64,000 bases of DNA, from contig NZ_FOMI01000002.1 of the NCBI RefSeq assembly GCF_900112595.1, forward strand, positions 140,690-204,689, given 5' to 3'. Below, one piece after another: positions 1 through 64,000 of this stretch. The notes beneath the pieces were generated by a model. That model saw only the letters and a program-made list of their open reading frames with translations, did no database searches and was not told the origin of the DNA. The translations under genes and the position numbers were made by a program. This DNA is from Algibacter pectinivorans. GTDB taxonomy: Bacteria; Bacteroidota; Bacteroidia; Flavobacteriales; Flavobacteriaceae. Position 1 is the first letter of the stretch, and each line of letters begins with the position of its first letter.

Positions 1-1
1 T

Positions 2-646
2 TATACAGATACTAATTTTACTACCAAAAACAACACTATTGTTGAAATAAATATCCCGCAAGCTTCTGGTAACGAAACCATAGCCAATCAAATTAATTCT
101 GAAATTAATAAAGCAATCATTTCAGCTTTACACCTAGGATATCCCGATGAGATTACCTCAACTTCAATAGAAGAAAGTATTGCTTCCTTCACCGAAGAAT
201 TCAAGGCATTTAAAAATGATTTTCCAGAAACTGGCGAGCAATGGGAAGCACAAATAGATGGCGAGGTTATATATCAATCTCCAGAGCTAACTACCATAGC
301 TATTACTAGCTATATAAACACCGGTGGTGCACATGGTAATTTGAGTATTTCCTTTTTAAATTTTAATTCTGAAACTGGACAACCCCTTAAAAACAATGAT
401 TTGTTCACCAACATGGAAGGCTTCAAAACATTATCTAAATCGTACTTTACAACAGCCACGATAGATAAAAGTCTACTTCTAGACATTGAATCATTTAAAT
501 TACCGCAAAATATTGGCTATAGCGAAGACGGTATTATTTTACTTTACAACACCTATGAAATCGCACCATATTCTAGCGGAATAATTGAGTTTGCAGTTCC
601 CTTTAAAGCTGCAGCACCTTTTTTAGTTTTTAATAGCTCTTTTTAA
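2..646 (+). CDS. DUF4163/DUF3298-type protein, C-terminal part (5' end outside window)
   Basis: The reading frame is open from the left edge (frame starting at base 2) to the TAA at 644-646, so the gene begins outside the window. The visible 214 residues carry the TGGAHGN motif (about residue 109 of the visible part) typical of the DUF4163-DUF3298 pair, followed by the segment with NSETGQPL and the C-terminal APYSSG-like strand of DUF3298 (seen as IAPYSSGIIEF). Proteins of this family are usually exported or lipoproteins of unknown function; the signal sequence would lie upstream. The last 24 bases overlap the convergent DinB-like gene. Family assignment is firm, function unknown. Confidence 0.85.
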   Translation, partial: YTDTNFTTKNNTIVEINIPQASGNETIANQINSEINKAIISALHLGYPDEITSTSIEESIASFTEEFKAFKNDFPETGEQWEAQIDGEVIYQSPELTTIAITSYINTGGAHGNLSISFLNFNSETGQPLKNNDLFTNMEGFKTLSKSYFTTATIDKSLLLDIESFKLPQNIGYSEDGIILLYNTYEIAPYSSGIIEFAVPFKAAAPFLVFNSSF

Positions 647-1087
647 GGCTAAAATATAACCTTGATGCATTGCTTCATGCAGAAGGATGAACTGTAAAGC
701 ATCGTCTATATTGGTTAGCGTATTTCCTGTTGTAGACACCGTGTACGCGTTATATTCTTTGAACACGCCATTTTTATAATCTAACTCAAGATCATTTATC
801 GTTGAAGTTAGCAACGCTTTAATCTCATCTACCTCAGCCTGTGTAACAGGACCTTCTGGCTTACTATCCTTTCTATATTTATTTACCAATGCATCACTAA
901 CTTTCATTGGTAATCCCGATAACTTATAGGCCAATAATTGAGCGGTAACCACAACGTGTCCAATATTCCATATAATATTATTGTTAAATCCTTCTGGAAT
1001 TTTATTTAAATCTTCTAGCGCGTGGTCTTCAATATGTTTCTTAAATATCGGACGAATATTATTTAGTACTTTAAAGGTAAATTGCAT
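623..1087 (-). CDS. DinB-family protein
   Basis: A 154-residue protein with the four-helix DinB/YfiT layout: the first conserved histidine region reads IIWNIGHVVVTAQLL and the C-terminal helix reads LHEAMHQGYIL, placing the His residues that bind a metal in this superfamily. Family members are metal-dependent thiol transferases or simply uncharacterised DinB-like proteins; the substrate cannot be read from the sequence. It starts with ATG and lies tail to tail with the DUF3298-type gene, overlapping it by 24 bases. No operon partner on its own strand is seen. Confidence 0.85.
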   Translation of the reverse strand: MQFTFKVLNNIRPIFKKHIEDHALEDLNKIPEGFNNNIIWNIGHVVVTAQLLAYKLSGLPMKVSDALVNKYRKDSKPEGPVTQAEVDEIKALLTSTINDLELDYKNGVFKEYNAYTVSTTGNTLTNIDDALQFILLHEAMHQGYILALKRAIKN

Positions 1088-1196
1088 TTTATTTAATTTT
1101 TTGATAAATATAGTATTTATGGTGTAATTGCTTTTATTTGTTGGTAAGATTCTTTAGATTTCCTTATTCAAGAAAATAAAGTAAACAGAATTATTT

Positions 1197-1553
1197 ATGA
1201 AAAAAGTATACTATTTAAAAACCTGTAGCACTTGTACTAGAATATTAAAAGAACTCCATTTACCCTCAGATTTTGTTTTACAAGACATTAAATCTGAAGC
1301 TATAACGGTAAAACAAGTTGAAGCCATGGAAGCCCTTGCTGGCAGTTACGAAGCCCTTTTTAGTAAACGATCTAAACTTTACAAGGAAATGGATTTAAAA
1401 AATCAAGACCTTACTGAAAAAGACTTTAAACACTACATTTTAGAACATTACACATTTTTAAGCAGACCAGTAATTATTATTGATAATCACATATTTATAG
1501 GAAACTCGAAAAAAACGATCGAAAACGTTAAAAACCACCTTAGCAGTAGTTAA
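1197..1553 (+). CDS. ArsC/Spx-family thioredoxin-fold protein
   Basis: At 118 residues this is the normal size for the ArsC/Spx/YffB family. It opens with KKVYYLKTCSTCTRIL, giving a CxxC-type site (Cys10 and Cys13) at the thioredoxin-fold N-terminus, and ends with the family's cis-Pro region RPVIIIDNHIFIGN. ArsC proteins reduce arsenate, whereas many flavobacterial members have no shown arsenate activity, and no arsenic genes are nearby, so only the fold is called. The ATG at 1197 follows an A/T-rich leader without Shine-Dalgarno sequence, as usual here. Confidence 0.85.
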   Translation: MKKVYYLKTCSTCTRILKELHLPSDFVLQDIKSEAITVKQVEAMEALAGSYEALFSKRSKLYKEMDLKNQDLTEKDFKHYILEHYTFLSRPVIIIDNHIFIGNSKKTIENVKNHLSSS

Positions 1554-1667
1554 ATATCTGTTAATAAAGGCATATCAGTCAATATTCAATTTAAACGAGA
1601 CAACCACCGCGACACTCTAAACGTATATTTGGTATATCAATAAATGTTTAATTTAAATCAATATACA

Positions 1668-2000
1668 ATGAGTAATAACGGAAATACATTTTTAGGAATA
1701 TTAGCAGGTACAGCAATTGGAGCTACCTTAGGAATTTTATTCGCACCAGATAAAGGAGCAAATACAAGACAGCGTATTAGCGACGAGGCACAATTAGCGA
1801 AACAAAAAATTAGTGAAACGGCCACCGAGTTAAAAGAACAAGTGGTAAATACCGCTACAGAAAAAAAGCAAACGTTAGATGAGCAAATGGAATCGTTAAT
1901 TTCAAGTGCAAGTTATAAAGCAGACGATGTTATAAACACTCTTGAAAGCAAATTAAAAGCCTTAAAAGAGAAGAATAAAAAATTACAAAAAACATCATAA
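1668..2000 (+). CDS. YtxH domain-containing protein
   Basis: The protein has one glycine-rich N-terminal membrane segment (FLGILAGTAIGATLGILFAP) followed by DKGANTRQRI and a long charged helix with Ala/Lys/Glu repeats, the YtxH/gas-vesicle-like architecture. I prefer the ATG at 1668, giving MSNNGNTFLG and 110 residues as in relatives, over the in-frame ATG at 1644, which adds eight residues. It is the first gene of a three-gene set with 3-base and 1-base gaps. YtxH proteins are envelope stress proteins of unknown mechanism. Confidence 0.85.
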   Translation: MSNNGNTFLGILAGTAIGATLGILFAPDKGANTRQRISDEAQLAKQKISETATELKEQVVNTATEKKQTLDEQMESLISSASYKADDVINTLESKLKALKEKNKKLQKTS

Positions 2001-2003
2001 TTT

Positions 2004-2351
2004 ATGAGTTTAATAGATTCAATAAGCGAAACAAATGCCAAGGCTAGCGATGTTGGTGAGAAGTATTTAAAAACCTCTTACAAGTATTATAAGCTTAAAA
2101 TATTTCAGCAGTTATCTATATCAACAAGCTTAATTTTTAAAATTGTTATTATAGGAGGCCTGTTACTAATAGGCTTAAGTTTTTCGGCCATCGCCTTAGC
2201 CTTTTTAATTGGTAAAGCTCTTGGAAGCTATACCTTAGGGTTTGTTATTGTTGGAATTCTATTTTTATGCTTATCCCTTATATCGTACTTTTTAAGAAAG
2301 CACATTAACAATTATACAGTAAAATTATTATCAGAAAAGTTTTTTAATTAA
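2004..2351 (+). CDS. Holin-superfamily III-like membrane protein
   Basis: A 115-residue protein with a soluble N-terminus and two adjacent hydrophobic segments (about residues 46-66 and 77-95) ending in FLRKHINNYTVKLL. Size, topology and position directly after a YtxH gene match the chromosomal 'phage holin family' proteins (Phage_holin_3_6 type) of Bacteroidota, which are not phage remnants but envelope stress proteins. No phage genes lie nearby, so the word holin should not be read as lysis function. Three bases separate it from the YtxH gene. Confidence 0.7.
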   Translation: MSLIDSISETNAKASDVGEKYLKTSYKYYKLKIFQQLSISTSLIFKIVIIGGLLLIGLSFSAIALAFLIGKALGSYTLGFVIVGILFLCLSLISYFLRKHINNYTVKLLSEKFFN

Positions 2352-2352
2352 A

Positions 2353-2553
2353 ATGAAAACATACCAAGACATAGAGAGTATAGAACGCGATTTAAAAATT
2401 TTAAATTTAGAACGCCAAATAGCCTTTGAAGAAATAAAATCTTTAAAAGAAGCTTATAAGGACGATTTAAAACCTTTTAATTGGATACAAAGCGCGGTAA
2501 AAATAGCTGGTAAATTTGGTGGTATGTTGTTATTAAAAAAGATAATTAAATAA
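2353..2553 (+). CDS. Small basic protein of the YtxH/holin operon
   Basis: This 66-residue protein has an amphipathic helical N-terminal half (IERDLKILNLERQIAFEEIK) and a C-terminal basic, mildly hydrophobic helix (GMLLLKKIIK) that could lie on a membrane. It starts one base after the stop of the holin-like gene and is followed by a strong terminator, so it closes the operon. Similar small proteins commonly accompany YtxH and holin-like genes in flavobacteria; I cannot give it a function. Confidence 0.75.
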   Translation: MKTYQDIESIERDLKILNLERQIAFEEIKSLKEAYKDDLKPFNWIQSAVKIAGKFGGMLLLKKIIK

Positions 2554-2607
2554 AAACACTATCGAGCTACTGGCTTGAAGTTAAAAATTTTATGAAAAAG
2601 AAAACCT

Positions 2608-2640
2608 AAAAAGCTTGGTATTTATACCAGGCTTTTTTTG
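2608..2640 (+). terminator. Rho-independent terminator of the YtxH operon
   Basis: AAAAAGCTTGGTAT pairs with ATACCAGGCTTTTT (one mismatch, tight loop), followed by a T tract. The A-rich left arm would also let it work on the other strand, behind the tRNA gene. Confidence 0.8.
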
Positions 2641-2671
2641 GGTTTAATTTAAAAACTAAACCCCACAAAAA

Positions 2672-2697
2672 AACCCGATACTTTCGTATCGGGTTTT
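2672..2697 (-). terminator. Terminator downstream of tRNA-Asn
   Basis: AAACCCGATAC-TTTC-GTATCGGGTTT is a perfect hairpin just 3' of the tRNA on the minus strand, with a T tract on that strand (the A run at 2667-2673). Confidence 0.8.
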
Positions 2698-2703
2698 GTT
2701 TTG

Positions 2704-2777
2704 CTCCTTCTCTAGGGCTCGAACCTAGGACCCTCTGATTAACAGTCAGATGCTCTAACCAACTGAGCTAAGAAGGA
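2704..2777 (-). tRNA. tRNA-Asn (GTT)
   Basis: Read on the minus strand the 74 bases fold as a tRNA: acceptor TCCTTCT/AGAAGGA with discriminator G, D arm GCTCAGTTGGTTAGAGC, anticodon stem TCTGA/TCAGA with loop CTGTTAA (anticodon GTT, Asn), and T arm CTAGG-TTCGAGC-CCTAG. The CCA end is not encoded. A hairpin terminator follows. Confidence 0.97.
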
Positions 2778-2849
2778 GTGTGCTTTTCTACTTAGCGAGT
2801 GCAAATATAAATTGTTTTTTAGTTTCTGCAAACATTTTTTAAAAAAAAT

Positions 2850-4196
2850 TTAGCCAAATATTGCTTTATAGATATCATTACCATTCGCAAACAATACTAG
2901 CGCTATTAAAATAAAGAAACCAACCATTTGTGCATACTCCATAAATTTATCTCCAGGCTTTCTTCCAGATATCATTTCGTATAATAAAAACATAACATGA
3001 CCACCATCTAACGCAGGTATTGGTAATAAATTTAAAACCCCTAACATAATAGATAAAAAGGCTGTAATGTTCCAAAACACTTGCCAGCTCCAAAAGCTAG
3101 GAAAGATATCGTAAATAGCTTTAAAGCCACCTACGCCTTTATACGCACCTGTACTTGGGGTAAAAATAGCACCTAATTGATCCCAATAGGAAACAACCTT
3201 GTCCTTAGCCTTACCTAAACCAACAGGAATAGACTCTAAAAAGCTATAATCTTTTACATCAAAGTTATAATACCCTAAAGTTTCTAAAGTTTCAGGGGTT
3301 GATGCTCCCGCTACAACAATACCTAATTTAGCATCTTTATTAACTTTAAGCGGTACATTTATTTCTTGTTCACCTCTTTTAACAGTGGCCGAAACGTCCT
3401 GACCTTTAAATTTTTCTAAAACCGTTTTAACCTCATCGGCATATTTAGTTTTAACACCGTTTAATCCTAAAAAGATATCACCTTGCTTTAAACCACTAGC
3501 CTTATTGTAAGACGTATCTGGAACTTGAATAACAACAAAAGGCTGTCTTAAGCTAATAAATCCGGTTTCTTTAGAATCTAATAATTGTGCTAAAAAATCT
3601 TCGGGCATAGTAACGGTAGATTGTTTACCATCACGCTCTATTAAAATCTCATTTCCAAATAGTACTTTTTCAGAAATTTCAGAAAAAGTCTCAATTTTAT
3701 CGCCATCAACAGCTAATATTTTATCGCCTGTAAGTAAACCTGCATTATTTGCAACCGTACTTTCAATAACTAAACCATCGGTTATATTTTCATTTGGCAA
3801 AAACGTATCACCATAAAAATAACTCATCCCAATATAAATGAAAATGGCTAATAAAAAGTTAACCGTTACACCACCAAGCATAATAATTAAACGTTGCCAT
3901 GCGGGTTTAGATCTAAATTCCCATGGCTGTGGTTCTTGTGCCATTTGTTCGGTATCCATACTCTCATCAATCATACCCGAAATCTTAACATAACCACCTA
4001 AGGGCAACCAACCAATACCATATTCTGTTCCGCCTATTTTTTTCTTAAACAAAGAGAACTTAACATCGAAAAATAAATAAAACTTTTCTACTCTTGTTTT
4101 AAAAGCCTTTGCAGGAATAAAATGCCCTAATTCGTGCAGTACAATTAGCAACGAAAGACTTAGTAAAAACTGAGATATCTTTATAACAAACTCCAT
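2850..4196 (-). CDS. rseP: RIP metalloprotease RseP (site-2 protease)
   Basis: A 448-residue inner-membrane zinc protease that cleaves within membrane segments, typically anti-sigma factors and leftover signal peptides. Seen directly: HELGH at residues 21-25 (zinc ligands and catalytic Glu), LDGGH at 396-400 (third ligand), a GGYV segment near residue 68, two PDZ-like stretches at about 125-195 and 215-285, and hydrophobic segments near both ends. It starts with ATG and has a -7 element CAAAAGTA (minus-strand TACTTTTG) 31 bases upstream. It is transcribed away from the SCO gene; its anti-sigma substrate is not in the window. Confidence 0.95.
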   Translation of the reverse strand: MEFVIKISQFLLSLSLLIVLHELGHFIPAKAFKTRVEKFYLFFDVKFSLFKKKIGGTEYGIGWLPLGGYVKISGMIDESMDTEQMAQEPQPWEFRSKPAWQRLIIMLGGVTVNFLLAIFIYIGMSYFYGDTFLPNENITDGLVIESTVANNAGLLTGDKILAVDGDKIETFSEISEKVLFGNEILIERDGKQSTVTMPEDFLAQLLDSKETGFISLRQPFVVIQVPDTSYNKASGLKQGDIFLGLNGVKTKYADEVKTVLEKFKGQDVSATVKRGEQEINVPLKVNKDAKLGIVVAGASTPETLETLGYYNFDVKDYSFLESIPVGLGKAKDKVVSYWDQLGAIFTPSTGAYKGVGGFKAIYDIFPSFWSWQVFWNITAFLSIMLGVLNLLPIPALDGGHVMFLLYEMISGRKPGDKFMEYAQMVGFFILIALVLFANGNDIYKAIFG

Positions 4197-4226
4197 ATAT
4201 AGCTTAACATTATTTTTTTAATCGCA

Positions 4227-4234
4227 CAAAAGTA
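4227..4234 (-). promoter_or_regulatory. -7 promoter element of rseP
   Basis: Minus-strand TACTTTTG matches the Bacteroidota housekeeping -7 consensus TAnnTTTG, 31 bases ahead of the ATG. Confidence 0.6.
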
Positions 4235-4331
4235 AGCTTTTAAACCAAGTTTAAAAAGAGAATCGCATAATGCCCTCTGTTTTAACACTATTTTATGCCT
4301 TAAGAAAAAGGTATTACACTAAAAATCATTG

Positions 4332-4339
4332 TATTTTTG
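4332..4339 (+). promoter_or_regulatory. -7 promoter element of the SCO gene
   Basis: TATTTTTG matches TAnnTTTG and lies 27 bases before the ATG at 4366. Confidence 0.55.
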
Positions 4340-4365
4340 TTACGTTTTAATAAAAAAACTCTTAA

Positions 4366-5040
4366 ATGCTATCGTTTTTTAAAGATTATAAAGTGTTTGC
4401 CATAGTTTTTGGCGTTATTTCCATTATAATAATTACTATTATTTATAACACTTTAAATGTTTACCAACCGTTACCTATTTACCAACCCACCATGGTAAGT
4501 ACAGAACTTGTTGATAGCACTATACAACATCAAAAAAAATATCATAAAATAGCCGATTTTAGTTTAACTAACCAAAACGGTAAAACTATTACTCAAGAGG
4601 ACTACAAGGATAAAATTTACGTGGCCGATTTCTTTTTTACAACTTGCCAAACCATTTGCCCTATTATGACTACTAATATGGCGGAAATTCAAAACGAAAT
4701 TTTAAACGATGATGAAGTTATGCTTCTCTCGCACTCGGTAACTCCTGAAATAGATACTGTTGCACAGTTAAAGCGTTATGCTATTAAAAAAGGTGTAAAT
4801 GATAAAAAATGGAACTTGGTTACTGGCGATAAAAAAGAAATTTATAAACTAGCCAGAAAAAGCTATTTAGCCGTAAAAGATCAAGGCGATGGTGGCCCTT
4901 TTGACATGGTACATACCGAAAACTTTATGCTCATTGACAAAAAACGTCAAATACGAGGTTTTTATGATGGTACAAATACCGAAGATATTAAACGTCTACT
5001 AAAGGATATCGAAATACTTAAAGCATCTTATAACCATTAA
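4366..5040 (+). CDS. SCO1/SenC family protein
   Basis: A 224-residue membrane-anchored thioredoxin-fold protein: one N-terminal transmembrane segment (about residues 8-30), then the periplasmic domain with the copper-binding CxxxC (Cys94 and Cys98 in FTTCQTICPIM) and the third ligand His183 (MVHTENFML). SCO proteins deliver copper to the CuA site of cytochrome c oxidase or act as thiol reductases. The length is typical for the family. It stands upstream of feoA with 136 bases between; no oxidase genes are in the window, so its target cannot be named. Confidence 0.93.
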   Translation: MLSFFKDYKVFAIVFGVISIIIITIIYNTLNVYQPLPIYQPTMVSTELVDSTIQHQKKYHKIADFSLTNQNGKTITQEDYKDKIYVADFFFTTCQTICPIMTTNMAEIQNEILNDDEVMLLSHSVTPEIDTVAQLKRYAIKKGVNDKKWNLVTGDKKEIYKLARKSYLAVKDQGDGGPFDMVHTENFMLIDKKRQIRGFYDGTNTEDIKRLLKDIEILKASYNH

Positions 5041-5142
5041 AAAACATCTAAATTTTACTTGTATTTAGCATTTGGTAATTAACAACTGTTAAATATTTAC
5101 TTAATTTAATAGGTTAAACTTTCTCCTTTTAAACTTTTACAC

Positions 5143-5150
5143 TACTTTTG
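5143..5150 (+). promoter_or_regulatory. -7 promoter element of feoAB
   Basis: TACTTTTG, 27 bases before the TTG start of feoA, matches TAnnTTTG. Confidence 0.55.
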
Positions 5151-5176
5151 ACTCTTTAAAATCAATCTAAATAAGC

Positions 5177-5413
5177 TTGCAAGACACTTTAGCACATTTA
5201 AAACGTGGAGAACGCGCCGTTATTACTGATGTTTCGTCTAGCCACATTCCCTTAAAGCTATTAGAAATGGGCTGTTTACCAGGGATTTCAGTAGAACTAG
5301 TTCAAGTTGCGCCATTTCAAGACCCAATGTATTTAAATATAAACGGGTCGCACTTAGCTATTAGAAAAGAAACTGCTTCTCATATTTTAATTGAAAAAGT
5401 GGCATATGAGTAA
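5177..5413 (+). CDS. feoA: Ferrous iron transport protein A (FeoA)
   Basis: A 78-residue SH3-like FeoA domain with the family signature LLEMGCLPGISVELVQVAPFQDPM and a C-terminal IRKETASHILIE strand. FeoA is a cytosolic partner of the FeoB iron transporter. The start is TTG: the frame is closed by a TAA nine bases upstream and contains no ATG or GTG before the conserved part, so TTG at 5177 is the only reasonable start, unusual in this window. Its last 8 bases overlap feoB, indicating translational coupling. Confidence 0.93.
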   Translation: MQDTLAHLKRGERAVITDVSSSHIPLKLLEMGCLPGISVELVQVAPFQDPMYLNINGSHLAIRKETASHILIEKVAYE

Positions 5414-7505
5414 ACAAATAAATGTCGCTCTAATTGGTAATCCTAATACGGGAAAAACATCGGTTTTTAATGCCTTAACGGGATTAAATCAAAAAGTTGG
5501 AAATTATCCAGGTATTACAGTCGAAAAGAAACAAGGCATTTGCAAATTACCGCGTGGTGTAAAAGCACATATTATAGATTTACCTGGTACTTACAGTTTA
5601 AATGCATCGTCGCTAGACGAAAATGTTGTAATTGAACTTTTACTAAATAAAAACGATAAAGATTTTCCTGATATTGCAGTTGTAGTTACCGATGTTGAAA
5701 ACCTAAAACGAAATCTTTTACTCTTTACACAAATTAAAGATTTACAGATTCCTACTTTACTGGTTATCAATATGGCCGACCGCATGACTCGCAAGGGTAT
5801 TTCGTTAGATATCGATTACTTAGAATCGAAACTAAACACAAAAATTGCCCTAGTAAGTACTAGAAAAAACACAGGTATAGACACCTTAAAACAGCTAATT
5901 TCTAACTACAAAGACATATCTGTTAAGCCCTGTTTAGACATGTCTAAAATTGATCCTGTATATTTTGAAGACTTAAAAAAAACATTTCCTAGCCAATTAA
6001 TTTATAAATTGTGGCTTGTTATTACCCAAGATGTAAATTTTGGTACCATTTCTAGAAAAGAATTTAAAACGGTTGAAGATTTTAAAACCAAGCAAAAAGG
6101 AGATTTAAAAAGGCTTCAACAAAAAGAAACTATAAAGCGTTATCAATTTATAAATGAAGTCCTTAAAAAAGGAAAAACTGTAGATTTATCTCAAGCCAAA
6201 GATTTACGCACTAAATTAGATCGTGTTTTAACGCATAAAGTTTGGGGCTATGTTATTTTTGCCGCCATTTTACTGCTCATTTTTCAAGCTATTTACGATT
6301 GGTCTGGTATTCCAATGGACTTTATAGACGAATCGTTTTCATCCCTTAGTGAATGGGTAAAAAACCAATTACCAAAAGGTGCTTTTACCAATTTACTAGC
6401 CGAAGGTATTATACCTGGCTTAGGTGGTATTGTAATATTTATTCCGCAAATAGCCTTTCTATTCTTATTTATGGCTATACTAGAAGAATCTGGTTATATG
6501 AGTCGCGTGGTGTTTTTAATGGATAGAATCATGCGCCGTTTTGGACTAAGTGGAAAAAGTGTAGTACCACTAATTTCTGGAACAGCTTGTGCTATTCCTG
6601 CAATTATGGCAACACGTAATATTGAAAGCTGGAAAGAACGTCTAATCACCATTTTAGTAACACCATTTACAACCTGTGCTGCGCGTTTACCGGTTTACCT
6701 TATAATTATCGCACTGGTAATACCCGAAAATCGCATTTTTGGTTTAAGCTACCAAGCGCTAACCCTAATGCTACTTTATCTTATTGGTTTCGGGACCGCC
6801 ATTACTTCAGCATATATTTTAAACAAAGTTCTAAAAATAAAAGGCAAAACATTTTTTGTAATAGAAATGCCTAATTACAAATTACCACTGTTTAAAAATG
6901 TAGCGATTACGGTAATAGAAAAAACAAAAGCTTTTATATTTGGCGCAGGTAAAATAATTTTAGCAATTTCTATTGTACTTTGGTTCCTAGCATCATACGG
7001 CCCAGGCGAACAATTTAATAATGCCGAAAACATAATCCAAACAACCTATGCCTCCAAAGACCTATCTTCAGAAGACATTCAAAATAAAATAGCTTCGCAT
7101 AAGTTAGAACACTCGTTTATAGGTATTGCAGGTCATGCCATAGAACCCGTTATAAGACCTTTGGGTTACGACTGGAAAATTGGTATTGCACTAATAAGCA
7201 GTTTTGCAGCCCGCGAAGTGTTTGTAGGTACATTAGCTACTATTTACAGTGTTGGTAGCGATGAAGAAGAAACCATAAAAAACCGAATGGCAGGCGAGGT
7301 AAATCCTATTTTAGGAGGCCCTTTATTCACCTTAGCTTCTGGGATATCTCTTCTATTATTCTATGCCTTTGCTATGCAGTGCATGAGTACCTTAGCTATT
7401 GTAAAAAAAGAAACCAACAGCTGGAAATGGCCTTTATTACAACTCGTTATTATGACGGTTTTTGCTTACCTTGTAGCATTAATGGCTTTTCAATTTTTGA
7501 AATGA
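5406..7505 (+). CDS. feoB: Ferrous iron transporter B (FeoB)
   Basis: FeoB imports Fe2+ across the inner membrane. The N-terminal G domain shows G1 GNPNTGKTS (11-19), G3 DLPGTYS and G4 NMAD; a linker is followed by the membrane domain with paired Gate motifs, recognisable in SGKSVVPLISGTACAIPAIM and TPFTTCAARLPVYLI, both with the conserved Cys. I choose ATG at 5406 (699 residues), which overlaps feoA, over an in-frame TTG at 5391 lying inside feoA. A small Cys-rich gene follows. Length is normal for the family. Confidence 0.97.
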   Translation: MSKQINVALIGNPNTGKTSVFNALTGLNQKVGNYPGITVEKKQGICKLPRGVKAHIIDLPGTYSLNASSLDENVVIELLLNKNDKDFPDIAVVVTDVENLKRNLLLFTQIKDLQIPTLLVINMADRMTRKGISLDIDYLESKLNTKIALVSTRKNTGIDTLKQLISNYKDISVKPCLDMSKIDPVYFEDLKKTFPSQLIYKLWLVITQDVNFGTISRKEFKTVEDFKTKQKGDLKRLQQKETIKRYQFINEVLKKGKTVDLSQAKDLRTKLDRVLTHKVWGYVIFAAILLLIFQAIYDWSGIPMDFIDESFSSLSEWVKNQLPKGAFTNLLAEGIIPGLGGIVIFIPQIAFLFLFMAILEESGYMSRVVFLMDRIMRRFGLSGKSVVPLISGTACAIPAIMATRNIESWKERLITILVTPFTTCAARLPVYLIIIALVIPENRIFGLSYQALTLMLLYLIGFGTAITSAYILNKVLKIKGKTFFVIEMPNYKLPLFKNVAITVIEKTKAFIFGAGKIILAISIVLWFLASYGPGEQFNNAENIIQTTYASKDLSSEDIQNKIASHKLEHSFIGIAGHAIEPVIRPLGYDWKIGIALISSFAAREVFVGTLATIYSVGSDEEETIKNRMAGEVNPILGGPLFTLASGISLLLFYAFAMQCMSTLAIVKKETNSWKWPLLQLVIMTVFAYLVALMAFQFLK

Positions 7506-7532
7506 AACTAGTTTAATTTCGACTTATAGAAC

Positions 7533-7670
7533 ATGAACGACATTATTCAAAACATATTAGTTTTTACAGCAATGGCTTTAGCCTTAACTTTTTTGGTTAA
7601 AAAATTCTTCTGGAAAAAATCCAAACCAAAAAAAGCATGTGGTGGCGACGATGGTTGTGGCTGCCATTAA
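7533..7670 (+). CDS. FeoB-associated Cys-rich membrane protein
   Basis: A 45-residue protein starting 27 bases after feoB. One transmembrane segment (about residues 4-23) is followed by a basic stretch KKFFWKKSKPKK and the tail ACGGDDGCGCH with three Cys. This is the architecture of the small FeoB-associated Cys-rich membrane proteins found behind feoB in many bacteria, proposed to handle Fe2+ or regulate FeoB. The role is inferred from position and composition; the start ATG is the only one available. Confidence 0.85.
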   Translation: MNDIIQNILVFTAMALALTFLVKKFFWKKSKPKKACGGDDGCGCH

Positions 7671-7764
7671 GCACAAATAAATTTAAAACAAATTGCATTT
7701 ACCCTCTGCATATTTACACTTTTTATTGTTTCTTTATGTTCTTACAAACAAACTTAAATAACCA

Positions 7765-8634
7765 ATGAGAAAATCACTTTTACTTTCAATAATTACATTC
7801 GTATTATTTTCAATAAGCACCAAAGCTCAAAAAAGAGGACAAACAATTACTTTATTTGATGAAGACTTAAGTCTTTTTGAGAAATGGAATGGCGTACCAC
7901 ACAAAACTATTCAAGGCCTGCCAGAAGGCACTTATCAATCAGACAATGTGCATAAAGGAACAGCCTTAGGCCTAAATAACGACCTAAAAAATGTTTTCAC
8001 AATTATTAAAGAAAACAATGAGCCTGTGTTAAAAATTACAGGCGAAATTTATGGCGGCTTAACCACTATAGCATCTTACAAAAATTATCATTTAAGCATC
8101 TATTTTAAATGGGGCGATAAAAAATGGGAACCAAGACTAGAAGATCTTAGAGATTCTGGTATTTTATATCATGCCCACGGCGAACACGGAAGCTTTTGGA
8201 ATACTTGGAAAGCAAGTTTAGAATATCAAGTACAAGAAACCGACTTAGGCGATTTTATTCCCCTTGGTGGCACAACAGGACAACCTAAAGTTGAAATTAG
8301 AGGTACTCAAGCAACACCAAGAAATAAATACAATCCTAACTCTAACGTATATTTAGAAAAAATAGGCTATACAAGCGCCTCCAAAGAGCTAGACATGCCT
8401 CATGGCGAATGGAATCATTTAGAAATTTACGTAGTTGGCAACGATGCTGTTCATCTTGTAAATGGCGAAATTGTTATGGTTATAGAAAATGCTACAAAAA
8501 AAGATGGCAGTATTTTAGACCAAGGACAAATACAATTACAATCTGAAGCTGCCGAATGCTACTACAAACAATTCACTTTAACAGGTATTAAAAAATTTCC
8601 TAAAAAAATAAAAAAACAGGTTAAGTTTAAATAA
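7765..8634 (+). CDS. Secreted DUF1080 (3-keto-disaccharide hydrolase-like) protein
   Basis: The 289-residue protein has a signal peptide (MRKSLLLSIITFVLFSISTKA, with the cut likely after SIS-TKA) and the concanavalin-like DUF1080 fold: ITLFDEDLSLFEKWNG at the mature N-terminus, FKWGDKKWEPR and RDSGILYHAHGE in the middle, and EWNHLEIYVVGND with VNGEIVMVIENA near the end. Members include 3-keto-disaccharide hydrolases and many uncharacterised glycan-related proteins. The gene stands alone and meets the DtxR-type repressor gene tail to tail with a 2-base gap. Confidence 0.88.
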   Translation: MRKSLLLSIITFVLFSISTKAQKRGQTITLFDEDLSLFEKWNGVPHKTIQGLPEGTYQSDNVHKGTALGLNNDLKNVFTIIKENNEPVLKITGEIYGGLTTIASYKNYHLSIYFKWGDKKWEPRLEDLRDSGILYHAHGEHGSFWNTWKASLEYQVQETDLGDFIPLGGTTGQPKVEIRGTQATPRNKYNPNSNVYLEKIGYTSASKELDMPHGEWNHLEIYVVGNDAVHLVNGEIVMVIENATKKDGSILDQGQIQLQSEAAECYYKQFTLTGIKKFPKKIKKQVKFK

Positions 8635-8636
8635 AT

Positions 8637-9293
8637 TTAAGACAACTTAATAAATAAATTATTCGCAATAAGGTTTGAAATAATAAGCAAATTATTATTT
8701 ACATTTATAGTTACCGAATTATCAAAAGCTTCCTTATGCATAACAGTTAACTTAGTACCTAAGGCAATTTCATTCTTATCTAAGTATTTTAAAAATTCAG
8801 AAGAAGAATCTTTAACACCTACACAAATACAGGTATCGTAAATTTGTGCTTGAGATAGTAATATTTTATCAATACTCTTTATTTTACCTGTTTCGTCTGG
8901 AATAGGATCTCCATGTGGGTCGTGCGTAGGATACTCCAAAAAAGCGTCTAACTGTTTAATTAATTTTTCAGATTTAATATGCTCTAATTGCTCTGCAACT
9001 TCATGAATTTCATCCCAAGAAAAATTAAGTTTTTCAACTAAAAAAACCTCCCAAAGGCGATGCTTTCTAACAATACCAACGGCTATATGCTTACCTTGTT
9101 TGGTTAAAGCCACACCTTGGTACTTTTTATAATCAACATAGCCTTTCTCCGATAATTTTTTTACCATATCGGTAACAGAAGACGCCTTAGTTTCCATAGC
9201 TTTAGCTAGCGCATTTGTACTTACATTGTTTTCACCTTGCTTTGCTAAATGATATATTTCCTTTATATAGTTTTCCTCTGTTAACGTAACCAT
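8637..9293 (-). CDS. DtxR/MntR-family metal-dependent repressor
   Basis: From the ATG at 9293 the protein has 218 residues; an upstream in-frame TTG at 9317 is less likely. Order: winged helix (1-65, with ASSVTDMVKKLSEKGYVDY as recognition part), dimerisation and metal domain (HRLWEVFL and HEVAEQLEHI, the ExxEH ligand motif), and a C-terminal FeoA/SH3-like domain. The first-helix position that is Asp in MntR and Met in DtxR is Asn8 here, so the metal cannot be predicted. It is divergent from the TonB receptor and metal importer, which it probably represses through the palindrome between them. Confidence 0.93.
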   Translation of the reverse strand: MVTLTEENYIKEIYHLAKQGENNVSTNALAKAMETKASSVTDMVKKLSEKGYVDYKKYQGVALTKQGKHIAVGIVRKHRLWEVFLVEKLNFSWDEIHEVAEQLEHIKSEKLIKQLDAFLEYPTHDPHGDPIPDETGKIKSIDKILLSQAQIYDTCICVGVKDSSSEFLKYLDKNEIALGTKLTVMHKEAFDNSVTINVNNNLLIISNLIANNLFIKLS

Positions 9294-9338
9294 TAAATTA
9301 TTTTTTAGATAACACAAATATAATTAAAATAATGTTTT

Positions 9339-9372
9339 AAAAATATTTTTAGTCTAGTCTAAAAATATTTTT
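9339..9372. promoter_or_regulatory. 34-bp palindromic operator between the DtxR-type repressor and the TonB receptor
   Basis: Two perfect 14-base arms (AAAAATATTTTTAG and CTAAAAATATTTTT) flank TCTAGT. The centre TTTAGTCTAGTCTAAA resembles the DtxR/IdeR type site in symmetry and TTAG/CTAA ends. It lies upstream of the repressor's -7 element (minus-strand TATATTTG at 9315-9322) and abuts TATATTTA (9372-9379) ahead of the receptor gene, so binding would cover the -33 region of both promoters. Regulation is inferred. Confidence 0.75.
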
Positions 9373-9391
9373 ATATTTACAAAAAAATAAT

Positions 9392-11638
9392 ATGAAACAT
9401 AAAATACAGTTATTTATTTTCCTAATAAATATTTCAGTTACAGCACAAACCATAACAGGCAAAATAACCACCAATAATACCAACCTTCCTTTTGTAAATA
9501 TTTACCTTAAAGGAACCCAAAAAGGAGCGGTATCTAAAGAAAACGGAACTTATACTATTTTAAATGTAAAACCAGGAAAATACACTTTAGTAGCCTCTTT
9601 TACAGGTTACCAAACTCAGAAAAAAAACATAACTATAGAAAAAAACAATTTGATTGTAAATTTAGATTTACCAGAGTCTGAACTATTAGATCAAATTACT
9701 ATTACAGGTACGCTAAAAGCAGTAAAAAGATTAGAAAGCCCTGTACCAGTTGAAGTATACTCTCCAACATTTTTTAAAAAAAATCCAACACCAAACATTT
9801 TTGACGCCTTACAGAATGTTAATGGCGTTAGGCCGCAATTAAATTGTAATGTTTGTAACACTGGCGACATTCATATAAACGGTCTAGAAGGTCCTTATAC
9901 TTTAGTTCTTATTGATGGTATGCCAATAGTTAGTGGGCTATCTACAGTTTACGGTTTATCAGGCATACCCAATTCATTAATCGAGCAAGTAGAAGTTGTA
10001 AAAGGTCCAGCATCATCACTTTACGGTAGTGAAGCCGTTGGAGGTCTCATTAACATTATCACAAAATTACCCGAACATGCTCCACTATTTTCATTAGATA
10101 ACTATGTAAGTGGTTGGGGAGAAGCTAATTTTGATGTAGGATTTAAATCTCGGGTTGGAAAAAAAGCCAATGTGTTGGTTGGAGCTAACTACTTTAAATA
10201 TTCCAATGCCATAGACAACAATAACGATAATTTTACAGATGTTACCCTGCAGGATCGTATTTCTGTATTTCAAAAATGGAATTTTAAACGACAAAATCAT
10301 CGTCTTTTTTCAATAGCAGGTCGATATTTTTACGAAGATAGATGGGGTGGCGAAATGCAATGGAATAAAACCTTTAGAGGCGGAAACCAAGTGTATGGAG
10401 AAAGTATTTATACCAAACGTTACGAACTTATAGGAAACTACCAGTTACCTATTTCAGAAAAAGTTAATTTTCAGTTTTCATACTCAGACCACGACCAGAA
10501 TTCGGTATACGGAGATACTAGATACTTAGCCCAACAACGTATAGGGTTCGGACAATTAACTTGGGATAAAAAACTAAAAAACAACGATTTACTATTTGGC
10601 ATAGCAGCACGATATAATTATTATAACGACAACACCACTGCCACCATAAATCCAGACCAAATTACCATACCTTCAGTATTTGTACAAGACGAAATTAAAC
10701 TTTCAAACAAAAGTAACCTACTCCTTGGAGCTAGATACGATTACGACAAAAGACACGGCTCTATCTTTACCCCTCGATTAGCCTATAGATTTAAACCAAC
10801 AGAAAACGACATTATTAGGCTAAATGCCGGAACAGGTTTTAGAGTTGTAAATCTATTTACCGAAGATCATGCGGCACTTACAGGGGCTAGAGACGTTATT
10901 ATTAATGGCACGTTACGCCCAGAACAATCATACAACATCAATCTAAATTATCTTAAAAAGCTATATACCAAAGGCGGTCAAATTTTCACCTTCGACGCTT
11001 CGGCATGGTACACCTATTTTACAAATGCCATACTACCAGATTACGACACTAATCCTAATCAAATTATATACGCCAATTTAAATGGAAACTCTGTATCTAA
11101 AGGCTTTAGTTTAAATATAGACACTAATATAGATGCAGGCCTAAAGGCTTCAATAGGTGCTACAATTCAAGAAGTATCACAAACCAACAACGGTATTAAA
11201 ACCCAACAAATATTAACCGAAAAATTTACCGGAGTATGGTCACTAACCTATAAAAATTTTCCAACTAATTTAACCATAGACTACACCGGCAATATTTACG
11301 GTCCTATGCGGTTACCCTTAATAAGTGACCTAGATCCACGCAGCGAATACTCGCCAACCTGGAGCATTCAAAACATTCAATTAACCTACACCAGTAAAGC
11401 CAACTTAGAGTTTTATGGCGGCGTAAAAAATCTATTAAACTGGACACCAAACCAAGGAAATCCTTTTATAATAGCTAGAGCAAACGACCCATTCGATAAA
11501 AACGTAGAATTCAACGCGCAAGGCAACGTAATACCAACAGCACAAAACCCTTATGCACTAACCTTCGACCCGTCGTATGTTTACGCCCCAAACCAAGGTA
11601 GACGATTATTTTTTGGTTTAAGGTATACTTTAAACTAA
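9392..11638 (+). CDS. TonB-dependent outer-membrane receptor (metal uptake locus)
   Basis: A 748-residue receptor: signal peptide, an N-terminal carboxypeptidase-regulatory-like domain (about 20-100, ITGKITTNNTNLPFVNIYLK), a plug domain (about 115-225) with VCNTGDIHINGLEGPYT, LIDGMPIV and VEVVKGPASSLYGSEAVGG, then a 22-strand-like beta barrel ending in RRLFFGLRYTLN with a terminal aromatic-rich strand. The CNVCNTGD segment is often seen in receptors placed beside metal ABC importers. It is first in the operon-like row with the binding lipoprotein (51-base gap), and sits next to the palindromic operator. The ligand is probably a metal or metal complex, by context only. Confidence 0.93.
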   Translation: MKHKIQLFIFLINISVTAQTITGKITTNNTNLPFVNIYLKGTQKGAVSKENGTYTILNVKPGKYTLVASFTGYQTQKKNITIEKNNLIVNLDLPESELLDQITITGTLKAVKRLESPVPVEVYSPTFFKKNPTPNIFDALQNVNGVRPQLNCNVCNTGDIHINGLEGPYTLVLIDGMPIVSGLSTVYGLSGIPNSLIEQVEVVKGPASSLYGSEAVGGLINIITKLPEHAPLFSLDNYVSGWGEANFDVGFKSRVGKKANVLVGANYFKYSNAIDNNNDNFTDVTLQDRISVFQKWNFKRQNHRLFSIAGRYFYEDRWGGEMQWNKTFRGGNQVYGESIYTKRYELIGNYQLPISEKVNFQFSYSDHDQNSVYGDTRYLAQQRIGFGQLTWDKKLKNNDLLFGIAARYNYYNDNTTATINPDQITIPSVFVQDEIKLSNKSNLLLGARYDYDKRHGSIFTPRLAYRFKPTENDIIRLNAGTGFRVVNLFTEDHAALTGARDVIINGTLRPEQSYNINLNYLKKLYTKGGQIFTFDASAWYTYFTNAILPDYDTNPNQIIYANLNGNSVSKGFSLNIDTNIDAGLKASIGATIQEVSQTNNGIKTQQILTEKFTGVWSLTYKNFPTNLTIDYTGNIYGPMRLPLISDLDPRSEYSPTWSIQNIQLTYTSKANLEFYGGVKNLLNWTPNQGNPFIIARANDPFDKNVEFNAQGNVIPTAQNPYALTFDPSYVYAPNQGRRLFFGLRYTLN

Positions 11639-11689
11639 ATTTAACCCATTAAAACGCACAAAAAGAGCAGCTAAACAACCCAGAAAGGA

Positions 11690-12595
11690 ATGAAAAAAAT
11701 AATATTAATATGCCTAACAACTATAATAATTACAAGTTGTAAAAACGAAAAACAAACCAACGGAAAACTTAACGTCGTTACCACCACCTCCATGATAACC
11801 GATTTGGTTAAAAACATAGGCGGCCAACACATTAACCTACAAGGCTTAATGGGCAGTGGCGTAGACCCACATTTATATAAAGCAAGCGAAGGCGATGTCA
11901 CCAAACTCTCCAGCGCCGATATTATTTTTTACAACGGCCTACACCTAGAAGGCAAATTGGTGGAAGTTTTCGAGAAAATGAAAAACATAAAAACCATTGC
12001 CATTAGCGATGCTATAGACAAAAACACCCTAATAGGCTCAGAGTATTTTGCCTCCAATTACGATCCACACATTTGGTTTAACGTCGATTATTGGATACAA
12101 GCCACAACCTTTGTAACCCAAAAACTTAGCGAAGCCATCCCAGAGCACAAGGACGCTTTTCAAACCAATGGCGCTAACTACATAAAACAATTAGAAAGCC
12201 TAAAAGCAAAATTAACCGCCAAAATAGAAACACTTCCAAAAGAACAACGTATTTTAGTAACAGCACACGATGCCTTTAACTATTTCGGAAAATCTTTTGG
12301 CTTCGAAGTCGTTGGTTTGCAAGGCATATCAACAGCCACCGAAGCCGGAGTGCAAGACGTTCAAAAACTATCAAGCTTCATTATAGAAAAGAAAGTGAAG
12401 TCCATTTTTATTGAAAGTTCGGTACCAAAACGCACCATCGAAGCCCTTCAAGCAGCCGTAAACTCAAAAGGTCACAATGTAACCATTGGCGGCTCTTTGT
12501 ACTCCGATGCTTTAGGAAATTCCGGAACCATAGAAGGCACATATATAGGCATGTTCGAGTATAATGTAAACACCATAATAAATGCATTAAAGTAA
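11690..12595 (+). CDS. Metal ABC transporter substrate-binding lipoprotein (ZnuA/TroA type)
   Basis: A 301-residue cluster A-I binding protein. The lipobox IITSC gives lipid-anchored Cys17. Likely metal ligands are His61 (GVDPHLY), His127 (YDPHIW), His193 (TAHDAFNYFG) and Asp273 (YSDALG), with FIESSVPKRTIEAL preceding the last. His rather than Glu at the third position resembles ZnuA/TroA more than PsaA-type manganese proteins. No long His-rich loop is present. With the ATPase and permeases downstream it forms a Mn, Zn or Fe importer; the neighbouring DtxR-type repressor favours Mn or Fe. The metal is undecided. Confidence 0.93.
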   Translation: MKKIILICLTTIIITSCKNEKQTNGKLNVVTTTSMITDLVKNIGGQHINLQGLMGSGVDPHLYKASEGDVTKLSSADIIFYNGLHLEGKLVEVFEKMKNIKTIAISDAIDKNTLIGSEYFASNYDPHIWFNVDYWIQATTFVTQKLSEAIPEHKDAFQTNGANYIKQLESLKAKLTAKIETLPKEQRILVTAHDAFNYFGKSFGFEVVGLQGISTATEAGVQDVQKLSSFIIEKKVKSIFIESSVPKRTIEALQAAVNSKGHNVTIGGSLYSDALGNSGTIEGTYIGMFEYNVNTIINALK

Positions 12596-12600
12596 TTTTA

Positions 12601-12683
12601 TTCGAAGCTATTTCCTGCTATACGCTATATCTTTTTTTGCCATATATGGCAGCAAAAAAAGGATGCCGCTTCTATCAGGGCTA
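12601..12683. repeat. Dispersed intergenic element, copy i
   Basis: Directly after the binding-protein gene. Contains CTTTTTTTGC and GCAAAAAAAGG arms around the palindrome GCCATATATGGC (12639-12650), then GATGCCGCTTCTATCAGGGC. The GGATGCCGC/GCGGCATCC block and the CCATATATGG core recur at 31000-31110. It could fold into a strong hairpin and reduce read-through to the ATPase gene. Confidence 0.65.
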
Positions 12684-12779
12684 AATCATCAGCCAAGGCC
12701 GGTTTAAAATTAACCATTTGAAGAGTACAAAATAGAGCATAGAAAATTTAAAAAAAAATAAAAAATAAAAGAAAGTCAA

Positions 12780-12950
12780 CACCCAAGTTTCGACACAGTC
12801 GAAATCATCAATCTGCAGAAATAAAGAGCGAAGGCATGGCGTCGCAAAGCGCAGCTTTAAGCGCGAAATTCCGAGAGCGAATGGTGCTTTAGCAATTTCC
12901 TCAGATTGATATGATTTTTTGGTTCGTTTTGCATCAAGGCAAAATGAACA
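12780..12950. repeat. Structured, relatively GC-rich intergenic segment inside the metal-importer operon
   Basis: The 370 bases between the binding-protein and ATPase genes hold no credible gene. After copy i, this part contains three hairpins: TTTCGAC-ACA-GTCGAAA (12788-12804), GCGCAGCTTTAAGCGC (about 12849-12864), and GTTCGTTTTGC/GCAAAATGAAC (12922-12949). Base composition differs clearly from the flanking AT-rich DNA, suggesting an inserted repeat. I recall similar stretches from other flavobacterial intergenic regions, but this is unverified. Confidence 0.5.
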
Positions 12951-12966
12951 TCTAAAAAAACAGAAT

Positions 12967-13740
12967 ATGGCGCAATCATCAGAAACAAACAAAAACGAAA
13001 CATCTGTAGGTGCAATAGCCGTAAAAGTAGACGACCTCACCGTAGCCTACAACTACAAACCCGTACTTTGGGATATCGATTTAGAAATCCCAGAAGGCGT
13101 ACTTATGGCCATTGTAGGACCAAACGGCGCCGGAAAATCAACATTAATTAAGTCTATTTTAGGCATATTAAAACCCATAGCCGGAAGTGTCGAAATTTTT
13201 GGCAAGCCCTACGAAAAACAACGCCAAATTGTAGCCTACGTGCCACAAAAAGGAAGTGTAGATTGGGATTTCCCAACAACAGCCTTAGACGTTGTAACCA
13301 TGGGAACTTACGGAAGTTTAGGCTGGATAAAACGCCCAGGACAAAAAGAAAAAAAAGCAGCTTTAGAAGCGCTTGAAAAAGTGGGCATGCTACCCTTTAA
13401 AAACCGACAAATAAGTCAGCTTTCTGGTGGTCAACAGCAGCGTATATTTTTAGCACGAGCCTTAGTACAAAACGCTTCTATTTATTTTATGGACGAACCC
13501 TTTCAAGGTGTCGATGCCACAACCGAAATAGCAATAATCAATATTTTAAAAGAATTACGAAAAGCCGGAAAAACGGTAATTGTAGTCCATCACGATTTAC
13601 AAACCGTACCAGAGTATTTCGATTGGGTAACCTTTTTAAACGTAAAAAAAATAGCCACAGGACCTGTTAAAGATATTTTTAACGACGATAACTTAACAAA
13701 AACCTATGGTATAAATTATAAAGTGAGTATACAGGAGTAA
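12967..13740 (+). CDS. Metal ABC transporter ATP-binding protein
   Basis: A 257-residue ABC ATPase with Walker [10 protein letters not shown] (51-59), Q-loop [13 protein letters not shown], signature LSGGQQQR, Walker B IYFMDEP and the switch VVHHDL. The [12 protein letters not shown]-loop is characteristic of the Mn/Zn/Fe importer ATPases (MntB/ZnuC/SitB group). I use ATG at 12967; the in-frame TTG at 12919 would start inside a repeat hairpin. It energises the two permeases downstream (205-base gap holding repeats). Confidence 0.95.
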
Positions 13741-13776
13741 ACAGCCCCCTAACCCCCAAAAGGGGAACTCAAATCT

Positions 13777-13807
13777 CTCCTGCAAGGTTTCAAAAACCTT
13801 GTAGGTA
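13777..13807. repeat. REP palindrome, dispersed copy D
   Basis: TGCAAGGTTTCAAAAACCTTGTAGGT matches the REP palindromes around the transposase gene at 61.8-62.6 kb (TGCGAGGTTTNCAAAACCTTGTAGGTC), with one base longer centre. It lies in the 205-base gap between the ATPase and first permease genes, next to CCCCCTAACCCCC/AGGGG, another short inverted segment. Confidence 0.75.
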
Positions 13808-13945
13808 TAAAATTAAATACAAAATAAGCAATCAATAACAATAAACAGTACTTACTCGATTGCATAAAAACAGAAACTAATTCCTTTCTAAAATAGGAAA
13901 GGTGGATTATAAAAAAAGGAAGCCATTCCTGCTTTTGCAAAAATT

Positions 13946-15073
13946 ATGGATATAACAGAATACATAAAACTAGTTTTTACAGACTACACCCTAAGAACAA
14001 TTACCTTAGGCACCGCCATTTTGGGAGCCGTTACAGGTATGCTAGGTAGTTTTGCTGTACTGCGTAAACAAAGTCTTTTAGGCGATGCTATTTCTCACGC
14101 CGCCTTACCAGGTATTGCCATTGCTTTTTTAATTACAGGCGCAAAAGACAGCAATGTGCTATTATTAGGCGCATTAGTTAGCGGACTCATTGGCACATTC
14201 TGGATAAAAGGCATTATTAGTAAAACCCATTTAAAGTCAGATACCGCATTAGGCTTAATTCTCTCGCTCTTTTTTGGTTTTGGTATGCTTTTACTCACCT
14301 TCATTCAAAAACAACCTAACGCAAACCAAGCAGGCTTAGATAAATACTTGTTCGGTCAAGCCGCCACGTTAGTAGAAAGCGACGTTTGGCTAATGGCGAT
14401 TGTTACAGGTGCCTGTTTATTTGTTTTATTACTATTCTGGAAAGAATTTAAAATCCTGCTTTTCGATGCCGATTACACCAAAACACTTGGCTTTAACACC
14501 AAATTTATCGATGTTTTAATAACCACATTCATTGTTTTAGCCATCGTTTTAGGCTTACAAACTGTAGGCGTAGTTTTAATGAGCGCCATGTTGCTCGCTC
14601 CTGCTGCCGCTGCAAGACAATGGACCAATAGTTTAAGTGTTATGGTTTTTCTAGCAGCAATATTTGGAGCATTTTCAGGCGTGTTCGGTACCGCAATTAG
14701 CGCCAGCCAAAACAATCTTTCTACCGGACCTGTTATTGTTCTGGTTGCGGGTATTTTTGTATTAGTATCCTTTATTTTTTCGCCCAATCGTGGCTTATTA
14801 TTCAAACAATTACGTTTTATAAAAAACCGTCGCGATTTAGAATTGCAAAAAACCCTTTCCTTCATGTTTCATATAGCAGAAACACACGAAAATATTTCGC
14901 ATCCGCATACCATAAAAATTTTAAATAATTTTCAAGGTTTCACAAAAGGCACTCTTCAAAAATTAGTAGAAAAAAACTATGTAAAACTGGATGGCACCAT
15001 GTGGAGTTTAACGGACGAAGGCTTTAAAACAGCATCAAATTTGTATAACCAACAAACGAGTAACAATGAGTAA
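13946..15073 (+). CDS. Metal ABC transporter permease with winged-helix-like C-terminal tail
   Basis: The first about 280 residues form the MntC/ZnuB-type permease with eight or nine membrane segments; family blocks include LGDAISHAALPGIAIAFLI, the coupling region, and MSAMLLAPAAAARQW. After the last membrane segment (SFIFSPNRGLLF) about 95 cytosolic residues follow that resemble a winged helix: TIKILNNFQGFTKGTLQKL, then VEKNYVKLDG and SLTDEGFKTA. Usual permeases of this family end near 280-300 residues, so the 375-residue length is due to the tail. It overlaps the next permease by 8 bases. Confidence 0.93.
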   Translation: MDITEYIKLVFTDYTLRTITLGTAILGAVTGMLGSFAVLRKQSLLGDAISHAALPGIAIAFLITGAKDSNVLLLGALVSGLIGTFWIKGIISKTHLKSDTALGLILSLFFGFGMLLLTFIQKQPNANQAGLDKYLFGQAATLVESDVWLMAIVTGACLFVLLLFWKEFKILLFDADYTKTLGFNTKFIDVLITTFIVLAIVLGLQTVGVVLMSAMLLAPAAAARQWTNSLSVMVFLAAIFGAFSGVFGTAISASQNNLSTGPVIVLVAGIFVLVSFIFSPNRGLLFKQLRFIKNRRDLELQKTLSFMFHIAETHENISHPHTIKILNNFQGFTKGTLQKLVEKNYVKLDGTMWSLTDEGFKTASNLYNQQTSNNE

Positions 15074-16226
15074 TGCGCAAATAGAAATACAGCTAATTGC
15101 AAGTTTGGTTGCCATAGCTTGTGCCATACCAGGAACCTTTTTGGTATTACGAAAAATGGCCATGATTAGCGATGCTATTAGCCATTCCATTTTACCCGGA
15201 ATTGTTATTGGATTTTTTATTACTCAAGATTTAAACTCACCTTTACTTATTTTACTTGCTGCTTTAACCGGAATTATTACCGTAGTTTTGGTCGAATACA
15301 TTCAAAAAACAGGCTTGGTAAAAGAAGATACCGCTATTGGGTTAGTGTTTCCTATTCTGTTTAGTATTGGTGTAATAATGATAGCAAAAAATGCTAACGA
15401 TGTGCATCTCGATGTTGATGCCGTTTTACTAGGCGAACTCGCTTTTGCTCCTTTTGATAGGCTTATTATTGCAGGATTAGATGTTGGCCCTAAATCCCTT
15501 TGGATTATTGGCAGTATTTTAATAATAACCATTGGCTTACTATTGGCCTTTTTTAAAGAATTAAAAGTAAGCACCTTTGATGCTGGCTTATCAGCGGCAT
15601 TAGGGTTCTCACCAGCTGTTATACATTATGGATTAATGACAGTTTCGTCTGTTACCACAGTTGGCGCATTCGATGCTGTTGGTGCCATACTAGTAGTTGC
15701 CTTAATGATTGCCCCTGCAGCAACAGCATATTTACTAACAAACGAATTAAAACGCATGCTTATCTACGCCATTTGTTTTGGCGTATTTAGCGCTATTGCA
15801 GGATATTGGTTAGCACATGTGCTCGATGCATCTATTGCAGGATCTATAACCACCATGTTAGGACTACTATTTTTGGTTGTATATCTATTTGCACCAAGAA
15901 AAGGGATTATTGCAGTGATGTATCGCGAAAAGCAACAACGTACAGAGGTCTCTTTATTAACCTTTTTATTGCATTTAAAAAACCATTCCGAAGAGCGCGA
16001 GCGCCATGTTAATCACCTTAACGAGCATATAAATTGGCAAAAAGTACGCTCTAAAACAGTTTTAGATTTAGCATTAAAAAATAACATGATTCAGTTTGAT
16101 AAAAATATTGTGTCCCTAACCGAAAAAGGCGAACAATTTACATCTCAAGCTATCGATTATATTATTACAAATCAAGATAATAAGATTGAACACATGAAAG
16201 ATGATTTCTTTTTGTTTAGAGGCTAA
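15066..16226 (+). CDS. Second metal ABC transporter permease with C-terminal tail
   Basis: A 386-residue paralogue of the preceding permease: ISDAISHSILPGIVIGFFI near the N-terminus, GAFDAVGAILVVALMIAPAAT in the middle, and LFAPRKGIIAV closing the membrane domain at about residue 283. A 100-residue soluble tail follows with VRSKTVLDLALKNNMIQFD and VSLTEKGEQFTSQ, again winged-helix-like though weaker. Two different permeases suggest a heterodimer as in Mnt/Sit systems with C and D subunits. The 8-base overlap with the upstream gene shows translational coupling. Confidence 0.92.
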   Translation: MSNAQIEIQLIASLVAIACAIPGTFLVLRKMAMISDAISHSILPGIVIGFFITQDLNSPLLILLAALTGIITVVLVEYIQKTGLVKEDTAIGLVFPILFSIGVIMIAKNANDVHLDVDAVLLGELAFAPFDRLIIAGLDVGPKSLWIIGSILIITIGLLLAFFKELKVSTFDAGLSAALGFSPAVIHYGLMTVSSVTTVGAFDAVGAILVVALMIAPAATAYLLTNELKRMLIYAICFGVFSAIAGYWLAHVLDASIAGSITTMLGLLFLVVYLFAPRKGIIAVMYREKQQRTEVSLLTFLLHLKNHSEERERHVNHLNEHINWQKVRSKTVLDLALKNNMIQFDKNIVSLTEKGEQFTSQAIDYIITNQDNKIEHMKDDFFLFRG

Positions 16227-16237
16227 TATTACTATAA

Positions 16238-16915
16238 ATGACACATACCAAACCAAAACTTATTTACTTTCTTTTTAGTGTAATTCTTCTTTTTACAAGT
16301 TGTAAAAACGCTAACAAAAGCATAGATTTTGAATTGCAAGACGGCGATTTACTTTTTCAAGATACAGGAACAGACGCCATTGATAATGCTATAAAATCGG
16401 TTACAGCAACGGCATTTGCAAAAAACTATTCTCATGTTGGAATAGCGATGCAAACCCAAGGCAATTGGTTTGTTTTAGAAGCTATTCCTGAAAAAGGCAT
16501 TACCAAAACACCTATTCAAGATTTTTTAAACCGAAATAAAAATGACCAAAATAAATCTAGAACTACAGTGGCTAGACTGGATGAAAATTATGGCCAATAT
16601 ATTCCGAAAGCCATCGAATATGGACTAAAACGATTAGGCTTACCTTACGACAAGGTTTTTTTATGGGACGATACCAGTTACTATTGCTCTGAATTGGTTT
16701 ACAAAATGTTTTCTTACCAGGATTTAAAAAACAACCCTACACCATTCAAGAATCAACCTATGACTTTTAAAGACAGTACAGGTAAAACGGCTACTGGATG
16801 GATTGACTATTACAAGCAACTTAACCAACCTATTCCAGAAGGCGATATAGGCACCAACCCTAACCTTATGGCTGGAAGTCCGCATGTAACATTCATTCAT
16901 GATTACTCTAAATAG
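16238..16915 (+). CDS. YiiX/YebB-like NlpC/P60-superfamily lipoprotein
   Basis: A 225-residue predicted lipoprotein (lipobox LFTSC, Cys22). It has the permuted NlpC/P60 layout of YiiX-like hydrolases: DGDLLFQDTG at the start of the domain, the histidine block NYSHVGIAM, and the cysteine block SYYCSELVYKMF. These give a Cys/His catalytic pair; substrates in this group are mostly unknown (amide or lipid-linked bonds in the envelope). It lies 11 bases after the permease gene and 6 bases before yraN, so it may be in the same transcript. Confidence 0.87.
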   Translation: MTHTKPKLIYFLFSVILLFTSCKNANKSIDFELQDGDLLFQDTGTDAIDNAIKSVTATAFAKNYSHVGIAMQTQGNWFVLEAIPEKGITKTPIQDFLNRNKNDQNKSRTTVARLDENYGQYIPKAIEYGLKRLGLPYDKVFLWDDTSYYCSELVYKMFSYQDLKNNPTPFKNQPMTFKDSTGKTATGWIDYYKQLNQPIPEGDIGTNPNLMAGSPHVTFIHDYSK

Positions 16916-16921
16916 TTACTC

Positions 16922-17281
16922 ATGGCACAGCACAACGAACTTGGTAAAAAAGGCGAACAATTAGCAGTAGATTTTCTTCTGAAAAACAACTACGCCATTA
17001 TGGAACGCAACTACCGATTTGATAAAGCTGAAGTAGATATTATTGCTCAAAAAAAGGATATTTTAGCCATTATAGAAGTAAAAACACGCTCGACTACCGA
17101 TTTTGGAAATCCGCAAGACTTTGTAAAACCCAAACAAATTAAGCGTTTAGTAAAGGCGGTTGACGAATATGTTACCGTAAACGATTTAGATGTTGAAGTT
17201 CGGTTTGATATTATTGCTATTGTAAAAGAAGGTAAAGGCTATAATATTGAGCATTTAGAAAATGCTTTTTACCATTTTTAA
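16922..17281 (+). CDS. YraN family (UPF0102) endonuclease-like protein
   Basis: A 119-residue protein with the Holliday-junction-resolvase-like fold: LGKKGEQLAVDFLLKNNY, RNYRFDKAEVDIIAQ and IIEVKTRS supply the family's E-D-ExK pattern (Glu in GEQ, Asp in VDII, ExK in EVK). The length matches UPF0102. Nuclease activity is inferred from fold; the cellular role is not established. It meets the TlpA-like gene tail to tail with 2 bases between. Confidence 0.93.
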   Translation: MAQHNELGKKGEQLAVDFLLKNNYAIMERNYRFDKAEVDIIAQKKDILAIIEVKTRSTTDFGNPQDFVKPKQIKRLVKAVDEYVTVNDLDVEVRFDIIAIVKEGKGYNIEHLENAFYHF

Positions 17282-17283
17282 AA

Positions 17284-18618
17284 CTACTCTTCCCCTACCT
17301 CAAAATATTCTTTTAGAACCTCGAAATCTAAAGGTTTAGCAGTAATTTTTTTGTCCTTATCTAATACAAAATATGTTGGCGTTGAAGATACGCCGTAGGC
17401 ATTACCTATTTTGTTATCCCATTTTCCTTTTCCATAAACATGAATAAACTCCGGATAATCATAAGTTAAATTTTTCCAACCATAAGGCTCGTCTTCCAAA
17501 CCTATGGCAACCACTTTTACTTTGTTTTTTTGGAAGGTATTTACAAACTTTTGCAATTGTGGTATCTCATCTAAACAATGAGAACAGGTACTACTCCAAA
17601 AAACGACAATGTAATTTTCGGCACCTTTTAAATCGGTTAGTTTTTTAGTTATAACCTTGCCCTTTTCTTCTATTTCAATATTAAAATTAGGCGCTACAGT
17701 ACCTTTCGAAAGGTTTTTATATAAAATTAAATCTTTTAATAATTGCTGGTCATTCAATTTAACAGCAACATCCATTAAATAGTTTTCACTTATATAGTTA
17801 GCCACAGCTTCTTCTCTTAAATCGGCCATTTGTTGCCACAAATCAAATAACAAAATACGTTGTACTTCTTTTGGAGCCGTTTTCATATGACCGAAAACGA
17901 CATCGATATTTTCTTTGTAATTTTCAACCTCATCTTTAGTATCAGAAGACATTCCAAACACATAATTAAGCATGCGTTCTTCTAAAAAACTAGAACTTTG
18001 AAGCACTGGATTATTAAAATCTACATAATCAAAATAGTGCGCTTTTAAATTAGCAATATAGGTTTCAACAGGCTCGATAGTTTCTGGCACATAAGGTTTA
18101 TTAGCTTTTATAAACGCTAATGCTCTTGTACCTTGTGCTGCTTTCTCGAAATTCTCTTGCGTTTCCTTTTGCGTTTTAAATATGGCTTTTAAAGCCTTTT
18201 TATCTTCGCTCTCCTGACTAAAATAATTACCTATACTTTGGGTAACCATAGACATGCTATTGGTGTAAGCTGCTAATAATTTGTTTTCGGTAGATTTAAT
18301 AAACTCAACCCCAGTTTCAGAATTAAACGTTAGTTCGATATCTTCTTTTCCGTTGTAAATAATATCAAAATTATAATCTTCTTGAGGCACTGCATATACC
18401 AAACGGTAAGTGCCTTTAGTTTTTGTAGAATCTAACTTAAACTCAAAACTTCCATCTTCCTTAATTTCCGCATTGGTAACATAATCCGATATGGTTGGAT
18501 TTACTTTATACAACAAGGCAAAATTATAATCTTTTGCAGGTGTAAATTTACCTTTAATAGTATGTTGTGCTATTAATAAACCTGGAAGTAGTAGTGTTAA
18601 AAGTAATAAGCGTTTCAT
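17284..18618 (-). CDS. TlpA-like thioredoxin-domain protein
   Basis: A 444-residue exported protein: signal peptide (MKRLLLLTLLLPGLLIAQ), an N-terminal beta-rich DUF4369-like region (HTIKGKFTPAKDYNFALLYK), a helical middle part, and a C-terminal AhpC/TSA-thioredoxin domain with FWSSTCSHCLDEIPQL. The active site is CSHC (about residues 346-349) and the cis-Pro loop is STPTYFVLD. Such proteins reduce disulfides in the periplasm. It is located 35 bases downstream of mfd on the same strand. Confidence 0.9.
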   Translation of the reverse strand: MKRLLLLTLLLPGLLIAQHTIKGKFTPAKDYNFALLYKVNPTISDYVTNAEIKEDGSFEFKLDSTKTKGTYRLVYAVPQEDYNFDIIYNGKEDIELTFNSETGVEFIKSTENKLLAAYTNSMSMVTQSIGNYFSQESEDKKALKAIFKTQKETQENFEKAAQGTRALAFIKANKPYVPETIEPVETYIANLKAHYFDYVDFNNPVLQSSSFLEERMLNYVFGMSSDTKDEVENYKENIDVVFGHMKTAPKEVQRILLFDLWQQMADLREEAVANYISENYLMDVAVKLNDQQLLKDLILYKNLSKGTVAPNFNIEIEEKGKVITKKLTDLKGAENYIVVFWSSTCSHCLDEIPQLQKFVNTFQKNKVKVVAIGLEDEPYGWKNLTYDYPEFIHVYGKGKWDNKIGNAYGVSSTPTYFVLDKDKKITAKPLDFEVLKEYFEVGEE

Positions 18619-18653
18619 TTATGTAATATTATTTTCTAATTAAAAATCAATAA

Positions 18654-21600
18654 TTAAGCCACAATTGACTTTAAGGCTTCTAAAGCTTGTTTAATAGTTT
18701 TAATAGCATCAAAACTTAGCATTAATCGTAAACCATTTCTAGTTTGCTTCTCTTTCATTTTACAAGCCCCAGGATTTTTTTGTACAAACTGTAAGACTTT
18801 AGTAAAATTAGGACTCTGATAAAAACTACTTTGCTGGTCGTTAATAAAATACCCTATTAACCTGCCTTTTTTCATGATAACTTTTTCGAATCCTATTTTA
18901 GTAGCTAACCACTTTATTTGGACACTATTTAATAAATCGGTCACTTGTTTTGGTAAAGCTCCAAAACGGTCGATTAATTCCTTTTCAAAGGTATGCAATT
19001 CTTCTTCGGTTTTCAGGTTGTTTAGCTGGGTATATAAACTTAATCGTTCGGCAATATTATTAACGTAACTATCTGGAAATAGAAGCTCAAAATCAGTATC
19101 GATGGTTACATCTTTTACATACACTTTATCGGCTTCATCTTCATCATACAAATCTTTAAATTCGGTTTCCTTAAGCTCGTCGATAGCTTCGTTTAGAATT
19201 TTTTGATACGTATCAAACCCAATTTCGTTAATAAATCCACTTTGCTCACCACCTAATAAATCGCCAGCACCACGGATTTCTATATCTTTCATGGCAATAT
19301 TAAAACCACTCCCTAACTCGGTAAATTGCTCTAGTGCTGTTATTCGTTTTCTAGCATCATCAGTCATTGCAGAATATTCTGGAGTAATAAAATAACAGAA
19401 TGCTTTTTTGTTGCTTCTACCAACACGACCACGCATTTGGTGTAAATCGCTTAACCCAAAATTATTGGCGTTATTTATAAAAATAGTATTCGCATTAGGA
19501 ACATCTAACCCGCTTTCTACTATGGTTGTACTCACTAAAACATCGAACTCGCCATCCATAAAAGCCAGCATAAGTTGCTCTAGTTTTTTGCCATCCATTT
19601 GGCCATGGCCTATACCAATTTTTGCGTCTGGAACTAAACGCTGAATTAATCCGGCAACTTCTTTAATATTTTCAATACGGTTATGTATAAAATAAATTTG
19701 TCCGCCACGTTCTATCTCATAACTTACCGCATCCCTAATAGTCTCTTCGCTAAAACGAATAACATGACTTTCTATTGGGTATCGATTTGGTGGAGCGGTT
19801 GTAATAACCGACATATCGCGAGCCGCCATTAAACTAAACTGTAAAGTTCTAGGAATTGGTGTTGCGGTTAGCGTTAACACATCGACATTTTCCTTTATGG
19901 TTTTAAGTTTTTCTTTTACAGCAACGCCAAATTTTTGCTCTTCATCGACAATTAAAAGCCCTAAATCTTTAAACTTTACGTTTTTATTTACCAGTTGATG
20001 CGTACCGATAATAATATCGACTTTTCCTTGCTCTAAACGCTCTAATGTTTCTCGTTTTTCTTTGGCCGTTCTAAAGCGGTTAACATAATCGACAGTAACC
20101 GGAAAATCCTTTAAACGCTTAGCAAACGATCTAGAATGTTGATACGCCAAAATAGTAGTTGGTACCAAAACTGCAACTTGTTTGCCATTATCGACAGCCT
20201 TAAATGCTGCACGAATAGCCACTTCGGTTTTACCAAAACCTACATCACCACAAATTAAGCGATCCATAGGGCGTTCGCTTTCCATATCGGCTTTAATATC
20301 TGCGGTTGCAGTACTTTGGTCTGGTGTGTCTTCATAAATAAAAGAAGCTTCCAGCTCGTGTTGCATGTAGCTATCTGGATTGTATTGAAAGCCTTTTTCG
20401 GTTTTACGTTTAGCGTATAGTTTTATTAAATTAAAAGCTACATGTTTTACACGCGCTTTAGTTTTTTGCTTTAAGGTTTTCCATGCATTACTTCCTAATT
20501 TATAAACTTTAGGCGGCTTACCATCTTTACCATTAAACTTGGTAATTTTATGCAAGGAATGAATACTTAAATACAGTACATCGCGTTCGCCATAAACCAA
20601 TTTAATAGCTTCCTGCTTTTTACCTTCAACATCTATTTTTTGAAGCCCACCAAAACGCCCTATACCATGATCGATATGCGTTACATAATCGCCAATATCT
20701 AGATTTGTAAGCTCTTTTAATGTAATGGCTTGCTTTTTAGCATAACCGTTTTTAAGCTGAAATTTATGATAACGCTCGAAAATTTGATGATCGGTATAGC
20801 AAACTATCTTACTATCATGATCTATAAACCCTTGATGCAGCGATAAAATTATGGTGTTATAAGGCGCAACTTCTAGATTAGAATCGTCGAAAATATCATG
20901 AAAACGTTTGGCTTGTTGTTCGCTAACACAGGCAATATAATTAGTGTACCCTTTATTATGATTAGCGTTTAAATCTTCAATAAGTAAATTGAATTGCTTG
21001 TTAAATGCGGGTTGTGGCGTGGTATCGAATACAATTTGATTACTTAAATCCTTAGAAAAAACATTTTGCGTACCAAACTCTATAATAGAAAAATCGAGTA
21101 ATTGCTTTTTTAATAGCGTGGCATTACAGAATAACTCTTGGGGTTTAGCATGTTTTATTTCGCCGGAGAGTTTATTATACGCCACTTCGGCCTTTTCAAA
21201 AAACTCATCGATTCTAGAAAATAGTAAATCGGCATTTTTTAAACAGATTACTGTTTTTTGGGCAATGTATTTTAAGAAACTCTGTCGGGATTCCTCAAGA
21301 AGCTTATTAGCCACGTTAGGAATGATGTTGATTTTTTTAATTTGCTCGATGGATAATTGCGTTTCCACATCGAAAGTTCGAATACTATCTACCTCATCGC
21401 CAAAAAACTCAATTCTATATGGCACATCGTTAGAAAATGAAAATACATCTACAATACCGCCACGTACTGAAAACTCACCAGGTTCGGTTACAAAATCGAC
21501 ACGTTTAAACTTGTACTCGAATAGCATTTCATTTACAAAGTCGATTGATAAACTATCATTTACACCAACCTTTAAGGTATGGCGTTCCAACTCTTTTCTA

Positions 21601-22001
21601 GTTACTACCTGCTCGAAAAGGGCATCGGGATAGGTTACAATTACGGCTGGTTTTTTTTGCGAATTTATCCGGTTTAAAACCTCGGCACGTAATAGTACAT
21701 TGGCATTGTCGGTTTCTTCTATTTCGTAAGGCCTGCGGTAACTACCCGGATAAAACAACACATCTTTAGTACTTAATAACTGCTCTAAATCGTTTAGATA
21801 GTGCGCAGCTTCTTCTTTGTCGTTAAAAACCAATAAAAATGGTTTGTCGGCTGCTTTAAAAATGCTAGAAATAACAAAAGAAAAAGACGACCCTACAAGC
21901 CCTTTAATATGTGTTTTAGACCCAGTTTGGGCCATAGTAGTTTGCAGATTTTGCGTTTGCAAAGCCTGTAAATAGGTTTGAGAGATACTCGTTTTACTCA
22001 C
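18654..22001 (-). CDS. mfd: Transcription-repair coupling factor Mfd
   Basis: A 1115-residue protein that removes stalled RNA polymerase and recruits UvrA. Domains in order: UvrB-like N-terminal module (about 1-300, PGSYRRPYEIEETDNA), CarD-like RNA-polymerase-binding domain (about 425-500, LDIGDYVTHIDHGIGRF), RecG-like translocase with Walker A GDVGFGKTE (near 585) and DEEQ (near 685), helicase C domain with QMRGRVGRS, and the C-terminal TRCF domain. The start is GTG at 22001; the encoded MSKTSISQTYLQ matches the family N-terminus. A -7 element (minus-strand TATATTTG) lies at 22021-22028. Confidence 0.97.
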   Translation of the reverse strand: MSKTSISQTYLQALQTQNLQTTMAQTGSKTHIKGLVGSSFSFVISSIFKAADKPFLLVFNDKEEAAHYLNDLEQLLSTKDVLFYPGSYRRPYEIEETDNANVLLRAEVLNRINSQKKPAVIVTYPDALFEQVVTRKELERHTLKVGVNDSLSIDFVNEMLFEYKFKRVDFVTEPGEFSVRGGIVDVFSFSNDVPYRIEFFGDEVDSIRTFDVETQLSIEQIKKINIIPNVANKLLEESRQSFLKYIAQKTVICLKNADLLFSRIDEFFEKAEVAYNKLSGEIKHAKPQELFCNATLLKKQLLDFSIIEFGTQNVFSKDLSNQIVFDTTPQPAFNKQFNLLIEDLNANHNKGYTNYIACVSEQQAKRFHDIFDDSNLEVAPYNTIILSLHQGFIDHDSKIVCYTDHQIFERYHKFQLKNGYAKKQAITLKELTNLDIGDYVTHIDHGIGRFGGLQKIDVEGKKQEAIKLVYGERDVLYLSIHSLHKITKFNGKDGKPPKVYKLGSNAWKTLKQKTKARVKHVAFNLIKLYAKRKTEKGFQYNPDSYMQHELEASFIYEDTPDQSTATADIKADMESERPMDRLICGDVGFGKTEVAIRAAFKAVDNGKQVAVLVPTTILAYQHSRSFAKRLKDFPVTVDYVNRFRTAKEKRETLERLEQGKVDIIIGTHQLVNKNVKFKDLGLLIVDEEQKFGVAVKEKLKTIKENVDVLTLTATPIPRTLQFSLMAARDMSVITTAPPNRYPIESHVIRFSEETIRDAVSYEIERGGQIYFIHNRIENIKEVAGLIQRLVPDAKIGIGHGQMDGKKLEQLMLAFMDGEFDVLVSTTIVESGLDVPNANTIFINNANNFGLSDLHQMRGRVGRSNKKAFCYFITPEYSAMTDDARKRITALEQFTELGSGFNIAMKDIEIRGAGDLLGGEQSGFINEIGFDTYQKILNEAIDELKETEFKDLYDEDEADKVYVKDVTIDTDFELLFPDSYVNNIAERLSLYTQLNNLKTEEELHTFEKELIDRFGALPKQVTDLLNSVQIKWLATKIGFEKVIMKKGRLIGYFINDQQSSFYQSPNFTKVLQFVQKNPGACKMKEKQTRNGLRLMLSFDAIKTIKQALEALKSIVA

Positions 22002-22020
22002 CTAATTTTGTTTTGAAGTG

Positions 22021-22028
22021 CAAATATA
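22021..22028 (-). promoter_or_regulatory. -7 promoter element of mfd
   Basis: Minus-strand TATATTTG, 20 bases before the GTG start, matches TAnnTTTG. Confidence 0.55.
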
Positions 22029-22112
22029 CGGTTTAGAATTATTTTTTAGTGGATTTGCCATGATTGAACCCTGTTAAAAATAATTGTGATGCCAAATAAA
22101 TAGTTGTACACC

Positions 22113-22243
22113 CGAGTTAGGGATTGCACTGAAAAGCCCACATCGGAGGAACGTAGCGAGGACTTGTAAGGAAAAGCCCGACCGCCTGTGCTGAGCGCAG
22201 GCGAAGGATGTGGTAACCTGCTAGTAGGCAGGCAGGCACCCAA
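22113..22243. repeat. Dispersed intergenic element, copy ii
   Basis: Lies between the divergent mfd and terB-like genes. Shares GTTAGGGATTGCA, GCGAGGACTTGTA and AAAGCCCGACC with the copy at 50517-50607. Within it GCCTGTGCTGAGCGCAGGC and CCTGCTAGTAGGCAGG form small hairpins. Markedly more GC-rich than its surroundings. Confidence 0.7.
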
Positions 22244-22313
22244 AAAAGTAAACTTTCAATTCAAAATATTAAAAAAAATATGTAGGTTTGCACCACTAAA
22301 TAAAAAAAATATT

Positions 22314-22745
22314 ATGTCGTTTTCAGATTTATTTGACAGTGGTTTTAAGAAGCGTAATGAGAGTCATTTTGCATCGATAGTTCGAGTTGCCATGGCCGAT
22401 GGTGTTATTACACCAGAAGAACAAGCCTTTTTAGACCGTTTGGCGCAACGTTTAGAAATTGGCGAAGGCGATTACAAAACTATTTTAAAAAATTACAATT
22501 CGCACGCCATTAACCCGCCTGCGTCTTACGACTTACGTTTAGAGCGTTTGTACGATTTGGTACGTATGGTACATGTAGATAATATTAAAGGAGACCCTGA
22601 GCACTTGCTTTTAAATAAAATTGCTGTAGGTCTTGGTTTTCATGCTGTAAATGTAAAATACATTATAGACAAAGCGTTAACGTTAGTAAGTAATGGTACA
22701 GATTTAGACAATTTTATTGATCAAATTAAAAATATGAATAGATAA
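22314..22745 (+). CDS. TerB-family protein
   Basis: From the ATG at 22314 the protein has 143 residues, all-helical, with the TerB/DjlA-N pattern: IVRVAMADGVITPEEQAFLDRLA in the first half and MVHVDNIKGDPEHLLLNKI in the second, each with acidic residues that bind metal in TerB folds. Earlier in-frame codons lie in a repeat and the promoter (TAGGTTTG at 22283-22290), so 22314 is the start. TerB domains occur in tellurite resistance and stress systems, but a lone TerB here has unknown function. A strong terminator follows. Confidence 0.88.
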   Translation: MSFSDLFDSGFKKRNESHFASIVRVAMADGVITPEEQAFLDRLAQRLEIGEGDYKTILKNYNSHAINPPASYDLRLERLYDLVRMVHVDNIKGDPEHLLLNKIAVGLGFHAVNVKYIIDKALTLVSNGTDLDNFIDQIKNMNR

Positions 22746-22763
22746 TATATTTAAAATATATTT

Positions 22764-22793
22764 AAAAAAGCGCTCCAATTAGAGCGCTTTTTT
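22764..22793 (+). terminator. Rho-independent terminator of the TerB-family gene
   Basis: AAAAAAGCGCTC-CAATTA-GAGCGCTTTTTT, a perfect stem followed by more T. Confidence 0.88.
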
Positions 22794-23029
22794 TTGCCTC
22801 AGTTTTTCGACTTTTTAATTAAAAACGATAAAAAACAGAAATTTTAACACATACAATTTTGTAGGAAATCTAAAACTAATCTTATTTTTTTGTACATTTA
22901 CCTGTATCGTAATAATATAATTTTTCACCTTTCCCTAAGAGTTTTTTTGTCATAATCTGTTTTTAAAGCATCCCTTTTTCAAGGATTTTATGACGCATAG
23001 CAATTTTATAACCACTTAATTTATGTGCT
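22794..23029. other. AT-rich intergenic stretch without recognised feature
   Basis: Part of the 440-base gap before the patatin gene. I see no convincing coding frame, RNA or repeat, apart from scattered -7-like AT motifs. Confidence 0.5.
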
Positions 23030-23179
23030 ATGAAAGTGACTCGTAATTCGACATTAATTTCAATATTAAAACGGCTAGTAAAACCTTCTAAGGTCACCGA
23101 TTCCGTTTATAATTTAGCGCCTTATATCCGCGAGAAATCTATTATTGCCTTTAATTTTATTAACCCACATTTTAAATAA
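23030..23179 (+). CDS. Possible 49-residue basic ORF upstream of the patatin gene
   Basis: ATG at 23030 to TAA at 23177-23179, 7 bases before the patatin start. The product would be short and basic (MKVTRNSTLISILKRL at its start) with no recognised domain. Position immediately ahead of, and on the same strand as, the patatin gene would fit a leader or small operon gene, but composition is not clearly coding, so chance is possible. Confidence 0.25.
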   Translation: MKVTRNSTLISILKRLVKPSKVTDSVYNLAPYIREKSIIAFNFINPHFK

Positions 23180-23186
23180 TAATATT

Positions 23187-24962
23187 ATGAGTAATAAACC
23201 TTTTCATTTAGGCATAACCATGGCAGGTGCTGTATCTGCTGGGGCATATACGGCGGGATTTATAGATTATCTTTTTGAAATTTTAGAAAAATGGGAAGAA
23301 CAAAAATCTGTGATTAGAAAAAAAATAAGTAACAACCAGGTATTAACGCCCTACGAAAAGCAAATTCCGCTACACGATGTTTCTATTGAAGCACTTGGTG
23401 GCGCATCGGCAGGCGGAATGGTTGGCATGATAACAGCACTTTCTACATTTTCGAAAACACCGCCAGTAAAATTACCTACCAATCTTAAAACAGGTAATAT
23501 TTTATATGATAGTTGGGTACTTTTGGATGACGACGATAAGGTAAAGACCTTCGAAAAAATGTTGAACACCGAAGATTTAGATTCTAGTGATGATATACCG
23601 TCACTATTAAACTCTAAGCCTATAGATCGTATTGCAGACAAGGTTTTTAACGAATTAGTATCTGAAGTACAAAAAAGAGAAAGACCACGTTATATTTCTG
23701 AAGATTTAAGAATTATACTTACGCTTTGCAGCTTACGTGGTGTGCCTTTTGAGTTTAAGTTTGGAAACGTATCGTCGGCCAATTTTCCGTACACACCCGG
23801 ACACCGCATGAGTGAGCATATGATAATTGCTCATTTTAAAATGAAATATGATGAGGTAGCCGATAAGGATGTTTATTTAAAATTCGACCCATACAACGAA
23901 GCCTCTAAAGCTTTACTTAAACTATGCACCAAAGCTACTGGCGCGTTCCCAATTGGTTTAGCGCCAAGACATTTTAAAGACCAATTAACCACAACCTATT
24001 TAAAAAACTGTATTTTAAGAAATCTTGAAATAGACGAAAAAGATAAATCTGTAATTGACATAAAAATAAACGACGATTATTTTGATTTTACCGATGTTGA
24101 TGGCGGCACTATTAACAACGAACCATACTCTGAGGTTGTTCAAGTTTTAGAAAGCATAATACCTAATTACGACCCTAAACTACCTATGTTTGGAACCATT
24201 ATGGTAGACCCATTCCCTAATTTTTATAACCAAGATGAACCTGGTGGCGTAGAAGATATTTTCTCGCCAACACTATTTCAAAAGGGTATTTGGAGCGTTA
24301 TCCCTAAACTTTACACCACGCTTAGAGAGCAAGTAAGCGTAAAACATAGCGGATCGTTTTATAAAGATTATTTGCGCCTTTTAGTGTTTCCTGTAAAATG
24401 GGAGCATCTCGGAGTTTTAAAAAACCATCCGCCTATTTCTTGTGCGTCTTTAGGCGGTTTTGGTGGCTTTTTAGACATAGAATTTAGAAAGCATGATTTC
24501 TTTTTAGGCCGAAATAATGCACGTAATTTTTTTAGAGCCTACTTTATGCTGGAATACGACAAAAACAATTTACACCCATTGTTTGAAGGTTTAAGTGACG
24601 ATGCCTTAGCTATATTTAAACGCAAAGCCACTAACGATAGTGGTACAGAAGCCACCTACTTCCCTATTATTCCAGATTTAAATTTTATAGAAGATAAAGA
24701 AAACGGAAATACAAATCCATTTTCGTATACCATTGATGAGTTTCCAAAATTGGCACCCAACTATTTTAATACTATTGAACCTGCCTTAAAAAATAGAATT
24801 AACAACATTCTTACCTCGGAAATTAATAAACGATTTAAAGAAAAATGGCTAATACGAAATGCACTAAAGTTAGTAAAGGGCCTTATTACTAAACGTCTTA
24901 CTAAAAGCACCATAACCATCATGAAAAAAGATTTTAAAAACAGAAGCATGCTAGCCGAATAA
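23187..24962 (+). CDS. Patatin-like phospholipase
   Basis: A 591-residue cytosolic or membrane-associated acyl hydrolase. It shows the patatin glycine-rich oxyanion block GITMAGAVSAGAYTAGF (9-25), the nucleophile motif GASAG with Ser74, and DGG with Asp305 as the second member of the Ser-Asp dyad. The remaining C-terminal half is a family-specific extension. ATG at 23187 is chosen because the conserved block starts seven residues later; an in-frame start at 23145 would add 14 unlikely residues. Patatins hydrolyse phospholipids or acyl lipids; the substrate is unknown. Confidence 0.92.
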   Translation: MSNKPFHLGITMAGAVSAGAYTAGFIDYLFEILEKWEEQKSVIRKKISNNQVLTPYEKQIPLHDVSIEALGGASAGGMVGMITALSTFSKTPPVKLPTNLKTGNILYDSWVLLDDDDKVKTFEKMLNTEDLDSSDDIPSLLNSKPIDRIADKVFNELVSEVQKRERPRYISEDLRIILTLCSLRGVPFEFKFGNVSSANFPYTPGHRMSEHMIIAHFKMKYDEVADKDVYLKFDPYNEASKALLKLCTKATGAFPIGLAPRHFKDQLTTTYLKNCILRNLEIDEKDKSVIDIKINDDYFDFTDVDGGTINNEPYSEVVQVLESIIPNYDPKLPMFGTIMVDPFPNFYNQDEPGGVEDIFSPTLFQKGIWSVIPKLYTTLREQVSVKHSGSFYKDYLRLLVFPVKWEHLGVLKNHPPISCASLGGFGGFLDIEFRKHDFFLGRNNARNFFRAYFMLEYDKNNLHPLFEGLSDDALAIFKRKATNDSGTEATYFPIIPDLNFIEDKENGNTNPFSYTIDEFPKLAPNYFNTIEPALKNRINNILTSEINKRFKEKWLIRNALKLVKGLITKRLTKSTITIMKKDFKNRSMLAE

Positions 24963-25013
24963 ACTCATAGTTTTTTCTGAAAAAATTTATAATATCCTTA
25001 ACAGATAAACTTT

Positions 25014-25021
25014 TACCTTTG
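25014..25021 (+). promoter_or_regulatory. -7 promoter element before the small secreted protein gene
   Basis: TACCTTTG matches TAnnTTTG and lies 24 bases before the GTG at 25045, supporting that start. Confidence 0.5.
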
Positions 25022-25044
25022 GGGTATTAATTAAAAATAGTACC

Positions 25045-25389
25045 GTGTTTAGGTTCAACCAATTCGTTTTAACGCTTGTTATAGGTCTGTCAACTTTCTT
25101 TTTTACAGAAAGCCAAAATAACTACGCCGAAAAAACACCAGTAACCCAGCATAAGGTACTTAAAAGCACCGCCTTAAATAACCAAGGCATTATTGTAAAC
25201 TCGTATCTAGATTTTACAGTAAATTCCTTTAAAGAGGACCAATTCTCATTTTTTAAAAAATTATATTTAAAAAATAAGATTTGTAAAGAGCAGCAAGAAA
25301 ATTACTTGGTGTATCAAAAAGCATGTAAACTTATTAGTATTAGCTTACCAATAAGGCAAATTATTTTCCCACACCATTCATTTACGTAA
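25045..25389 (+). CDS. Hypothetical secreted protein
   Basis: A 114-residue product with a probable signal sequence (FNQFVLTLVIGLSTFFF) and no domain I recognise. The start is GTG at 25045; a good -7 element lies just upstream, which supports expression. The mature part has Cys in NKICKEQQ and QKACKLIS. It is placed between the patatin gene and another hypothetical protein on the same strand. Confidence 0.55.
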   Translation: MFRFNQFVLTLVIGLSTFFFTESQNNYAEKTPVTQHKVLKSTALNNQGIIVNSYLDFTVNSFKEDQFSFFKKLYLKNKICKEQQENYLVYQKACKLISISLPIRQIIFPHHSFT

Positions 25390-25484
25390 ACGCCATTTGT
25401 TTTATTAAAACTTTGGCAACACTAAACTTATATTTTAGGCTTGGGGTTGATTTATTATACATTAAATCAAAAAAATTTACAACA

Positions 25485-25979
25485 ATGAAAATATCATTCA
25501 CATTACTAGCTATACTAGTAACTTTAAGCGTTATCATTCCTTTTTTAATATTTGTTTTAAAAGGCTTAAATACGAGTATTAAAAAAGAAGTAGAAACAAT
25601 AACAAAACAAAATAATTTAAAATACGGTTATAAAGAAGTTTGGAATAACAAGTTTATTGGTATTACTGAAGATAACACCATACTTACCTTCATTCATTTA
25701 AAAGCTGAAGATAAACAGCATGAAAACGTAGCATTATCGGAAATTAAAAACTGCGAATTGGTTACCAATTACAAATCGGATAAAAACAAAATGAACCAAT
25801 TAATTCGATTAGACTTAAAATTAACTTATAAATTGGTTAATAAAAAAGATTTGGTTATTAATTTTTTCGACACCGATGAGATGTACATGGAAAATTACGA
25901 AATGAACAGAGTTAAAAACTGGAAAGACTTAATTTCTAACAAACTACAGCACCCCGAAGCTTTAAAAAAAGCATCATAA
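25485..25979 (+). CDS. Hypothetical membrane-anchored protein
   Basis: From ATG at 25485 (164 residues) the product has one N-terminal transmembrane segment (ISFTLLAILVTLSVIIPFLI) and a soluble domain with short beta strands: GYKEVWNNKFIGITEDNTIL and DLKLTYKLVNKKDLVINFFD, reminiscent of PH-like domains but not assignable. An in-frame TTG at 25413 would place 24 residues ahead of the membrane segment and is less likely. A terminator follows. Confidence 0.7.
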   Translation: MKISFTLLAILVTLSVIIPFLIFVLKGLNTSIKKEVETITKQNNLKYGYKEVWNNKFIGITEDNTILTFIHLKAEDKQHENVALSEIKNCELVTNYKSDKNKMNQLIRLDLKLTYKLVNKKDLVINFFDTDEMYMENYEMNRVKNWKDLISNKLQHPEALKKAS

Positions 25980-25990
25980 ATTCTCTTAAT

Positions 25991-26023
25991 AAAAGCATTA
26001 ATCTAACACAGGTTAATGCTTTT
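25991..26023. terminator. Bidirectional terminator between convergent genes
   Basis: AAAAGCATTAA pairs with TTAATGCTTTT over a 10-base spacer; A and T tracts on both sides let it serve the hypothetical gene and tex. Confidence 0.75.
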
Positions 26024-28139
26024 AATTATGTAATTTTAATTGAATACGCTTTCGCGGAACATCAACCTCTAGCACTTTTACTATAATTTGTTGATGCAAA
26101 CTAACATGTTCATTTACGTCTTTAACAAAACTATCTGATAGGTTTGAAACATGAATAAGTCCGCTTTCCTTAATTCCCACATCTACAAAACAGCCAAAAT
26201 TGGTAATATTATTAACAATACCAGGTAGCAACTGCCCTTCGCGTAAATCGGTTATGGTTTTTATGTTTTGATTAAATGTAAACACCTTAGCCTGTTCACG
26301 AATATCTAATCCTGGTTTTTCAAGCTCTTTTATAATATCTTCGAGCGTTAGTAAGCCAACAGAATCTGTGCAATATGGTTTTAAATTTATGTTTTGAAGC
26401 GTTTCTTTATTGCCAATTAAATCTTGAACAGACTTCCCTAAATCCTTCGCCATTTTTGTAACTAACCCATAACTTTCTGGGTGTACAGCAGAATCGTCTA
26501 ACGGATTTTCAGCACCCTTAATTCGCAAAAAGGCAGCACCTTGCTCGAAAGCTTTCCCGCCTAAACGCGGTACTTTTTTAATATCATTTCTTGAGGTAAA
26601 TACACCATGTTCATTTCGGTAATTAAAAATATTTTCGGCTAGTTTTGGTCCAATTCCAGATACCGAACTTAACAACGGTTTACTTGCTGTGTTAATATTT
26701 ACACCAACAGCGTTTACACAGTTTTCTACAACAACATCCAATTGTTTTTGAAGCTTAGTTTGATCTACATCGTGTTGATATTGCCCAACGCCTATGGATT
26801 TGGCATCGATTTTAACCAATTCGGCTAATGGATCTTGCAAACGGCGCCCAATAGAAACCGATCCACGAACCGTAACATCGTAATCTGGAAATTCCTCTCT
26901 TGCTATTTTTGATGCCGAATAAATACTGGCTCCTGCTTCGCTAACTACAAACACTTGTACATCGTTTTTAAAATGTACTTTTCTAATTAAAGCTTCGGTT
27001 TCTCGCGATGCGGTTCCGTTTCCAATAGCTATGGCTTCAATTTTATAGGCATCGCAAAGCGAACTTATTTTTTTCATGGCACCAACACTATCGCTTTTTG
27101 GTGGATGCGGATATATAGTTTCGTTGTATTTTAATTGTCCTTGTGCATCTAAACACACTACTTTACAGCCCGTTCTAAATCCAGGATCGATAGCCAAAAC
27201 ACGTTTTTCGCCTAATGGCGAGCCTAACAACAGCTGTTTTAAGTTTTTAGCAAATACACTTATAGCAGACTCATCGGCTTTATCTTTAGCAATTTGAAGC
27301 GCTTCATTACTTAACGATGGTAACAACAAGCGTTTATAAGCATCTTTTATAGCGGCTTCTATTTCTTCCGCGCAAGCGTTATTACTTTTAATAATACGGC
27401 GCTCGATATTATCTAAAGCACGATCGTTGTCAATTTCTATTTTTACCCGAATAAAACCTTCTTTTTCGGCTCGTAAAATGGCTAAAAGGCGGTGCGAAGG
27501 AATTCGGCTTAAATTTTCTTCCCAATCGAAGTAATCTCTGAATTTCTGAGCGTTTTCATCGTTGGCTTTTGTTTTTATCACTTTCGTGGAAATCATAGCG
27601 AAACGCTCTAACTGTCGGCGTATGTTATTACGAATATCGGTACGCTCGTTAATCCATTCGGCAATAATATGTCGTGCGCCTTCTAGAGCATCTTCAACCG
27701 ATGCCACATCTCCTTTTACGTATTTAAAGGCAATAGACTCCACATGGTTTGCATTTTGGCTCATAATAATTTTGGCCAAAGGCTCTAAACCTAGCTGTCG
27801 TGCTTTTTCCGCTTTAGTTTTTCGGCTTTTTTTATAGGGTAAGTATAAATCTTCTAGCGTTACTAAATCTTGAGTAGCTTCAATTTTAAGTTTTAATTCG
27901 GGCGTTAAAACGTCTTGCTCCTCTAAAGCTTTTAAAATGGCTTTTTTACGCTTTTCTAAAGCTTCAAATTGCTCTTTATATTTAACAATATTTCCAATTT
28001 GAACTTCATCTAAATTTCCTGTGCGTTCTTTTCTATATCTTGATATAAACGGAATAGTACAATCTTCATTTAATAATGCGATGGTGTTTTTTACCGATCG
28101 CTCTGGCAGTTGGGTTTGGGCAATTATATATTTTATCAT
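26022..28139 (-). CDS. Tex-family S1 RNA-binding protein
   Basis: A 705-residue Tex protein: N-terminal helical domain (PFISRYRKERTGNLDEVQIG), the YqgF-like RNase H fold in the middle (RVLAIDPGFRTGCKVVCLD), helix-hairpin-helix repeats (SGIGPKLAENIFNYR and KVPRLGGKAFEQGAAFLRI), and a C-terminal S1 domain (PGIVNNITNFGCFVDVGIKESGLIH). Tex proteins bind nucleic acid and act in transcription. Length is normal and the ATG at 28139 gives the expected N-terminus. It is convergent with the preceding gene. Confidence 0.95.
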   Translation of the reverse strand: MIKYIIAQTQLPERSVKNTIALLNEDCTIPFISRYRKERTGNLDEVQIGNIVKYKEQFEALEKRKKAILKALEEQDVLTPELKLKIEATQDLVTLEDLYLPYKKSRKTKAEKARQLGLEPLAKIIMSQNANHVESIAFKYVKGDVASVEDALEGARHIIAEWINERTDIRNNIRRQLERFAMISTKVIKTKANDENAQKFRDYFDWEENLSRIPSHRLLAILRAEKEGFIRVKIEIDNDRALDNIERRIIKSNNACAEEIEAAIKDAYKRLLLPSLSNEALQIAKDKADESAISVFAKNLKQLLLGSPLGEKRVLAIDPGFRTGCKVVCLDAQGQLKYNETIYPHPPKSDSVGAMKKISSLCDAYKIEAIAIGNGTASRETEALIRKVHFKNDVQVFVVSEAGASIYSASKIAREEFPDYDVTVRGSVSIGRRLQDPLAELVKIDAKSIGVGQYQHDVDQTKLQKQLDVVVENCVNAVGVNINTASKPLLSSVSGIGPKLAENIFNYRNEHGVFTSRNDIKKVPRLGGKAFEQGAAFLRIKGAENPLDDSAVHPESYGLVTKMAKDLGKSVQDLIGNKETLQNINLKPYCTDSVGLLTLEDIIKELEKPGLDIREQAKVFTFNQNIKTITDLREGQLLPGIVNNITNFGCFVDVGIKESGLIHVSNLSDSFVKDVNEHVSLHQQIIVKVLEVDVPRKRIQLKLHN

Positions 28140-28217
28140 CCTTATGTCAAGCTATAAATTTAAATTGTAATACTTTAAAAAAATCAATGTTCGTGATAAC
28201 ACTTTACATCCAAATTA

Positions 28218-28248
28218 GACCTAAAAAGTTTTAAAAACCTCGCAGAAT
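28218..28248. repeat. Degenerate REP palindrome, dispersed copy E
   Basis: GACCTAAAAAGTTTTAAAAA followed by CCTCGCAGAAT matches the REP copy inside the transposase-hemF frame (GACCTACAAGGTTTTAAAAA then CCTCGCAGGTC), with a few substitutions. Confidence 0.65.
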
Positions 28249-28630
28249 TAAAGTATCTGCTATAGTTTATTTTACTAATTAAGGCTGTAAATTTTAGCCA
28301 AATCTAAAAAATTTAAAGGTATTACAATACGCGATTAGCCCTTAAAAGAATTTGTTATTTTATTAGACCTAATAAAATTACCAATGTTATAGGCAACTGA
28401 AGCTCTATGGGTTTTCGCGATTGTAATGCTTGCAAGACATATGGCCTTCTGGATATGCTATCTAAACCCTTTACAGATAAGAAGTTGTTTTTGGGAGCCC
28501 GAAAGCTAAATGATATAAAATGAAGAAAAGAAGCGTGGTTAAGGCATTTTTAACCGTATTTGGTTATACCAAAAACAGGTACAAAAACAATGTATGTCCT
28601 CCTATTAAAAAAGAACATTGAAAGCTTTAA
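28249..28630. other. Intergenic stretch with no intact gene, possibly degenerate coding DNA
   Basis: This part of the gap between tex and the Cys-rich gene has short open frames but no complete gene. A 34-codon frame at 28520-28624 (start ATGAAGAAAAGAAGC, containing KAFLTVFGYTKNRYKN) has coding-like composition and a faint likeness to the N-terminus of some transposases. I cannot establish this, so it is recorded only as a possible remnant. Confidence 0.3.
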
Positions 28631-28632
28631 AA

Positions 28633-28794
28633 TTAAGCTACTTTTTTAAGTAAATCGAAACACGGGCATTTTTTACAACGCTTGTTTTCTCCTTTTTTAA
28701 ATTTTTTACAGCAACTTGTTTTTACTTTTTCAGGAAGTTCTATTCCTAATTTTTGTAATTTTTTAATTGCCTTTTGTTTCTTTTTTTTCCCCAC
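28633..28794 (-). CDS. Small Lys- and Cys-rich protein
   Basis: A 53-residue product from GTG at 28794. A basic helix (KKKKQKAIKKLQKLGIEL) is followed by CCKKFKKGENKRCKKCPC, with five Cys spaced CC-x10-C-x2-C-x-C, compatible with a zinc- or iron-binding knuckle. No ATG is available in the frame. It lies downstream of ferritin on the same strand, 78 bases away, and I recall similar small KKCP-type proteins in flavobacteria without known function. Confidence 0.6.
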   Translation of the reverse strand: MGKKKKQKAIKKLQKLGIELPEKVKTSCCKKFKKGENKRCKKCPCFDLLKKVA

Positions 28795-28872
28795 GACAGA
28801 ATCTACTATTCTAATAATGAGGGCAAAAATAAGTTATTTTAATTAAATCTAAATAAGCTTAAATGTTAAAAT

Positions 28873-29391
28873 TTACTCAGGAATATTAGAAGCAGCCGTT
28901 GTAACTGTTAAATTTTCAATATCTCTATCAAATAAATACAGTCCGCCTTTATCGTCGCCAATCATATTTATTTTATCTAAAATGGTTCTGGCTACGGCTT
29001 CTTCTTCTATTTGTTCGGCAACGTACCACTGCAAGAAATTATGGGTTGCATAATCTTTTTCTTGAAGACTAATGTGCACCAATTCGTTAATACTTTCTGA
29101 TACAAACACTTCGTGTTCATATAATTTTTCGAACATCTCTTTAAATGACTTAAAGGTAACATTAGGCGCTGCCAATTCTGAAATTTTTGCGTGCCCGCCA
29201 CGTTCGTTTACAAACTTTACAAGTTTTAACATGTGTTCGCGCTCTTCATCAGACTGTGCATACATAAAGTTTGCAACACCTTCTAGACCTTTAACTTCTG
29301 CCCAACATGCCATAGCTAAATAAATTTGAGACGATTCTGCCTCTATTTTTATTTGATTATTTAATGCGTTTTCTATAGTTTTTGATAACAT
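28873..29391 (-). CDS. Ferritin
   Basis: A 172-residue four-helix iron-storage protein of the bacterial FtnA type. The ferroxidase ligands are visible in IEAESSQIYLAM (Glu17), DEEREHMLKLV (Glu50, His53), and QWYVAEQIEEEAVARTIL. Ferritins oxidise Fe2+ and store it as mineral in a 24-subunit shell. The start ATG gives the usual N-terminus MLSKTIENALNNQIKIEAES. The gene is monocistronic or joined with the small Cys-rich gene downstream; a terminator separates it from the upstream gene. Confidence 0.95.
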   Translation of the reverse strand: MLSKTIENALNNQIKIEAESSQIYLAMACWAEVKGLEGVANFMYAQSDEEREHMLKLVKFVNERGGHAKISELAAPNVTFKSFKEMFEKLYEHEVFVSESINELVHISLQEKDYATHNFLQWYVAEQIEEEAVARTILDKINMIGDDKGGLYLFDRDIENLTVTTAASNIPE

Positions 29392-29451
29392 AATTTTTCG
29401 TGTTTATGTAAAGTTACACATTTACTTTGTGGCTTTCAAAATACTACAACA

Positions 29452-29487
29452 AAAAAAGGTTATTCTTTTTAAAGAATAACCTTTTTT
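29452..29487 (-). terminator. Terminator between the cupredoxin-like gene and ferritin
   Basis: AAAAAAGGTTATTCTTT and AAAGAATAACCTTTTTT form a perfect 17-bp stem with a 2-base centre, with T tracts on both strands. Confidence 0.85.
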
Positions 29488-29507
29488 GCTATTAATAATA
29501 CTAAACT

Positions 29508-29894
29508 CTATTGAACAGTCAACGTATATTGTGGTGTTGGGTTTAATGGGCAGAAATATACATATTCTCCGGCCTCTAATGTTGTTGGGTTAGATTTCTC
29601 TGTTTTACCTTTGGCTACTGCTGCTGTAACATAAGCCGTTTTAATATGATTTTCTGGCTTGCTAGCATCGTCTCCTTTTTTAACTAATACTAAACCTACT
29701 TTTTCGGCTGCATTATTATTTGAAATTTCAAAAACATAAGTTCCTGGACTAACAGTTAAACCTTTTTCGGTAAATTCACCTGGTGTTTGCTCTAAAGCAA
29801 TAGTTTTTACTGCTTTATCCATCATTTTGTCTTGTGCATTTGAGTTGAATGTAAATGCTAATACGATTGCTAAAATTGATACTACTTTTTTCAT
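29508..29894 (-). CDS. Secreted cupredoxin-like protein
   Basis: A 128-residue exported protein with signal peptide (MKKVVSILAIVLAFTFNSNA). The mature part fits a small cupredoxin fold: VKTIALEQTPGEFTEKGL, TYVFEISNNNAAEKVGLVLV and the C-terminal EAGEYVYFCPLNPTPQYTL. The single Cys in YFCPLNP sits where blue-copper proteins have their ligand Cys, but the usual GHxxxM pattern is incomplete, so metal binding is uncertain. It starts 85 bases downstream of the carboxymuconolactone-type gene and is probably cotranscribed with it. Confidence 0.75.
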   Translation of the reverse strand: MKKVVSILAIVLAFTFNSNAQDKMMDKAVKTIALEQTPGEFTEKGLTVSPGTYVFEISNNNAAEKVGLVLVKKGDDASKPENHIKTAYVTAAVAKGKTEKSNPTTLEAGEYVYFCPLNPTPQYTLTVQ

Positions 29895-29979
29895 GTTTTA
29901 ATTGTTTTGTTTACGCTAATGCGATTGATTGTTAATTATTTAATTTATTTGATACTCGACTTAAAATTTTAATTGTTTT

Positions 29980-30525
29980 TTAAACTGTTTCTTCTAGAGG
30001 TTCAGCTACCGGAAAATCTACAGGAACTTGTGTTGTACTATGAATGTAGTTAGATATAGTTTTATCGCCTACTAAGGAAATAGCATCAATCAAATTTCCT
30101 TTTGTATACCCTGCACTAAAGAAGTTTTCTAAAACATTATCATCTGTTTTCCCTCTATTTTCTGTAACATTTTTTGCTAATTTTGCTAGGGCATCTAATT
30201 TAGTATCGAAAGATGCACGACCTGCTCTTAACTCTAAAATTTGTGCTTCTGTAAAGCCATTCATTTTTCCAACCATTGTGTGGGCAGACAAACAGTAAAT
30301 ACAGTTATTTACTTGACTTACTGCTAGGTTAACAACCTCTTTTTCTTTTGCAGACAGCGATGTTTTTGCATTGGTAAAATTTAAATAATTTTCTAATGCG
30401 GTATCGCTATTAGCGTAAGTTGCAAATAAGTTTGGTACAAAACCTAAAGTGTTTTTTAAATTATCGAAAATAGCTTGGTTATTTTCACTTACTTGATCTC
30501 TTGTTGGTACATTAAATGCGCTCAT
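29980..30525 (-). CDS. AhpD/carboxymuconolactone decarboxylase-family peroxidase-like protein
   Basis: A 181-residue protein of the AhpD-like superfamily. The CxxC-x3-H redox site is NNCIYCLSAHTMVGKMNG (Cys75, Cys78, His82), and VAEPL-type C-terminus with TTQVPVDFPVAEPLEE follows the helical core. Such proteins reduce peroxides or act as thiol oxidoreductases; decarboxylase activity is unlikely with this motif. It has a -7 element TACCTTTG and a 35-bp upstream block shared with the promoter of the small ORF at 30660-30812, and an AraC gene lies upstream. Confidence 0.9.
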   Translation of the reverse strand: MSAFNVPTRDQVSENNQAIFDNLKNTLGFVPNLFATYANSDTALENYLNFTNAKTSLSAKEKEVVNLAVSQVNNCIYCLSAHTMVGKMNGFTEAQILELRAGRASFDTKLDALAKLAKNVTENRGKTDDNVLENFFSAGYTKGNLIDAISLVGDKTISNYIHSTTQVPVDFPVAEPLEETV

Positions 30526-30570
30526 AATTTTATATTTTATTTTTAAAATTGTTATTTATTTTTGTTGATA

Positions 30571-30635
30571 CAAAGGTAGTGCTGTTATAAAGTGCCTACC
30601 ATGTAAAGACTTCCTTTTTACTTGTCTATTTTTCC
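30571..30635 (-). promoter_or_regulatory. Promoter with shared upstream block (AhpD-like gene)
   Basis: On the minus strand, the block GGAAAAATAGACAAGT plus AAGGAAGTCT (30601-30635) stands 30 bases ahead of the -7 element TACCTTTG (30571-30578). The same block and spacing recur at 30839-30903 (28 of 35 block positions identical). Likely binding site of the AraC regulator encoded at 31124-31966. Confidence 0.7.
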
Positions 30636-30659
30636 TTTTTAAACTTAAGGTCAAAATAA

Positions 30660-30812
30660 TTAGGCGATATGCGGTCTTTCGGCATCGCAATAAAAATCTG
30701 AAAGGTGATTTTGCTCACAGTGTGTTTTTGGTGAAATTGTGTGTACTATTTCTTTTCTTCTGCCTTTGAATATTTCAATTAAATTGAATATTGATATGTG
30801 TTTTAAATTCAT
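30660..30812 (-). CDS. Small ORF of the AraC-linked locus
   Basis: A 50-residue product starting with MNLKHISIFNLIEIFKGRRK and ending YCDAERPHIA, with no domain I recognise. It has its own promoter with a -7 element TACCTTTG and an upstream block shared with the AhpD-like gene's promoter at exactly the same spacing, which is the main reason to believe it is a real gene. Two Cys and two His in the C-terminal half might bind metal. Confidence 0.5.
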   Translation of the reverse strand: MNLKHISIFNLIEIFKGRRKEIVHTISPKTHCEQNHLSDFYCDAERPHIA

Positions 30813-30838
30813 GATGTTATTATTTTTATTGTTCGGTA

Positions 30839-30903
30839 CAAAGGTATATTAGGAATACGTGTTACAAAATGACTAGACTGCCTTAGGACTTGTCTATTTT
30901 TCC
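30839..30903 (-). promoter_or_regulatory. Promoter with shared upstream block (small ORF)
   Basis: Minus-strand GGAAAAATAGACAAGT plus AAGGCAGTCT (30869-30903) lies 30 bases ahead of TACCTTTG (30839-30846), the same architecture as at 30571-30635. A TTTTG at the -33 distance supports promoter function. Confidence 0.7.
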
Positions 30904-30999
30904 CTAAATACCGTTTTATAATGAATTATTTGATTAAAGCAATTTTTTAGGACCGGTTATTTACAGATAATAAGAAACTTAGTTATATGATGCCTTTGG

Positions 31000-31110
31000 C
31001 GGATAGGAGCGCTAGGGGTTGTAGCGGCATCCTTTTTTTTGCCATATATGGAAAAAAAAAAGACCTGCCTAAGGCAGGCAGGTAGATTGAAAAGCCCGAC
31101 CCTTAGTTAA
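31000..31110. repeat. Dispersed intergenic element, copy iii
   Basis: Contains GCGGCATCCTTTTTTTT, the palindromic core GCCATATATGG, an A run, GCCTGCCTAAGGCAGGC-like hairpin and AAAGCCCGACCC. The GCGGCATCC and CCATATATGG blocks match copy i, and AAAGCCCGACCC matches copies ii and v. It lies directly downstream of the AraC gene. Confidence 0.7.
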
Positions 31111-31123
31111 CTCCAAAACAAAC

Positions 31124-31966
31124 TTAAGATGCTTTTTTAAGTTGCTTTTTGAACTCGGAAGGTGATAATTGGGTTTGCTTTTTAAACAAACGACTTAAAT
31201 GCGAGGCATCTTCAAATCCAACTTCGTATGCTATTTCTTTTGCTGTTTTATCAGTGTAGATTAATAACCGCTTGGTTTCAAGTACTATACGCTCATGGAT
31301 AAGTTTTAGCGGACTTGTGTTTAATTTAGCAAAGGTATTAGATAATGTTTTTGGCGATTTAAATAACTTACTGGCATAAAACGCTACGTTATGCTCGGTT
31401 TTAAAATGCGCTTCGACCAAAATATTAAACTCGCGTAATAAATCTATTTTAGCATTTGTAGCTGTTTCTACAAAGCCTTCTTTGGCCTTTAGCAATCTTG
31501 TACTTATTATAATGAAACGTGCCATAAGCATACGTAACATTTCGGCTTGAATGGTGTCTTTAGTTTCAAACTCGTCTAAAAACACATCGTGTAGTGTATT
31601 GAATTTACGGCTTTCTTCTAGATTTAATTCCATGATTGGAATGTGCACGTTTCCAAAAAACAATAAGCCGGCACAACTTACCTCTTGGTCATGGTCTTTT
31701 ATGCAATAAAACTCGGGGTTAAATTGATATACCACCAAATCTTTACCAGATACAAACTGAAAATATTGCACAACGGTTAATGCTAAAATACTGTTTGGCT
31801 CGATGGTATATGGAATGCTATCTACCACAATTTGTGTTCTAGAATTAGTGGTTCTAATAAACGTATATAAGTGTGGTTGAGTGGCTTTTTTATAAGGCTC
31901 AAGCAGCTCCTCATCTCCTATTTTTAAGATGGCATTGGTTGAAAATTCTGTGAATGTTTGCATCAT
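31124..31966 (-). CDS. AraC-family transcriptional regulator
   Basis: A 280-residue regulator with a sensory N-terminal part (about 1-170, beta-rich, PHLYTFIRTTNSR) and a C-terminal AraC DNA-binding domain with two helix-turn-helix motifs: FYASKLFKSPKTLSNTFAKL and TAKEIAYEVGFEDASHLSRLFKKQTQLSPSEFKK. The inducer is unknown. It sits upstream, on the same strand, of the two promoters carrying the shared block at 30601 and 30869, which are its natural candidate targets. Confidence 0.92.
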   Translation of the reverse strand: MMQTFTEFSTNAILKIGDEELLEPYKKATQPHLYTFIRTTNSRTQIVVDSIPYTIEPNSILALTVVQYFQFVSGKDLVVYQFNPEFYCIKDHDQEVSCAGLLFFGNVHIPIMELNLEESRKFNTLHDVFLDEFETKDTIQAEMLRMLMARFIIISTRLLKAKEGFVETATNAKIDLLREFNILVEAHFKTEHNVAFYASKLFKSPKTLSNTFAKLNTSPLKLIHERIVLETKRLLIYTDKTAKEIAYEVGFEDASHLSRLFKKQTQLSPSEFKKQLKKAS

Positions 31967-32068
31967 AAATAGTGAGTCTTTTTTTTAAGCGAAACATTAC
32001 AAAAAAATATTACAAAAAAAAGGCCTAACCGTAATGGCAAGACCTCTTAAAATCAATTTGGGGATATT

Positions 32069-32773
32069 TTAGTTTTGAGTATCCTGCTTTGCGTCTTCAA
32101 TCATTTTTTCGTTAGGCACAATGGCAACGTTTACTCTACGGTTTTTAGCACGTCCTTCGGCCGTTGCATTATCGTGCATTGGTTGGCTTTCTCCAAACCA
32201 ATTGGTTGTAAACCTTGAGCTGCTTAATCCTTTTCCGGTTAAATAATTGGTTACTGCATACGCCCTGTTTTTAGATAACGTCATGTTAGACTCTTCTGAA
32301 CCTACACTATCAGTATGTCCAACCACTAATATATTAGTATCTGGATATTCTTGAAATACTGCAGCTAATTTATTTAAGGTTTCTTGAGATGCGCTATTAA
32401 TATTAAATTTAGCCGTATCGAAATACACACCACTAGTTTCATCGAAAGTAAGTACAATACCATCGTCTACACGTTCTACTTGAGCACCAGGAATTTCTTC
32501 TTCAATTTTTTGTGCCTGCTTATCCATTTTATTTCCAATAATAACACCTGCGCCACCGCCAATAACACCGCCAATAACCGCACCTAACTCGCCGTTACCA
32601 CCTTTACCAACATTGTTACCAATAATGGCTCCTAAAAGCGCTCCGCCAGTGGCTCCTATTACGCCTCCTTTTTGTTTGTTATTTGCGTTTTGTACCGATT
32701 TACAGTTTGTAAAACTTATAGCCATCATGATGCTAAAAAGTACTATTTTTGTTTTTTTGATATATGTTTTCAT
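32069..32773 (-). CDS. OmpA-family outer-membrane lipoprotein
   Basis: A 234-residue protein with lipobox SFTNC (Cys24), a glycine-zipper segment (GGVIGATGGALLGAIIGNNV and GAVIGGVIGGGAG) that can span or insert in membrane, and a C-terminal OmpA peptidoglycan-binding domain with VVGHTDSVGSEESNMTLS and NRRVNVAI. This architecture is like YiaD. It links the outer membrane to peptidoglycan. The neighbouring lipocalin-like gene lies upstream on the same strand, 57 bases away. Confidence 0.92.
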   Translation of the reverse strand: MKTYIKKTKIVLFSIMMAISFTNCKSVQNANNKQKGGVIGATGGALLGAIIGNNVGKGGNGELGAVIGGVIGGGAGVIIGNKMDKQAQKIEEEIPGAQVERVDDGIVLTFDETSGVYFDTAKFNINSASQETLNKLAAVFQEYPDTNILVVGHTDSVGSEESNMTLSKNRAYAVTNYLTGKGLSSSRFTTNWFGESQPMHDNATAEGRAKNRRVNVAIVPNEKMIEDAKQDTQN

Positions 32774-32830
32774 ATGTATTTTAATTATAATTAGATAAAA
32801 TTAATTTTTAATATATGTTGCTTAATAAAA

Positions 32831-33310
32831 TTATTGTTTAACAAAGTTCATGCTAATAACAAAAGGAGCTCCATCAACAGAAACGGTTTGCTGCCATTGC
32901 ATATCGGTTTCGGATAAGGCCGTAAGATTTAATTTAAACCCTTGATTTGTTTCAGATTTACCTTTTTCGTTGGTTGGTTTTAAAAGAAAATTATACAAAC
33001 CTGTTACTTCATCAACTTCGTTTATTGTAAACACAAAATTTCTGTTTCCGGTATCGCAGGCTATTCCATTAATAACGTACATGCCTGTATTGTTATTTGG
33101 TATAAAACTCCATGTACTATTTTCAAAACATTCCTTTGATGCATCATTTAAAAGCGTAACATTATAGGTTCCTGGTTTGCTGTAAGTAATGTTAGTTAAA
33201 GCCCAATCGCCTTTAATAACTTTTTTAGATGTTCTTACTGTTTTTGATGTTCCGCAAGACATTAAACATACCGTGCAGAGTATAAATAATAAGTTTTTCA
33301 TATTTTTCAT
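32831..33310 (-). CDS. Lipocalin-like lipoprotein
   Basis: A 159-residue predicted lipoprotein (ATG at 33310; lipobox VCLMSC). The mature part begins with a linker, then VIKGDWALTNITYS, the opening GxW motif of lipocalin-like barrels, followed by alternating strands (TWSFIPNNNTGMYVI, NFVFTINEVDEV, DMQWQQTV) and a terminal FVISMNFVKQ. An in-frame TTG at 33334 would add eight residues and is not needed. Ligand unknown. It may be cotranscribed with the OmpA-like gene. Confidence 0.8.
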   Translation of the reverse strand: MKNMKNLLFILCTVCLMSCGTSKTVRTSKKVIKGDWALTNITYSKPGTYNVTLLNDASKECFENSTWSFIPNNNTGMYVINGIACDTGNRNFVFTINEVDEVTGLYNFLLKPTNEKGKSETNQGFKLNLTALSETDMQWQQTVSVDGAPFVISMNFVKQ

Positions 33311-33450
33311 AAGTGTTAATTTATTTGATTTCAAAATTAATAATTAGCCATATGGTGGCTTGATGCATTCAATAAAATTATTGATGCGTTTGGTAATACA
33401 TACGAGAAATATGGGTGTGTTGGTTTTATTTTTTAAGAAGAAAACAACAA

Positions 33451-33918
33451 TTAGGCTCTATTAAATTCCCAACGTTTTTGAATCTTATTTAATTTAAGTA
33501 AAAATGGGATTAATAAAGCTAATTCTAATCTTAAAGTGATATTAAAACCGTCTTTAAAAAATGGCATAACTAACATTGAAATGACACATAAAACAATGCC
33601 AATTATAGCATCTATCTTCCCGATTTTTATAGCATTATCTTTCTCAAACCAAAGAGAAAAAGCCGATATACCTTTTAAAATACCAATTGAAATTACGAAT
33701 AAACCAAATAAAGAAAATGGCTCGTTTGTTTCGAATCCATATAATGATAAATCTGGTTTTATGTTTGTAAAACCCAAAAATAAACACACCACAGATAGGA
33801 CCCCGAACAACATAAATAACCAACAGAATCCTTTAACCCACCAGGGTAGCAGTTTTCTTCTTCGTTCAAAATTATCGAACGCATCGAACTCGCTTACATT
33901 TTCAATAGTTTCTTCCAT
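33451..33918 (-). CDS. Hypothetical four-helix membrane protein
   Basis: A 155-residue integral membrane protein with a charged N-terminus (MEETIENVSEFDAFDNFERRRK) and four hydrophobic segments at about residues 28-48, 66-86, 100-118 and 127-143. I recognise no family. It starts 14 bases after the metG stop, on the same strand, so the two are likely cotranscribed. Confidence 0.75.
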   Translation of the reverse strand: MEETIENVSEFDAFDNFERRRKLLPWWVKGFCWLFMLFGVLSVVCLFLGFTNIKPDLSLYGFETNEPFSLFGLFVISIGILKGISAFSLWFEKDNAIKIGKIDAIIGIVLCVISMLVMPFFKDGFNITLRLELALLIPFLLKLNKIQKRWEFNRA

Positions 33919-33932
33919 AAATGCAACCTACC

Positions 33933-36011
33933 TTAACTAACCTGCAACCCATTACTAACACTAGCATCGTCTGGATTTACAAACACCAATTTACCATCGG
34001 GAGTTTCAGTCATTAAAATCATACCCTGACTTTCTACACCTCGTAATGCTCTTGGTGCTAAGTTTACTAATACCGTTACACGTTTACCAACCACTTCTTC
34101 TGCTGTAAAACTTTCGGCAATACCAGAAACAATGGTTCTTGTGTCTATACCAGTATCTACTTTTAGCTTTAAAAGCTTTTTAGTTTTTGGCATTTTTTCG
34201 GCTTCTAAAATAGTACCAACACGAATATCTAATTTTGTAAAATCTTCGAAAGTAATGGTTTCTTTTTGAGGCTCTGTTTTAGCATTGGCTATTTCGTTAG
34301 CTTTTTTACTGGCTTCTAATTTATCTAATTGAAATTGAATGGTTTTGTCTTCAATTTTAGAGAATAATAATTCGGCTTCGCCTATTTTATGTCCTGCAGG
34401 AAGTAAAACATCTTTTGTATTTATTTGGTTCCATGTGTTCTCGATACGATTCTCCTGTCCTGAATTACTAGAACTAACTTTAAGAATACCTTTTAACTTT
34501 GTTGATGTAAACGGTAAAAAAGGCTCGCTTAAGGTTGCTAAAGCAGATGCTATTTGCAATGCCACGTACATAATTGTTTTTGTACGTGCTTCGTCTACTT
34601 TAATCATTTTCCATGGTTCGGCATCGGCTAAATATTTGTTTCCTAGTCGTGCTAAATTCATTAATTCCTGACCAGCCTCTCTAAAACGGTAACGCTCAAT
34701 AGAACTTGCAATAACATCTGGGTATGCTTTTATGGCTGCTAGAGTTTCTGTATCAACATCTGTAAAATCGGCCGGAGTTGGCACAACACCTTCGTAATAT
34801 TTATTGGTTAATACCACAACACGGTTAATAAAATTACCAAAAATGGCTACCAACTCGTTATTGTTTCTAGCTTGAAAATCTTTCCAAGTAAAATCGTTAT
34901 CCTTAGTTTCTGGTGCATTAGCATTTAAAGCATAACGCAAAACATCTTGTTGTCCAGGAAATTCTTCTAAATACTCATGTAACCAAACGGCCCAATTTTT
35001 AGAGGTAGACAGCTTATTGCCTTCTAAATTTAAAAATTCGTTTGCAGGCACGTTATCTGGTAAAATAAAACTGCCTTCGGCTTTTAACATAGCTGGAAAA
35101 ATAATACAGTGGAACACGATATTATCTTTACCAATAAAATGCACTAATTTGGTCTCTTTATCTTTCCAATACGGTTCCCAATCTTTCCCTTCGCGTTTTG
35201 CCCATTCTTTGGTAGATGATATATAACCAATAGGTGCATCAAACCAAACGTAAAGGACTTTGCCTTCGCCACCTTCCGCAGGTACCGGAATACCCCAATC
35301 TAAATCTCTTGTTACCGCTCTAGGACGCAAACCATCGTCTATCCAAGATTTACACTGCCCGTAAACGTTAGATTTCCAATCTTTTTTATGCCCTTCTAAA
35401 ATCCATTCTTTTAAAAATGCCTCGTGCTTATCTAAAGGTAAAAACCAGTGTTTGGTTTGTTTTAAAGTAGGCACATTTCCTGTAATGGCCGATTTAGGGT
35501 TTATTAAATCGGTTGCATTATGGCTTGTTCCGCAGTTTTCACATTGGTCGCCATAGCTTTCTTCATTACCACATTTAGGACAAGTTCCTATTACAAAACG
35601 ATCGGCTAAAAATTGATTGGCCTCGGCATCATATAATTGCTCTGAAGTTTCCTCAATAAATTCACCTTTTGCATCTAAAGTCTTAAAAAACTCTGAAGCT
35701 GTATCATGATGAATTGGAGCCGAGGTACGCGAGTAATTATCGTAGGTAATCCCGAAATCTTCAAACGATTTTTTAATTATTGCATGGTATTTATCTACAA
35801 TATCTTGAGGCGTAACCCCTTCGTTTTTAGCTTTAATGGTAATAGGCACACCATGCTCGTCGCTTCCTCCAATAAGTAAAACGTCGTTTCCTGTTAAACG
35901 CAAATAACGTGCGTAAATATCGGCTGGCACGTACACGCCTGCTAAATGCCCAATATGAATAGGACCGTTAGTATAAGGAAGTGCAGTTGTAATGGTATAT
36001 CTTTTCGGCAT
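33933..36011 (-). CDS. metG: Methionyl-tRNA synthetase
   Basis: From ATG at 36011 (692 residues). Class I synthetase signatures are HIGH (in [10 protein letters not shown]) and the KMSKS variant [11 protein letters not shown]; the zinc knuckle reads [18 protein letters not shown]; the anticodon-binding helical domain follows, and a C-terminal EMAP/Trbp111-type tRNA-binding domain is fused ([18 protein letters not shown] onwards, about residue 590-692). This is the normal form in flavobacteria. A -7 element (minus-strand TACTTTTG at 36034-36041) precedes it. An in-frame earlier start at 36044 overlaps that promoter and is rejected. Confidence 0.97.
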
Positions 36012-36033
36012 TGTAATGTCTTTATTTGAGCCG

Positions 36034-36041
36034 CAAAAGTA
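36034..36041 (-). promoter_or_regulatory. -7 promoter element of metG
   Basis: Minus-strand TACTTTTG, 23 bases before the ATG, matches TAnnTTTG. Confidence 0.55.
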
Positions 36042-36113
36042 CACAATTTGAAATCCATATAAAACGAGTATTTATAAATTTTAAACGTGTAAAAAAAAAT
36101 GTACTTTTACCTT

Positions 36114-37130
36114 ATGCTAAGAAACTTTCAAACTTTATACTTGTTTTGCTTTGCTATTTTCTTCGGAATACAACTTAGTAAGGCCCAAAACACAGGAACA
36201 GATAAACCAAACACGACTTTGAAACAACCACCATACTTAAAGGCAGGCGACACTGTTGCTATTGTAGCGCCTTCTGGAATTTTAAAAAATAGAGAAGACG
36301 AAATTAAGCAAGCGCAAGACCTTTTAAAACGTTGGGGTTTCCACTCGGTAGTTGGTAAACATGTGTTTAATGCCGAAAATCATTTTGCTGGAACGGACGA
36401 TGAGCGTTGCGAAGATTTACAAAAAGCAATGGACGACCCTAAAATTAGTGCCATTTGGTGCGCTCGTGGTGGCTACGGCACAGTTAGAATTTTAGATAAG
36501 TTGAATTTTAAACTATTTAATAAACACCCTAAATGGCTAATTGGGTATTCTGATATTACAGCACTACATAACCAAATACACAACCAAGGTGTTGAGAGCT
36601 TACACGCCATAATGTGCGTAAGCTTACCAAAGGATGAGTTAGAAATTGAAGCTAGTATTGCTACGTTTAAAAATGCCCTTTTTGGAGCACCTTTAAAGTA
36701 TACTTTAGAAGGCTCTACCTATAATAAAACGGGACAAGCTTCGGGGCAATTAGTAGGCGGAAATCTTACCTTGTTGCATACAATGTTAGGTTCGGATACG
36801 AGTATTAACACCAAAGAAAAAATATTATTTATTGAGGAGATTGGCGAGTATAAATACCACATAGACCGCATGCTACAAAGTTTAAAACGTGCAGGCTATT
36901 TTGATAATTGTAAGGGTGTAATTGTTGGTGGCATGAGTAAAATGCGAACCAACACTACATTATGGGGAACATCGGTTGAGCAACTTATACTTGATGCTCT
37001 AGCCGATTACAGCTTTCCTATTGCTTTTAACATGCCGGCAGGACACGATAAAGACAATAGAGCTTTAATTTTAGGTAGAACCATAAACTTATTGGTGAGT
37101 AAAACAAATTCTACTATTGTTTTCGAGTAA
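36114..37130 (+). CDS. LD-carboxypeptidase (peptidase family S66)
   Basis: An exported S66 peptidase of 338 residues from ATG at 36114 (an in-frame ATG at 36099 is possible). A signal peptide (FQTLYLFCFAIFFGIQLSKA) precedes the mature enzyme. Motifs: VAIVAPSGIL at the N-terminus, WCARGGYGTVRILDKL, and the nucleophile block LIGYSDITALH, with the later Glu and His of the triad in ILFIEEIGEYKYHID and MPAGHDKDNRALILG. S66 enzymes cleave the L-D bond of murein tetrapeptides during peptidoglycan recycling; MccF-like activity is an alternative. Confidence 0.92.
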   Translation: MLRNFQTLYLFCFAIFFGIQLSKAQNTGTDKPNTTLKQPPYLKAGDTVAIVAPSGILKNREDEIKQAQDLLKRWGFHSVVGKHVFNAENHFAGTDDERCEDLQKAMDDPKISAIWCARGGYGTVRILDKLNFKLFNKHPKWLIGYSDITALHNQIHNQGVESLHAIMCVSLPKDELEIEASIATFKNALFGAPLKYTLEGSTYNKTGQASGQLVGGNLTLLHTMLGSDTSINTKEKILFIEEIGEYKYHIDRMLQSLKRAGYFDNCKGVIVGGMSKMRTNTTLWGTSVEQLILDALADYSFPIAFNMPAGHDKDNRALILGRTINLLVSKTNSTIVFE

Positions 37131-37225
37131 ACAAAACGAGTATTTAAACATCTTATCTAGTATTTTTAATTGTTAATAAAGGATGCTATAACCTTGCATT
37201 TTTAATTATTAAAAATATACCCTAA

Positions 37226-37465
37226 ATGAAGAACAAATTACAAGTACTATTTGTAGCCATAACCCTTTTGGTTACTATAGGCGCGCAAGCTAACGATCGT
37301 ATAAACTCGAGTTTAAACTTAAGCAATCCAGATGTACGCAAGTGTTTAATAGAATCGACTGAAAGTGAAGGTTGGAAAATGGCAGCTTTGTACTACGACG
37401 CAAACAAAAAATTAGTAATGATATTTGAAAAAGGTGAAGACAGCAAAACCTATATAAGCAAATAG
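37226..37465 (+). CDS. Small secreted hypothetical protein
   Basis: A 79-residue protein with a clear signal peptide (MKNKLQVLFVAITLLVTIGAQA) and a 57-residue mature part with one Cys (RKCLIESTESEGW) and a beta-like tail KLVMIFEKGEDSK. I recognise no family. A terminator hairpin lies 25 bases downstream. Confidence 0.7.
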   Translation: MKNKLQVLFVAITLLVTIGAQANDRINSSLNLSNPDVRKCLIESTESEGWKMAALYYDANKKLVMIFEKGEDSKTYISK

Positions 37466-37489
37466 AGTGCTAAATATATAATAGTTTAC

Positions 37490-37527
37490 AAACCAGTTAT
37501 TCATTTAAATGATTAGCTGGTTTTTTT
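37490..37527. terminator. Terminator between convergent genes
   Basis: AAACCAG and CTGGTTT close an imperfect stem with TCATTTAAATGA in its centre, followed by a T run on the plus strand. Confidence 0.7.
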
Positions 37528-37536
37528 ACTCCTTAA

Positions 37537-37989
37537 TTATACTCCAAATTGATTTAAATGATGGTCTAAATGCTTATAAAACATAGTGTTCCATTCTTGA
37601 GTAGATAGAAGCCCAAAGGAATGTGATTCCTTACCATTAAAATGCTGCTCGCCTAAACCTTGCACCTTCCACAAATAATCTGTTAATCGTGCTTTTTCTT
37701 CCACAAAATTCTTAGCGTCTGATATTACAAATTGTGGTGCCGTACGGCTATTCTTTTTATAAGGCTTATTACCTACAACGATGTTTTTTACAAATAACTT
37801 GAGCATTAATTTGGTAAACCCTTTTGGTTTTGGGTGTTTATCATCGAAAATCATTTCGTAGGTTACATTGCAATGTGCTAACATTTGGTCTGCACTCATT
37901 TTACCCCATAAGGGTTGTGCTGTTGGCGACAGGTTGTTAATTCTATTCACTACGGCTTCAGTTTCTTTAGTATCAAAAATATTCTTCAT
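37537..37989 (-). CDS. DUF1569 (DinB-like) protein
   Basis: A 150-residue protein matching DUF1569: LSPTAQPLWGKMSADQMLAHC at the N-terminus, where the WGKMSxxQMLxHC block is diagnostic, then a helical core and HSFGLLSTQEWNTMFYKHLDHHLNQF at the end with the metal-type histidines. It belongs to the DinB-like four-helix superfamily; its function is not known. It is monocistronic and convergent with the small secreted protein. Confidence 0.88.
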   Translation of the reverse strand: MKNIFDTKETEAVVNRINNLSPTAQPLWGKMSADQMLAHCNVTYEMIFDDKHPKPKGFTKLMLKLFVKNIVVGNKPYKKNSRTAPQFVISDAKNFVEEKARLTDYLWKVQGLGEQHFNGKESHSFGLLSTQEWNTMFYKHLDHHLNQFGV

Positions 37990-38181
37990 AATAATAAATT
38001 AAGTAGGTTAAAAGGCATGCACTGCAATTTATTTATTTTATCTAAAATTATAAAAATAATAAGTCAAGTTTTAAATTAAATCGACATTTAACTTTTTATT
38101 TGAGTTAACATCTAATTGATATACACTAATGTTTACTATTTTCTTACGGTAGCTTTGTATTGAACATAAAAACACACAAAC

Positions 38182-38334
38182 ATGTCTATTTTAACTATTG
38201 TATTAAGTATTTTATTACCACCTGTAGCTGTTGCTATGAAACACGGAGTAGGAACCACTTTACTAATAAGCATTTTACTTACAATTTTAGGTTGGTTTCC
38301 GGGTGTAATTCATGCACTAATAGTAAATAAATAA
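38182..38334 (+). CDS. YqaE/Pmp3-family membrane peptide
   Basis: A 50-residue hydrophobic protein with two membrane helices: ILTIVLSILLPPVAVAM, which holds the LPP motif of Pmp3 proteins, and LLISILLTILGWFPGVIHAL with the LGWxPGVIHA motif. Pmp3/YqaE proteins respond to salt or membrane stress. A -7 element TAGCTTTG is found at 38151-38158. A second small membrane protein follows 26 bases later. Confidence 0.9.
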   Translation: MSILTIVLSILLPPVAVAMKHGVGTTLLISILLTILGWFPGVIHALIVNK

Positions 38335-38360
38335 GATATTAATTTTAAAAATATAACACC

Positions 38361-38528
38361 ATGAAAAAAGGAAAAGAAAATTTTGAATTTGTAAAAGAAT
38401 CTGATGACGACAAAGGAAATTATATTCTACAAAAAGATACAACCACAAAAAAAACAACCACTTTTGTAGTTATTGTTTTAGCTATATTAATTGTAGCAGT
38501 AGCAGCTACTAGCTTCTTTTTAAACTAA
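38361..38528 (+). CDS. Small single-span membrane protein
   Basis: A 55-residue protein with a hydrophilic N-terminus (MKKGKENFEFVKESDDDKG) and one C-terminal membrane helix (FVVIVLAILIVAVAATSFF). It follows the Pmp3-type gene closely and is followed by a terminator, so the pair is probably a small operon. No known family is recognised. Confidence 0.7.
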   Translation: MKKGKENFEFVKESDDDKGNYILQKDTTTKKTTTFVVIVLAILIVAVAATSFFLN

Positions 38529-38534
38529 TTGTAC

Positions 38535-38560
38535 AAAATTCCTGCGCAGGCAGGAATTTT
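38535..38560. terminator. Bidirectional terminator
   Basis: AAAATTCCTGC-GCAG-GCAGGAATTTT, a perfect 11-bp stem between convergent genes. Confidence 0.8.
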
Positions 38561-39335
38561 AGAATCCACGCTCCTTCTGGATTTGCTCGTAGGCAGCTTG
38601 CACTTGTCTAAATTTTTCTTCGGCACCTTTTTGGTGCTCTTTACCTAAATGAATAACCTTATCTGGATGGTACTTTTTAGCCATTTTACGGTAGGCTTTT
38701 TTAATCTCATCAACCGTAGCACTTTTAGTAATTTCTAAAACTTTATAAGCATTATCACTGCTATTATAAAACATAGCTTTAATACTTTCGTAATCGCGAG
38801 AGCTAATACTTAAATAACCTGCTATGGTATAAATTTGCTTAACCTCATCTTCGGTTACTACGCCATCGGCTTTTGCAATTCCAAATAGAAAGTGCATAAG
38901 TTGTAATCGCGATGGATGATCCATCATTTGGCGAATTTGCAAACATACGGGCCTAAGCGAAACACTTTGCTTGCTTATATTTTTAAATAGTTTAAAAGCT
39001 TGGTTTGCACGCTCTTTACCGTACATATTTAAAAACTGCTGGCGCACAAAATCTAATTCCTTTTGGTCTTGCTTACCATCGGCTTTTATAATTACCGACG
39101 CTAAAATGAGTAAACTTACTTCAAAATCGCCCGATTGGGTTTGTGGCCGTTGCCTAGGTTGTGTTCTGTAGGTTGTTCTACCTTGGGTTTTGGTTTGTCT
39201 ATCTCCTAAAAGCGATCCCCCATTTCCATCAGCCATAGCATCTACAACACTACCTAAAGCTAAACCTATTATTGCCCCAATGGGACCACCAAAAGACCAG
39301 CCTATAGAGGCGCCTATCCATTTTGAAAAACTCAT
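38559..39335 (-). CDS. DjlA-like TerB-DnaJ protein
   Basis: A 258-residue protein with a glycine-rich N-terminal membrane segment ([20 protein letters not shown]), a TerB-like helical domain (about 70-180, [22 protein letters not shown] and [15 protein letters not shown]), and a C-terminal J domain with [17 protein letters not shown], where the HPD motif stimulates DnaK ATPase. Order and length match DjlA, a membrane-anchored DnaK co-chaperone. A Gln/Arg-rich linker ([18 protein letters not shown]) joins the first two parts. Confidence 0.92.
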
Positions 39336-39410
39336 GTAATTATTTTATTTTTAATACGACCTAAATATAACATTGTTAGTCGAATATTTAACTGTTTTGT
39401 TACATTTCTA

Positions 39411-39535
39411 AAGCGTTAAGGATATAAGCGGTATCCTTTTTTTCTTTTTCTACAAAAAAGACCCGCCTGCCGACAGACAGGTACCGCGGATAGCCTGACC
39501 TTATAACGCCATAAGCGTTTTAAGGGAACGCCCAA
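39411..39535. repeat. Dispersed intergenic element, copy iv
   Basis: Starts GCGTTAAGGAT, continues GCGGTATCCTTTTTTT, a short palindromic centre and AAAAAAGACCCGCCTGCC, then ATAGCCTGACC and GGGAACGCCCAA. These blocks parallel copies iii and v with substitutions. Lies between the divergent DjlA-like and bacilliredoxin genes. Confidence 0.65.
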
Positions 39536-39558
39536 AGCATAATTGCACGATTTTTGAT

Positions 39559-39566
39559 TAACTTTG
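39559..39566 (+). promoter_or_regulatory. -7 promoter element of the bacilliredoxin gene
   Basis: TAACTTTG, 38 bases before the ATG, matches TAnnTTTG. Confidence 0.5.
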
Positions 39567-39603
39567 CACAAATATTAATTATCAAAATAAAAAAAATAAA
39601 AAT

Positions 39604-40014
39604 ATGTATCCAGCAGAATTAGTAAAACCAATGCGTGAGGACTTAACCAAAGTAGGTTTTGAAGAATTACATACTGCCGAGGCTGTTGATGCTGCCTTAG
39701 CTAAAGTAGGAACAACATTAGTAGTTGTAAATTCGGTTTGTGGTTGTGCAGCAGCAAATGCGCGTCCAGGTGCTAGAAAGAGTTTAGAAAATGCTAAAAA
39801 ACCAGACCATATTGTAACGGTTTTTGCAGGTGTTGATAAAGAGGCTGTTGATGCAGCTCGTGGCCATATGGTTCCGTTTCCTCCAAGTTCACCTTGTATG
39901 GCGTTGTTTAAAGATGGCGAATTAGTGCACATGTTAGAGCGCCATCATATTGAAGGTCGTCCTGCAGAATTAATTGCAGAAAACCTTGTTGATGCTTACA
40001 ACGACCACTGTTAA
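39604..40014 (+). CDS. BrxA/BrxB-family bacilliredoxin
   Basis: A 136-residue protein with the bacilliredoxin CGC active site in VVNSVCGCAAANARPG (about residues 43-45) and the C-terminal block VDKEAVDAARGHMVPFPPSSPC and HMLERHHIEGR. Bacilliredoxins remove bacillithiol from mixed disulfides in organisms that make that thiol, including many Bacteroidota. Length is typical for the family. A terminator lies 59 bases downstream. Confidence 0.93.
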   Translation: MYPAELVKPMREDLTKVGFEELHTAEAVDAALAKVGTTLVVVNSVCGCAAANARPGARKSLENAKKPDHIVTVFAGVDKEAVDAARGHMVPFPPSSPCMALFKDGELVHMLERHHIEGRPAELIAENLVDAYNDHC

Positions 40015-40072
40015 AAAGACCTCCTGCTTTATCGCTCTTTAAAAACAAAGAAAGATTAGCCGAGAAAAATAT

Positions 40073-40100
40073 AAAAACCACGATTTAGTCGTGGTTTTTT
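40073..40100 (+). terminator. Terminator of the bacilliredoxin gene
   Basis: AAAAACCACGA-TTTAG-TCGTGGTTTTTT, perfect stem with T tract. Confidence 0.88.
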
Positions 40101-40155
40101 AGTTTTACACGCAACCCTTTTTAAACTTTAACATCTATTAGTTAAATTATAAACG

Positions 40156-40551
40156 ATGAAAAAGCCTTTCTCAACATTTGTTTTAGTGACGTTTTGCTTA
40201 TTATTATTGTCTACACAATGTGATGATGATACGGGTTTATCTCAAGAAGATGAAGCCCAAGAATTGGCATTTTTAAAACTTGAAATTGAAGATTTAGCTA
40301 GCACATCGGTTTGTGGAAATGGTTTTGAATGTACATATATTGCCTTGGGCAGCAAGCCTTGTGGTGGCCCTTGGAGTTATTTAATTTACTCGACATCTAT
40401 TGATACCGAATTACTTGAGCAATTGGTTGAGGATTATAACAAAAAAGAATCGCTCTATAATAAAACATGGGGTATGGCCTCGGATTGTGCTGTTGCTATA
40501 CCTCCAACTACGGTAAGTTGCGAAAATAATGCTTGCGTTGCTGTGTACTAA
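40156..40551 (+). CDS. Hypothetical Cys-rich lipoprotein
   Basis: A 131-residue predicted lipoprotein (lipobox LLSTQC, Cys22). The mature part holds several paired Cys (SVCGNGFECTYI, SKPCGGPW, ASDCAVAIP, SCENNACVAVY), suggesting disulfides. I do not recognise a named family. It is followed after 24 bases by the acyltransferase gene. Confidence 0.75.
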   Translation: MKKPFSTFVLVTFCLLLLSTQCDDDTGLSQEDEAQELAFLKLEIEDLASTSVCGNGFECTYIALGSKPCGGPWSYLIYSTSIDTELLEQLVEDYNKKESLYNKTWGMASDCAVAIPPTTVSCENNACVAVY

Positions 40552-40575
40552 AACATAGTTTATTATTTTTGGGGC

Positions 40576-41313
40576 ATGTTAAAACTATTGTCCTATCCAT
40601 TATCGGTTATCTACTATTTGTTTTTTGGATTAACACTGATTGTGTTTCATCCAATACAGTGGTTTTGTTTTAATGTTTTTGGAAAAAAAATACACCAACT
40701 AAGCGTTTATGTGCTTCAATTTTGTTTAATGCGCTGTGCTAATATTTTAGGCACTCGGTTTTCGTTTATAAACGAGCACAATATAGAGCCTAACCGCCCA
40801 TTAATTATTGTTGCCAACCACCAAAGTTTACACGACATTTATCCTTTAACTTGGTATATGCGTAAACGAAACCCCAAGTTTATTAGCAAAATAGAATTAG
40901 GCAAAGGCATACCAAGTGTATCGTATAACTTACGCCACGGTGGTGCCGCGTTAATAGACAGAAAAAACCCAAGACAATCCCTACCGGCGCTAATGAAATT
41001 TGGCGAGTTTATTGAAGAAAACAACTATGCTGCTGTTATTTTTCCAGAAGGCACACGAAGTAAGGATGGCACGGTAAAACCGTTTCAAAGAAAAGGCTTA
41101 GAGATTTTATTTAAAAAAATACCATCGGCGTTAATAGTGCCTGTTAGTATAAATAATTCCTGGAAAATGTTACGATATGGAAAATTCCCTATGGGATTAG
41201 GCAATCATCTTAAATTTACTGTACATAAACCCATAGATTTAGCTATATTTGTTAATAAGGAAGATCTTATTGAAACTGTTGAATCGACCATAAAAAACCA
41301 CATTAAAAATTAA
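40576..41313 (+). CDS. Lysophospholipid acyltransferase (PlsC-type)
   Basis: A 245-residue membrane acyltransferase: N-terminal hydrophobic segment (YYLFFGLTLIVFHPIQWF), then the catalytic NHQSLHD (HX4D, His82 and Asp87) and FPEGTRS near residue 155, which binds glycerol phosphate. These are the PlsC family signatures for making phosphatidic acid from lysophosphatidate. The acyl-ACP desaturase gene begins 12 bases downstream, giving a lipid-synthesis pair. Confidence 0.93.
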   Translation: MLKLLSYPLSVIYYLFFGLTLIVFHPIQWFCFNVFGKKIHQLSVYVLQFCLMRCANILGTRFSFINEHNIEPNRPLIIVANHQSLHDIYPLTWYMRKRNPKFISKIELGKGIPSVSYNLRHGGAALIDRKNPRQSLPALMKFGEFIEENNYAAVIFPEGTRSKDGTVKPFQRKGLEILFKKIPSALIVPVSINNSWKMLRYGKFPMGLGNHLKFTVHKPIDLAIFVNKEDLIETVESTIKNHIKN

Positions 41314-41325
41314 ACTAGGTAAAAT

Positions 41326-42327
41326 ATGTCTTTAAAGAATAAAAGATTAGAGGTGATGAAGTTTTTGGAAAAAGACGTGGATGCGCTAATGGAAAAATAT
41401 TTAATTCCAATAGACAGCATCTGGCAACCATCGGATTTTTTACCAAATTCTGAAACTACAGATGAGTCTTTTTTTGAAGATGTTAAGGAAATTCGCGAGT
41501 TAGCTAAAGATTTACCATACGATTTTTGGGTGGTTTTAGTAGGCGATATGATTACTGAAGAAGCACTACCAACTTACGAATCGTGGTTAATGGATGTTGA
41601 AGGTGTAGACCAAATTGAAAACGGTGGAAATGGCTGGGGAAAATGGGTGCGCCAATGGACTGGAGAAGAAAACAGACATGGCGATGTGCTTAACAAGTAC
41701 TTATACCTTTCGGGACGTGTTAACATGAAGGAAATTGAAAAAACCACACAACACCTTATTACAGATGGTTTTGATATTGGTACAGACCGAGATCCATACA
41801 AAAACTTTGTATATACTAGTTTTCAAGAACTGGCAACTTATATTTCGCATAACCGTGTAGCTAAAATTGCAAAAGATTATGGCAATAAACGTTTATCGAA
41901 AATGTGTAAAATTATTTCTGGAGACGAAATGCGCCACCACCACGCCTACTCTGAGTTTGTAGAGCGCATTTTTAAAGTAGACCCTAGCCAAATGATGATG
42001 GCTTTTCATTATATGATGAAACAAAAAATTACCATGCCTGCTCACTTTTTAAGAGAATCTGGTGGTAAAGCAAGTTCTGCCTTCGAGGAGTTTTCTAACA
42101 CAGCACAGCGTATTGGTGTTTACACATCGAACGATTACGTAGATATTTTACAAAAACTAATTAACCGTTGGGAAATTGATAAAATTACAGGATTAACCGA
42201 TGAAGCTGAAAAAGCTCGAGATTATTTAATGAAACTTCCAGCAAGAATGTATCGCTTATCTGAGCGCATGAAAATTCCGGAAAACTCGTTCCAATTTAAG
42301 TGGGTTGAGCCTGCTATTATAAAATAA
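41326..42327 (+). CDS. Acyl-ACP desaturase
   Basis: A 333-residue soluble di-iron desaturase (FA_desaturase_2). The two EExxH-type iron motifs are GEENRHGDVL (EENRH) and GDEMRHHHAYSEF (DEMRH); the surrounding WTGEENRHGDVLNKYLYLS is typical of stearoyl-ACP 9-desaturases. The enzyme puts a double bond into acyl-ACP using O2 and ferredoxin. It follows the PlsC gene and probably shares its transcript. Regiospecificity cannot be read. Confidence 0.94.
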   Translation: MSLKNKRLEVMKFLEKDVDALMEKYLIPIDSIWQPSDFLPNSETTDESFFEDVKEIRELAKDLPYDFWVVLVGDMITEEALPTYESWLMDVEGVDQIENGGNGWGKWVRQWTGEENRHGDVLNKYLYLSGRVNMKEIEKTTQHLITDGFDIGTDRDPYKNFVYTSFQELATYISHNRVAKIAKDYGNKRLSKMCKIISGDEMRHHHAYSEFVERIFKVDPSQMMMAFHYMMKQKITMPAHFLRESGGKASSAFEEFSNTAQRIGVYTSNDYVDILQKLINRWEIDKITGLTDEAEKARDYLMKLPARMYRLSERMKIPENSFQFKWVEPAIIK

Positions 42328-42346
42328 AATTCCAAAAAACATAAAA

Positions 42347-42374
42347 CTCTAAACACCAAAAACAGTGTTTAGAG
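42347..42374 (+). promoter_or_regulatory. Hairpin without T tract behind the desaturase gene
   Basis: CTCTAAACAC pairs perfectly with GTGTTTAGAG across an 8-base loop. It is followed by AAGGAG, not by T, so it is not a classical terminator; it stands 23 bases before a TTG start and may shape that gene's leader. Confidence 0.5.
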
Positions 42375-42397
42375 AAGGAGTTTAATAGACAATACAA

Positions 42398-42736
42398 TTG
42401 GTTAATTACAATAATAAACGTTTTAGACCTGTTTCTACTTCTTATAACAGCGAAACCACTTCGGCTACAATTTTTGTTTATAAACAAAATGGATCTATTT
42501 TAACTTCAAACTTTAGTGGCGGTAATATTATAGAAGGGCATTTAATTGGTTTGGTTAATGAAGATGGCATTATCAATATGCGATACCATCAAGTAAATAA
42601 AAAAAGCGAGTTAATGACAGGTACTTGTATTTCTACCCCAAAAATTAACCCAAACGGAAAAATAACACTTTACGAAAATTGGCAGTGGACCTCTAGCAAT
42701 CTATCAAAAGGCTCCTCAATTCTAGAAGAAATTTAA
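42398..42736 (+). CDS. Conserved hypothetical protein often mislabelled N-acetylglutamate synthase
   Basis: A 112-residue all-beta-looking protein (SATIFVYKQNGSILTSNFSG, GHLIGLVNEDGIINMRYHQ, KITLYENWQWTS). Database relatives, as I remember them, carry the label n-acetylglutamate synthase without evidence; no such catalytic domain is visible. The start is TTG at 42398, giving MVNYNNKRF, which is the expected family N-terminus. An AAGGAG stands 18 bases upstream, rather far. It ends 5 bases before the HD-domain gene. Confidence 0.75.
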   Translation: MVNYNNKRFRPVSTSYNSETTSATIFVYKQNGSILTSNFSGGNIIEGHLIGLVNEDGIINMRYHQVNKKSELMTGTCISTPKINPNGKITLYENWQWTSSNLSKGSSILEEI

Positions 42737-42741
42737 TACCC

Positions 42742-43404
42742 ATGACACCAGAAGATATTATAAACAAAACCAAAATTTTTGTTCAGGAAGAATTAATTAA
42801 TGCTGAAGGTGGGCACGATTGGTTTCATATAGAACGGGTGTATAAAAACAGCCTATTAATTGCAAAGGCAGAACCTGTAGACACTTTTGTTGTTGCACTA
42901 GGCGCTTTACTTCATGATATTGCCGATAGTAAATTTCATAATGGCGATGAAACCATAGGACCCAAAAAAGCACGAGAATTTCTCTTTAAACTTAATGTAG
43001 ACTCCAAAACCATAAAACATGTGGTAAATATTATTGAAAACATTTCGTTTAAAACTAGCTTATCCACTAATAATGCAACAGCTTTTAGGTCGCCAGAACT
43101 AAATGTCGTGCAAGATGCCGACCGGCTAGATGCTATAGGCGCCATTGGTATAGCACGCTGTTTTAACTATGGAGGCTTTAAAAATAGAGCGCTTTATAAT
43201 CCCTATATTGCACCAAATCTTAACATGACTAAAGCAGAATATAAAAACTCCACTGCGCCAACTATAAATCATTTTTACGAAAAACTCTTATTGCTAAAAG
43301 ATAAAATGAATACTAAAACAGGTAAAAAATTGGCAAATGCACGCCATGAGTATATGCTAGACTTCTTAAAGCAATTTTATAGCGAGTGGAATGGCCAGAA
43401 GTAA
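42742..43404 (+). CDS. HD-domain phosphohydrolase
   Basis: A 220-residue HD-superfamily protein: HDWFHIERVYKNSLLI holds the first metal-type His, GALLHDIADSKFH the HD doublet, and VQDADRLDAIGAIGIARCF the last Asp with the typical ADRLDAIGAIG motif. Close relatives are YedJ-like phosphohydrolases acting on nucleotides or unknown phosphoesters. It follows the preceding gene at 5 bases, so both are likely cotranscribed. Substrate unknown. Confidence 0.92.
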   Translation: MTPEDIINKTKIFVQEELINAEGGHDWFHIERVYKNSLLIAKAEPVDTFVVALGALLHDIADSKFHNGDETIGPKKAREFLFKLNVDSKTIKHVVNIIENISFKTSLSTNNATAFRSPELNVVQDADRLDAIGAIGIARCFNYGGFKNRALYNPYIAPNLNMTKAEYKNSTAPTINHFYEKLLLLKDKMNTKTGKKLANARHEYMLDFLKQFYSEWNGQK

Positions 43405-43490
43405 ATACATAGCTAGTAGGCCACTAACTGTAATACAATTTTAATGTACATAATAAAAAGGAATACTTTATTACATTGTAAACCTTAGTA

Positions 43491-44366
43491 TTACTGAATC
43501 ATTAATTTAATCTCCTTGCGGTAGCTAGACGCGCTTTTGCCCGTAATATCGTTAAATACCTTATTAAAATGCGAAAAGTTGTTAAAACCGCACTCAAAAC
43601 AAACATCGGCAATACTCATATCACTTTCTTCCGATAATAATTTTGTAGCATGCACCACACGATACTCGTTAACTACCTGCGTAAAGGTTTTACTAGTTGC
43701 CTTTTTAAAGTAACGGCAAAACGCCGGAACCGTCATACTCACAATATCGGCAATTTCGTCTAAAGCAATATGATTTTGAAAATTGTCGCGTATATATTTA
43801 AATACAGATCCAATTTTAGCACTTTCTTGTGCTTCGGCTTCAAAAGCAAAGCCATCTGCATTTAATAAGGTATAATCATCAGTTTTAGCTAAATAATTCA
43901 AAATCTCCAAAAACTTTATAACCCGTTTTAAGCCATCATGTTCTAAAAGTTTTTCAATTTTAAGTCCTATTTTCTTTTTAGTATCAATTTGAAAACGAAT
44001 GCCTTTTTTAGCTCGCTCAAAAAGCGCTACTATGTTAGCCATTTCTGGTACATTAAGAAAATCTTCACCTAAAAAATCAGATTTAAACTGTATAATAGTT
44101 TCTGTTCCATTGGCTGTTAGTCTATCAGAAAACCCATTATGTGGCAAATTAGCACCAATTAATATTAGCTGACTATTATTAAAGTAAGACAAATGATTAC
44201 CAATATGCGTTTTTCCTTGCCCCTTATTAACGTATACTAATTCAAGCTCGGGATGGAAATGCCAAAAAGCATTAAGTCTATCTGCCTGTTTCAAGTGCTG
44301 TTTAACCAAAATTGAACTTCCAAAACTTGGGGTAAGCTTCTCTAAAGTAGGTTTCTTTTTAATCAT
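43491..44366 (-). CDS. AraC-family regulator with cupin-like sensor domain
   Basis: A 291-residue regulator with an N-terminal cupin-type domain (FWHFHPELELVYVNKGQGKTH) and a C-terminal pair of helix-turn-helix motifs: IALDEIADIVSMTVPAFCRYF and MSIADVCFECGFNNFSHFNKVF. It is divergent from the first of three tandem secreted paralogues, and the shared promoter box of these genes begins about 105 bases from its start codon, making it their candidate activator. Its own inducer is probably a small sugar-like molecule as in other cupin-AraC proteins, but this is inference. Confidence 0.92.
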   Translation of the reverse strand: MIKKKPTLEKLTPSFGSSILVKQHLKQADRLNAFWHFHPELELVYVNKGQGKTHIGNHLSYFNNSQLILIGANLPHNGFSDRLTANGTETIIQFKSDFLGEDFLNVPEMANIVALFERAKKGIRFQIDTKKKIGLKIEKLLEHDGLKRVIKFLEILNYLAKTDDYTLLNADGFAFEAEAQESAKIGSVFKYIRDNFQNHIALDEIADIVSMTVPAFCRYFKKATSKTFTQVVNEYRVVHATKLLSEESDMSIADVCFECGFNNFSHFNKVFNDITGKSASSYRKEIKLMIQ

Positions 44367-44470
44367 GCGAGCAATAATTTAAAGCAAATTTACTACATAT
44401 TACACATACATTGTATATTTAATTACCTTAATTATATGCTATTTTAACTTAACAATGAATTAACGTTATG

Positions 44471-44541
44471 TTAACAGTTAATCTAGCATATAAATTGGTC
44501 AAAATTGATGTTTTCATACCTACACATCTACCATACCTTTG
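44471..44541 (+). promoter_or_regulatory. Promoter with shared box, paralogue 1
   Basis: Box AACAGTTAATCTAGCATA (from 44473), continuing to TCAAAATTGATGTTTT, then the -7 element TACCTTTG at 44534-44541. The distance from box start to -7 element is 61 bases, the same as for paralogues 2 and 3. Confidence 0.75.
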
Positions 44542-44568
44542 TACCAGAACATTATGACCCCCATAATT

Positions 44569-45162
44569 ATGAAAAACACAATTAAATTTACAAAGCAAGG
44601 AATCCTTATGATAGCATTATTTGCTACCTTAATAGGATTTGCCAAAGACTCTAACTCTCTTATTAGAAAAGGCGCTAGAAAAACAGCCTTAGTATTAAAA
44701 GACGTAAAAGTTGGTAATCTACTTACTATCAAAGACAATTATGGTATAATACTATATAAAGAAGCTATTAAAACTGAAGGCTTATACACAAAAGGTTTTG
44801 ATTTAACTGAGCTACCAAATGGAAAATATTTTTTTGAACTTGAAAAAGATTTAGAAATAAACAGTATTCCATTTACGGTGACAAACAACGTTGTTGGAAT
44901 AAACAAAGACGAAGAAAACACTATTTACAAGCCTTACGTTAAGCAAGAAAAGGATTTAGTTTACATTACACAACTTAATCCAAACTCAGATAAAACAGTG
45001 ATTAATGTGTATTCCATTAATGACACGGAAACAACATTACGTTTTACTGAAAAGATTGAAAACACTCAGTCAATCGAAAAAATATTCAAATTAAAAAAAG
45101 GAAATTATAAAATAGAAATAAGCTCAAAAAATAACGAGCACACAATATTCATTAATAATTAG
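44569..45162 (+). CDS. Tandem secreted paralogue 1
   Basis: From ATG at 44569 a 197-residue exported protein with signal peptide MKNTIKFTKQGILMIALFA. The mature part has two beta-sandwich-like repeats: the first with GNLLTIKDNYGIILYKE, TKGFDLTELPNGKYFFELEK and INSIPFTV, resembling in pattern the T9SS C-terminal sorting domain (DLxxLPxGxYxF), the second shorter and less clear, ending IEISSKNNEHTIFINN. No known family name can be given with certainty. Followed by a GTGGGC/GCCCAC terminator like those of its paralogues. Confidence 0.85.
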   Translation: MKNTIKFTKQGILMIALFATLIGFAKDSNSLIRKGARKTALVLKDVKVGNLLTIKDNYGIILYKEAIKTEGLYTKGFDLTELPNGKYFFELEKDLEINSIPFTVTNNVVGINKDEENTIYKPYVKQEKDLVYITQLNPNSDKTVINVYSINDTETTLRFTEKIENTQSIEKIFKLKKGNYKIEISSKNNEHTIFINN

Positions 45163-45195
45163 TTTAATGTCTTATTTAGTTTAGTTTAGTTTGTA

Positions 45196-45222
45196 AAAGT
45201 GGGCTGTGGTGGCCCACTTTTT
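45196..45222 (+). terminator. Terminator of paralogue 1
   Basis: AAAGTGGGC / GCCCACTTT with a 7-base loop, then T tract. Confidence 0.85.
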
Positions 45223-45409
45223 ATTTATAAACACCTTCTAAAACCACTAAACACTATTTATCTTCTAAACATTTAAGGATTAATTTAAATAACAGGCTAA
45301 CCAAAACTAACTAAAAAGGTAGAATTTACCGAATACTAAAATATAAAAAGATAAACCTAATAAAAAGTAACTAAAACATACTAATACCTTTATTAGATCA
45401 TCACCTCAA

Positions 45410-45705
45410 AACAATACCGCAATACTTTAGATAAATAAACCTATAAAATAAAAAGCTTTACTTAAAAGTAGCTAATATTTTTTATCTAATAAATTATTTA
45501 AAATTAACAGTATCCCCTACTACAGACTTAACACATAAAGTAACTTTTAGTAAAACCGATGAATCACTTACTTTAAAACCATAAGTAAAACAAGATACTG
45601 AAGAAACTAGCCAATAACTTTCCAATTAAAATAAAAAACACTTAGACTGTTAAAAAAAAATTAACAAAAGGATTTTTTAAAATACACTCTAATAATAAAC
45701 GCTTA
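45410..45705 (+). pseudogene. Decayed fourth copy of the tandem secreted paralogue
   Basis: No intact frame exists in the 800 bases between paralogues 1 and 2, but a plus-strand translation broken by stops aligns with paralogue 1: TFSKTDESLTLKP*VKQDTE against INKDEENTIYKPYVKQEKD, and further on KNT*TVKKKLTKGFFKIHSN against ENTQSIEKIFKLKKGNYKIE. Base-level matches such as AACAGTATCCC against AACAGTATTCC and AATATTTTTT agree. The boundaries are approximate. The AGTAGTCACTTTTT after it could be the relic of its terminator. The rest of this AT-rich gap shows nothing else. Confidence 0.6.
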
Positions 45706-45870
45706 CAACATTATTAAGTAGTCACTTTTTGTATTTTATGTTAATTGATAAAATAAGACACAGTACTACAACCTCTTATTACAAACCTTTTTTATTGTTA
45801 CACTAAATAAAAAACAAGACCTACCCCCTTTTAAGAAAACATTAAATTTACCTAAAAATAATACAAAATT

Positions 45871-45939
45871 AACAGTTAATTTAGCATACAAATACATCAA
45901 AATCAGTGTTTTACATAATAATAAACGATCCTATATTTG
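45871..45939 (+). promoter_or_regulatory. Promoter with shared box, paralogue 2
   Basis: Box AACAGTTAATTTAGCATA from 45871, continuing ATCAAAATCAGTGTTTT, with the -7 element TATATTTG at 45932-45939, 61 bases from the box start. Confidence 0.75.
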
Positions 45940-45966
45940 TAGTGTAGAACGTTAATACCCACTACT

Positions 45967-46578
45967 ATGAAAAACACAATTAAAAACTCGAAAAAAGGAA
46001 TCTTAATGGTAATTATGTTTACTACCATGTTAAGTTTCGCTAATGAAGCCAATTTATCAATAGTTAAAAACGCAGCTAAAAAAACGTCACTTACCTTAAC
46101 TAACGTAAAACAGGGCAACTTACTATCTATAAAAGATGTGTTTGGCATAACCCTATACAAAGAGGTTATTAAAGAAAATGGAACCTATACAAAAGGTTTC
46201 GATTTAACGGCATTACCAAACGGCGCCTATCTTTTTGTATTAGATAAAGATATAGAAATCAATACAATACCATTTACAGTAAAATCTAATATTGTAGCTT
46301 TCAATAAGGCTAAAGAAACCACAGTTTTTAAACCAAATTTACGTGTAGAAGGCGATTTAGTATTTGTATCGAAACTTAATTTAGAAGAAACCCCTTTAAA
46401 TATTAAGGTGTATTACACACAAAAAGGATCTACTACGTCCGATTTAATATTTTCCGAAAATATTACCGACACCAAAATTATAGAAAGAACATTTAAATTA
46501 GAAAATAAGCAACTAGGATCATTTAAAATTGTAATTCTATTTGAAGGTAACGAATTTGTAAAGAGCATAAATTCCTAA
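45967..46578 (+). CDS. Tandem secreted paralogue 2
   Basis: A 203-residue exported protein, same architecture as paralogue 1: signal peptide MKNTIKNSKKGILMVIMFTT, then GNLLSIKDVFGITLYKE, TKGFDLTALPNGAYLFVLDK, INTIPFTV and a second beta-type repeat ending FVKSINS. Its first 74 bases are identical to those of paralogue 3 although the mature parts diverge strongly. Promoter box and terminator (AAGTGGGCT/AGCCCACTT) are also shared. Function unknown; sorting-domain likeness suggests cell-surface proteins. Confidence 0.85.
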   Translation: MKNTIKNSKKGILMVIMFTTMLSFANEANLSIVKNAAKKTSLTLTNVKQGNLLSIKDVFGITLYKEVIKENGTYTKGFDLTALPNGAYLFVLDKDIEINTIPFTVKSNIVAFNKAKETTVFKPNLRVEGDLVFVSKLNLEETPLNIKVYYTQKGSTTSDLIFSENITDTKIIERTFKLENKQLGSFKIVILFEGNEFVKSINS

Positions 46579-46595
46579 CTATACCAGTGTACTAT

Positions 46596-46620
46596 AAGTG
46601 GGCTTATAGCCCACTTCTTT
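46596..46620 (+). terminator. Terminator of paralogue 2
   Basis: AAGTGGGCT-TAT-AGCCCACTT, followed by CTTT. Confidence 0.75.
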
Positions 46621-46633
46621 AAATTTTATAATT

Positions 46634-46975
46634 ATGTTTATTTCGCAAGCTTACTACTGTAGTCATATCAAGAACCAGAACCATATTAATATTAAATTAC
46701 AACATTCTAAAAACCAAACCACAGATTTTACATACCCAAGTAATAAAACCTTTAACACTACTTCTAACAGCCCAAAATTGGTAATAAACTGGAATAAAAA
46801 AACCGTGTTTTACACCATATGGATTACCCTTAATTTATTAGTACTTTCAATTTTATTTCACTTCATTTCGAAAACAGATTGGCTCTTCTTATATTTCGTT
46901 GCAACGTTTATCTATTGCTCTTTATATTGGATGCTTGCCGAACGATTATTTAACAAACTATTTGTTAAAAATTAA
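46634..46975 (+). CDS. Hypothetical two-span membrane protein between paralogues 2 and 3
   Basis: A 113-residue product with a hydrophilic Asn/Ser/Thr-rich N-terminal half and two membrane segments (about residues 57-77 and 82-100; VFYTIWITLNLLVLSILFHF, WLFLYFVATFIYCSLYWML). No family is recognised. It has its own terminator (GTGGAC/GTCCAC at 47020). The N-terminus has no signal peptide and the true start might lie further in, at residues nearer the first membrane helix. Confidence 0.55.
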   Translation: MFISQAYYCSHIKNQNHINIKLQHSKNQTTDFTYPSNKTFNTTSNSPKLVINWNKKTVFYTIWITLNLLVLSILFHFISKTDWLFLYFVATFIYCSLYWMLAERLFNKLFVKN

Positions 46976-47019
46976 GTAAACAGAAAATAAATACTACAAC
47001 TTTAAAATTTTATACTCAG

Positions 47020-47043
47020 GTGGACTAATTGTCCACTTTTTTG
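47020..47043 (+). terminator. Terminator of the two-span membrane protein gene
   Basis: GTGGAC-TAATT-GTCCAC followed by six T. Confidence 0.75.
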
Positions 47044-47115
47044 TTATAAAATAATATTTAGTTCCCTCTACAGGCCAAAAGTAACATTATTTTTACCTAA
47101 AAATGATGCAAAATT

Positions 47116-47184
47116 AACAGGTAAAATAACACACAAAATGACCAATATCAATGTTTTAAGAACTAATGTTTAGGTCTATATTTG
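47116..47184 (+). promoter_or_regulatory. Promoter with shared box, paralogue 3
   Basis: Box AACAGGTAAAATAACACA from 47116 (more degenerate), then CAATATCAATGTTTT, with the -7 element TATATTTG at 47177-47184, 61 bases from the box start. Confidence 0.7.
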
Positions 47185-47210
47185 TGGTGTTGAACGTTAA
47201 TACCCGTATT

Positions 47211-47816
47211 ATGAAAAACACAATTAAAAACTCGAAAAAAGGAATCTTAATGGTAATTATGTTTACTACCATGTTAAGTTTCGCAAACGAATCTTCATTG
47301 TTTAAAATTAAAAATGAAGCGACAAGAACCTCACTTACTTTACTAAATGTAAAGCAAGGAAACTTACTATCTGTAAAGGATGTAAATGGTATAGTGTTAT
47401 ACAAGGAGTTCATGCAAAAATCTGGAAATTACACAAAAGGATTCGACCTAACAGCTTTACCAGATGGTAATTATATATTTGAGCTAGAAAAGGATTTGGA
47501 AATTAACACCATACCGTTTACAGTAAACTCAAACACTGTACTTTTTGATAAAGAAAAGGAAACTACCGTATTTAAACCCATGTTTATTGTAAAAGACGAT
47601 ATGGTAATGGTATCCAAACTAGACCTTAAAGAAGAGCCAGTTAACATAAAAATATATTTTTTAGGAAATTATTCTGAAGAATTAATGCACTCGGAATCCA
47701 TAGAAAACACAAAAGCAATACATAAAGCCTACAAACTAACAGGCTTAAAATATGGAGGATACCGAATTGTATGTCAATTTGGTGGTAAAGAATTTACAAA
47801 AATAATAAACATCTAA
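47211..47816 (+). CDS. Tandem secreted paralogue 3
   Basis: From ATG at 47211 a 201-residue exported protein: signal peptide identical to paralogue 2 (MKNTIKNSKKGILMVIMFTT), then GNLLSVKDVNGIVLYKE, TKGFDLTALPDGNYIFELEK, INTIPFTV and a second repeat ending EFTKIINI. An earlier in-frame start at 47166 would place the promoter inside the gene and is rejected. Followed by the family's GTGGGC/GCCCAC terminator. Presumably a surface or secreted protein under the same control as its two paralogues. Confidence 0.85.
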   Translation: MKNTIKNSKKGILMVIMFTTMLSFANESSLFKIKNEATRTSLTLLNVKQGNLLSVKDVNGIVLYKEFMQKSGNYTKGFDLTALPDGNYIFELEKDLEINTIPFTVNSNTVLFDKEKETTVFKPMFIVKDDMVMVSKLDLKEEPVNIKIYFLGNYSEELMHSESIENTKAIHKAYKLTGLKYGGYRIVCQFGGKEFTKIINI

Positions 47817-47840
47817 ATACCTAATTTAGAAACTGTTGAT

Positions 47841-47868
47841 AAAGGTGGGCTAGTTTAGCCCACTTTTT
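47841..47868. terminator. Terminator of paralogue 3
   Basis: AAAGGTGGGCTA-GTT-TAGCCCACTTTTT; also lies behind the convergent enoyl-CoA hydratase gene. Confidence 0.8.
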
Positions 47869-47885
47869 ATTTATAAGAACTTCAA

Positions 47886-48668
47886 CTATTTACCAGGAAA
47901 ATTAGCCTTACGCTTTTGCAGAAAAGCAGTAGTTCCTTCCTCAAAATCTTCAGTGCCAAAACAGTTTCCAAATTCCTGAACCTCAACACCAAAACCATCT
48001 ACACCGTCTTTAAAATTGGCGTTTATAGCACGTATGGCTGCACTAATGGCAATGGTTGAATTACGAGAAATTTTTGCTGCTATTTTTTCGCAAAGTGGAA
48101 GCAATTCATCTTGCATAGTAACATGATTTACTAAGCCATAACTTAAAGCTTGGTTAGCATCAATCATACCCGCCGTCATAATCATCTCCATAGCACGCCC
48201 TTTACCTACCAATTGCGGTAAACGCTGTGTACCACCATAACCTGGTATAACACCAAGAGACACCTCCGGAAGTCCTAATTTAGCATTATCGCTAGCTACT
48301 CTAAAATGAGCAGCCATAGCCAACTCTAAACCGCCACCAAGTGCAAACCCATTTACAGCTGCAATAACTGGCGTAGATAAATTTTCGACAAAATTAAACA
48401 GTAACTCCTGTCCTTTGGCCGCCAATTGCGTACCCTCACTAACATCAAAATCTGAAAACTCGCTTATATCTGCTCCTGCAACAAAGGCCTTTTCTCCGCT
48501 ACCGGTTATAATAATAACTTTAGTATCGGTATCGGTATCTGCATCGTTAAAAGCCTCGTGCAACTCCTGTATAGTCTCTGTATTTAAGGCGTTTAGCTTT
48601 TTAGGACGATTAATGGTTATGGTTGTTATGCCATTATTTTCTTCTGAAATGATGTTGTTATAACTCAT
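47886..48668 (-). CDS. Enoyl-CoA hydratase/isomerase family protein
   Basis: A 260-residue crotonase-fold protein. The oxyanion-hole blocks are KAFVAGADISEF and NGFALGGGLELAMA, and the catalytic Glu residues appear in LGGGLELAM and GLPEVSLGVIPGYGGTQRLP, as in short-chain enoyl-CoA hydratases. It probably hydrates 2-enoyl-CoA in fatty acid or amino acid breakdown; the physiological substrate is open. It lies 3 bases downstream of the frameshifted small gene and may be in the kinase transcript. Confidence 0.94.
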   Translation of the reverse strand: MSYNNIISEENNGITTITINRPKKLNALNTETIQELHEAFNDADTDTDTKVIIITGSGEKAFVAGADISEFSDFDVSEGTQLAAKGQELLFNFVENLSTPVIAAVNGFALGGGLELAMAAHFRVASDNAKLGLPEVSLGVIPGYGGTQRLPQLVGKGRAMEMIMTAGMIDANQALSYGLVNHVTMQDELLPLCEKIAAKISRNSTIAISAAIRAINANFKDGVDGFGVEVQEFGNCFGTEDFEEGTTAFLQKRKANFPGK

Positions 48669-48671
48669 AAT

Positions 48672-48960
48672 TTATTCTTTAAATACTGTTAAACCTTTTA
48701 AATGAAATGTTTCTGATTGGTAAAACCTTATAGCTGTTTTTACAATTTTAGCTGAAGCATCTCTAGGCGATTTTGTTATGTATCTTGCTATTGAATTATT
48801 CAAATTTACTGAAAAGTGAGCATTAAAATCTGATGGTTTGCTATAAAAATAAATTTGATTATCTTCCTGTTTCCAAGTGCCCTTGCCATAAAAATGCTCT
48901 TCTTTATTTGCTTTTGATATAGACGATAGATCTCTAAAAAAATGCTATAAACCACTTCAT
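48672..48960 (-). pseudogene. Small gene broken by a one-base shift in a T7 run
   Basis: The ATG at 48960 overlaps the kinase stop (ATGA), but its frame (MKWFIAFF) hits TAG after eight codons, right at a run of seven T (minus strand, 48936-48942). If the run had six T, the frame would continue for 97 residues: FRDLSSISKANKEEHFYGKG, then TWKQEDNQIYFYSKPSDF and on to LKGLTVFKE. The downstream frame alone has no start codon. I recognise no family. It is either a recent frameshift, a sequencing error in a homopolymer, or expressed by slippage. Confidence 0.6.
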
Positions 48961-50444
48961 GAAAATTTAGGAAAACTCACTTTAAAAGTAGCACCCTTAT
49001 CTTTTTCCGATTCGAAAGAAATAGTACCGTTATGTGTTTCTACAATATTTTTTACCATAGCCAACCCAAGTCCCATACCACTTGTTTTGGTTGTAAATTT
49101 TGGCTCGAATACTTTATCTTTGTTTTCTTCGGCTACACCTGTACCATTATCGGCAACTGTAATAACCACATTACCATTACTTTTAGCCACATGAACTACA
49201 ATTTTTGGTGTTCGGTTATCTGGCATGGCCTGAATAGCATTTTTAACCAGATTTGTAACCACACGTATAAGCTGTGTCCTGTCGAATTTAGCTATAATTT
49301 CTTCTGCATCGAAGGTAAACTCAATATAATACTCGTTAAAAATATCTAGTGCTAGCTTAATAATTTCAACCACATTAAGCGTTTCATTTTGTTGCGCTGG
49401 CATTTTTGCAAAATTTGAAAACGCCGATGCAATAGAACTCATGGTATCAATTTGCTGAATTAAGGTTTTACTATACTCATCGAGTTTAGAATGGATGTTT
49501 TCGTCCTCTGGATTAAACTTACGCTGAAAGTTTTGCACCGTTAGTCGCATGGGTGTTAACGGGTTTTTAATTTCGTGAGCAACCTGTTTTGCCATTTCTC
49601 TCCAGGCTTGTTCACGCTCGCTTTTTGCTAGTTGTATGGCACTTTCCTCTAACTCATCAATCATACTATTATACGAGGTTACAAGTGCCGAAATCTCTTC
49701 GCTAGTATCATCTACATTTATGCGTTCGTTTCGCTTTTCTAGTCGTGTAGTATTAATAATATCGCTAATAATCTTTAGGGACTTTGTTATATATTTTGAT
49801 AACCAAAAGGCAATTGCTATGGCGGTTAGCAGGACCACCATAAATGCAAATACTAAACGTTTTAAAAACTCTTCGAGCTCTTTATCTAGAAAATCGTCTT
49901 TTTCTAAATACGGTATGTTTAATATGGCGACCGCTTTAGATTTATTATCGGTAATATAGGTGTATGATGACTGAAAGGTTTCTCCGTTTTCCTTATGAAT
50001 ATCCACATGCCTATGTTGTGCTATTTCTGAAGCATTATTAAAGGCTATATTTTGGGTTAAAGCATTCATTATTTCGGCAGAGATACATTTATCTACAAGC
50101 TCGGTTTGCAGCCCTGGTTTGGATGATATTAAAAGACCACCATCTAAATCGTACAAATTAATTTGTAGCTTATGTATATCTGCAATATTGTAAATTTCGT
50201 CCTTAAAAATTAAAGGAACGTTTTCTGTTTTAACTTCCCAGGTATTTTGGCGCCCGTTTAAATAGCGTTTTATATGGGTTTGTACATTTTCTTCTTTACG
50301 CTCTAAACGGCCTTCATGATAATCTTTACTTTGCTCGTTATACTGGTAAATAGCTACCGCCGAAATAAGTACAGATGCAAATATAACTAGCAGTATCATT
50401 GCTAAAAAGATGCGTGTACGTAAGGATAAGTTTTTTAATTTCAT
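48957..50444 (-). CDS. NtrY-like sensor histidine kinase
   Basis: From ATG at 50444 (495 residues). N-terminal membrane segment (IFLAMILLVIFASVLISAVA), an extracytoplasmic sensor region, a second membrane segment near 195-215 (VFAFMVVLLTAIAIAFW), a HAMP domain, then HisKA with AHEIKNPLTPMRLTVQNF, and the ATPase domain with NLVKNAIQAMP, DNGTGVAEE and TSGMGLGLAMVKNI. The HEIKNPLTPMRL H-box is typical of NtrY-type kinases. No response regulator gene is adjacent. Earlier in-frame start at 50468 adds eight residues and is less likely. Confidence 0.93.
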   Translation of the reverse strand: MKLKNLSLRTRIFLAMILLVIFASVLISAVAIYQYNEQSKDYHEGRLERKEENVQTHIKRYLNGRQNTWEVKTENVPLIFKDEIYNIADIHKLQINLYDLDGGLLISSKPGLQTELVDKCISAEIMNALTQNIAFNNASEIAQHRHVDIHKENGETFQSSYTYITDNKSKAVAILNIPYLEKDDFLDKELEEFLKRLVFAFMVVLLTAIAIAFWLSKYITKSLKIISDIINTTRLEKRNERINVDDTSEEISALVTSYNSMIDELEESAIQLAKSEREQAWREMAKQVAHEIKNPLTPMRLTVQNFQRKFNPEDENIHSKLDEYSKTLIQQIDTMSSIASAFSNFAKMPAQQNETLNVVEIIKLALDIFNEYYIEFTFDAEEIIAKFDRTQLIRVVTNLVKNAIQAMPDNRTPKIVVHVAKSNGNVVITVADNGTGVAEENKDKVFEPKFTTKTSGMGLGLAMVKNIVETHNGTISFESEKDKGATFKVSFPKFS

Positions 50445-50516
50445 TGGTTTAAATATAGCAATAATCAAACCAAACAGTATAACGCTTGTTTAAAAAACTA
50501 GTTTTGGTTGTTAGTT

Positions 50517-50607
50517 GCGTTAGGGATTGCAACGGATAGCCCACAGCCCGACGTAGGAGGTGCGAGGACTTGTAGTGGAAAGCCCGACCCTTGGGGTAAC
50601 GCCCAAA
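50517..50607. repeat. Dispersed intergenic element, copy v
   Basis: The clearest copy: begins GCGTTAGGGATTGCA, contains ATAGCCCAC, AGCCCGACG, GCGAGGACTTGTA, GAAAGCCCGACCC, and ends GGGGTAACGCCCAA, so the ends form an imperfect inverted pair (GCGTTAGGG / GTAACGCCC). It lies between the kinase and hemJ genes. Confidence 0.72.
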
Positions 50608-50612
50608 TTAAT

Positions 50613-51161
50613 TTAAGCTTCGGGATTTTTGTCTCTTATGTTCTTGTAGACTTTAAAACCTAACATAATTAGTACGCCAAGAATAAATATACCTACAACA
50701 CCCCAAATCCAGTTTATGGCACTTTTTAAAATAACTAAAAAGATAACGGCAAATAAAATGAACGTAGCACCCTCGTTCCAGATGCGCATAAAACTAGATG
50801 TTTTGTTTACCACACCGTTTTGTAATTGCTTGAAATAGTGATGCGTTTTTAGATGGTAAATAAACAATAACACTATAAAGCCCAATTTTACTTGCATCCA
50901 TGGTTGATAGGCTAAATATGGATTAATTGCAAATAGAGCTAAACCAAAAACCAAGGCTAAAATTGCCGATGGCCATGTAATGATAAACCACAGGCGTTTT
51001 GCCATGAGTTTTAGTTGTTTTCCTAAAATTTCTTTTTCGGGTGATGGCTTATGAAAGGCTTCTATTTGGTAAACAAACAAACGCGGAATATAAAATAAAC
51101 CGGCAAACCAAGTGATTACAAAAATAAGATGAAAGGCCTTTATGTATTGGTAGTATTCCAT
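50613..51161 (-). CDS. hemJ: Protoporphyrinogen oxidase HemJ (CopD-like)
   Basis: A 182-residue integral membrane protein with four to five helices. It shows YQYIKAFHLIFVITWFAGLFYIPRLFVY at the N-terminus with the conserved His, and the GNA-type block KRLWFIITWPSAILALVFGL, WMQVKLGFIVLLFIYH with the Lys and His of HemJ. HemJ oxidises protoporphyrinogen IX in bacteria without HemG or HemY; the neighbouring hemH supports this over a copper role. It follows the MATE gene by 12 bases on the same strand. Confidence 0.88.
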   Translation of the reverse strand: MEYYQYIKAFHLIFVITWFAGLFYIPRLFVYQIEAFHKPSPEKEILGKQLKLMAKRLWFIITWPSAILALVFGLALFAINPYLAYQPWMQVKLGFIVLLFIYHLKTHHYFKQLQNGVVNKTSSFMRIWNEGATFILFAVIFLVILKSAINWIWGVVGIFILGVLIMLGFKVYKNIRDKNPEA

Positions 51162-51173
51162 AATATACGTGGT

Positions 51174-52535
51174 TTAAGATATTGGTTCGCTTTCTGGATT
51201 TAAATTCTTGATAATTTCTCCATTTAAAAAATAAGCTGTTACTATTGTAGCTAATACATCGGAAATTGGAAAAGCTATCCACACACCTAATTCGCCATAA
51301 AACATAGGTAAGATAAAAATTAGTGGAATAAAGAAGAAACCTTGTCTTAATAAAGTTAGCAATAAGGCTTGTTTTGCTTTACCAATAGCCTGAAAATAAG
51401 CTGCACCAATAAGTTGTAGTGCAATTATTGGTGTAGCCGCAAATACCCATCGCATGGCTGGAGGGGTTTGTAACATGACCTCGGCATTATCTGTAAAAAG
51501 CCGAGTTATAGCTTCGGGAAACACCATTAATAAAATAAAAACTAAAGTGGCTAAACCCGCTGCGTATTTAATGGCGGTATAAATACTTTCTTTAACTCTG
51601 GCATATTTAAACGCACCATAATTAAACCCTGCAATGGGTAAAAACCCTTGTGTAATGCCATAAACCGGAAACAAGGCAAACATTAACATACGCCCTACAA
51701 TGGCATACGCGGTAACCGATGTTTCGCCACCAAGGTTGAACAAAATATTGTTCATAAACAAGTACGTAATACTCACTACGGCTTGTCTTGCTAAGGTTAC
51801 AAAACCTAATGATGCGATTTCTAAAACGATTGGTTTTTGGAGTCCGAAATGGTGTTTTTTAATTTTTAACTCGGAGTTTTTAGATAAGAAAAACCAAAAA
51901 ATAAAAGCAAAACAAAATACATAAGCTAAGGTAGTTGCCCAAGCAGCTCCTGCCATTCCTAAATCTAAAAGGTTTATAAATATATAATCTAAAAGCAGGT
52001 TGCTCACCGATGGAATCATCATGGCATACATGGCAAATTTTGGTTTTCCTTCTGCTCGAATTACCGTATTTCCCATCATGGATAGTGCTAAAAAGGGCAC
52101 GCCATAGAGCACAATAGTATAATATATTTTGGCGGGCTCTAAAATATTGCCTTTTCCGCCAAAAGCAGGTAAAATACCATCTATAAACCACAACCCTGCA
52201 ATAACCATAGAAATGGTTAACACTAGGGTTAATGTAATTTGATTACCAAAAGTTTTTAACGCTTTATCTGGATTGTTAGCACCTAAAGCTCTAGAGATTA
52301 TTGAAGAACCACCGACACCGATAGACATACCTAAGGCTGCAATAAAAAAAGAAACTGGCAACACCACGTTAATAGCCGCAATAGCTGTTGAGCCTATCCA
52401 TTGCCCAACAAAAATAGTGTCTACTAAAATGTTTAGAGACATGACTAAAATACCAATAGATGCAGGAATGGCTTGCTTAACTAAAAGTTTGCTTATGGGT
52501 AAAGTTCCTAAATCTTGTGATGCTGTTTTAGCCAT
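51174..52535 (-). CDS. MATE-family efflux transporter
   Basis: A 453-residue membrane protein with twelve predicted helices in two halves. The first half has SKLLVKQAIPASIGILVMSLN and GVGGSSIISRALGANN, the second PVYGITQGFLPIAGFNYGAF, which are MATE hallmarks. These export drugs or metabolites using Na+ or H+. Its ATG overlaps the hemH stop by one base (TAATG), so it is coupled to hemH, though a transport role in heme synthesis is only a possibility. Confidence 0.92.
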   Translation of the reverse strand: MAKTASQDLGTLPISKLLVKQAIPASIGILVMSLNILVDTIFVGQWIGSTAIAAINVVLPVSFFIAALGMSIGVGGSSIISRALGANNPDKALKTFGNQITLTLVLTISMVIAGLWFIDGILPAFGGKGNILEPAKIYYTIVLYGVPFLALSMMGNTVIRAEGKPKFAMYAMMIPSVSNLLLDYIFINLLDLGMAGAAWATTLAYVFCFAFIFWFFLSKNSELKIKKHHFGLQKPIVLEIASLGFVTLARQAVVSITYLFMNNILFNLGGETSVTAYAIVGRMLMFALFPVYGITQGFLPIAGFNYGAFKYARVKESIYTAIKYAAGLATLVFILLMVFPEAITRLFTDNAEVMLQTPPAMRWVFAATPIIALQLIGAAYFQAIGKAKQALLLTLLRQGFFFIPLIFILPMFYGELGVWIAFPISDVLATIVTAYFLNGEIIKNLNPESEPIS

Positions 52536-53575
52536 TAAACGGTTAGCGATTTTTTAACAGGCGTCCATTCTTCAGCGATATTAGCAATAACCTGAGCAAA
52601 ATCTTCACGATCGTTTAAGCAGGGAATAACGGTAAAATCTTTTCCGCCAACCTCATGGAATAACTCTTCGCCCTCCATGGCAATCTCCTCTAAAGTTTCT
52701 AAACAATCGCTAACAAATGCTGGAGTTACAATAGCCATTTTTTTAATACCTGCTTTCCCTAATCGCTCTATGGTACGATCGGTATAAGGTTGCAACCAAG
52801 GATCGAAACCTAGTCTAGATTGAAAAGATGTTGAATATGTGCCATTTTTCATGCCTAATGCTTTAGCCACATTAACCGTGGTAATTTCACATTGGTGTCG
52901 GTAACAAAACTCGTGTTGCTTACTTCCTTTTTTAAAGCAGCATTTACCATCCATTTTACAATTACCATTAGTAATATCACTTTTTCGAATATGGCGTTCT
53001 GGAACCCCATGATAACTAAAAAGGATATGTTCGTAATCTAGACCTTCTAGTTTTTCTGCTATACTTTTTGAAAGTACTTTTATATAATCTTCACGATGAT
53101 AAAAAGCTGGCGTTCGGGTTATTTTTACTCCTGGAAAATGCTCTGAAACCAACTCATCGACCTTAACATCTATAGTTTCGGTTGTGGCCATGGCAAATTG
53201 CGGATATAACGGAATGGTTTTTATTTCTGTACAGCCTTTATCAACTAATTCTTGAAATCCTTTTTTTATGGTCATGCTACCATAACGCATGGCTAATGCA
53301 ACAGGCATTTCTAGTTTTTCTTGAACTTTATCTTGAAGTTTTTCGGATAATACAATTAGTGGAGAACCCTCGTCCCACCATATTTTTTTGTAAGCTGCCG
53401 CCGATTGTTTTGGTCGTGTATTTAAAATAATACCTTTTACTAAAAGGGTTCTTGCCCATAACGGTACATCAATTACACGCTTGTCCATTAAAAACTCACC
53501 TAAATACTTTTTTACATCTTTAGGACTTGGACTATCAGGCGATCCAAGATTTACTAATAAGATTCCTTTTTTCAT
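52535..53575 (-). CDS. hemH: Ferrochelatase HemH
   Basis: From ATG at 53575 (346 residues). The enzyme inserts Fe2+ into protoporphyrin IX, the last step of heme synthesis. Motifs: LLVNLGSPDSPSPKDVKKYL, the catalytic His in LFSYHGVPERHI, and the C-terminal TPAFVSDCLETLEEIAMEG block with its conserved Glu. Four Cys in GNCKMDGKCCFKKG and the nearby CYRHQC are noteworthy and could bind a cluster. A -7 element (minus-strand TATTTTTG at 53580-53587) sits close to the start. Confidence 0.96.
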   Translation of the reverse strand: MKKGILLVNLGSPDSPSPKDVKKYLGEFLMDKRVIDVPLWARTLLVKGIILNTRPKQSAAAYKKIWWDEGSPLIVLSEKLQDKVQEKLEMPVALAMRYGSMTIKKGFQELVDKGCTEIKTIPLYPQFAMATTETIDVKVDELVSEHFPGVKITRTPAFYHREDYIKVLSKSIAEKLEGLDYEHILFSYHGVPERHIRKSDITNGNCKMDGKCCFKKGSKQHEFCYRHQCEITTVNVAKALGMKNGTYSTSFQSRLGFDPWLQPYTDRTIERLGKAGIKKMAIVTPAFVSDCLETLEEIAMEGEELFHEVGGKDFTVIPCLNDREDFAQVIANIAEEWTPVKKSLTV

Positions 53576-53579
53576 ATTG

Positions 53580-53587
53580 CAAAAATA
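53580..53587 (-). promoter_or_regulatory. -7 promoter-like element of hemH
   Basis: Minus-strand TATTTTTG, only 5 bases before the ATG at 53575; transcripts would have a very short leader or none. Confidence 0.4.
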
Positions 53588-53682
53588 CGATAGAAATAGC
53601 AATGAAAATGTATAGTATAAAATATTTTAACTGTTATACTATAAGTAAAAATTATAAATCCTAACTTTAGTATTACAAAATC

Positions 53683-53832
53683 TTATTTATCGTTCTGATG
53701 ATATAACTTTGGGCGTTCCTCGTTATAATCTAAATCTTGAAAAATACCGCAAGACACATTTGTTCTTGCTAAAGATTTAGTAATTTCCATGTGCTTGGAT
53801 AGCGCTTCAATTTCTGGACTTAGGTATTTCAT
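53683..53832 (-). CDS. Small hypothetical protein upstream of hemH
   Basis: A 49-residue product starting MKYLSPEIEALSKHMEITKS and ending YNEERPKLYHQNDK, no signal or membrane segment, one Cys (VSCGIFQDL). The frame has coding-like composition and stands alone between hemH and the AraC gene on the same strand. I do not recognise a family. Confidence 0.55.
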   Translation of the reverse strand: MKYLSPEIEALSKHMEITKSLARTNVSCGIFQDLDYNEERPKLYHQNDK

Positions 53833-53894
53833 AGTATTAAGGGCATTTGTTTTTATCTTAGTCTAAGATAAGAGAAAAAGCTTACAATAAAAAA

Positions 53895-54800
53895 TCACCC
53901 CAATGACATCACGTATTTTTTAGGTGTTGTTCCATACTTCTTTTTAAATGCAGCAATAAAGTGACTAGATGTACTATAACCCACCTTAAGCCCAACTTCG
54001 TTTACATTATCGTTTCCAGCTTCCAATAATTTTCGTGCTACTTCCATTTTATAATCTAATAAAAAACTAAAAACCGAGTCGCCATATATTTGTTTAAAAC
54101 CTTCCTTTAGCTTTTTAAGACTCAAACCTATTTCATCTGCTAGTTCCTGCAAACTTGGTGGTTCTGCCATACGAGAAATAACAATTTCTTTGGCTTTTCT
54201 AATTTTTATAACATTGGTTTCGTCTACTAAAAACGGGCATTGCTCAACATCGGCATCTTCGCTTCTATTAAAATATAAACTTAACAGCTCGTATGCCTTT
54301 CCTTTAAAATATAATGATTTTATAGACTGGTTAAGATTGTAATTTATGAGCTGATTTAACACTATAGCCATAGAGGGCGAAATCACACCATCTTTATAGT
54401 ACTTTTTATCCTTATTATCATCACTTAAAAAAGTAATATAATCGGCTTCTTGCGAAAATAAGCCATGAAATTTCTTAATAGAAATTAATATAGAAACCAT
54501 CCATGAATTAGCATTTAACTCCAAATGAATTGGAAGATCGCGTTGTGGGTTGTATAACAGCAAAGAGTTTTCTTCAAGAATATTTAAGCGATAGCGCCCT
54601 TCGTTAAATACAAACTGACTTGAGCCTTTTACACAAAAGTGAAATTGAATATACTCGCTATCTATTTCTTTAGCAAGAGATTGCGTTTGGCTATTATCAT
54701 TTTTATATGTTAATACCAAAACACCATCATCAACCGTGGTTTCGTTAAAAGTACTTTTAGCGACACTTTTATCGTTATTTATTTCTTGATTCATATTCAT
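53895..54800 (-). CDS. AraC-family regulator near hemA
   Basis: A 301-residue AraC-type regulator with N-terminal cupin-like region (FHFCVKGSSQFVFNEGRYRL) and two C-terminal helix-turn-helix motifs: PSLQELADEIGLSLKKLKEGF and NVNEVGLKVGYSTSSHFIAAFKKKYGTTPKKY. It is divergent from hemA with 183 bases between, so it may regulate heme genes; the signal is unknown. ATG at 54800; a second Met codon two residues later would serve equally. Confidence 0.92.
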   Translation of the reverse strand: MNMNQEINNDKSVAKSTFNETTVDDGVLVLTYKNDNSQTQSLAKEIDSEYIQFHFCVKGSSQFVFNEGRYRLNILEENSLLLYNPQRDLPIHLELNANSWMVSILISIKKFHGLFSQEADYITFLSDDNKDKKYYKDGVISPSMAIVLNQLINYNLNQSIKSLYFKGKAYELLSLYFNRSEDADVEQCPFLVDETNVIKIRKAKEIVISRMAEPPSLQELADEIGLSLKKLKEGFKQIYGDSVFSFLLDYKMEVARKLLEAGNDNVNEVGLKVGYSTSSHFIAAFKKKYGTTPKKYVMSLG

Positions 54801-54953
54801 TTTATTTAGATTGATTCTAAATTAAAGAGCAAAAACACCCCTGTTTCACTACAAAAATATGATATTTATCATGTTTTACTAAAAAACAACGTTAAAAAAC
54901 CACAATCGATACTAAAAGTTCTTTAAGCGTTACTTTTTAACAATACATCGCTA

Positions 54954-54961
54954 TATTTTTG
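54954..54961 (+). promoter_or_regulatory. -7 promoter element of hemA
   Basis: TATTTTTG, 23 bases before the ATG at 54984, matches TAnnTTTG. Confidence 0.6.
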
Positions 54962-54983
54962 CTTCACATTTTCAGGTACAGCA

Positions 54984-56246
54984 ATGCAGAAATATAATAT
55001 AAGTAAAAGTAGCTCCTTTTATGCTATTGGTTTAAGTTACAAAAAAGCCGATGCAGATATAAGAGGTCATTTTAGTTTAGACGAAGACTCTAAGCTTTCA
55101 TTGCTTAAACAAGCAAAGGAAAATGGTATTGAAAGTTTAGTAGTTACTTCTACCTGCAACAGAACCGAAATTTACGGTTTTGCGCAACACCCTTTTCAAC
55201 TTATTAAATTGCTTTGCGATAATACGCGTGGTACCGTTGAAGAATTTCAAAATGTCGCTTACGTTTATAAAAATAAAGAAGCCATATCGCACATGTTTCG
55301 CGTAGGTTCTGGTTTGGACAGTCAAATTCTTGGTGACTTCGAAATTATTAGCCAGTTAAAAATTAGCGCAAAATTATCTAGAAAACACGGTTTACTAAAC
55401 CATTTTACAGAGCGCTTAGTTAATGCTGTAATACAAGCCAGCAAACGTATTAAAACAGAAACCGCTATATCATCGGGTGCAACCTCGGTATCTTTTGCCT
55501 CTGTGCAATATATTTTTAAAAATGTTGAAAATGTTTCAGAAAAAAACATTCTATTATTCGGAACAGGAAAAATAGGAAGAAACACTTGCGAAAACTTAGT
55601 AAAACACACCAAAAACGAGCACATTACTTTAATAAACAGAACTAAGGACAAGGCAGAACAAGTTGCCGGAAAATTTAATTTGTTAGTTAAAGATTATGCC
55701 AACTTACAAGAAGAAGTAAGCTCGTCTGATATTTTAATAGTAGCCACCGGTGCACAACGCCCTACTATTGATAAACACATTATACAAACAAAAAAACCGC
55801 TTTTAATTTTAGATTTATCTATTCCAAAGAATGTTAACGAAAACGTTCAAGAATTAGATAATGTATCCTTGGTGCATTTAGATCATTTATCTCAAATTAC
55901 CGATGAAACTTTAGAAGCTAGAAAGGCACATATTCCTTCAGCGGAAGCGATTATAGAAGAAGTTAAAGCAGAATTTAATGGCTGGTTAGAAACTAGAAAA
56001 TTTGCACCTACCATTAAAGCTTTAAAACATAAATTATCAGATTTCGCAAGTGCAGAATTAAATACACAACGCAAAAAAAATGCTGATTTTAATGAAGCGC
56101 AAGCCGAATTAATTAGCAATAATATCATTCAAAAAATCACCAATCATTTTGCACATCATTTAAAAGATGATGATGTCTCTACTGATGAAAGCCTGGAACT
56201 TATTAAAAAAGTATTCCAATTAGAACCGTCTACAAAAAATGTCTAA
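54984..56246 (+). CDS. hemA: Glutamyl-tRNA reductase HemA
   Basis: A 420-residue enzyme making glutamate-1-semialdehyde from glutamyl-tRNA. Seen: VVTSTCNRTEIYGF with the catalytic Cys (about residue 56), SGLDSQILGDFEIISQLK, the Rossmann NADPH block NILLFGTGKIGRNTCENL, and the C-terminal dimerisation helix. It opens the main heme operon and overlaps the next gene by 8 bases. The start ATG gives the expected N-terminal FYAIGLSYKKADADIR. Confidence 0.97.
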   Translation: MQKYNISKSSSFYAIGLSYKKADADIRGHFSLDEDSKLSLLKQAKENGIESLVVTSTCNRTEIYGFAQHPFQLIKLLCDNTRGTVEEFQNVAYVYKNKEAISHMFRVGSGLDSQILGDFEIISQLKISAKLSRKHGLLNHFTERLVNAVIQASKRIKTETAISSGATSVSFASVQYIFKNVENVSEKNILLFGTGKIGRNTCENLVKHTKNEHITLINRTKDKAEQVAGKFNLLVKDYANLQEEVSSSDILIVATGAQRPTIDKHIIQTKKPLLILDLSIPKNVNENVQELDNVSLVHLDHLSQITDETLEARKAHIPSAEAIIEEVKAEFNGWLETRKFAPTIKALKHKLSDFASAELNTQRKKNADFNEAQAELISNNIIQKITNHFAHHLKDDDVSTDESLELIKKVFQLEPSTKNV

Positions 56247-57813
56247 AACCATAAGAATTGGTACTCGCGATAGTGAATTAGCACTATGGCAAGCCAACAT
56301 TGTTAAAAAATTACTTGAAGAAGCTGGCCATAAAACCGAACTCGTACCTGTAAAATCTACAGGCGATTTAGTTTTAGACAAACCCCTTTACGAGCTTGGA
56401 ATTACTGGTATTTTTACAAGAACACTAGATATCGCTATGTTAAACCACGACATCGATATTGCTGTGCATTCTTTAAAAGATGTGCCAACAATTTTACCAA
56501 AAGGCATTATACAAGCTGCTGTTTTAAAACGTGGCAATGTTAACGACACCTTGGTTTTTAAAGACAATGAGGAGTTTTTAGGAGCAAAAGAAGCCGTTAT
56601 TGCTACCGGTAGTTTACGCCGCCGTGCGCAATGGCTAAACCGTTTTCCAACGCACACTATTACCGATTTACGTGGTAATGTAAATTCCCGTTTACAAAAA
56701 TTGGAAGATAACGACTGGAATGGTGCTATTTTTGCCGCTGCAGGTATTGGCAGAATTGGAATACGACCAGAAGAAGCTATTAATTTAGATTGGATGATTC
56801 CTGCTCCTGCACAAGGCGCAATTATGATTACGGCTTTAGATGAGGACGATTTTGTTAAAGAAGCCTGTGCCGCATTAAACCACGAAGAGACCGAAATTTG
56901 CACCACTATAGAGCGCGAATTTCTAAATAAACTAGAAGGTGGCTGTACAGCTCCTATTGGTGCATTAGCATACATTAAAGATGAAGAAATTAACTTTAAA
57001 GGTGTATTGTTAAGTCCAGACGGAACCAAAAGAATAGACGTTACCCGAGTTAAAAAACTAGGCGAACATCATGACATGGCTCAATACTGTGCCGATTTTG
57101 TAATTGAGCGTGGTGGTAAACGCTTAATGGATAACATTAAAAATTCAGACAGAAAAACAAACGTATATTCTACAAAGAGCTTTACCGAAGACCAACGTTT
57201 ACTGTTTCATGAAAAAGTAGTTGCAGAAAGTTCAGATTTTATCAAAATAAGCCTAAATCGTATTGCGCCACGTTTATTAAAAAATGAAATCGAAAACGTA
57301 GTGATTACCAGCAAAAACGCGGTAGAATCTTTAACTACAAACTATTCGGCCATAGAGTTACAATTTAAAAATATTTACTGTGTGGGCCGCAAAACAAAAC
57401 GTTTGGTCGAAAATAAAATAGGTAAGGTTAAGCATACCGAAAAGAATGCAAAAAAACTTGCCGAATATTTAGTAGATTATATTGAAGGTACCGAGGTAAC
57501 TTACTTCTGTAGCGATTTAAGGTTAGACGATTTACCTAATATTCTTGAAGAAAACAACATTAAAGTTAACGAAATAGAAGCGTATCAAACCAAATACGAT
57601 GGTGTAAAAGTTAACGACTTGGTAGAATCTGCTATGTTTTACAGTCCATCAACCGTTGAAAGTTTTGTTAAAGCTAATAATATAGAGGTTATTGCATTTT
57701 GTATTGGCGAAACCACAGCCAAAGAGGCTAAAAAACATTTTAAAGATGTTAGGGTTGCCAAAGTACCAACTGTAGAAAGTGTAATTGAATTAGTAAACGA
57801 ACATTATATATAA
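56239..57813 (+). CDS. hemC: HemC-HemD fusion: hydroxymethylbilane synthase / uroporphyrinogen-III synthase
   Basis: A 524-residue two-domain enzyme. Residues 1-300 are porphobilinogen deaminase (IRIGTRDSELALWQANIV, HSLKDVPTILPKG, and the cofactor-binding Cys236 in EGGCTAPIGA). The C-terminal part, about 305-524, matches uroporphyrinogen-III synthase: VVITSKNAVESL, FYSPSTVESFV, FCIGETTAKEA and VPTVESVIELV. The fusion catalyses two consecutive steps and explains why no separate hemD is seen. It overlaps hemA and is followed by a large inverted repeat before hemE. Confidence 0.93.
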   Translation: MSKTIRIGTRDSELALWQANIVKKLLEEAGHKTELVPVKSTGDLVLDKPLYELGITGIFTRTLDIAMLNHDIDIAVHSLKDVPTILPKGIIQAAVLKRGNVNDTLVFKDNEEFLGAKEAVIATGSLRRRAQWLNRFPTHTITDLRGNVNSRLQKLEDNDWNGAIFAAAGIGRIGIRPEEAINLDWMIPAPAQGAIMITALDEDDFVKEACAALNHEETEICTTIEREFLNKLEGGCTAPIGALAYIKDEEINFKGVLLSPDGTKRIDVTRVKKLGEHHDMAQYCADFVIERGGKRLMDNIKNSDRKTNVYSTKSFTEDQRLLFHEKVVAESSDFIKISLNRIAPRLLKNEIENVVITSKNAVESLTTNYSAIELQFKNIYCVGRKTKRLVENKIGKVKHTEKNAKKLAEYLVDYIEGTEVTYFCSDLRLDDLPNILEENNIKVNEIEAYQTKYDGVKVNDLVESAMFYSPSTVESFVKANNIEVIAFCIGETTAKEAKKHFKDVRVAKVPTVESVIELVNEHYI

Positions 57814-57815
57814 TG

Positions 57816-57895
57816 GTTACTAGTTGTTGGTTGTTGGTTAGTAGTCTTACCACAAACCTAAAACAACTAATAACCAACAACCAACAACTAGTAAC
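57816..57895. repeat. Perfect 25-bp inverted repeat between hemCD and hemE
   Basis: Arms at 57816-57840 (GTTACTAGTTGTTGGTTGTT then GGTTA) and 57871-57895 are exact reverse complements with a 30-base loop. A third partial copy of AACAACTAG(T/C)AAC follows at 57897-57909, directly ahead of the hemE ATG. No T tract follows, so this is not an ordinary terminator. Confidence 0.85.
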
Positions 57896-57910
57896 GAACA
57901 ACTAGCAACC

Positions 57911-58936
57911 ATGTTAAAAAACGATTTATTTTTACGAGCATTAAAAGGAGAAACAGTTAATCGTCCACCCGTATGGATGATGCGTCAAGCAGGTCGTTAC
58001 CTTCCAGAATTCATGGAAATAAAGGCTAAATACGATTTCTTTACACGTTGCCAAACGCCAGAGTTAGCAAGCGAAATTACAGTACAACCTATCCGTCGTT
58101 ACGGCATGGATGCTGCCATTTTATTCAGCGATATTTTGGTAATACCTCAAGCCATGAATATTGAGGTACAAATGAAACCAAATTTTGGTCCGTATTTACC
58201 AAACCCTATTCGCTCTCAAAAAGATGTCGATAATGTTATTGTTCCAGATGTAACCGTAGCTCTAGATTACGTTTACCAAGCCATAAAAGCAACCAAAGAA
58301 AAACTTAACGACGAAATTCCGTTAATAGGTTTTGCAGGCTCACCATGGACCATTTTATGCTACTGCGTACAAGGTCAAGGCAGCAAAAATTTCGATAAAG
58401 CCAAAGAGTTTTGCTTTACAAACCCAATTGCAGCACACCAATTATTACAAAAAATTACAGATACAACTATAGCTTACCTTAAAGAAAAAGTAAAAGCAGG
58501 ATGTAACGCTGTGCAAGTATTCGATTCTTGGGGCGGTATGCTGTCACCAGTCGATTATCAAGAATTCTCATGGCAATATATCCAACAAATTATCGATGCC
58601 CTAAAAGACGATGCTCCGGTAATCGCCTTTGGAAAAGGCTGTTGGTTCGCACTTGGCGAAATGGCCAAATCTGGTGCATCTGCCTTGGGAGTAGACTGGA
58701 CCTGTTCTGCGCGTAATGCACGTTATTTAACCGGTGGAAACATTACATTACAAGGTAATTTCGACCCAACACGTTTATTTTCTCCACCAGCAGAAATTAA
58801 AAAACAAGTACACCAAATGATAACCGATTTTGGTAAAGATAAATACATTGTAAACCTTGGCCATGGTATTTTACCAAACATTCCGTTGGATAATGCCAAA
58901 GCGTTTATCGATGCCGTAAAAGAATACGGAAACTAA
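57911..58936 (+). CDS. hemE: Uroporphyrinogen decarboxylase HemE
   Basis: A 341-residue enzyme that makes coproporphyrinogen III. N-terminal [17 protein letters not shown] carries the substrate-binding Arg pair, [12 protein letters not shown] the catalytic Asp, and [31 protein letters not shown] and NLGHGILPN are family motifs. The length is typical. It lies in the heme operon downstream of the inverted repeat; TrkH-like and EI24 genes follow. Confidence 0.97.
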
Positions 58937-58942
58937 AATATT

Positions 58943-59096
58943 TTGGGCGTTACCTACTTTTTATGTAACATTAGGTTTTAAACATCTAATTATCGTTGTA
59001 AAAAAGTAGGTCGGGCTTTCGGCAGTCGCTTTTTTGTGTTGCATATGTGCAACAACACAAAAAGAGCTCCAACAAATGCCTTTATCCCTAACGCAA
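58943..59096. repeat. Dispersed intergenic element, copy vi
   Basis: In inverse orientation to copy v: starts TTGGGCGTTACC, contains GGTCGGGCTTTC (the complement of GAAAGCCCGACC), a hairpin with GTTGCATATGTGCAAC between T- and A-rich arms, ATGCCTTTATCCCTAACGC at the end. It lies between hemE and the potassium transporter gene. Confidence 0.72.
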
Positions 59097-59151
59097 ATGT
59101 TATACATTAAAACCATGATCAGGGCAAATAATTGTGTAAAAACAGATAATC

Positions 59152-60507
59152 ATGCCAAACAAATTTAAACAGTTAACAAAAAAATACAACTTATTAAAAA
59201 AAGGTTGGACACCCCAACAAAACCTATTTTACGGGTTTTTTACATATATACTTCTAGGGTTTATATTATTATGCTTACCCATCTCTCAAAAAGGAGAAGC
59301 TACTATCCTAGACCACCTTTTTATATCCACCTCGGCAGTATCAACAACAGGGTTGGCGACTATTTCTATTTTCGATACTTATAATGTTTTTGGTCAGTTT
59401 GTTATCATGGTATTAATCCAGCTTGGAGGTATTGGTTACTTAACCTTTACCACCTTCATGTTGTTATCTACTACCAGAAAAATGACCCTTTGGCATAAAA
59501 AAATATTATCTACAGAATTTACACTTCCAAAAACTATAAAAATTAAAGACTTTCTAAAATCTGTAATTCTCTTTACACTTATTATGGAGTTTATAGGCGC
59601 CGTCTTGTTCTTTATAGCATTTAATTCAAAGGGTATGCCTATACTTGAAGCACTTTGGTCTTCAATTTTTCATAGTATAAGCACCTTTTGCACCGCAGGT
59701 TTCAGCTTATTTAATAATGGATTTACAGACTATGTAGACAATCATTTTATAAATTTCACCATTTCCATGTTAGCTATTTGTGGGTCATTAGGATTTATAG
59801 TTATAACAGACTTTGGTTTATTAATAAAAGATAAAACACATAAACTAAGTTTCACAACAAAAATAATTTTTTACGGATTTTTAATTCTACTAACGTTTGG
59901 TACATTATTCTTTTACTTTTTTGAGCCTTCAATAATAGAACTACCAGCAGAATCCCGTTTTCTAGCATCATTTTTTCAAACCATGACAGCTATGACAACC
60001 GTTGGTTTTAACACGGTAGATTTTGGAGCGTTTTCTCAAGCCATGATGCTTATTTGCATTTTCTTAATGTACATTGGAGCCTCGCCATCTGGTACAGCTG
60101 GAGGAATAAAAATAACAACCTTAACAGCCGTATTTGCCATTTTAAAAAGTCAACTAAAGGGAAGTAAACACATTACGTTCTTAGGACGCGTTATTCCCTA
60201 CGAACGGTTATATACAGCCATGTCTGCATTTATTTTTTATACCATAATTATCTTACTTGGTACATTCCTAATTACTATTACAAACGACCTTAAATTTGAA
60301 AACATCCTATTTGAAGTAGCTTCTGCTCTCGGAACAGTAGGAATTAGCACAGGCATAACAGCCGAAATAAATACATTTGGACAAATTGTTATTATCTTTC
60401 TCATGTTTATTGGCCGCTTAGGTGTACTTACCTTTGGTTTAGCACTTTGGTCTAGAAACTTAAAAAACGACAAAGAACCCGCTTTAGTAGATGATATAGC
60501 AGTTTAG
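59152..60507 (+). CDS. TrkH/KtrB-type potassium transporter subunit
   Basis: A 451-residue membrane protein with the four selectivity-filter repeats of the TrkH/Ktr family: SAVSTTGLATIS, HSISTFCTAGFSL, TAMTTVGFNTVDF and SALGTVGISTGIT. MSxxMP-like helices surround each. The protein is a K+ (or Na+) channel-like transporter working with a cytosolic TrkA/KtrA subunit, which is not in the window. Length is closer to KtrB than to TrkH. Confidence 0.92.
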   Translation: MPNKFKQLTKKYNLLKKGWTPQQNLFYGFFTYILLGFILLCLPISQKGEATILDHLFISTSAVSTTGLATISIFDTYNVFGQFVIMVLIQLGGIGYLTFTTFMLLSTTRKMTLWHKKILSTEFTLPKTIKIKDFLKSVILFTLIMEFIGAVLFFIAFNSKGMPILEALWSSIFHSISTFCTAGFSLFNNGFTDYVDNHFINFTISMLAICGSLGFIVITDFGLLIKDKTHKLSFTTKIIFYGFLILLTFGTLFFYFFEPSIIELPAESRFLASFFQTMTAMTTVGFNTVDFGAFSQAMMLICIFLMYIGASPSGTAGGIKITTLTAVFAILKSQLKGSKHITFLGRVIPYERLYTAMSAFIFYTIIILLGTFLITITNDLKFENILFEVASALGTVGISTGITAEINTFGQIVIIFLMFIGRLGVLTFGLALWSRNLKNDKEPALVDDIAV

Positions 60508-60509
60508 TT

Positions 60510-61268
60510 ATGGTTAAAAACATCATTTCAGGAATTAAAGCATACTTCGGTGCTTTCAGTCTAATTTCAAAATTAAAACTCTGGAAATATTTTGCTATTC
60601 CTATGCTAATTAGCCTAATAACCGCAATTGCTGTTTTTGGTTCAGCTTACGGCTTATCGGATAATATTGGCGCATTCATATCAAAAATCTGGATTTGGGA
60701 TTGGGGTAAAGAAACATTTTCATCTATTAGTAATTTTATTGGTGGCTTAATTATCGTGGTTATTGGGCTCATTCTTTTTAAACACATCATTATGGCATTA
60801 TCAGCGCCATTTATGAGTCCCGTTTCCGAAAAAATTGAAGCTAATTTTACAGGTAATCCACCACATTCACATAGAAATACAAGCTTTTCAGAACAATTAT
60901 GGCGAGGTATTCGAATAAACATAAGGAACCTGGTTAAAGAACTATTGTTTACCATTCCTATTCTACTTTTAAAATTTATTCCTGTAGTTAATATATTTTC
61001 AACCATTTTACTCTTTATGCTACAAGCATATTATGCCGGTTTTGGTAATATGGATTATACGTTAGAGCGTCATTATAACTATAAGGATAGCCTACAATTT
61101 GTTAGCAAGCACAAAGGTTTAGCAATAGGTAACGGTATTGTTTTTATCCTGTTTTTATTAATTCCGGTAATTGGTGTAATTTTAGTGCTACCCTTATCGG
61201 TAACAGCAGCTTCAACAAAAACGGTAGAAGCACTTCAAATTAAAAACAAACCCATACATGCAGCTTAA
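60510..61268 (+). CDS. EI24-domain (CysZ-like) membrane protein
   Basis: A 252-residue protein with the EI24/CysZ membrane layout: an N-terminal helix, FSLISKLKLWKYFAIPMLIS, and a pair of long hydrophobic segments, ending with VIGVILVLPLSVTAAS. CysZ proteins import sulfate; EI24 members in flavobacteria have unknown substrates. The gene starts 2 bases after the potassium transporter gene and overlaps the acetyltransferase gene by 11 bases, so these are cotranscribed. Confidence 0.88.
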   Translation: MVKNIISGIKAYFGAFSLISKLKLWKYFAIPMLISLITAIAVFGSAYGLSDNIGAFISKIWIWDWGKETFSSISNFIGGLIIVVIGLILFKHIIMALSAPFMSPVSEKIEANFTGNPPHSHRNTSFSEQLWRGIRINIRNLVKELLFTIPILLLKFIPVVNIFSTILLFMLQAYYAGFGNMDYTLERHYNYKDSLQFVSKHKGLAIGNGIVFILFLLIPVIGVILVLPLSVTAASTKTVEALQIKNKPIHAA

Positions 61269-61800
61269 TTTTGCATTTTATCGCATTACACCTATTCACC
61301 AAAAAGATGGATGGTCTTTATGCAACTTTGCTGTGGCTAACGAAGACCGATTAAAACGCTATTTCCCAAAAACTTTAGAACAGAATTTAACACCCGATTT
61401 ATCAAATATTTTTGTTGCTAAAAAAGCAAAACATTTTGAATCCGAAGAAGAATTTTTATTCACTATTAAGGAAATTGAAACCCATAAATTAATTGGTTTA
61501 GTGTATATTAAAGAAGTTAATTGGACTACCAAACAAGGCGAATTCGCGTATTGCATCGACTACAATTTTGAAGGTAAAAGCATAATCACCGAAGCTGTAA
61601 AACAGTTATCAGATCACGCCTTTGAGAACTTAGGGTTACAAACGCTTCAAATTATAGCGCATAAAAGTAATATAGGTAGTTTAAAAGTTGCCAAAAACAA
61701 CAATTTTACACATATTAAAACATTAAAAAACGAACACACACCTCCAGGAGAACAACCTTTAGATATGGAGTTGTATGAGCTTTATAAAGAGATTGAATAA
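61258..61800 (+). CDS. GNAT-family N-acetyltransferase
   Basis: A 180-residue acetyltransferase of the RimJ/RimL type: GLVYIKEVNWTTKQGEFAYC, the acetyl-CoA loop region FEGKSIITEAVKQLSDHAFENLG and IIAHKSNIGSLKVAKNNNF, the usual signatures. Acceptor unknown, possibly a protein N-terminus or small amine. It overlaps the EI24 gene by 11 bases and is followed by REP palindromes of the RAYT element. Confidence 0.9.
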   Translation: MQLNFAFYRITPIHQKDGWSLCNFAVANEDRLKRYFPKTLEQNLTPDLSNIFVAKKAKHFESEEEFLFTIKEIETHKLIGLVYIKEVNWTTKQGEFAYCIDYNFEGKSIITEAVKQLSDHAFENLGLQTLQIIAHKSNIGSLKVAKNNNFTHIKTLKNEHTPPGEQPLDMELYELYKEIE

Positions 61801-61810
61801 ATGAAAGTAA

Positions 61811-61841
61811 GACCTGCGAGGTTTCCAAAACCTTGTAGGTC
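61811..61841. repeat. REP palindrome A
   Basis: GACCTGCGAGGTTT and AAAACCTTGTAGGTC are near-perfect inverse copies around a CC centre. Copy B differs by a single base, and both are followed by TC(T/A)TATCTAAAAA. Confidence 0.88.
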
Positions 61842-61894
61842 TCTTATCTAAAAAGTAAAAATGATTTAGTAACGAAAACCTGCGGAGTTTATTC

Positions 61895-61925
61895 GACCTG
61901 CGAGGTTTACAAAACCTTGTAGGTC
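61895..61925. repeat. REP palindrome B
   Basis: Same as copy A but with AC in the centre. A half copy (AACCTGCGGAGTTT) precedes it at 61877-61890. Lies 57 bases before the transposase start. Confidence 0.88.
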
Positions 61926-61982
61926 TCATATCTAAAAACACATTTACCAAGCATACTAAAACCCTATAGATTAAAAGTTACA

Positions 61983-63551
61983 ATGAAACTCGAAATATTA
62001 GAAAAAGGTAATTATTATCACATCTTTAATCGAGGTGTAAATGGCGAAACCATTTTTAAAAGTGATGATAATAAAATTTATTTTTTAAATCTCGTTCAAA
62101 AACACTTAGACCATAAAGCAGCTATTTTAGCCTACTGCTTAATGGATAATCATTTTCATTTCTTATTAGAAATTATTTCCGAAACTAAGGTAGCACATCA
62201 ATCTATTTCGAACCTGTTCAACGCCTATGCAAAAGCTTTTAATAAACAACAAAATAGAACAGGAAGTTTGTTCGAAAAACATTTCCGAAGAAAAAAAATA
62301 GATACCGAAGCTTATTTAAAAAATGTTATTCTATACATTCATACAAATCCTCAGCTTCATAAAATTAGTAATAATTACAAAAACTACGAGTTTTCATCAT
62401 TTCGCATTTACAATAATAACACCTTAAAAAATATAGTATCCATTGATAAATCTTATGTCATTCAACAGTTTAATGACTTAAATAATTTTATTTTTGCTCA
62501 TAATGAATATTTATCGTTACCTGATAATAATTTAGGCACAGACCTACAAGGTTTTAAAAACCTCGCAGGTCAAGAAACTTTTACCAAAAACGAGAAGCAA
62601 AACCAGCAAGATCTAAAAGACCTTGAAGGATTGAAAGGCAAACAATCAATGAAAGATAAATTCTACCAATACATACAAAACTTACAAGACAGCATAACCT
62701 CAAAACTAGAAGCTATTGATGGCAAAGCTAAATTTCAAGAAGACATTTGGAAACGACCAGAAGGTGGTGGCGGCCGCACGCGTGTTATTGAAAACGGTAA
62801 TGTTTTTGAAAAAGGAGGCGTTAACATTTCTGGTGTTCATGGTAAATTACCAGACAGCATGCAAAAATATTTTGGCGTAGAAGATGCCGATTTTTTTGCC
62901 TGCGGATTAAGTTTGGTTTTGCATCCTAAAAACCCAATGGTGCCAACCGTACATGCCAATTGGCGTTATTTTGAAATGTATGATAAAACAGGAAACATTG
63001 TAGACCAATGGTTTGGCGGTGGACAAGATTTAACGCCATATTACTTGTTTGAAGACGATGCTAAACACTTTCACCAAACCTGTAAAACAGCTTGCGATAA
63101 GCATAATCCAGAATTCTACCCAAAATACAAAGCACGTTGCGACGAATATTTTTATAATGCACACCGAAATGAAGGCCGAGGTTTAGGCGGTTTATTTTTC
63201 GATTATTGTAAAGCTACCGATGATATGAGTATGCAAAACTGGTACAATTTTGTAACCGAAGTTGGTAATAGTTTCCTAGAAGCTTATGTTCCTATTGTTG
63301 AAAAACGCAAAGATTTACCATATACAGATGCCCAACGCAATTGGCAAGAAATTCGTCGCGGACGCTATGTAGAGTTTAATTTAGTACACGATAAAGGCAC
63401 GCTTTTTGGCTTAAAAACTAACGGACGTATAGAAAGTATTTTAATGAGTTTACCACCGCATGTACAATGGGTTTACGACCACCATCCGGAAGCTGGGAGC
63501 GAAGAAGAAAAACTTATTAAAGTATTACAAAATCCCATAAACTGGGTTTAA
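61983..63551 (+). CDS. hemF: Single frame: RAYT transposase joined in frame to coproporphyrinogen-III oxidase HemF
   Basis: One uninterrupted 522-codon frame. Residues 1-about 182: Y1 transposase of the RAYT group. Residues about 183-222: linker, partly encoded by REP copy C (DLQGFKNLAGQ). Residues 223-522: complete oxygen-dependent coproporphyrinogen oxidase, with GGGRTRVIENGNVFEKGGVN, FACGLSLVLHPKNPMVPTVH, WFGGGQDLTPYYL, NEGRGLGGLFFDY and the C-terminal PPHVQWVY. HemF probably starts at the internal ATG 62649, giving the usual 300 residues, but a fusion from the upstream ATG is possible. HemF converts coproporphyrinogen III to protoporphyrinogen IX using O2. YchJ follows. Confidence 0.9.
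   Translation: MKLEILEKGNYYHIFNRGVNGETIFKSDDNKIYFLNLVQKHLDHKAAILAYCLMDNHFHFLLEIISETKVAHQSISNLFNAYAKAFNKQQNRTGSLFEKHFRRKKIDTEAYLKNVILYIHTNPQLHKISNNYKNYEFSSFRIYNNNTLKNIVSIDKSYVIQQFNDLNNFIFAHNEYLSLPDNNLGTDLQGFKNLAGQETFTKNEKQNQQDLKDLEGLKGKQSMKDKFYQYIQNLQDSITSKLEAIDGKAKFQEDIWKRPEGGGGRTRVIENGNVFEKGGVNISGVHGKLPDSMQKYFGVEDADFFACGLSLVLHPKNPMVPTVHANWRYFEMYDKTGNIVDQWFGGGQDLTPYYLFEDDAKHFHQTCKTACDKHNPEFYPKYKARCDEYFYNAHRNEGRGLGGLFFDYCKATDDMSMQNWYNFVTEVGNSFLEAYVPIVEKRKDLPYTDAQRNWQEIRRGRYVEFNLVHDKGTLFGLKTNGRIESILMSLPPHVQWVYDHHPEAGSEEEKLIKVLQNPINWV
62541..62571. repeat. REP palindrome C, inside the reading frame and inverted
   Basis: GACCTACAAGGTTTT and AAAACCTCGCAGGTC are the reverse complement of copies A/B apart from the centre. 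It is translated as DLQGFKNLAGQ within the RAYT-HemF frame. Confidence 0.88.
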
Positions 63552-63561
63552 AAACATTATT

Positions 63562-63948
63562 ATGGACTGTTACTGCGGAAGTTTAAAAACCTACTCGAAT
63601 TGCTGCCAAAAGGCTCATATAAACATAACTGATGCCAAAACCGCAGAGCAACTTATGCGCTCTAGATATGCGGCTTTTGTTAAAGCCGATGGCGATTATT
63701 TAATGGCAAGTCATCATGCTTCTACCCGACCAATAAAAGAAAAAGCGTCGATTGTAAAATGGGCAAAATATGTAGAATGGATAAAGCTAGAAGTTCTAGA
63801 AACAACAAAAGGCACCGAAACCGATACCCAAGGTACCGTAACCTTTCAAGCGTATTTTTATGAGAAAGGCAAAGTGGAAATCATTTACGAAAAATCGGCT
63901 TTTGTAAAAGAAAACAATACTTGGTTTTATTTAGGTTTGAGTAAATAA
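63562..63948 (+). CDS. YchJ-family protein
   Basis: A 128-residue protein with the N-terminal SEC-C-like metal knuckle CYCGSLKTYSNCCQ and the YchJ core AEQLMRSRYAAFVKADGDYLMASHH and TRPI with WAKYVEWIKLEVLET. The family is small and its role unknown; the zinc knuckle may bind a protein partner. It begins 10 bases after hemF and is convergent with the partial gene at the right edge. Confidence 0.9.
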   Translation: MDCYCGSLKTYSNCCQKAHINITDAKTAEQLMRSRYAAFVKADGDYLMASHHASTRPIKEKASIVKWAKYVEWIKLEVLETTKGTETDTQGTVTFQAYFYEKGKVEIIYEKSAFVKENNTWFYLGLSK

Positions 63949-64000
63949 CTACTTCCAAACAATCACCTCTTTAGACACCTCTTTAAACGCATTATAAGCA
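63949..64000 (-). CDS. C-terminal end of a gene continuing beyond the window
   Basis: Minus-strand frame ending in TAG at 63949-63951, visible product AYNAFKEVSKEVIVWK with coding-like composition. It ends immediately behind the YchJ gene (no gap). Too short to identify. Confidence 0.5.
   Translation of the reverse strand, partial: AYNAFKEVSKEVIVWK

Follow-up and report, generated by a model that had tools for sequence, protein, structure and literature searches.

The window analysed here, a stretch of 64,000 nucleotides from the genome of Algibacter pectinivorans, carries on its plus strand, in this order, an EI24/CysZ-like gene, a GNAT acetyltransferase gene, a single frame that joins a REP-associated transposase (RAYT, or TnpA-REP) to HemF, and a YchJ-like gene, which lies 3' of hemF at 63562-63948. 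The joined frame starts with an ATG at 61983, ends at 63551 and encodes 522 amino acids, a RAYT and then a complete HemF with no stop codon between them (542 codons from stop to stop). Such an open frame had been claimed in an earlier note on this DNA and is borne out; the span given there, 61811-63551, begins ahead of the coding part, which starts at 61983. The features of the locus are as follows:

61258-61800, plus strand: GNAT acetyltransferase gene (Acetyltransf_3, 5.3e-18)
61801-61807, plus strand: ATGAAAG, a direct repeat of the first 7 nt of hemF (62649-62655), seen in the sequence and adjoining the GNAT stop
61811-61841, plus strand: REP 1 (repeat match, hairpin fold)
61895-61925, plus strand: REP 2 (repeat match, hairpin fold)
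61983-62501, plus strand: RAYT (TnpA-REP) domain, residues 1-173, with HUH at 57-59 and Tyr118 in YIHTNP (profiles, alignment, fold match to 4er8)
62502-62648, plus strand: linker, residues 174-222, with pLDDT below 50 at residues 183-220 (alignment, structure model)
62541-62571, minus strand: REP 3, inverted, translated in the plus frame as DLQGFKNLAG (repeat match, translation)
62617-62632, plus strand: probable remnant of a second linker REP (75% alike)
62649-63551 (stop included), plus strand: HemF, oxygen-dependent coproporphyrinogen III oxidase, complete, residues 223-522, own ATG kept (profiles, fold match)

Both parts of the frame were recognised by profile and by fold. Pfam placed Coprogen_oxidas at residues 227-521 (450.7 bits), and the NCBIfam HemF profile scored 423.7 bits (cut-off 297) over positions 2-294 of 294, so that the oxidase is full-length; its first codon, Met223, lies at 62649 and its HemF motifs are intact, as had been claimed. 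The first part matched Y1_Tnp at residues 11-121 (25.3 bits, cut-off 23) and the NCBIfam profile REP_Tyr_transpos at 51.6-53.8 bits, under the cut-off of 80; the HUH motif reported earlier is present as NHFH at residues 56-59. A structure model of the fusion, built with 20 sequences, reached a mean pLDDT of 66.8 and a pTM of 0.49, with values mostly of 72-92 in the RAYT, about 30 in the linker and 34-87 in HemF. Foldseek matched the first part of this model to the REP-bound TnpA-REP 4er8 (E 1e-5) and the HemF part to coproporphyrinogen oxidases (best E 2e-20). HemN is also encoded in the window's genome (430 bits, cut-off 325), and HemF is thus not the sole such oxidase there.

The three REPs bracket the transposase part, as the earlier note had it, with two on the plus strand ahead of the RAYT and the inverted one behind it. 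No REP match arose in 100 shuffles of the sequence, against three at the locus, and each of the three folded into a hairpin on both strands (z -3.2 to -6.9). REP-like copies with at most three mismatches occur at eight other sites of the same genome, none of them within frames of at least 100 codons. The linker had been described as an inverted REP followed by a charged stretch; the REP is indeed in frame, but part of the stretch resembles a decayed second REP (62617-62632), which is better kept at about the same position in genomes G008, G163 and G238 and in locus L122. The tetranucleotide GT[AG]G was absent 5' of the foot of the three REPs, where, on the better-folding strand, the stems are preceded by GTA, ATTC and TCTT, and GTAG lies inside the 3' arm; according to the available sections of PMC6006769, the Bacteroidetes subclass 2.6 has no GT[AG]G consensus. 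The ATGAAAG repeat at both ends of the insert is also found in G009, with a related arrangement in G238, and was not seen in G008, G163 or G001. No match to a Bacteroidetes-type promoter was found inside the insert, and the nine in the window as a whole are about as many as expected by chance (mean 7.5).

Linkers of other fused loci hold repeats of their own. In L124 (Aequorivita viscosa), a linker of 106 residues contains the repeated REP-like peptides DLKGVVDEG and DLQGVVDEG, while in L082 (genome G199), L118, L119 and L121 the repeat is read in another frame (RPAR..KPARS), in one case with an asparagine run.

In total, 35 distinct frames joining a RAYT to HemF were found, nearly all of them placed in Flavobacteriaceae: 20 from genome searches and 15 of 19 named records, L102, L103, L106 and L132 having been left out as identical over the first 170 residues and L116, which meets a contig end, not being counted as fused. 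As the frame is open in 35 distinct loci, an assembly or sequencing error was ruled out. Within the genus of the window, a single fused frame occurs in four of ten genomes (the window's own, G009, G008 and G001), so that frame continuity extends to close relatives, and the remaining six lack a RAYT match. In G008 and G001, a hemB-like gene lies 3' of hemF, in place of the YchJ-like gene of the window. Across 397 genomes of the family, the whole frame is open in 17, and G243 has the two genes with stops between them. Of 64 RAYT matches in these genomes (E 1e-30), 17 belong to long frames (490-553 aa), every one of which includes HemF; the remaining 47 belong to frames of 184-240 aa. Fusion to many partners was considered and none was seen, all 17 long RAYT frames ending in HemF. 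Wide spread beyond the family was likewise rejected: among the matches listed from 395 genomes of the class, frames of more than 500 aa occurred only in G000 and G156, both members of the family, and G720 gave a partial match in a 379-aa frame. Among the best 80 of at least 510 named RAYT loci, the fusion is present in 19; hemF lies downstream on the same strand in 14 and is absent from the retrieved stretch in 46, and one locus ends with its contig. The fused named records include Aestuariivivens insulae, Hanstruepera flava, several Winogradskyella, two Flavivirga, an Algibacter, a Polaribacter MAG, Gelidibacter gilvus, two Aequorivita and Luteirhabdus pelagi.

In a tree of 96 RAYTs, all 35 fused members fell within one clade of 40 rows (95/85), and monophyly of the fused set was not rejected (AU 0.08). 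Four of the other five rows lie directly upstream of hemF (one Polaribacter and three Arenibacter), and the fifth is cut by a contig end. In a neighbouring group of 15, mostly Flavobacterium, hemF is nearby in ten, commonly lined up with hemD- and hemE-like genes (recognised from sequence, not by profile). The wider RAYT clade has hemF in the locus in 49 of 56 rows, against none of the 40 others; 20 of those 49 rows were recovered because of the fusion itself, and their exclusion gives 29 of 36. Upstream of the insert, the gene is a GNAT in 25 of the 35 fused loci, HemE-like in two and CysZ-like in two, and it gave no match to seven reference proteins in six, one of which is a contig start. 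Since the upstream gene varies, the constant of the insertion site is the start of hemF. A single RAYT lineage occupies a fixed site.

The catalytic residues of the fused RAYTs, chosen partly from the motif table in the available part of PMC6006769, are conserved: H57 in 34 of 35, and H59 and Y118 in all 35. Across the 14 closest pairs, dN/dS of the RAYT core ranged from 0.067 to 0.326, with 13 pairs at 0.067-0.19 and the highest value, 0.33, in G008/G163, a pair with few changes. The RAYT part is under purifying selection. In L086 (G165), the first HUH histidine is replaced by glutamine (NQFH), with the remainder of the RAYT, and the fusion, uninterrupted; this RAYT is possibly inactive and kept only as an extension of HemF.

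The best evidence for the fusion as a protein comes from what has become of the HemF start codon. At codon 1 of HemF, the 35 fused frames have ATG in 14, GTG in one, TTG in one and other codons in 19; 13 of these 19 are ATC or ATA, which indicates that the start was mostly lost through a codon change with the frame kept. In 12 of the 35, no ATG, GTG or TTG occurs from 25 codons before to 34 codons after the junction. By comparison, among 45 unfused or neighbouring HemF (the 33 unfused and 12 near loci kept in the HemF tree described below), ATG stands at codon 1 in 42 and one, three or four codons upstream in the other three. Fisher's test gave p = 2e-10 for 14/35 against 45/45 and p = 2e-7 against 42/45, both of which overstate the case because the rows are related. 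ATC and ATA can occasionally start translation, so the argument is strong without being final. In the 16 of 35 fused loci with a usual start at codon 1, the window with its ATG included, HemF alone could be made. The linkers, 17-106 codons long, are all open, which carries little weight because the set was defined by the open frame. We infer that the fused protein is probably made, with both domains working.

Among relatives of the genus that lack the insert, the GNAT stop of G003, G004 and G006 directly abuts the hemF ATG, and the empty site of G351, a genome of another genus, is also counted among such junctions; in G007 the GNAT stop and the hemF start overlap, and G002 and G005 have other sequence before hemF. 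As the hemF start lies at or over the upstream stop in several empty relatives, hemF is probably under coupled translation. Unfused neighbours are arranged in several ways: the RAYT stop overlaps the hemF start (ATGA) in G358, a gap of 5 nt separates them in G193, and REPs lie in the wider gaps (about 90-220 nt) of G243, G237, G169 and Arenibacter, while one Polaribacter shares the frame with hemF but has a stop in the REP loop and the hemF ATG kept. In the wider RAYT clade, some members are unfused and have 27-2069 nt from the RAYT stop to hemF, and coupling is therefore not obligatory. A deletion between the two 7-nt ATGAAAG copies of the window (61801-61807 and 62649-62655) would yield an empty junction like that of G004.

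The clearest sign of recent movement came from G008 and G163, which belong to different genera: their upstream genes are 78% and their hemF genes 80-84% identical, whereas their RAYTs are 96% identical, with dS 0.078 for the RAYT against 1.36 for hemF and the shift in identity located where GNAT ends and hemF begins. This is the only contrast that shows a clean recent transfer. A weaker one is found in G279/L112 (dS 0.48 against 1.04), and a recent transfer was not supported for G000/G238, its insert being about as diverged as its flanks. In G351, of the same genus as G163, the hemF site is empty and a RAYT with four internal stops lies elsewhere.

The history of the element was then compared with that of its flanks. 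A tree of HemF alone, which kept 34 of the 35 fused loci, 12 of the 14 near ones and 33 of the 36 unfused ones (the remainder having failed a motif or length filter), gave 24 changes in fused status against a shuffled mean of 25.7, but it is poorly resolved (5 of 76 branches starred); because its well-supported branches force only four changes, it was rejected as proof of mobility and set aside for a tree of the flanks (CysZ, GNAT and HemF). The latter was built from 44 chosen loci (14 of the 20 fused from genome searches, 12 of the 15 fused named records and 18 unfused), of which 40 were kept; L077, L041, L099 and L101, three of them unfused, were dropped. On this tree, element presence is not clustered: it requires 13 changes (shuffled mean 12.3), at least eight of them forced by well-supported branches, a result that shows scatter rather than a rate, as the loci were chosen and not random. 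The RAYT groupings G000/G009/G238 (AU 6e-65) and L104/L109 (AU 0.001) were rejected on the flank tree, and the four RAYTs of the genus do not form one clade (AU 7e-46), while the flank clade G008+G163 was not quite rejected (AU 0.056). The history of the element is thus unlike that of its flanks. Loss in G004 is suggested, since this genome groups with G009 (99/88) and holds REP copies and no RAYT, but a G000+G009 clade was not rejected (AU 0.064).

Taken together, these data make it probable that the 5' end of hemF is a recurrent site of a REP-RAYT-REP unit, which ties its reading frame to that of the gene. The unit would resemble a REPtron, with a stop-less RAYT gene between REPs that is read as an N-terminal domain of HemF, and it would come and go at one site, being acquired whole between genera and absent without a scar from close relatives. 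An insert that ends in the hemF frame, or in an ATGA overlap, would keep HemF made; inserts that keep hemF translated may have been favoured, and the transposase would in return be expressed together with hemF. As nonsense or frameshift mutations in the RAYT would also hit HemF, the RAYT would be protected from decay, and this frame-tying may be what maintains the unit. With HemN in the genome, the tie would matter mainly under air. Any benefit of the fusion is likewise presumed.

That the shared frame is a coincidence, with HemF made only from its own start and the fusion product not made or irrelevant, is improbable: unfused members exist and the HemF ATG is kept in 14 of the 35 fused loci, the window included, but a usual start is lost at codon 1 in 19 of them, as against an ATG at or near that position in 45 of 45 unfused loci. 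Somewhat less improbable, yet still unlikely, is an old domesticated gene, in which a single fusion of a RAYT to HemF was followed by the gain of a host function (for example a DNA-bound HemF, or a heme- or oxygen-linked processing of single-stranded DNA) and by vertical inheritance with many losses. The single RAYT clade, in which monophyly of the fused set is not rejected, and the purifying selection would fit such a history, as would the presence of the element in all ten rows of a Winogradskyella-rich clade of the flank tree, from which, however, G082 and G172 (unfused, and nearby on the HemF tree) were dropped. Against it are the dS of the G008/G163 insert, far under that of the flanks, the RAYTs of one genus that do not form one clade, the flank sisters L109 and L120 with RAYTs of different subclades, and the empty sites without scar. 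The earlier note had suggested a domesticated or read-through RAYT and did not foresee the recurrence of the fusion across many genera or the frequent loss of the HemF start codon; in its behaviour, the element is closer to a mobile unit tied to a fixed site than to a single gene of that kind.

Repeated occupation of the hemF start by the unit leaves room for more than one vehicle, and we infer that the unit is moved either by the RAYT acting on the REP hairpins or by recombination within its conserved ends. That alleles of the hemF region are exchanged between species by ordinary homologous recombination, with the RAYT not moving its own gene, is compatible with our preferred explanation and is a serious possibility, if one to which we give slightly less than an even chance. 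On either side, the shared G008/G163 block has its border in a conserved stretch (about 25-35 nt), formed by the GNAT end and the hemF start respectively, where recombination would give the same pattern without transposition; however, the upstream gene varies among fused loci while the hemF side is fixed, and in this one clear pair the borders lie at the ends of the element and not inside hemF. More tentatively still, we propose that the unit may be a transposable one which targets the start codon of a single heme gene and persists through frame-tying. Its stop-less transposase would be made only as the N-terminal part of HemF, could not be inactivated by ordinary mutation without loss of HemF, and would have a REP hairpin that serves both as DNA end and as protein linker.

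The fusion shares several properties with known elements. Inteins and homing introns are mobile elements that occupy a single position in a housekeeping gene and must therefore be lost precisely, and the RAYT is alike in being fixed at one such site; unlike an intein, it stays as an N-terminal extension of HemF, and no splicing (Hint) domain was found in the fusion, in which Pfam at E 0.001 gave only Y1_Tnp and Coprogen_oxidas. IS200/IS605 elements excise and insert precisely. Whereas they have several near-identical copies per genome, the window's genome has one RAYT match, at a fixed site and fused to a host gene. The two share the catalytic family and, by the abstract of PMC6006769, hairpin ends. 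With RAYTs/REPtrons (TnpAY1 class 2), the unit has in common the HUH-Y1 domain, the YIHxNP-like tyrosine motif, the flanking REPs, REPs elsewhere in the genome and the fold match to 4er8. REPtrons are, in the portions of the literature available, separate genes flanked by REPs, whereas here the RAYT gene is stop-less, one REP is coding and the gene is joined to one housekeeping gene; also unlike REPtrons as described in those portions, the RAYT-HemF unit seems to move whole to one site.

A transposase joined to the same housekeeping enzyme recurs here across many genera, which to our knowledge is unusual in bacteria. The earlier statement that no RAYT-HemF fusion has been described agrees with the titles and abstract openings searched, in which none was found. 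In the available text of PMC6006769, REPs inserted inside tnpA-REP genes are described for subclass 2.4, as is the discarding of a few long proteins that came from fusions or annotation errors in general, and a search of that main text for 'hem' and 'fused' returned nothing; in the available text of PMC2817692, a term search gave no mention of fusion, Bacteroidetes or coproporphyrinogen. How and why RAYTs are maintained is named as an open point in the consulted sections of PMC6006769, as is the lack of formal evidence for self-movement. The empty, coupled, fused and start-less states of this one chromosomal site form a natural series in which both maintenance and movement of RAYTs become testable.

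Two further observations concern the window and the fused HemF. A Flavo-1 RNA was found on the minus strand of the window at 12607-12686 (78.1 bits). In G163, G238, G156 and G165 (L073, L074, L080 and L086), the fused HemF carries in-frame inserts after the FEMY/FEIY motif, for example PSTPLRAGEPREI, and HemF parts with such inserts are 309-317 residues long, against 300-302; the inserts may be another palindromic repeat read in frame.
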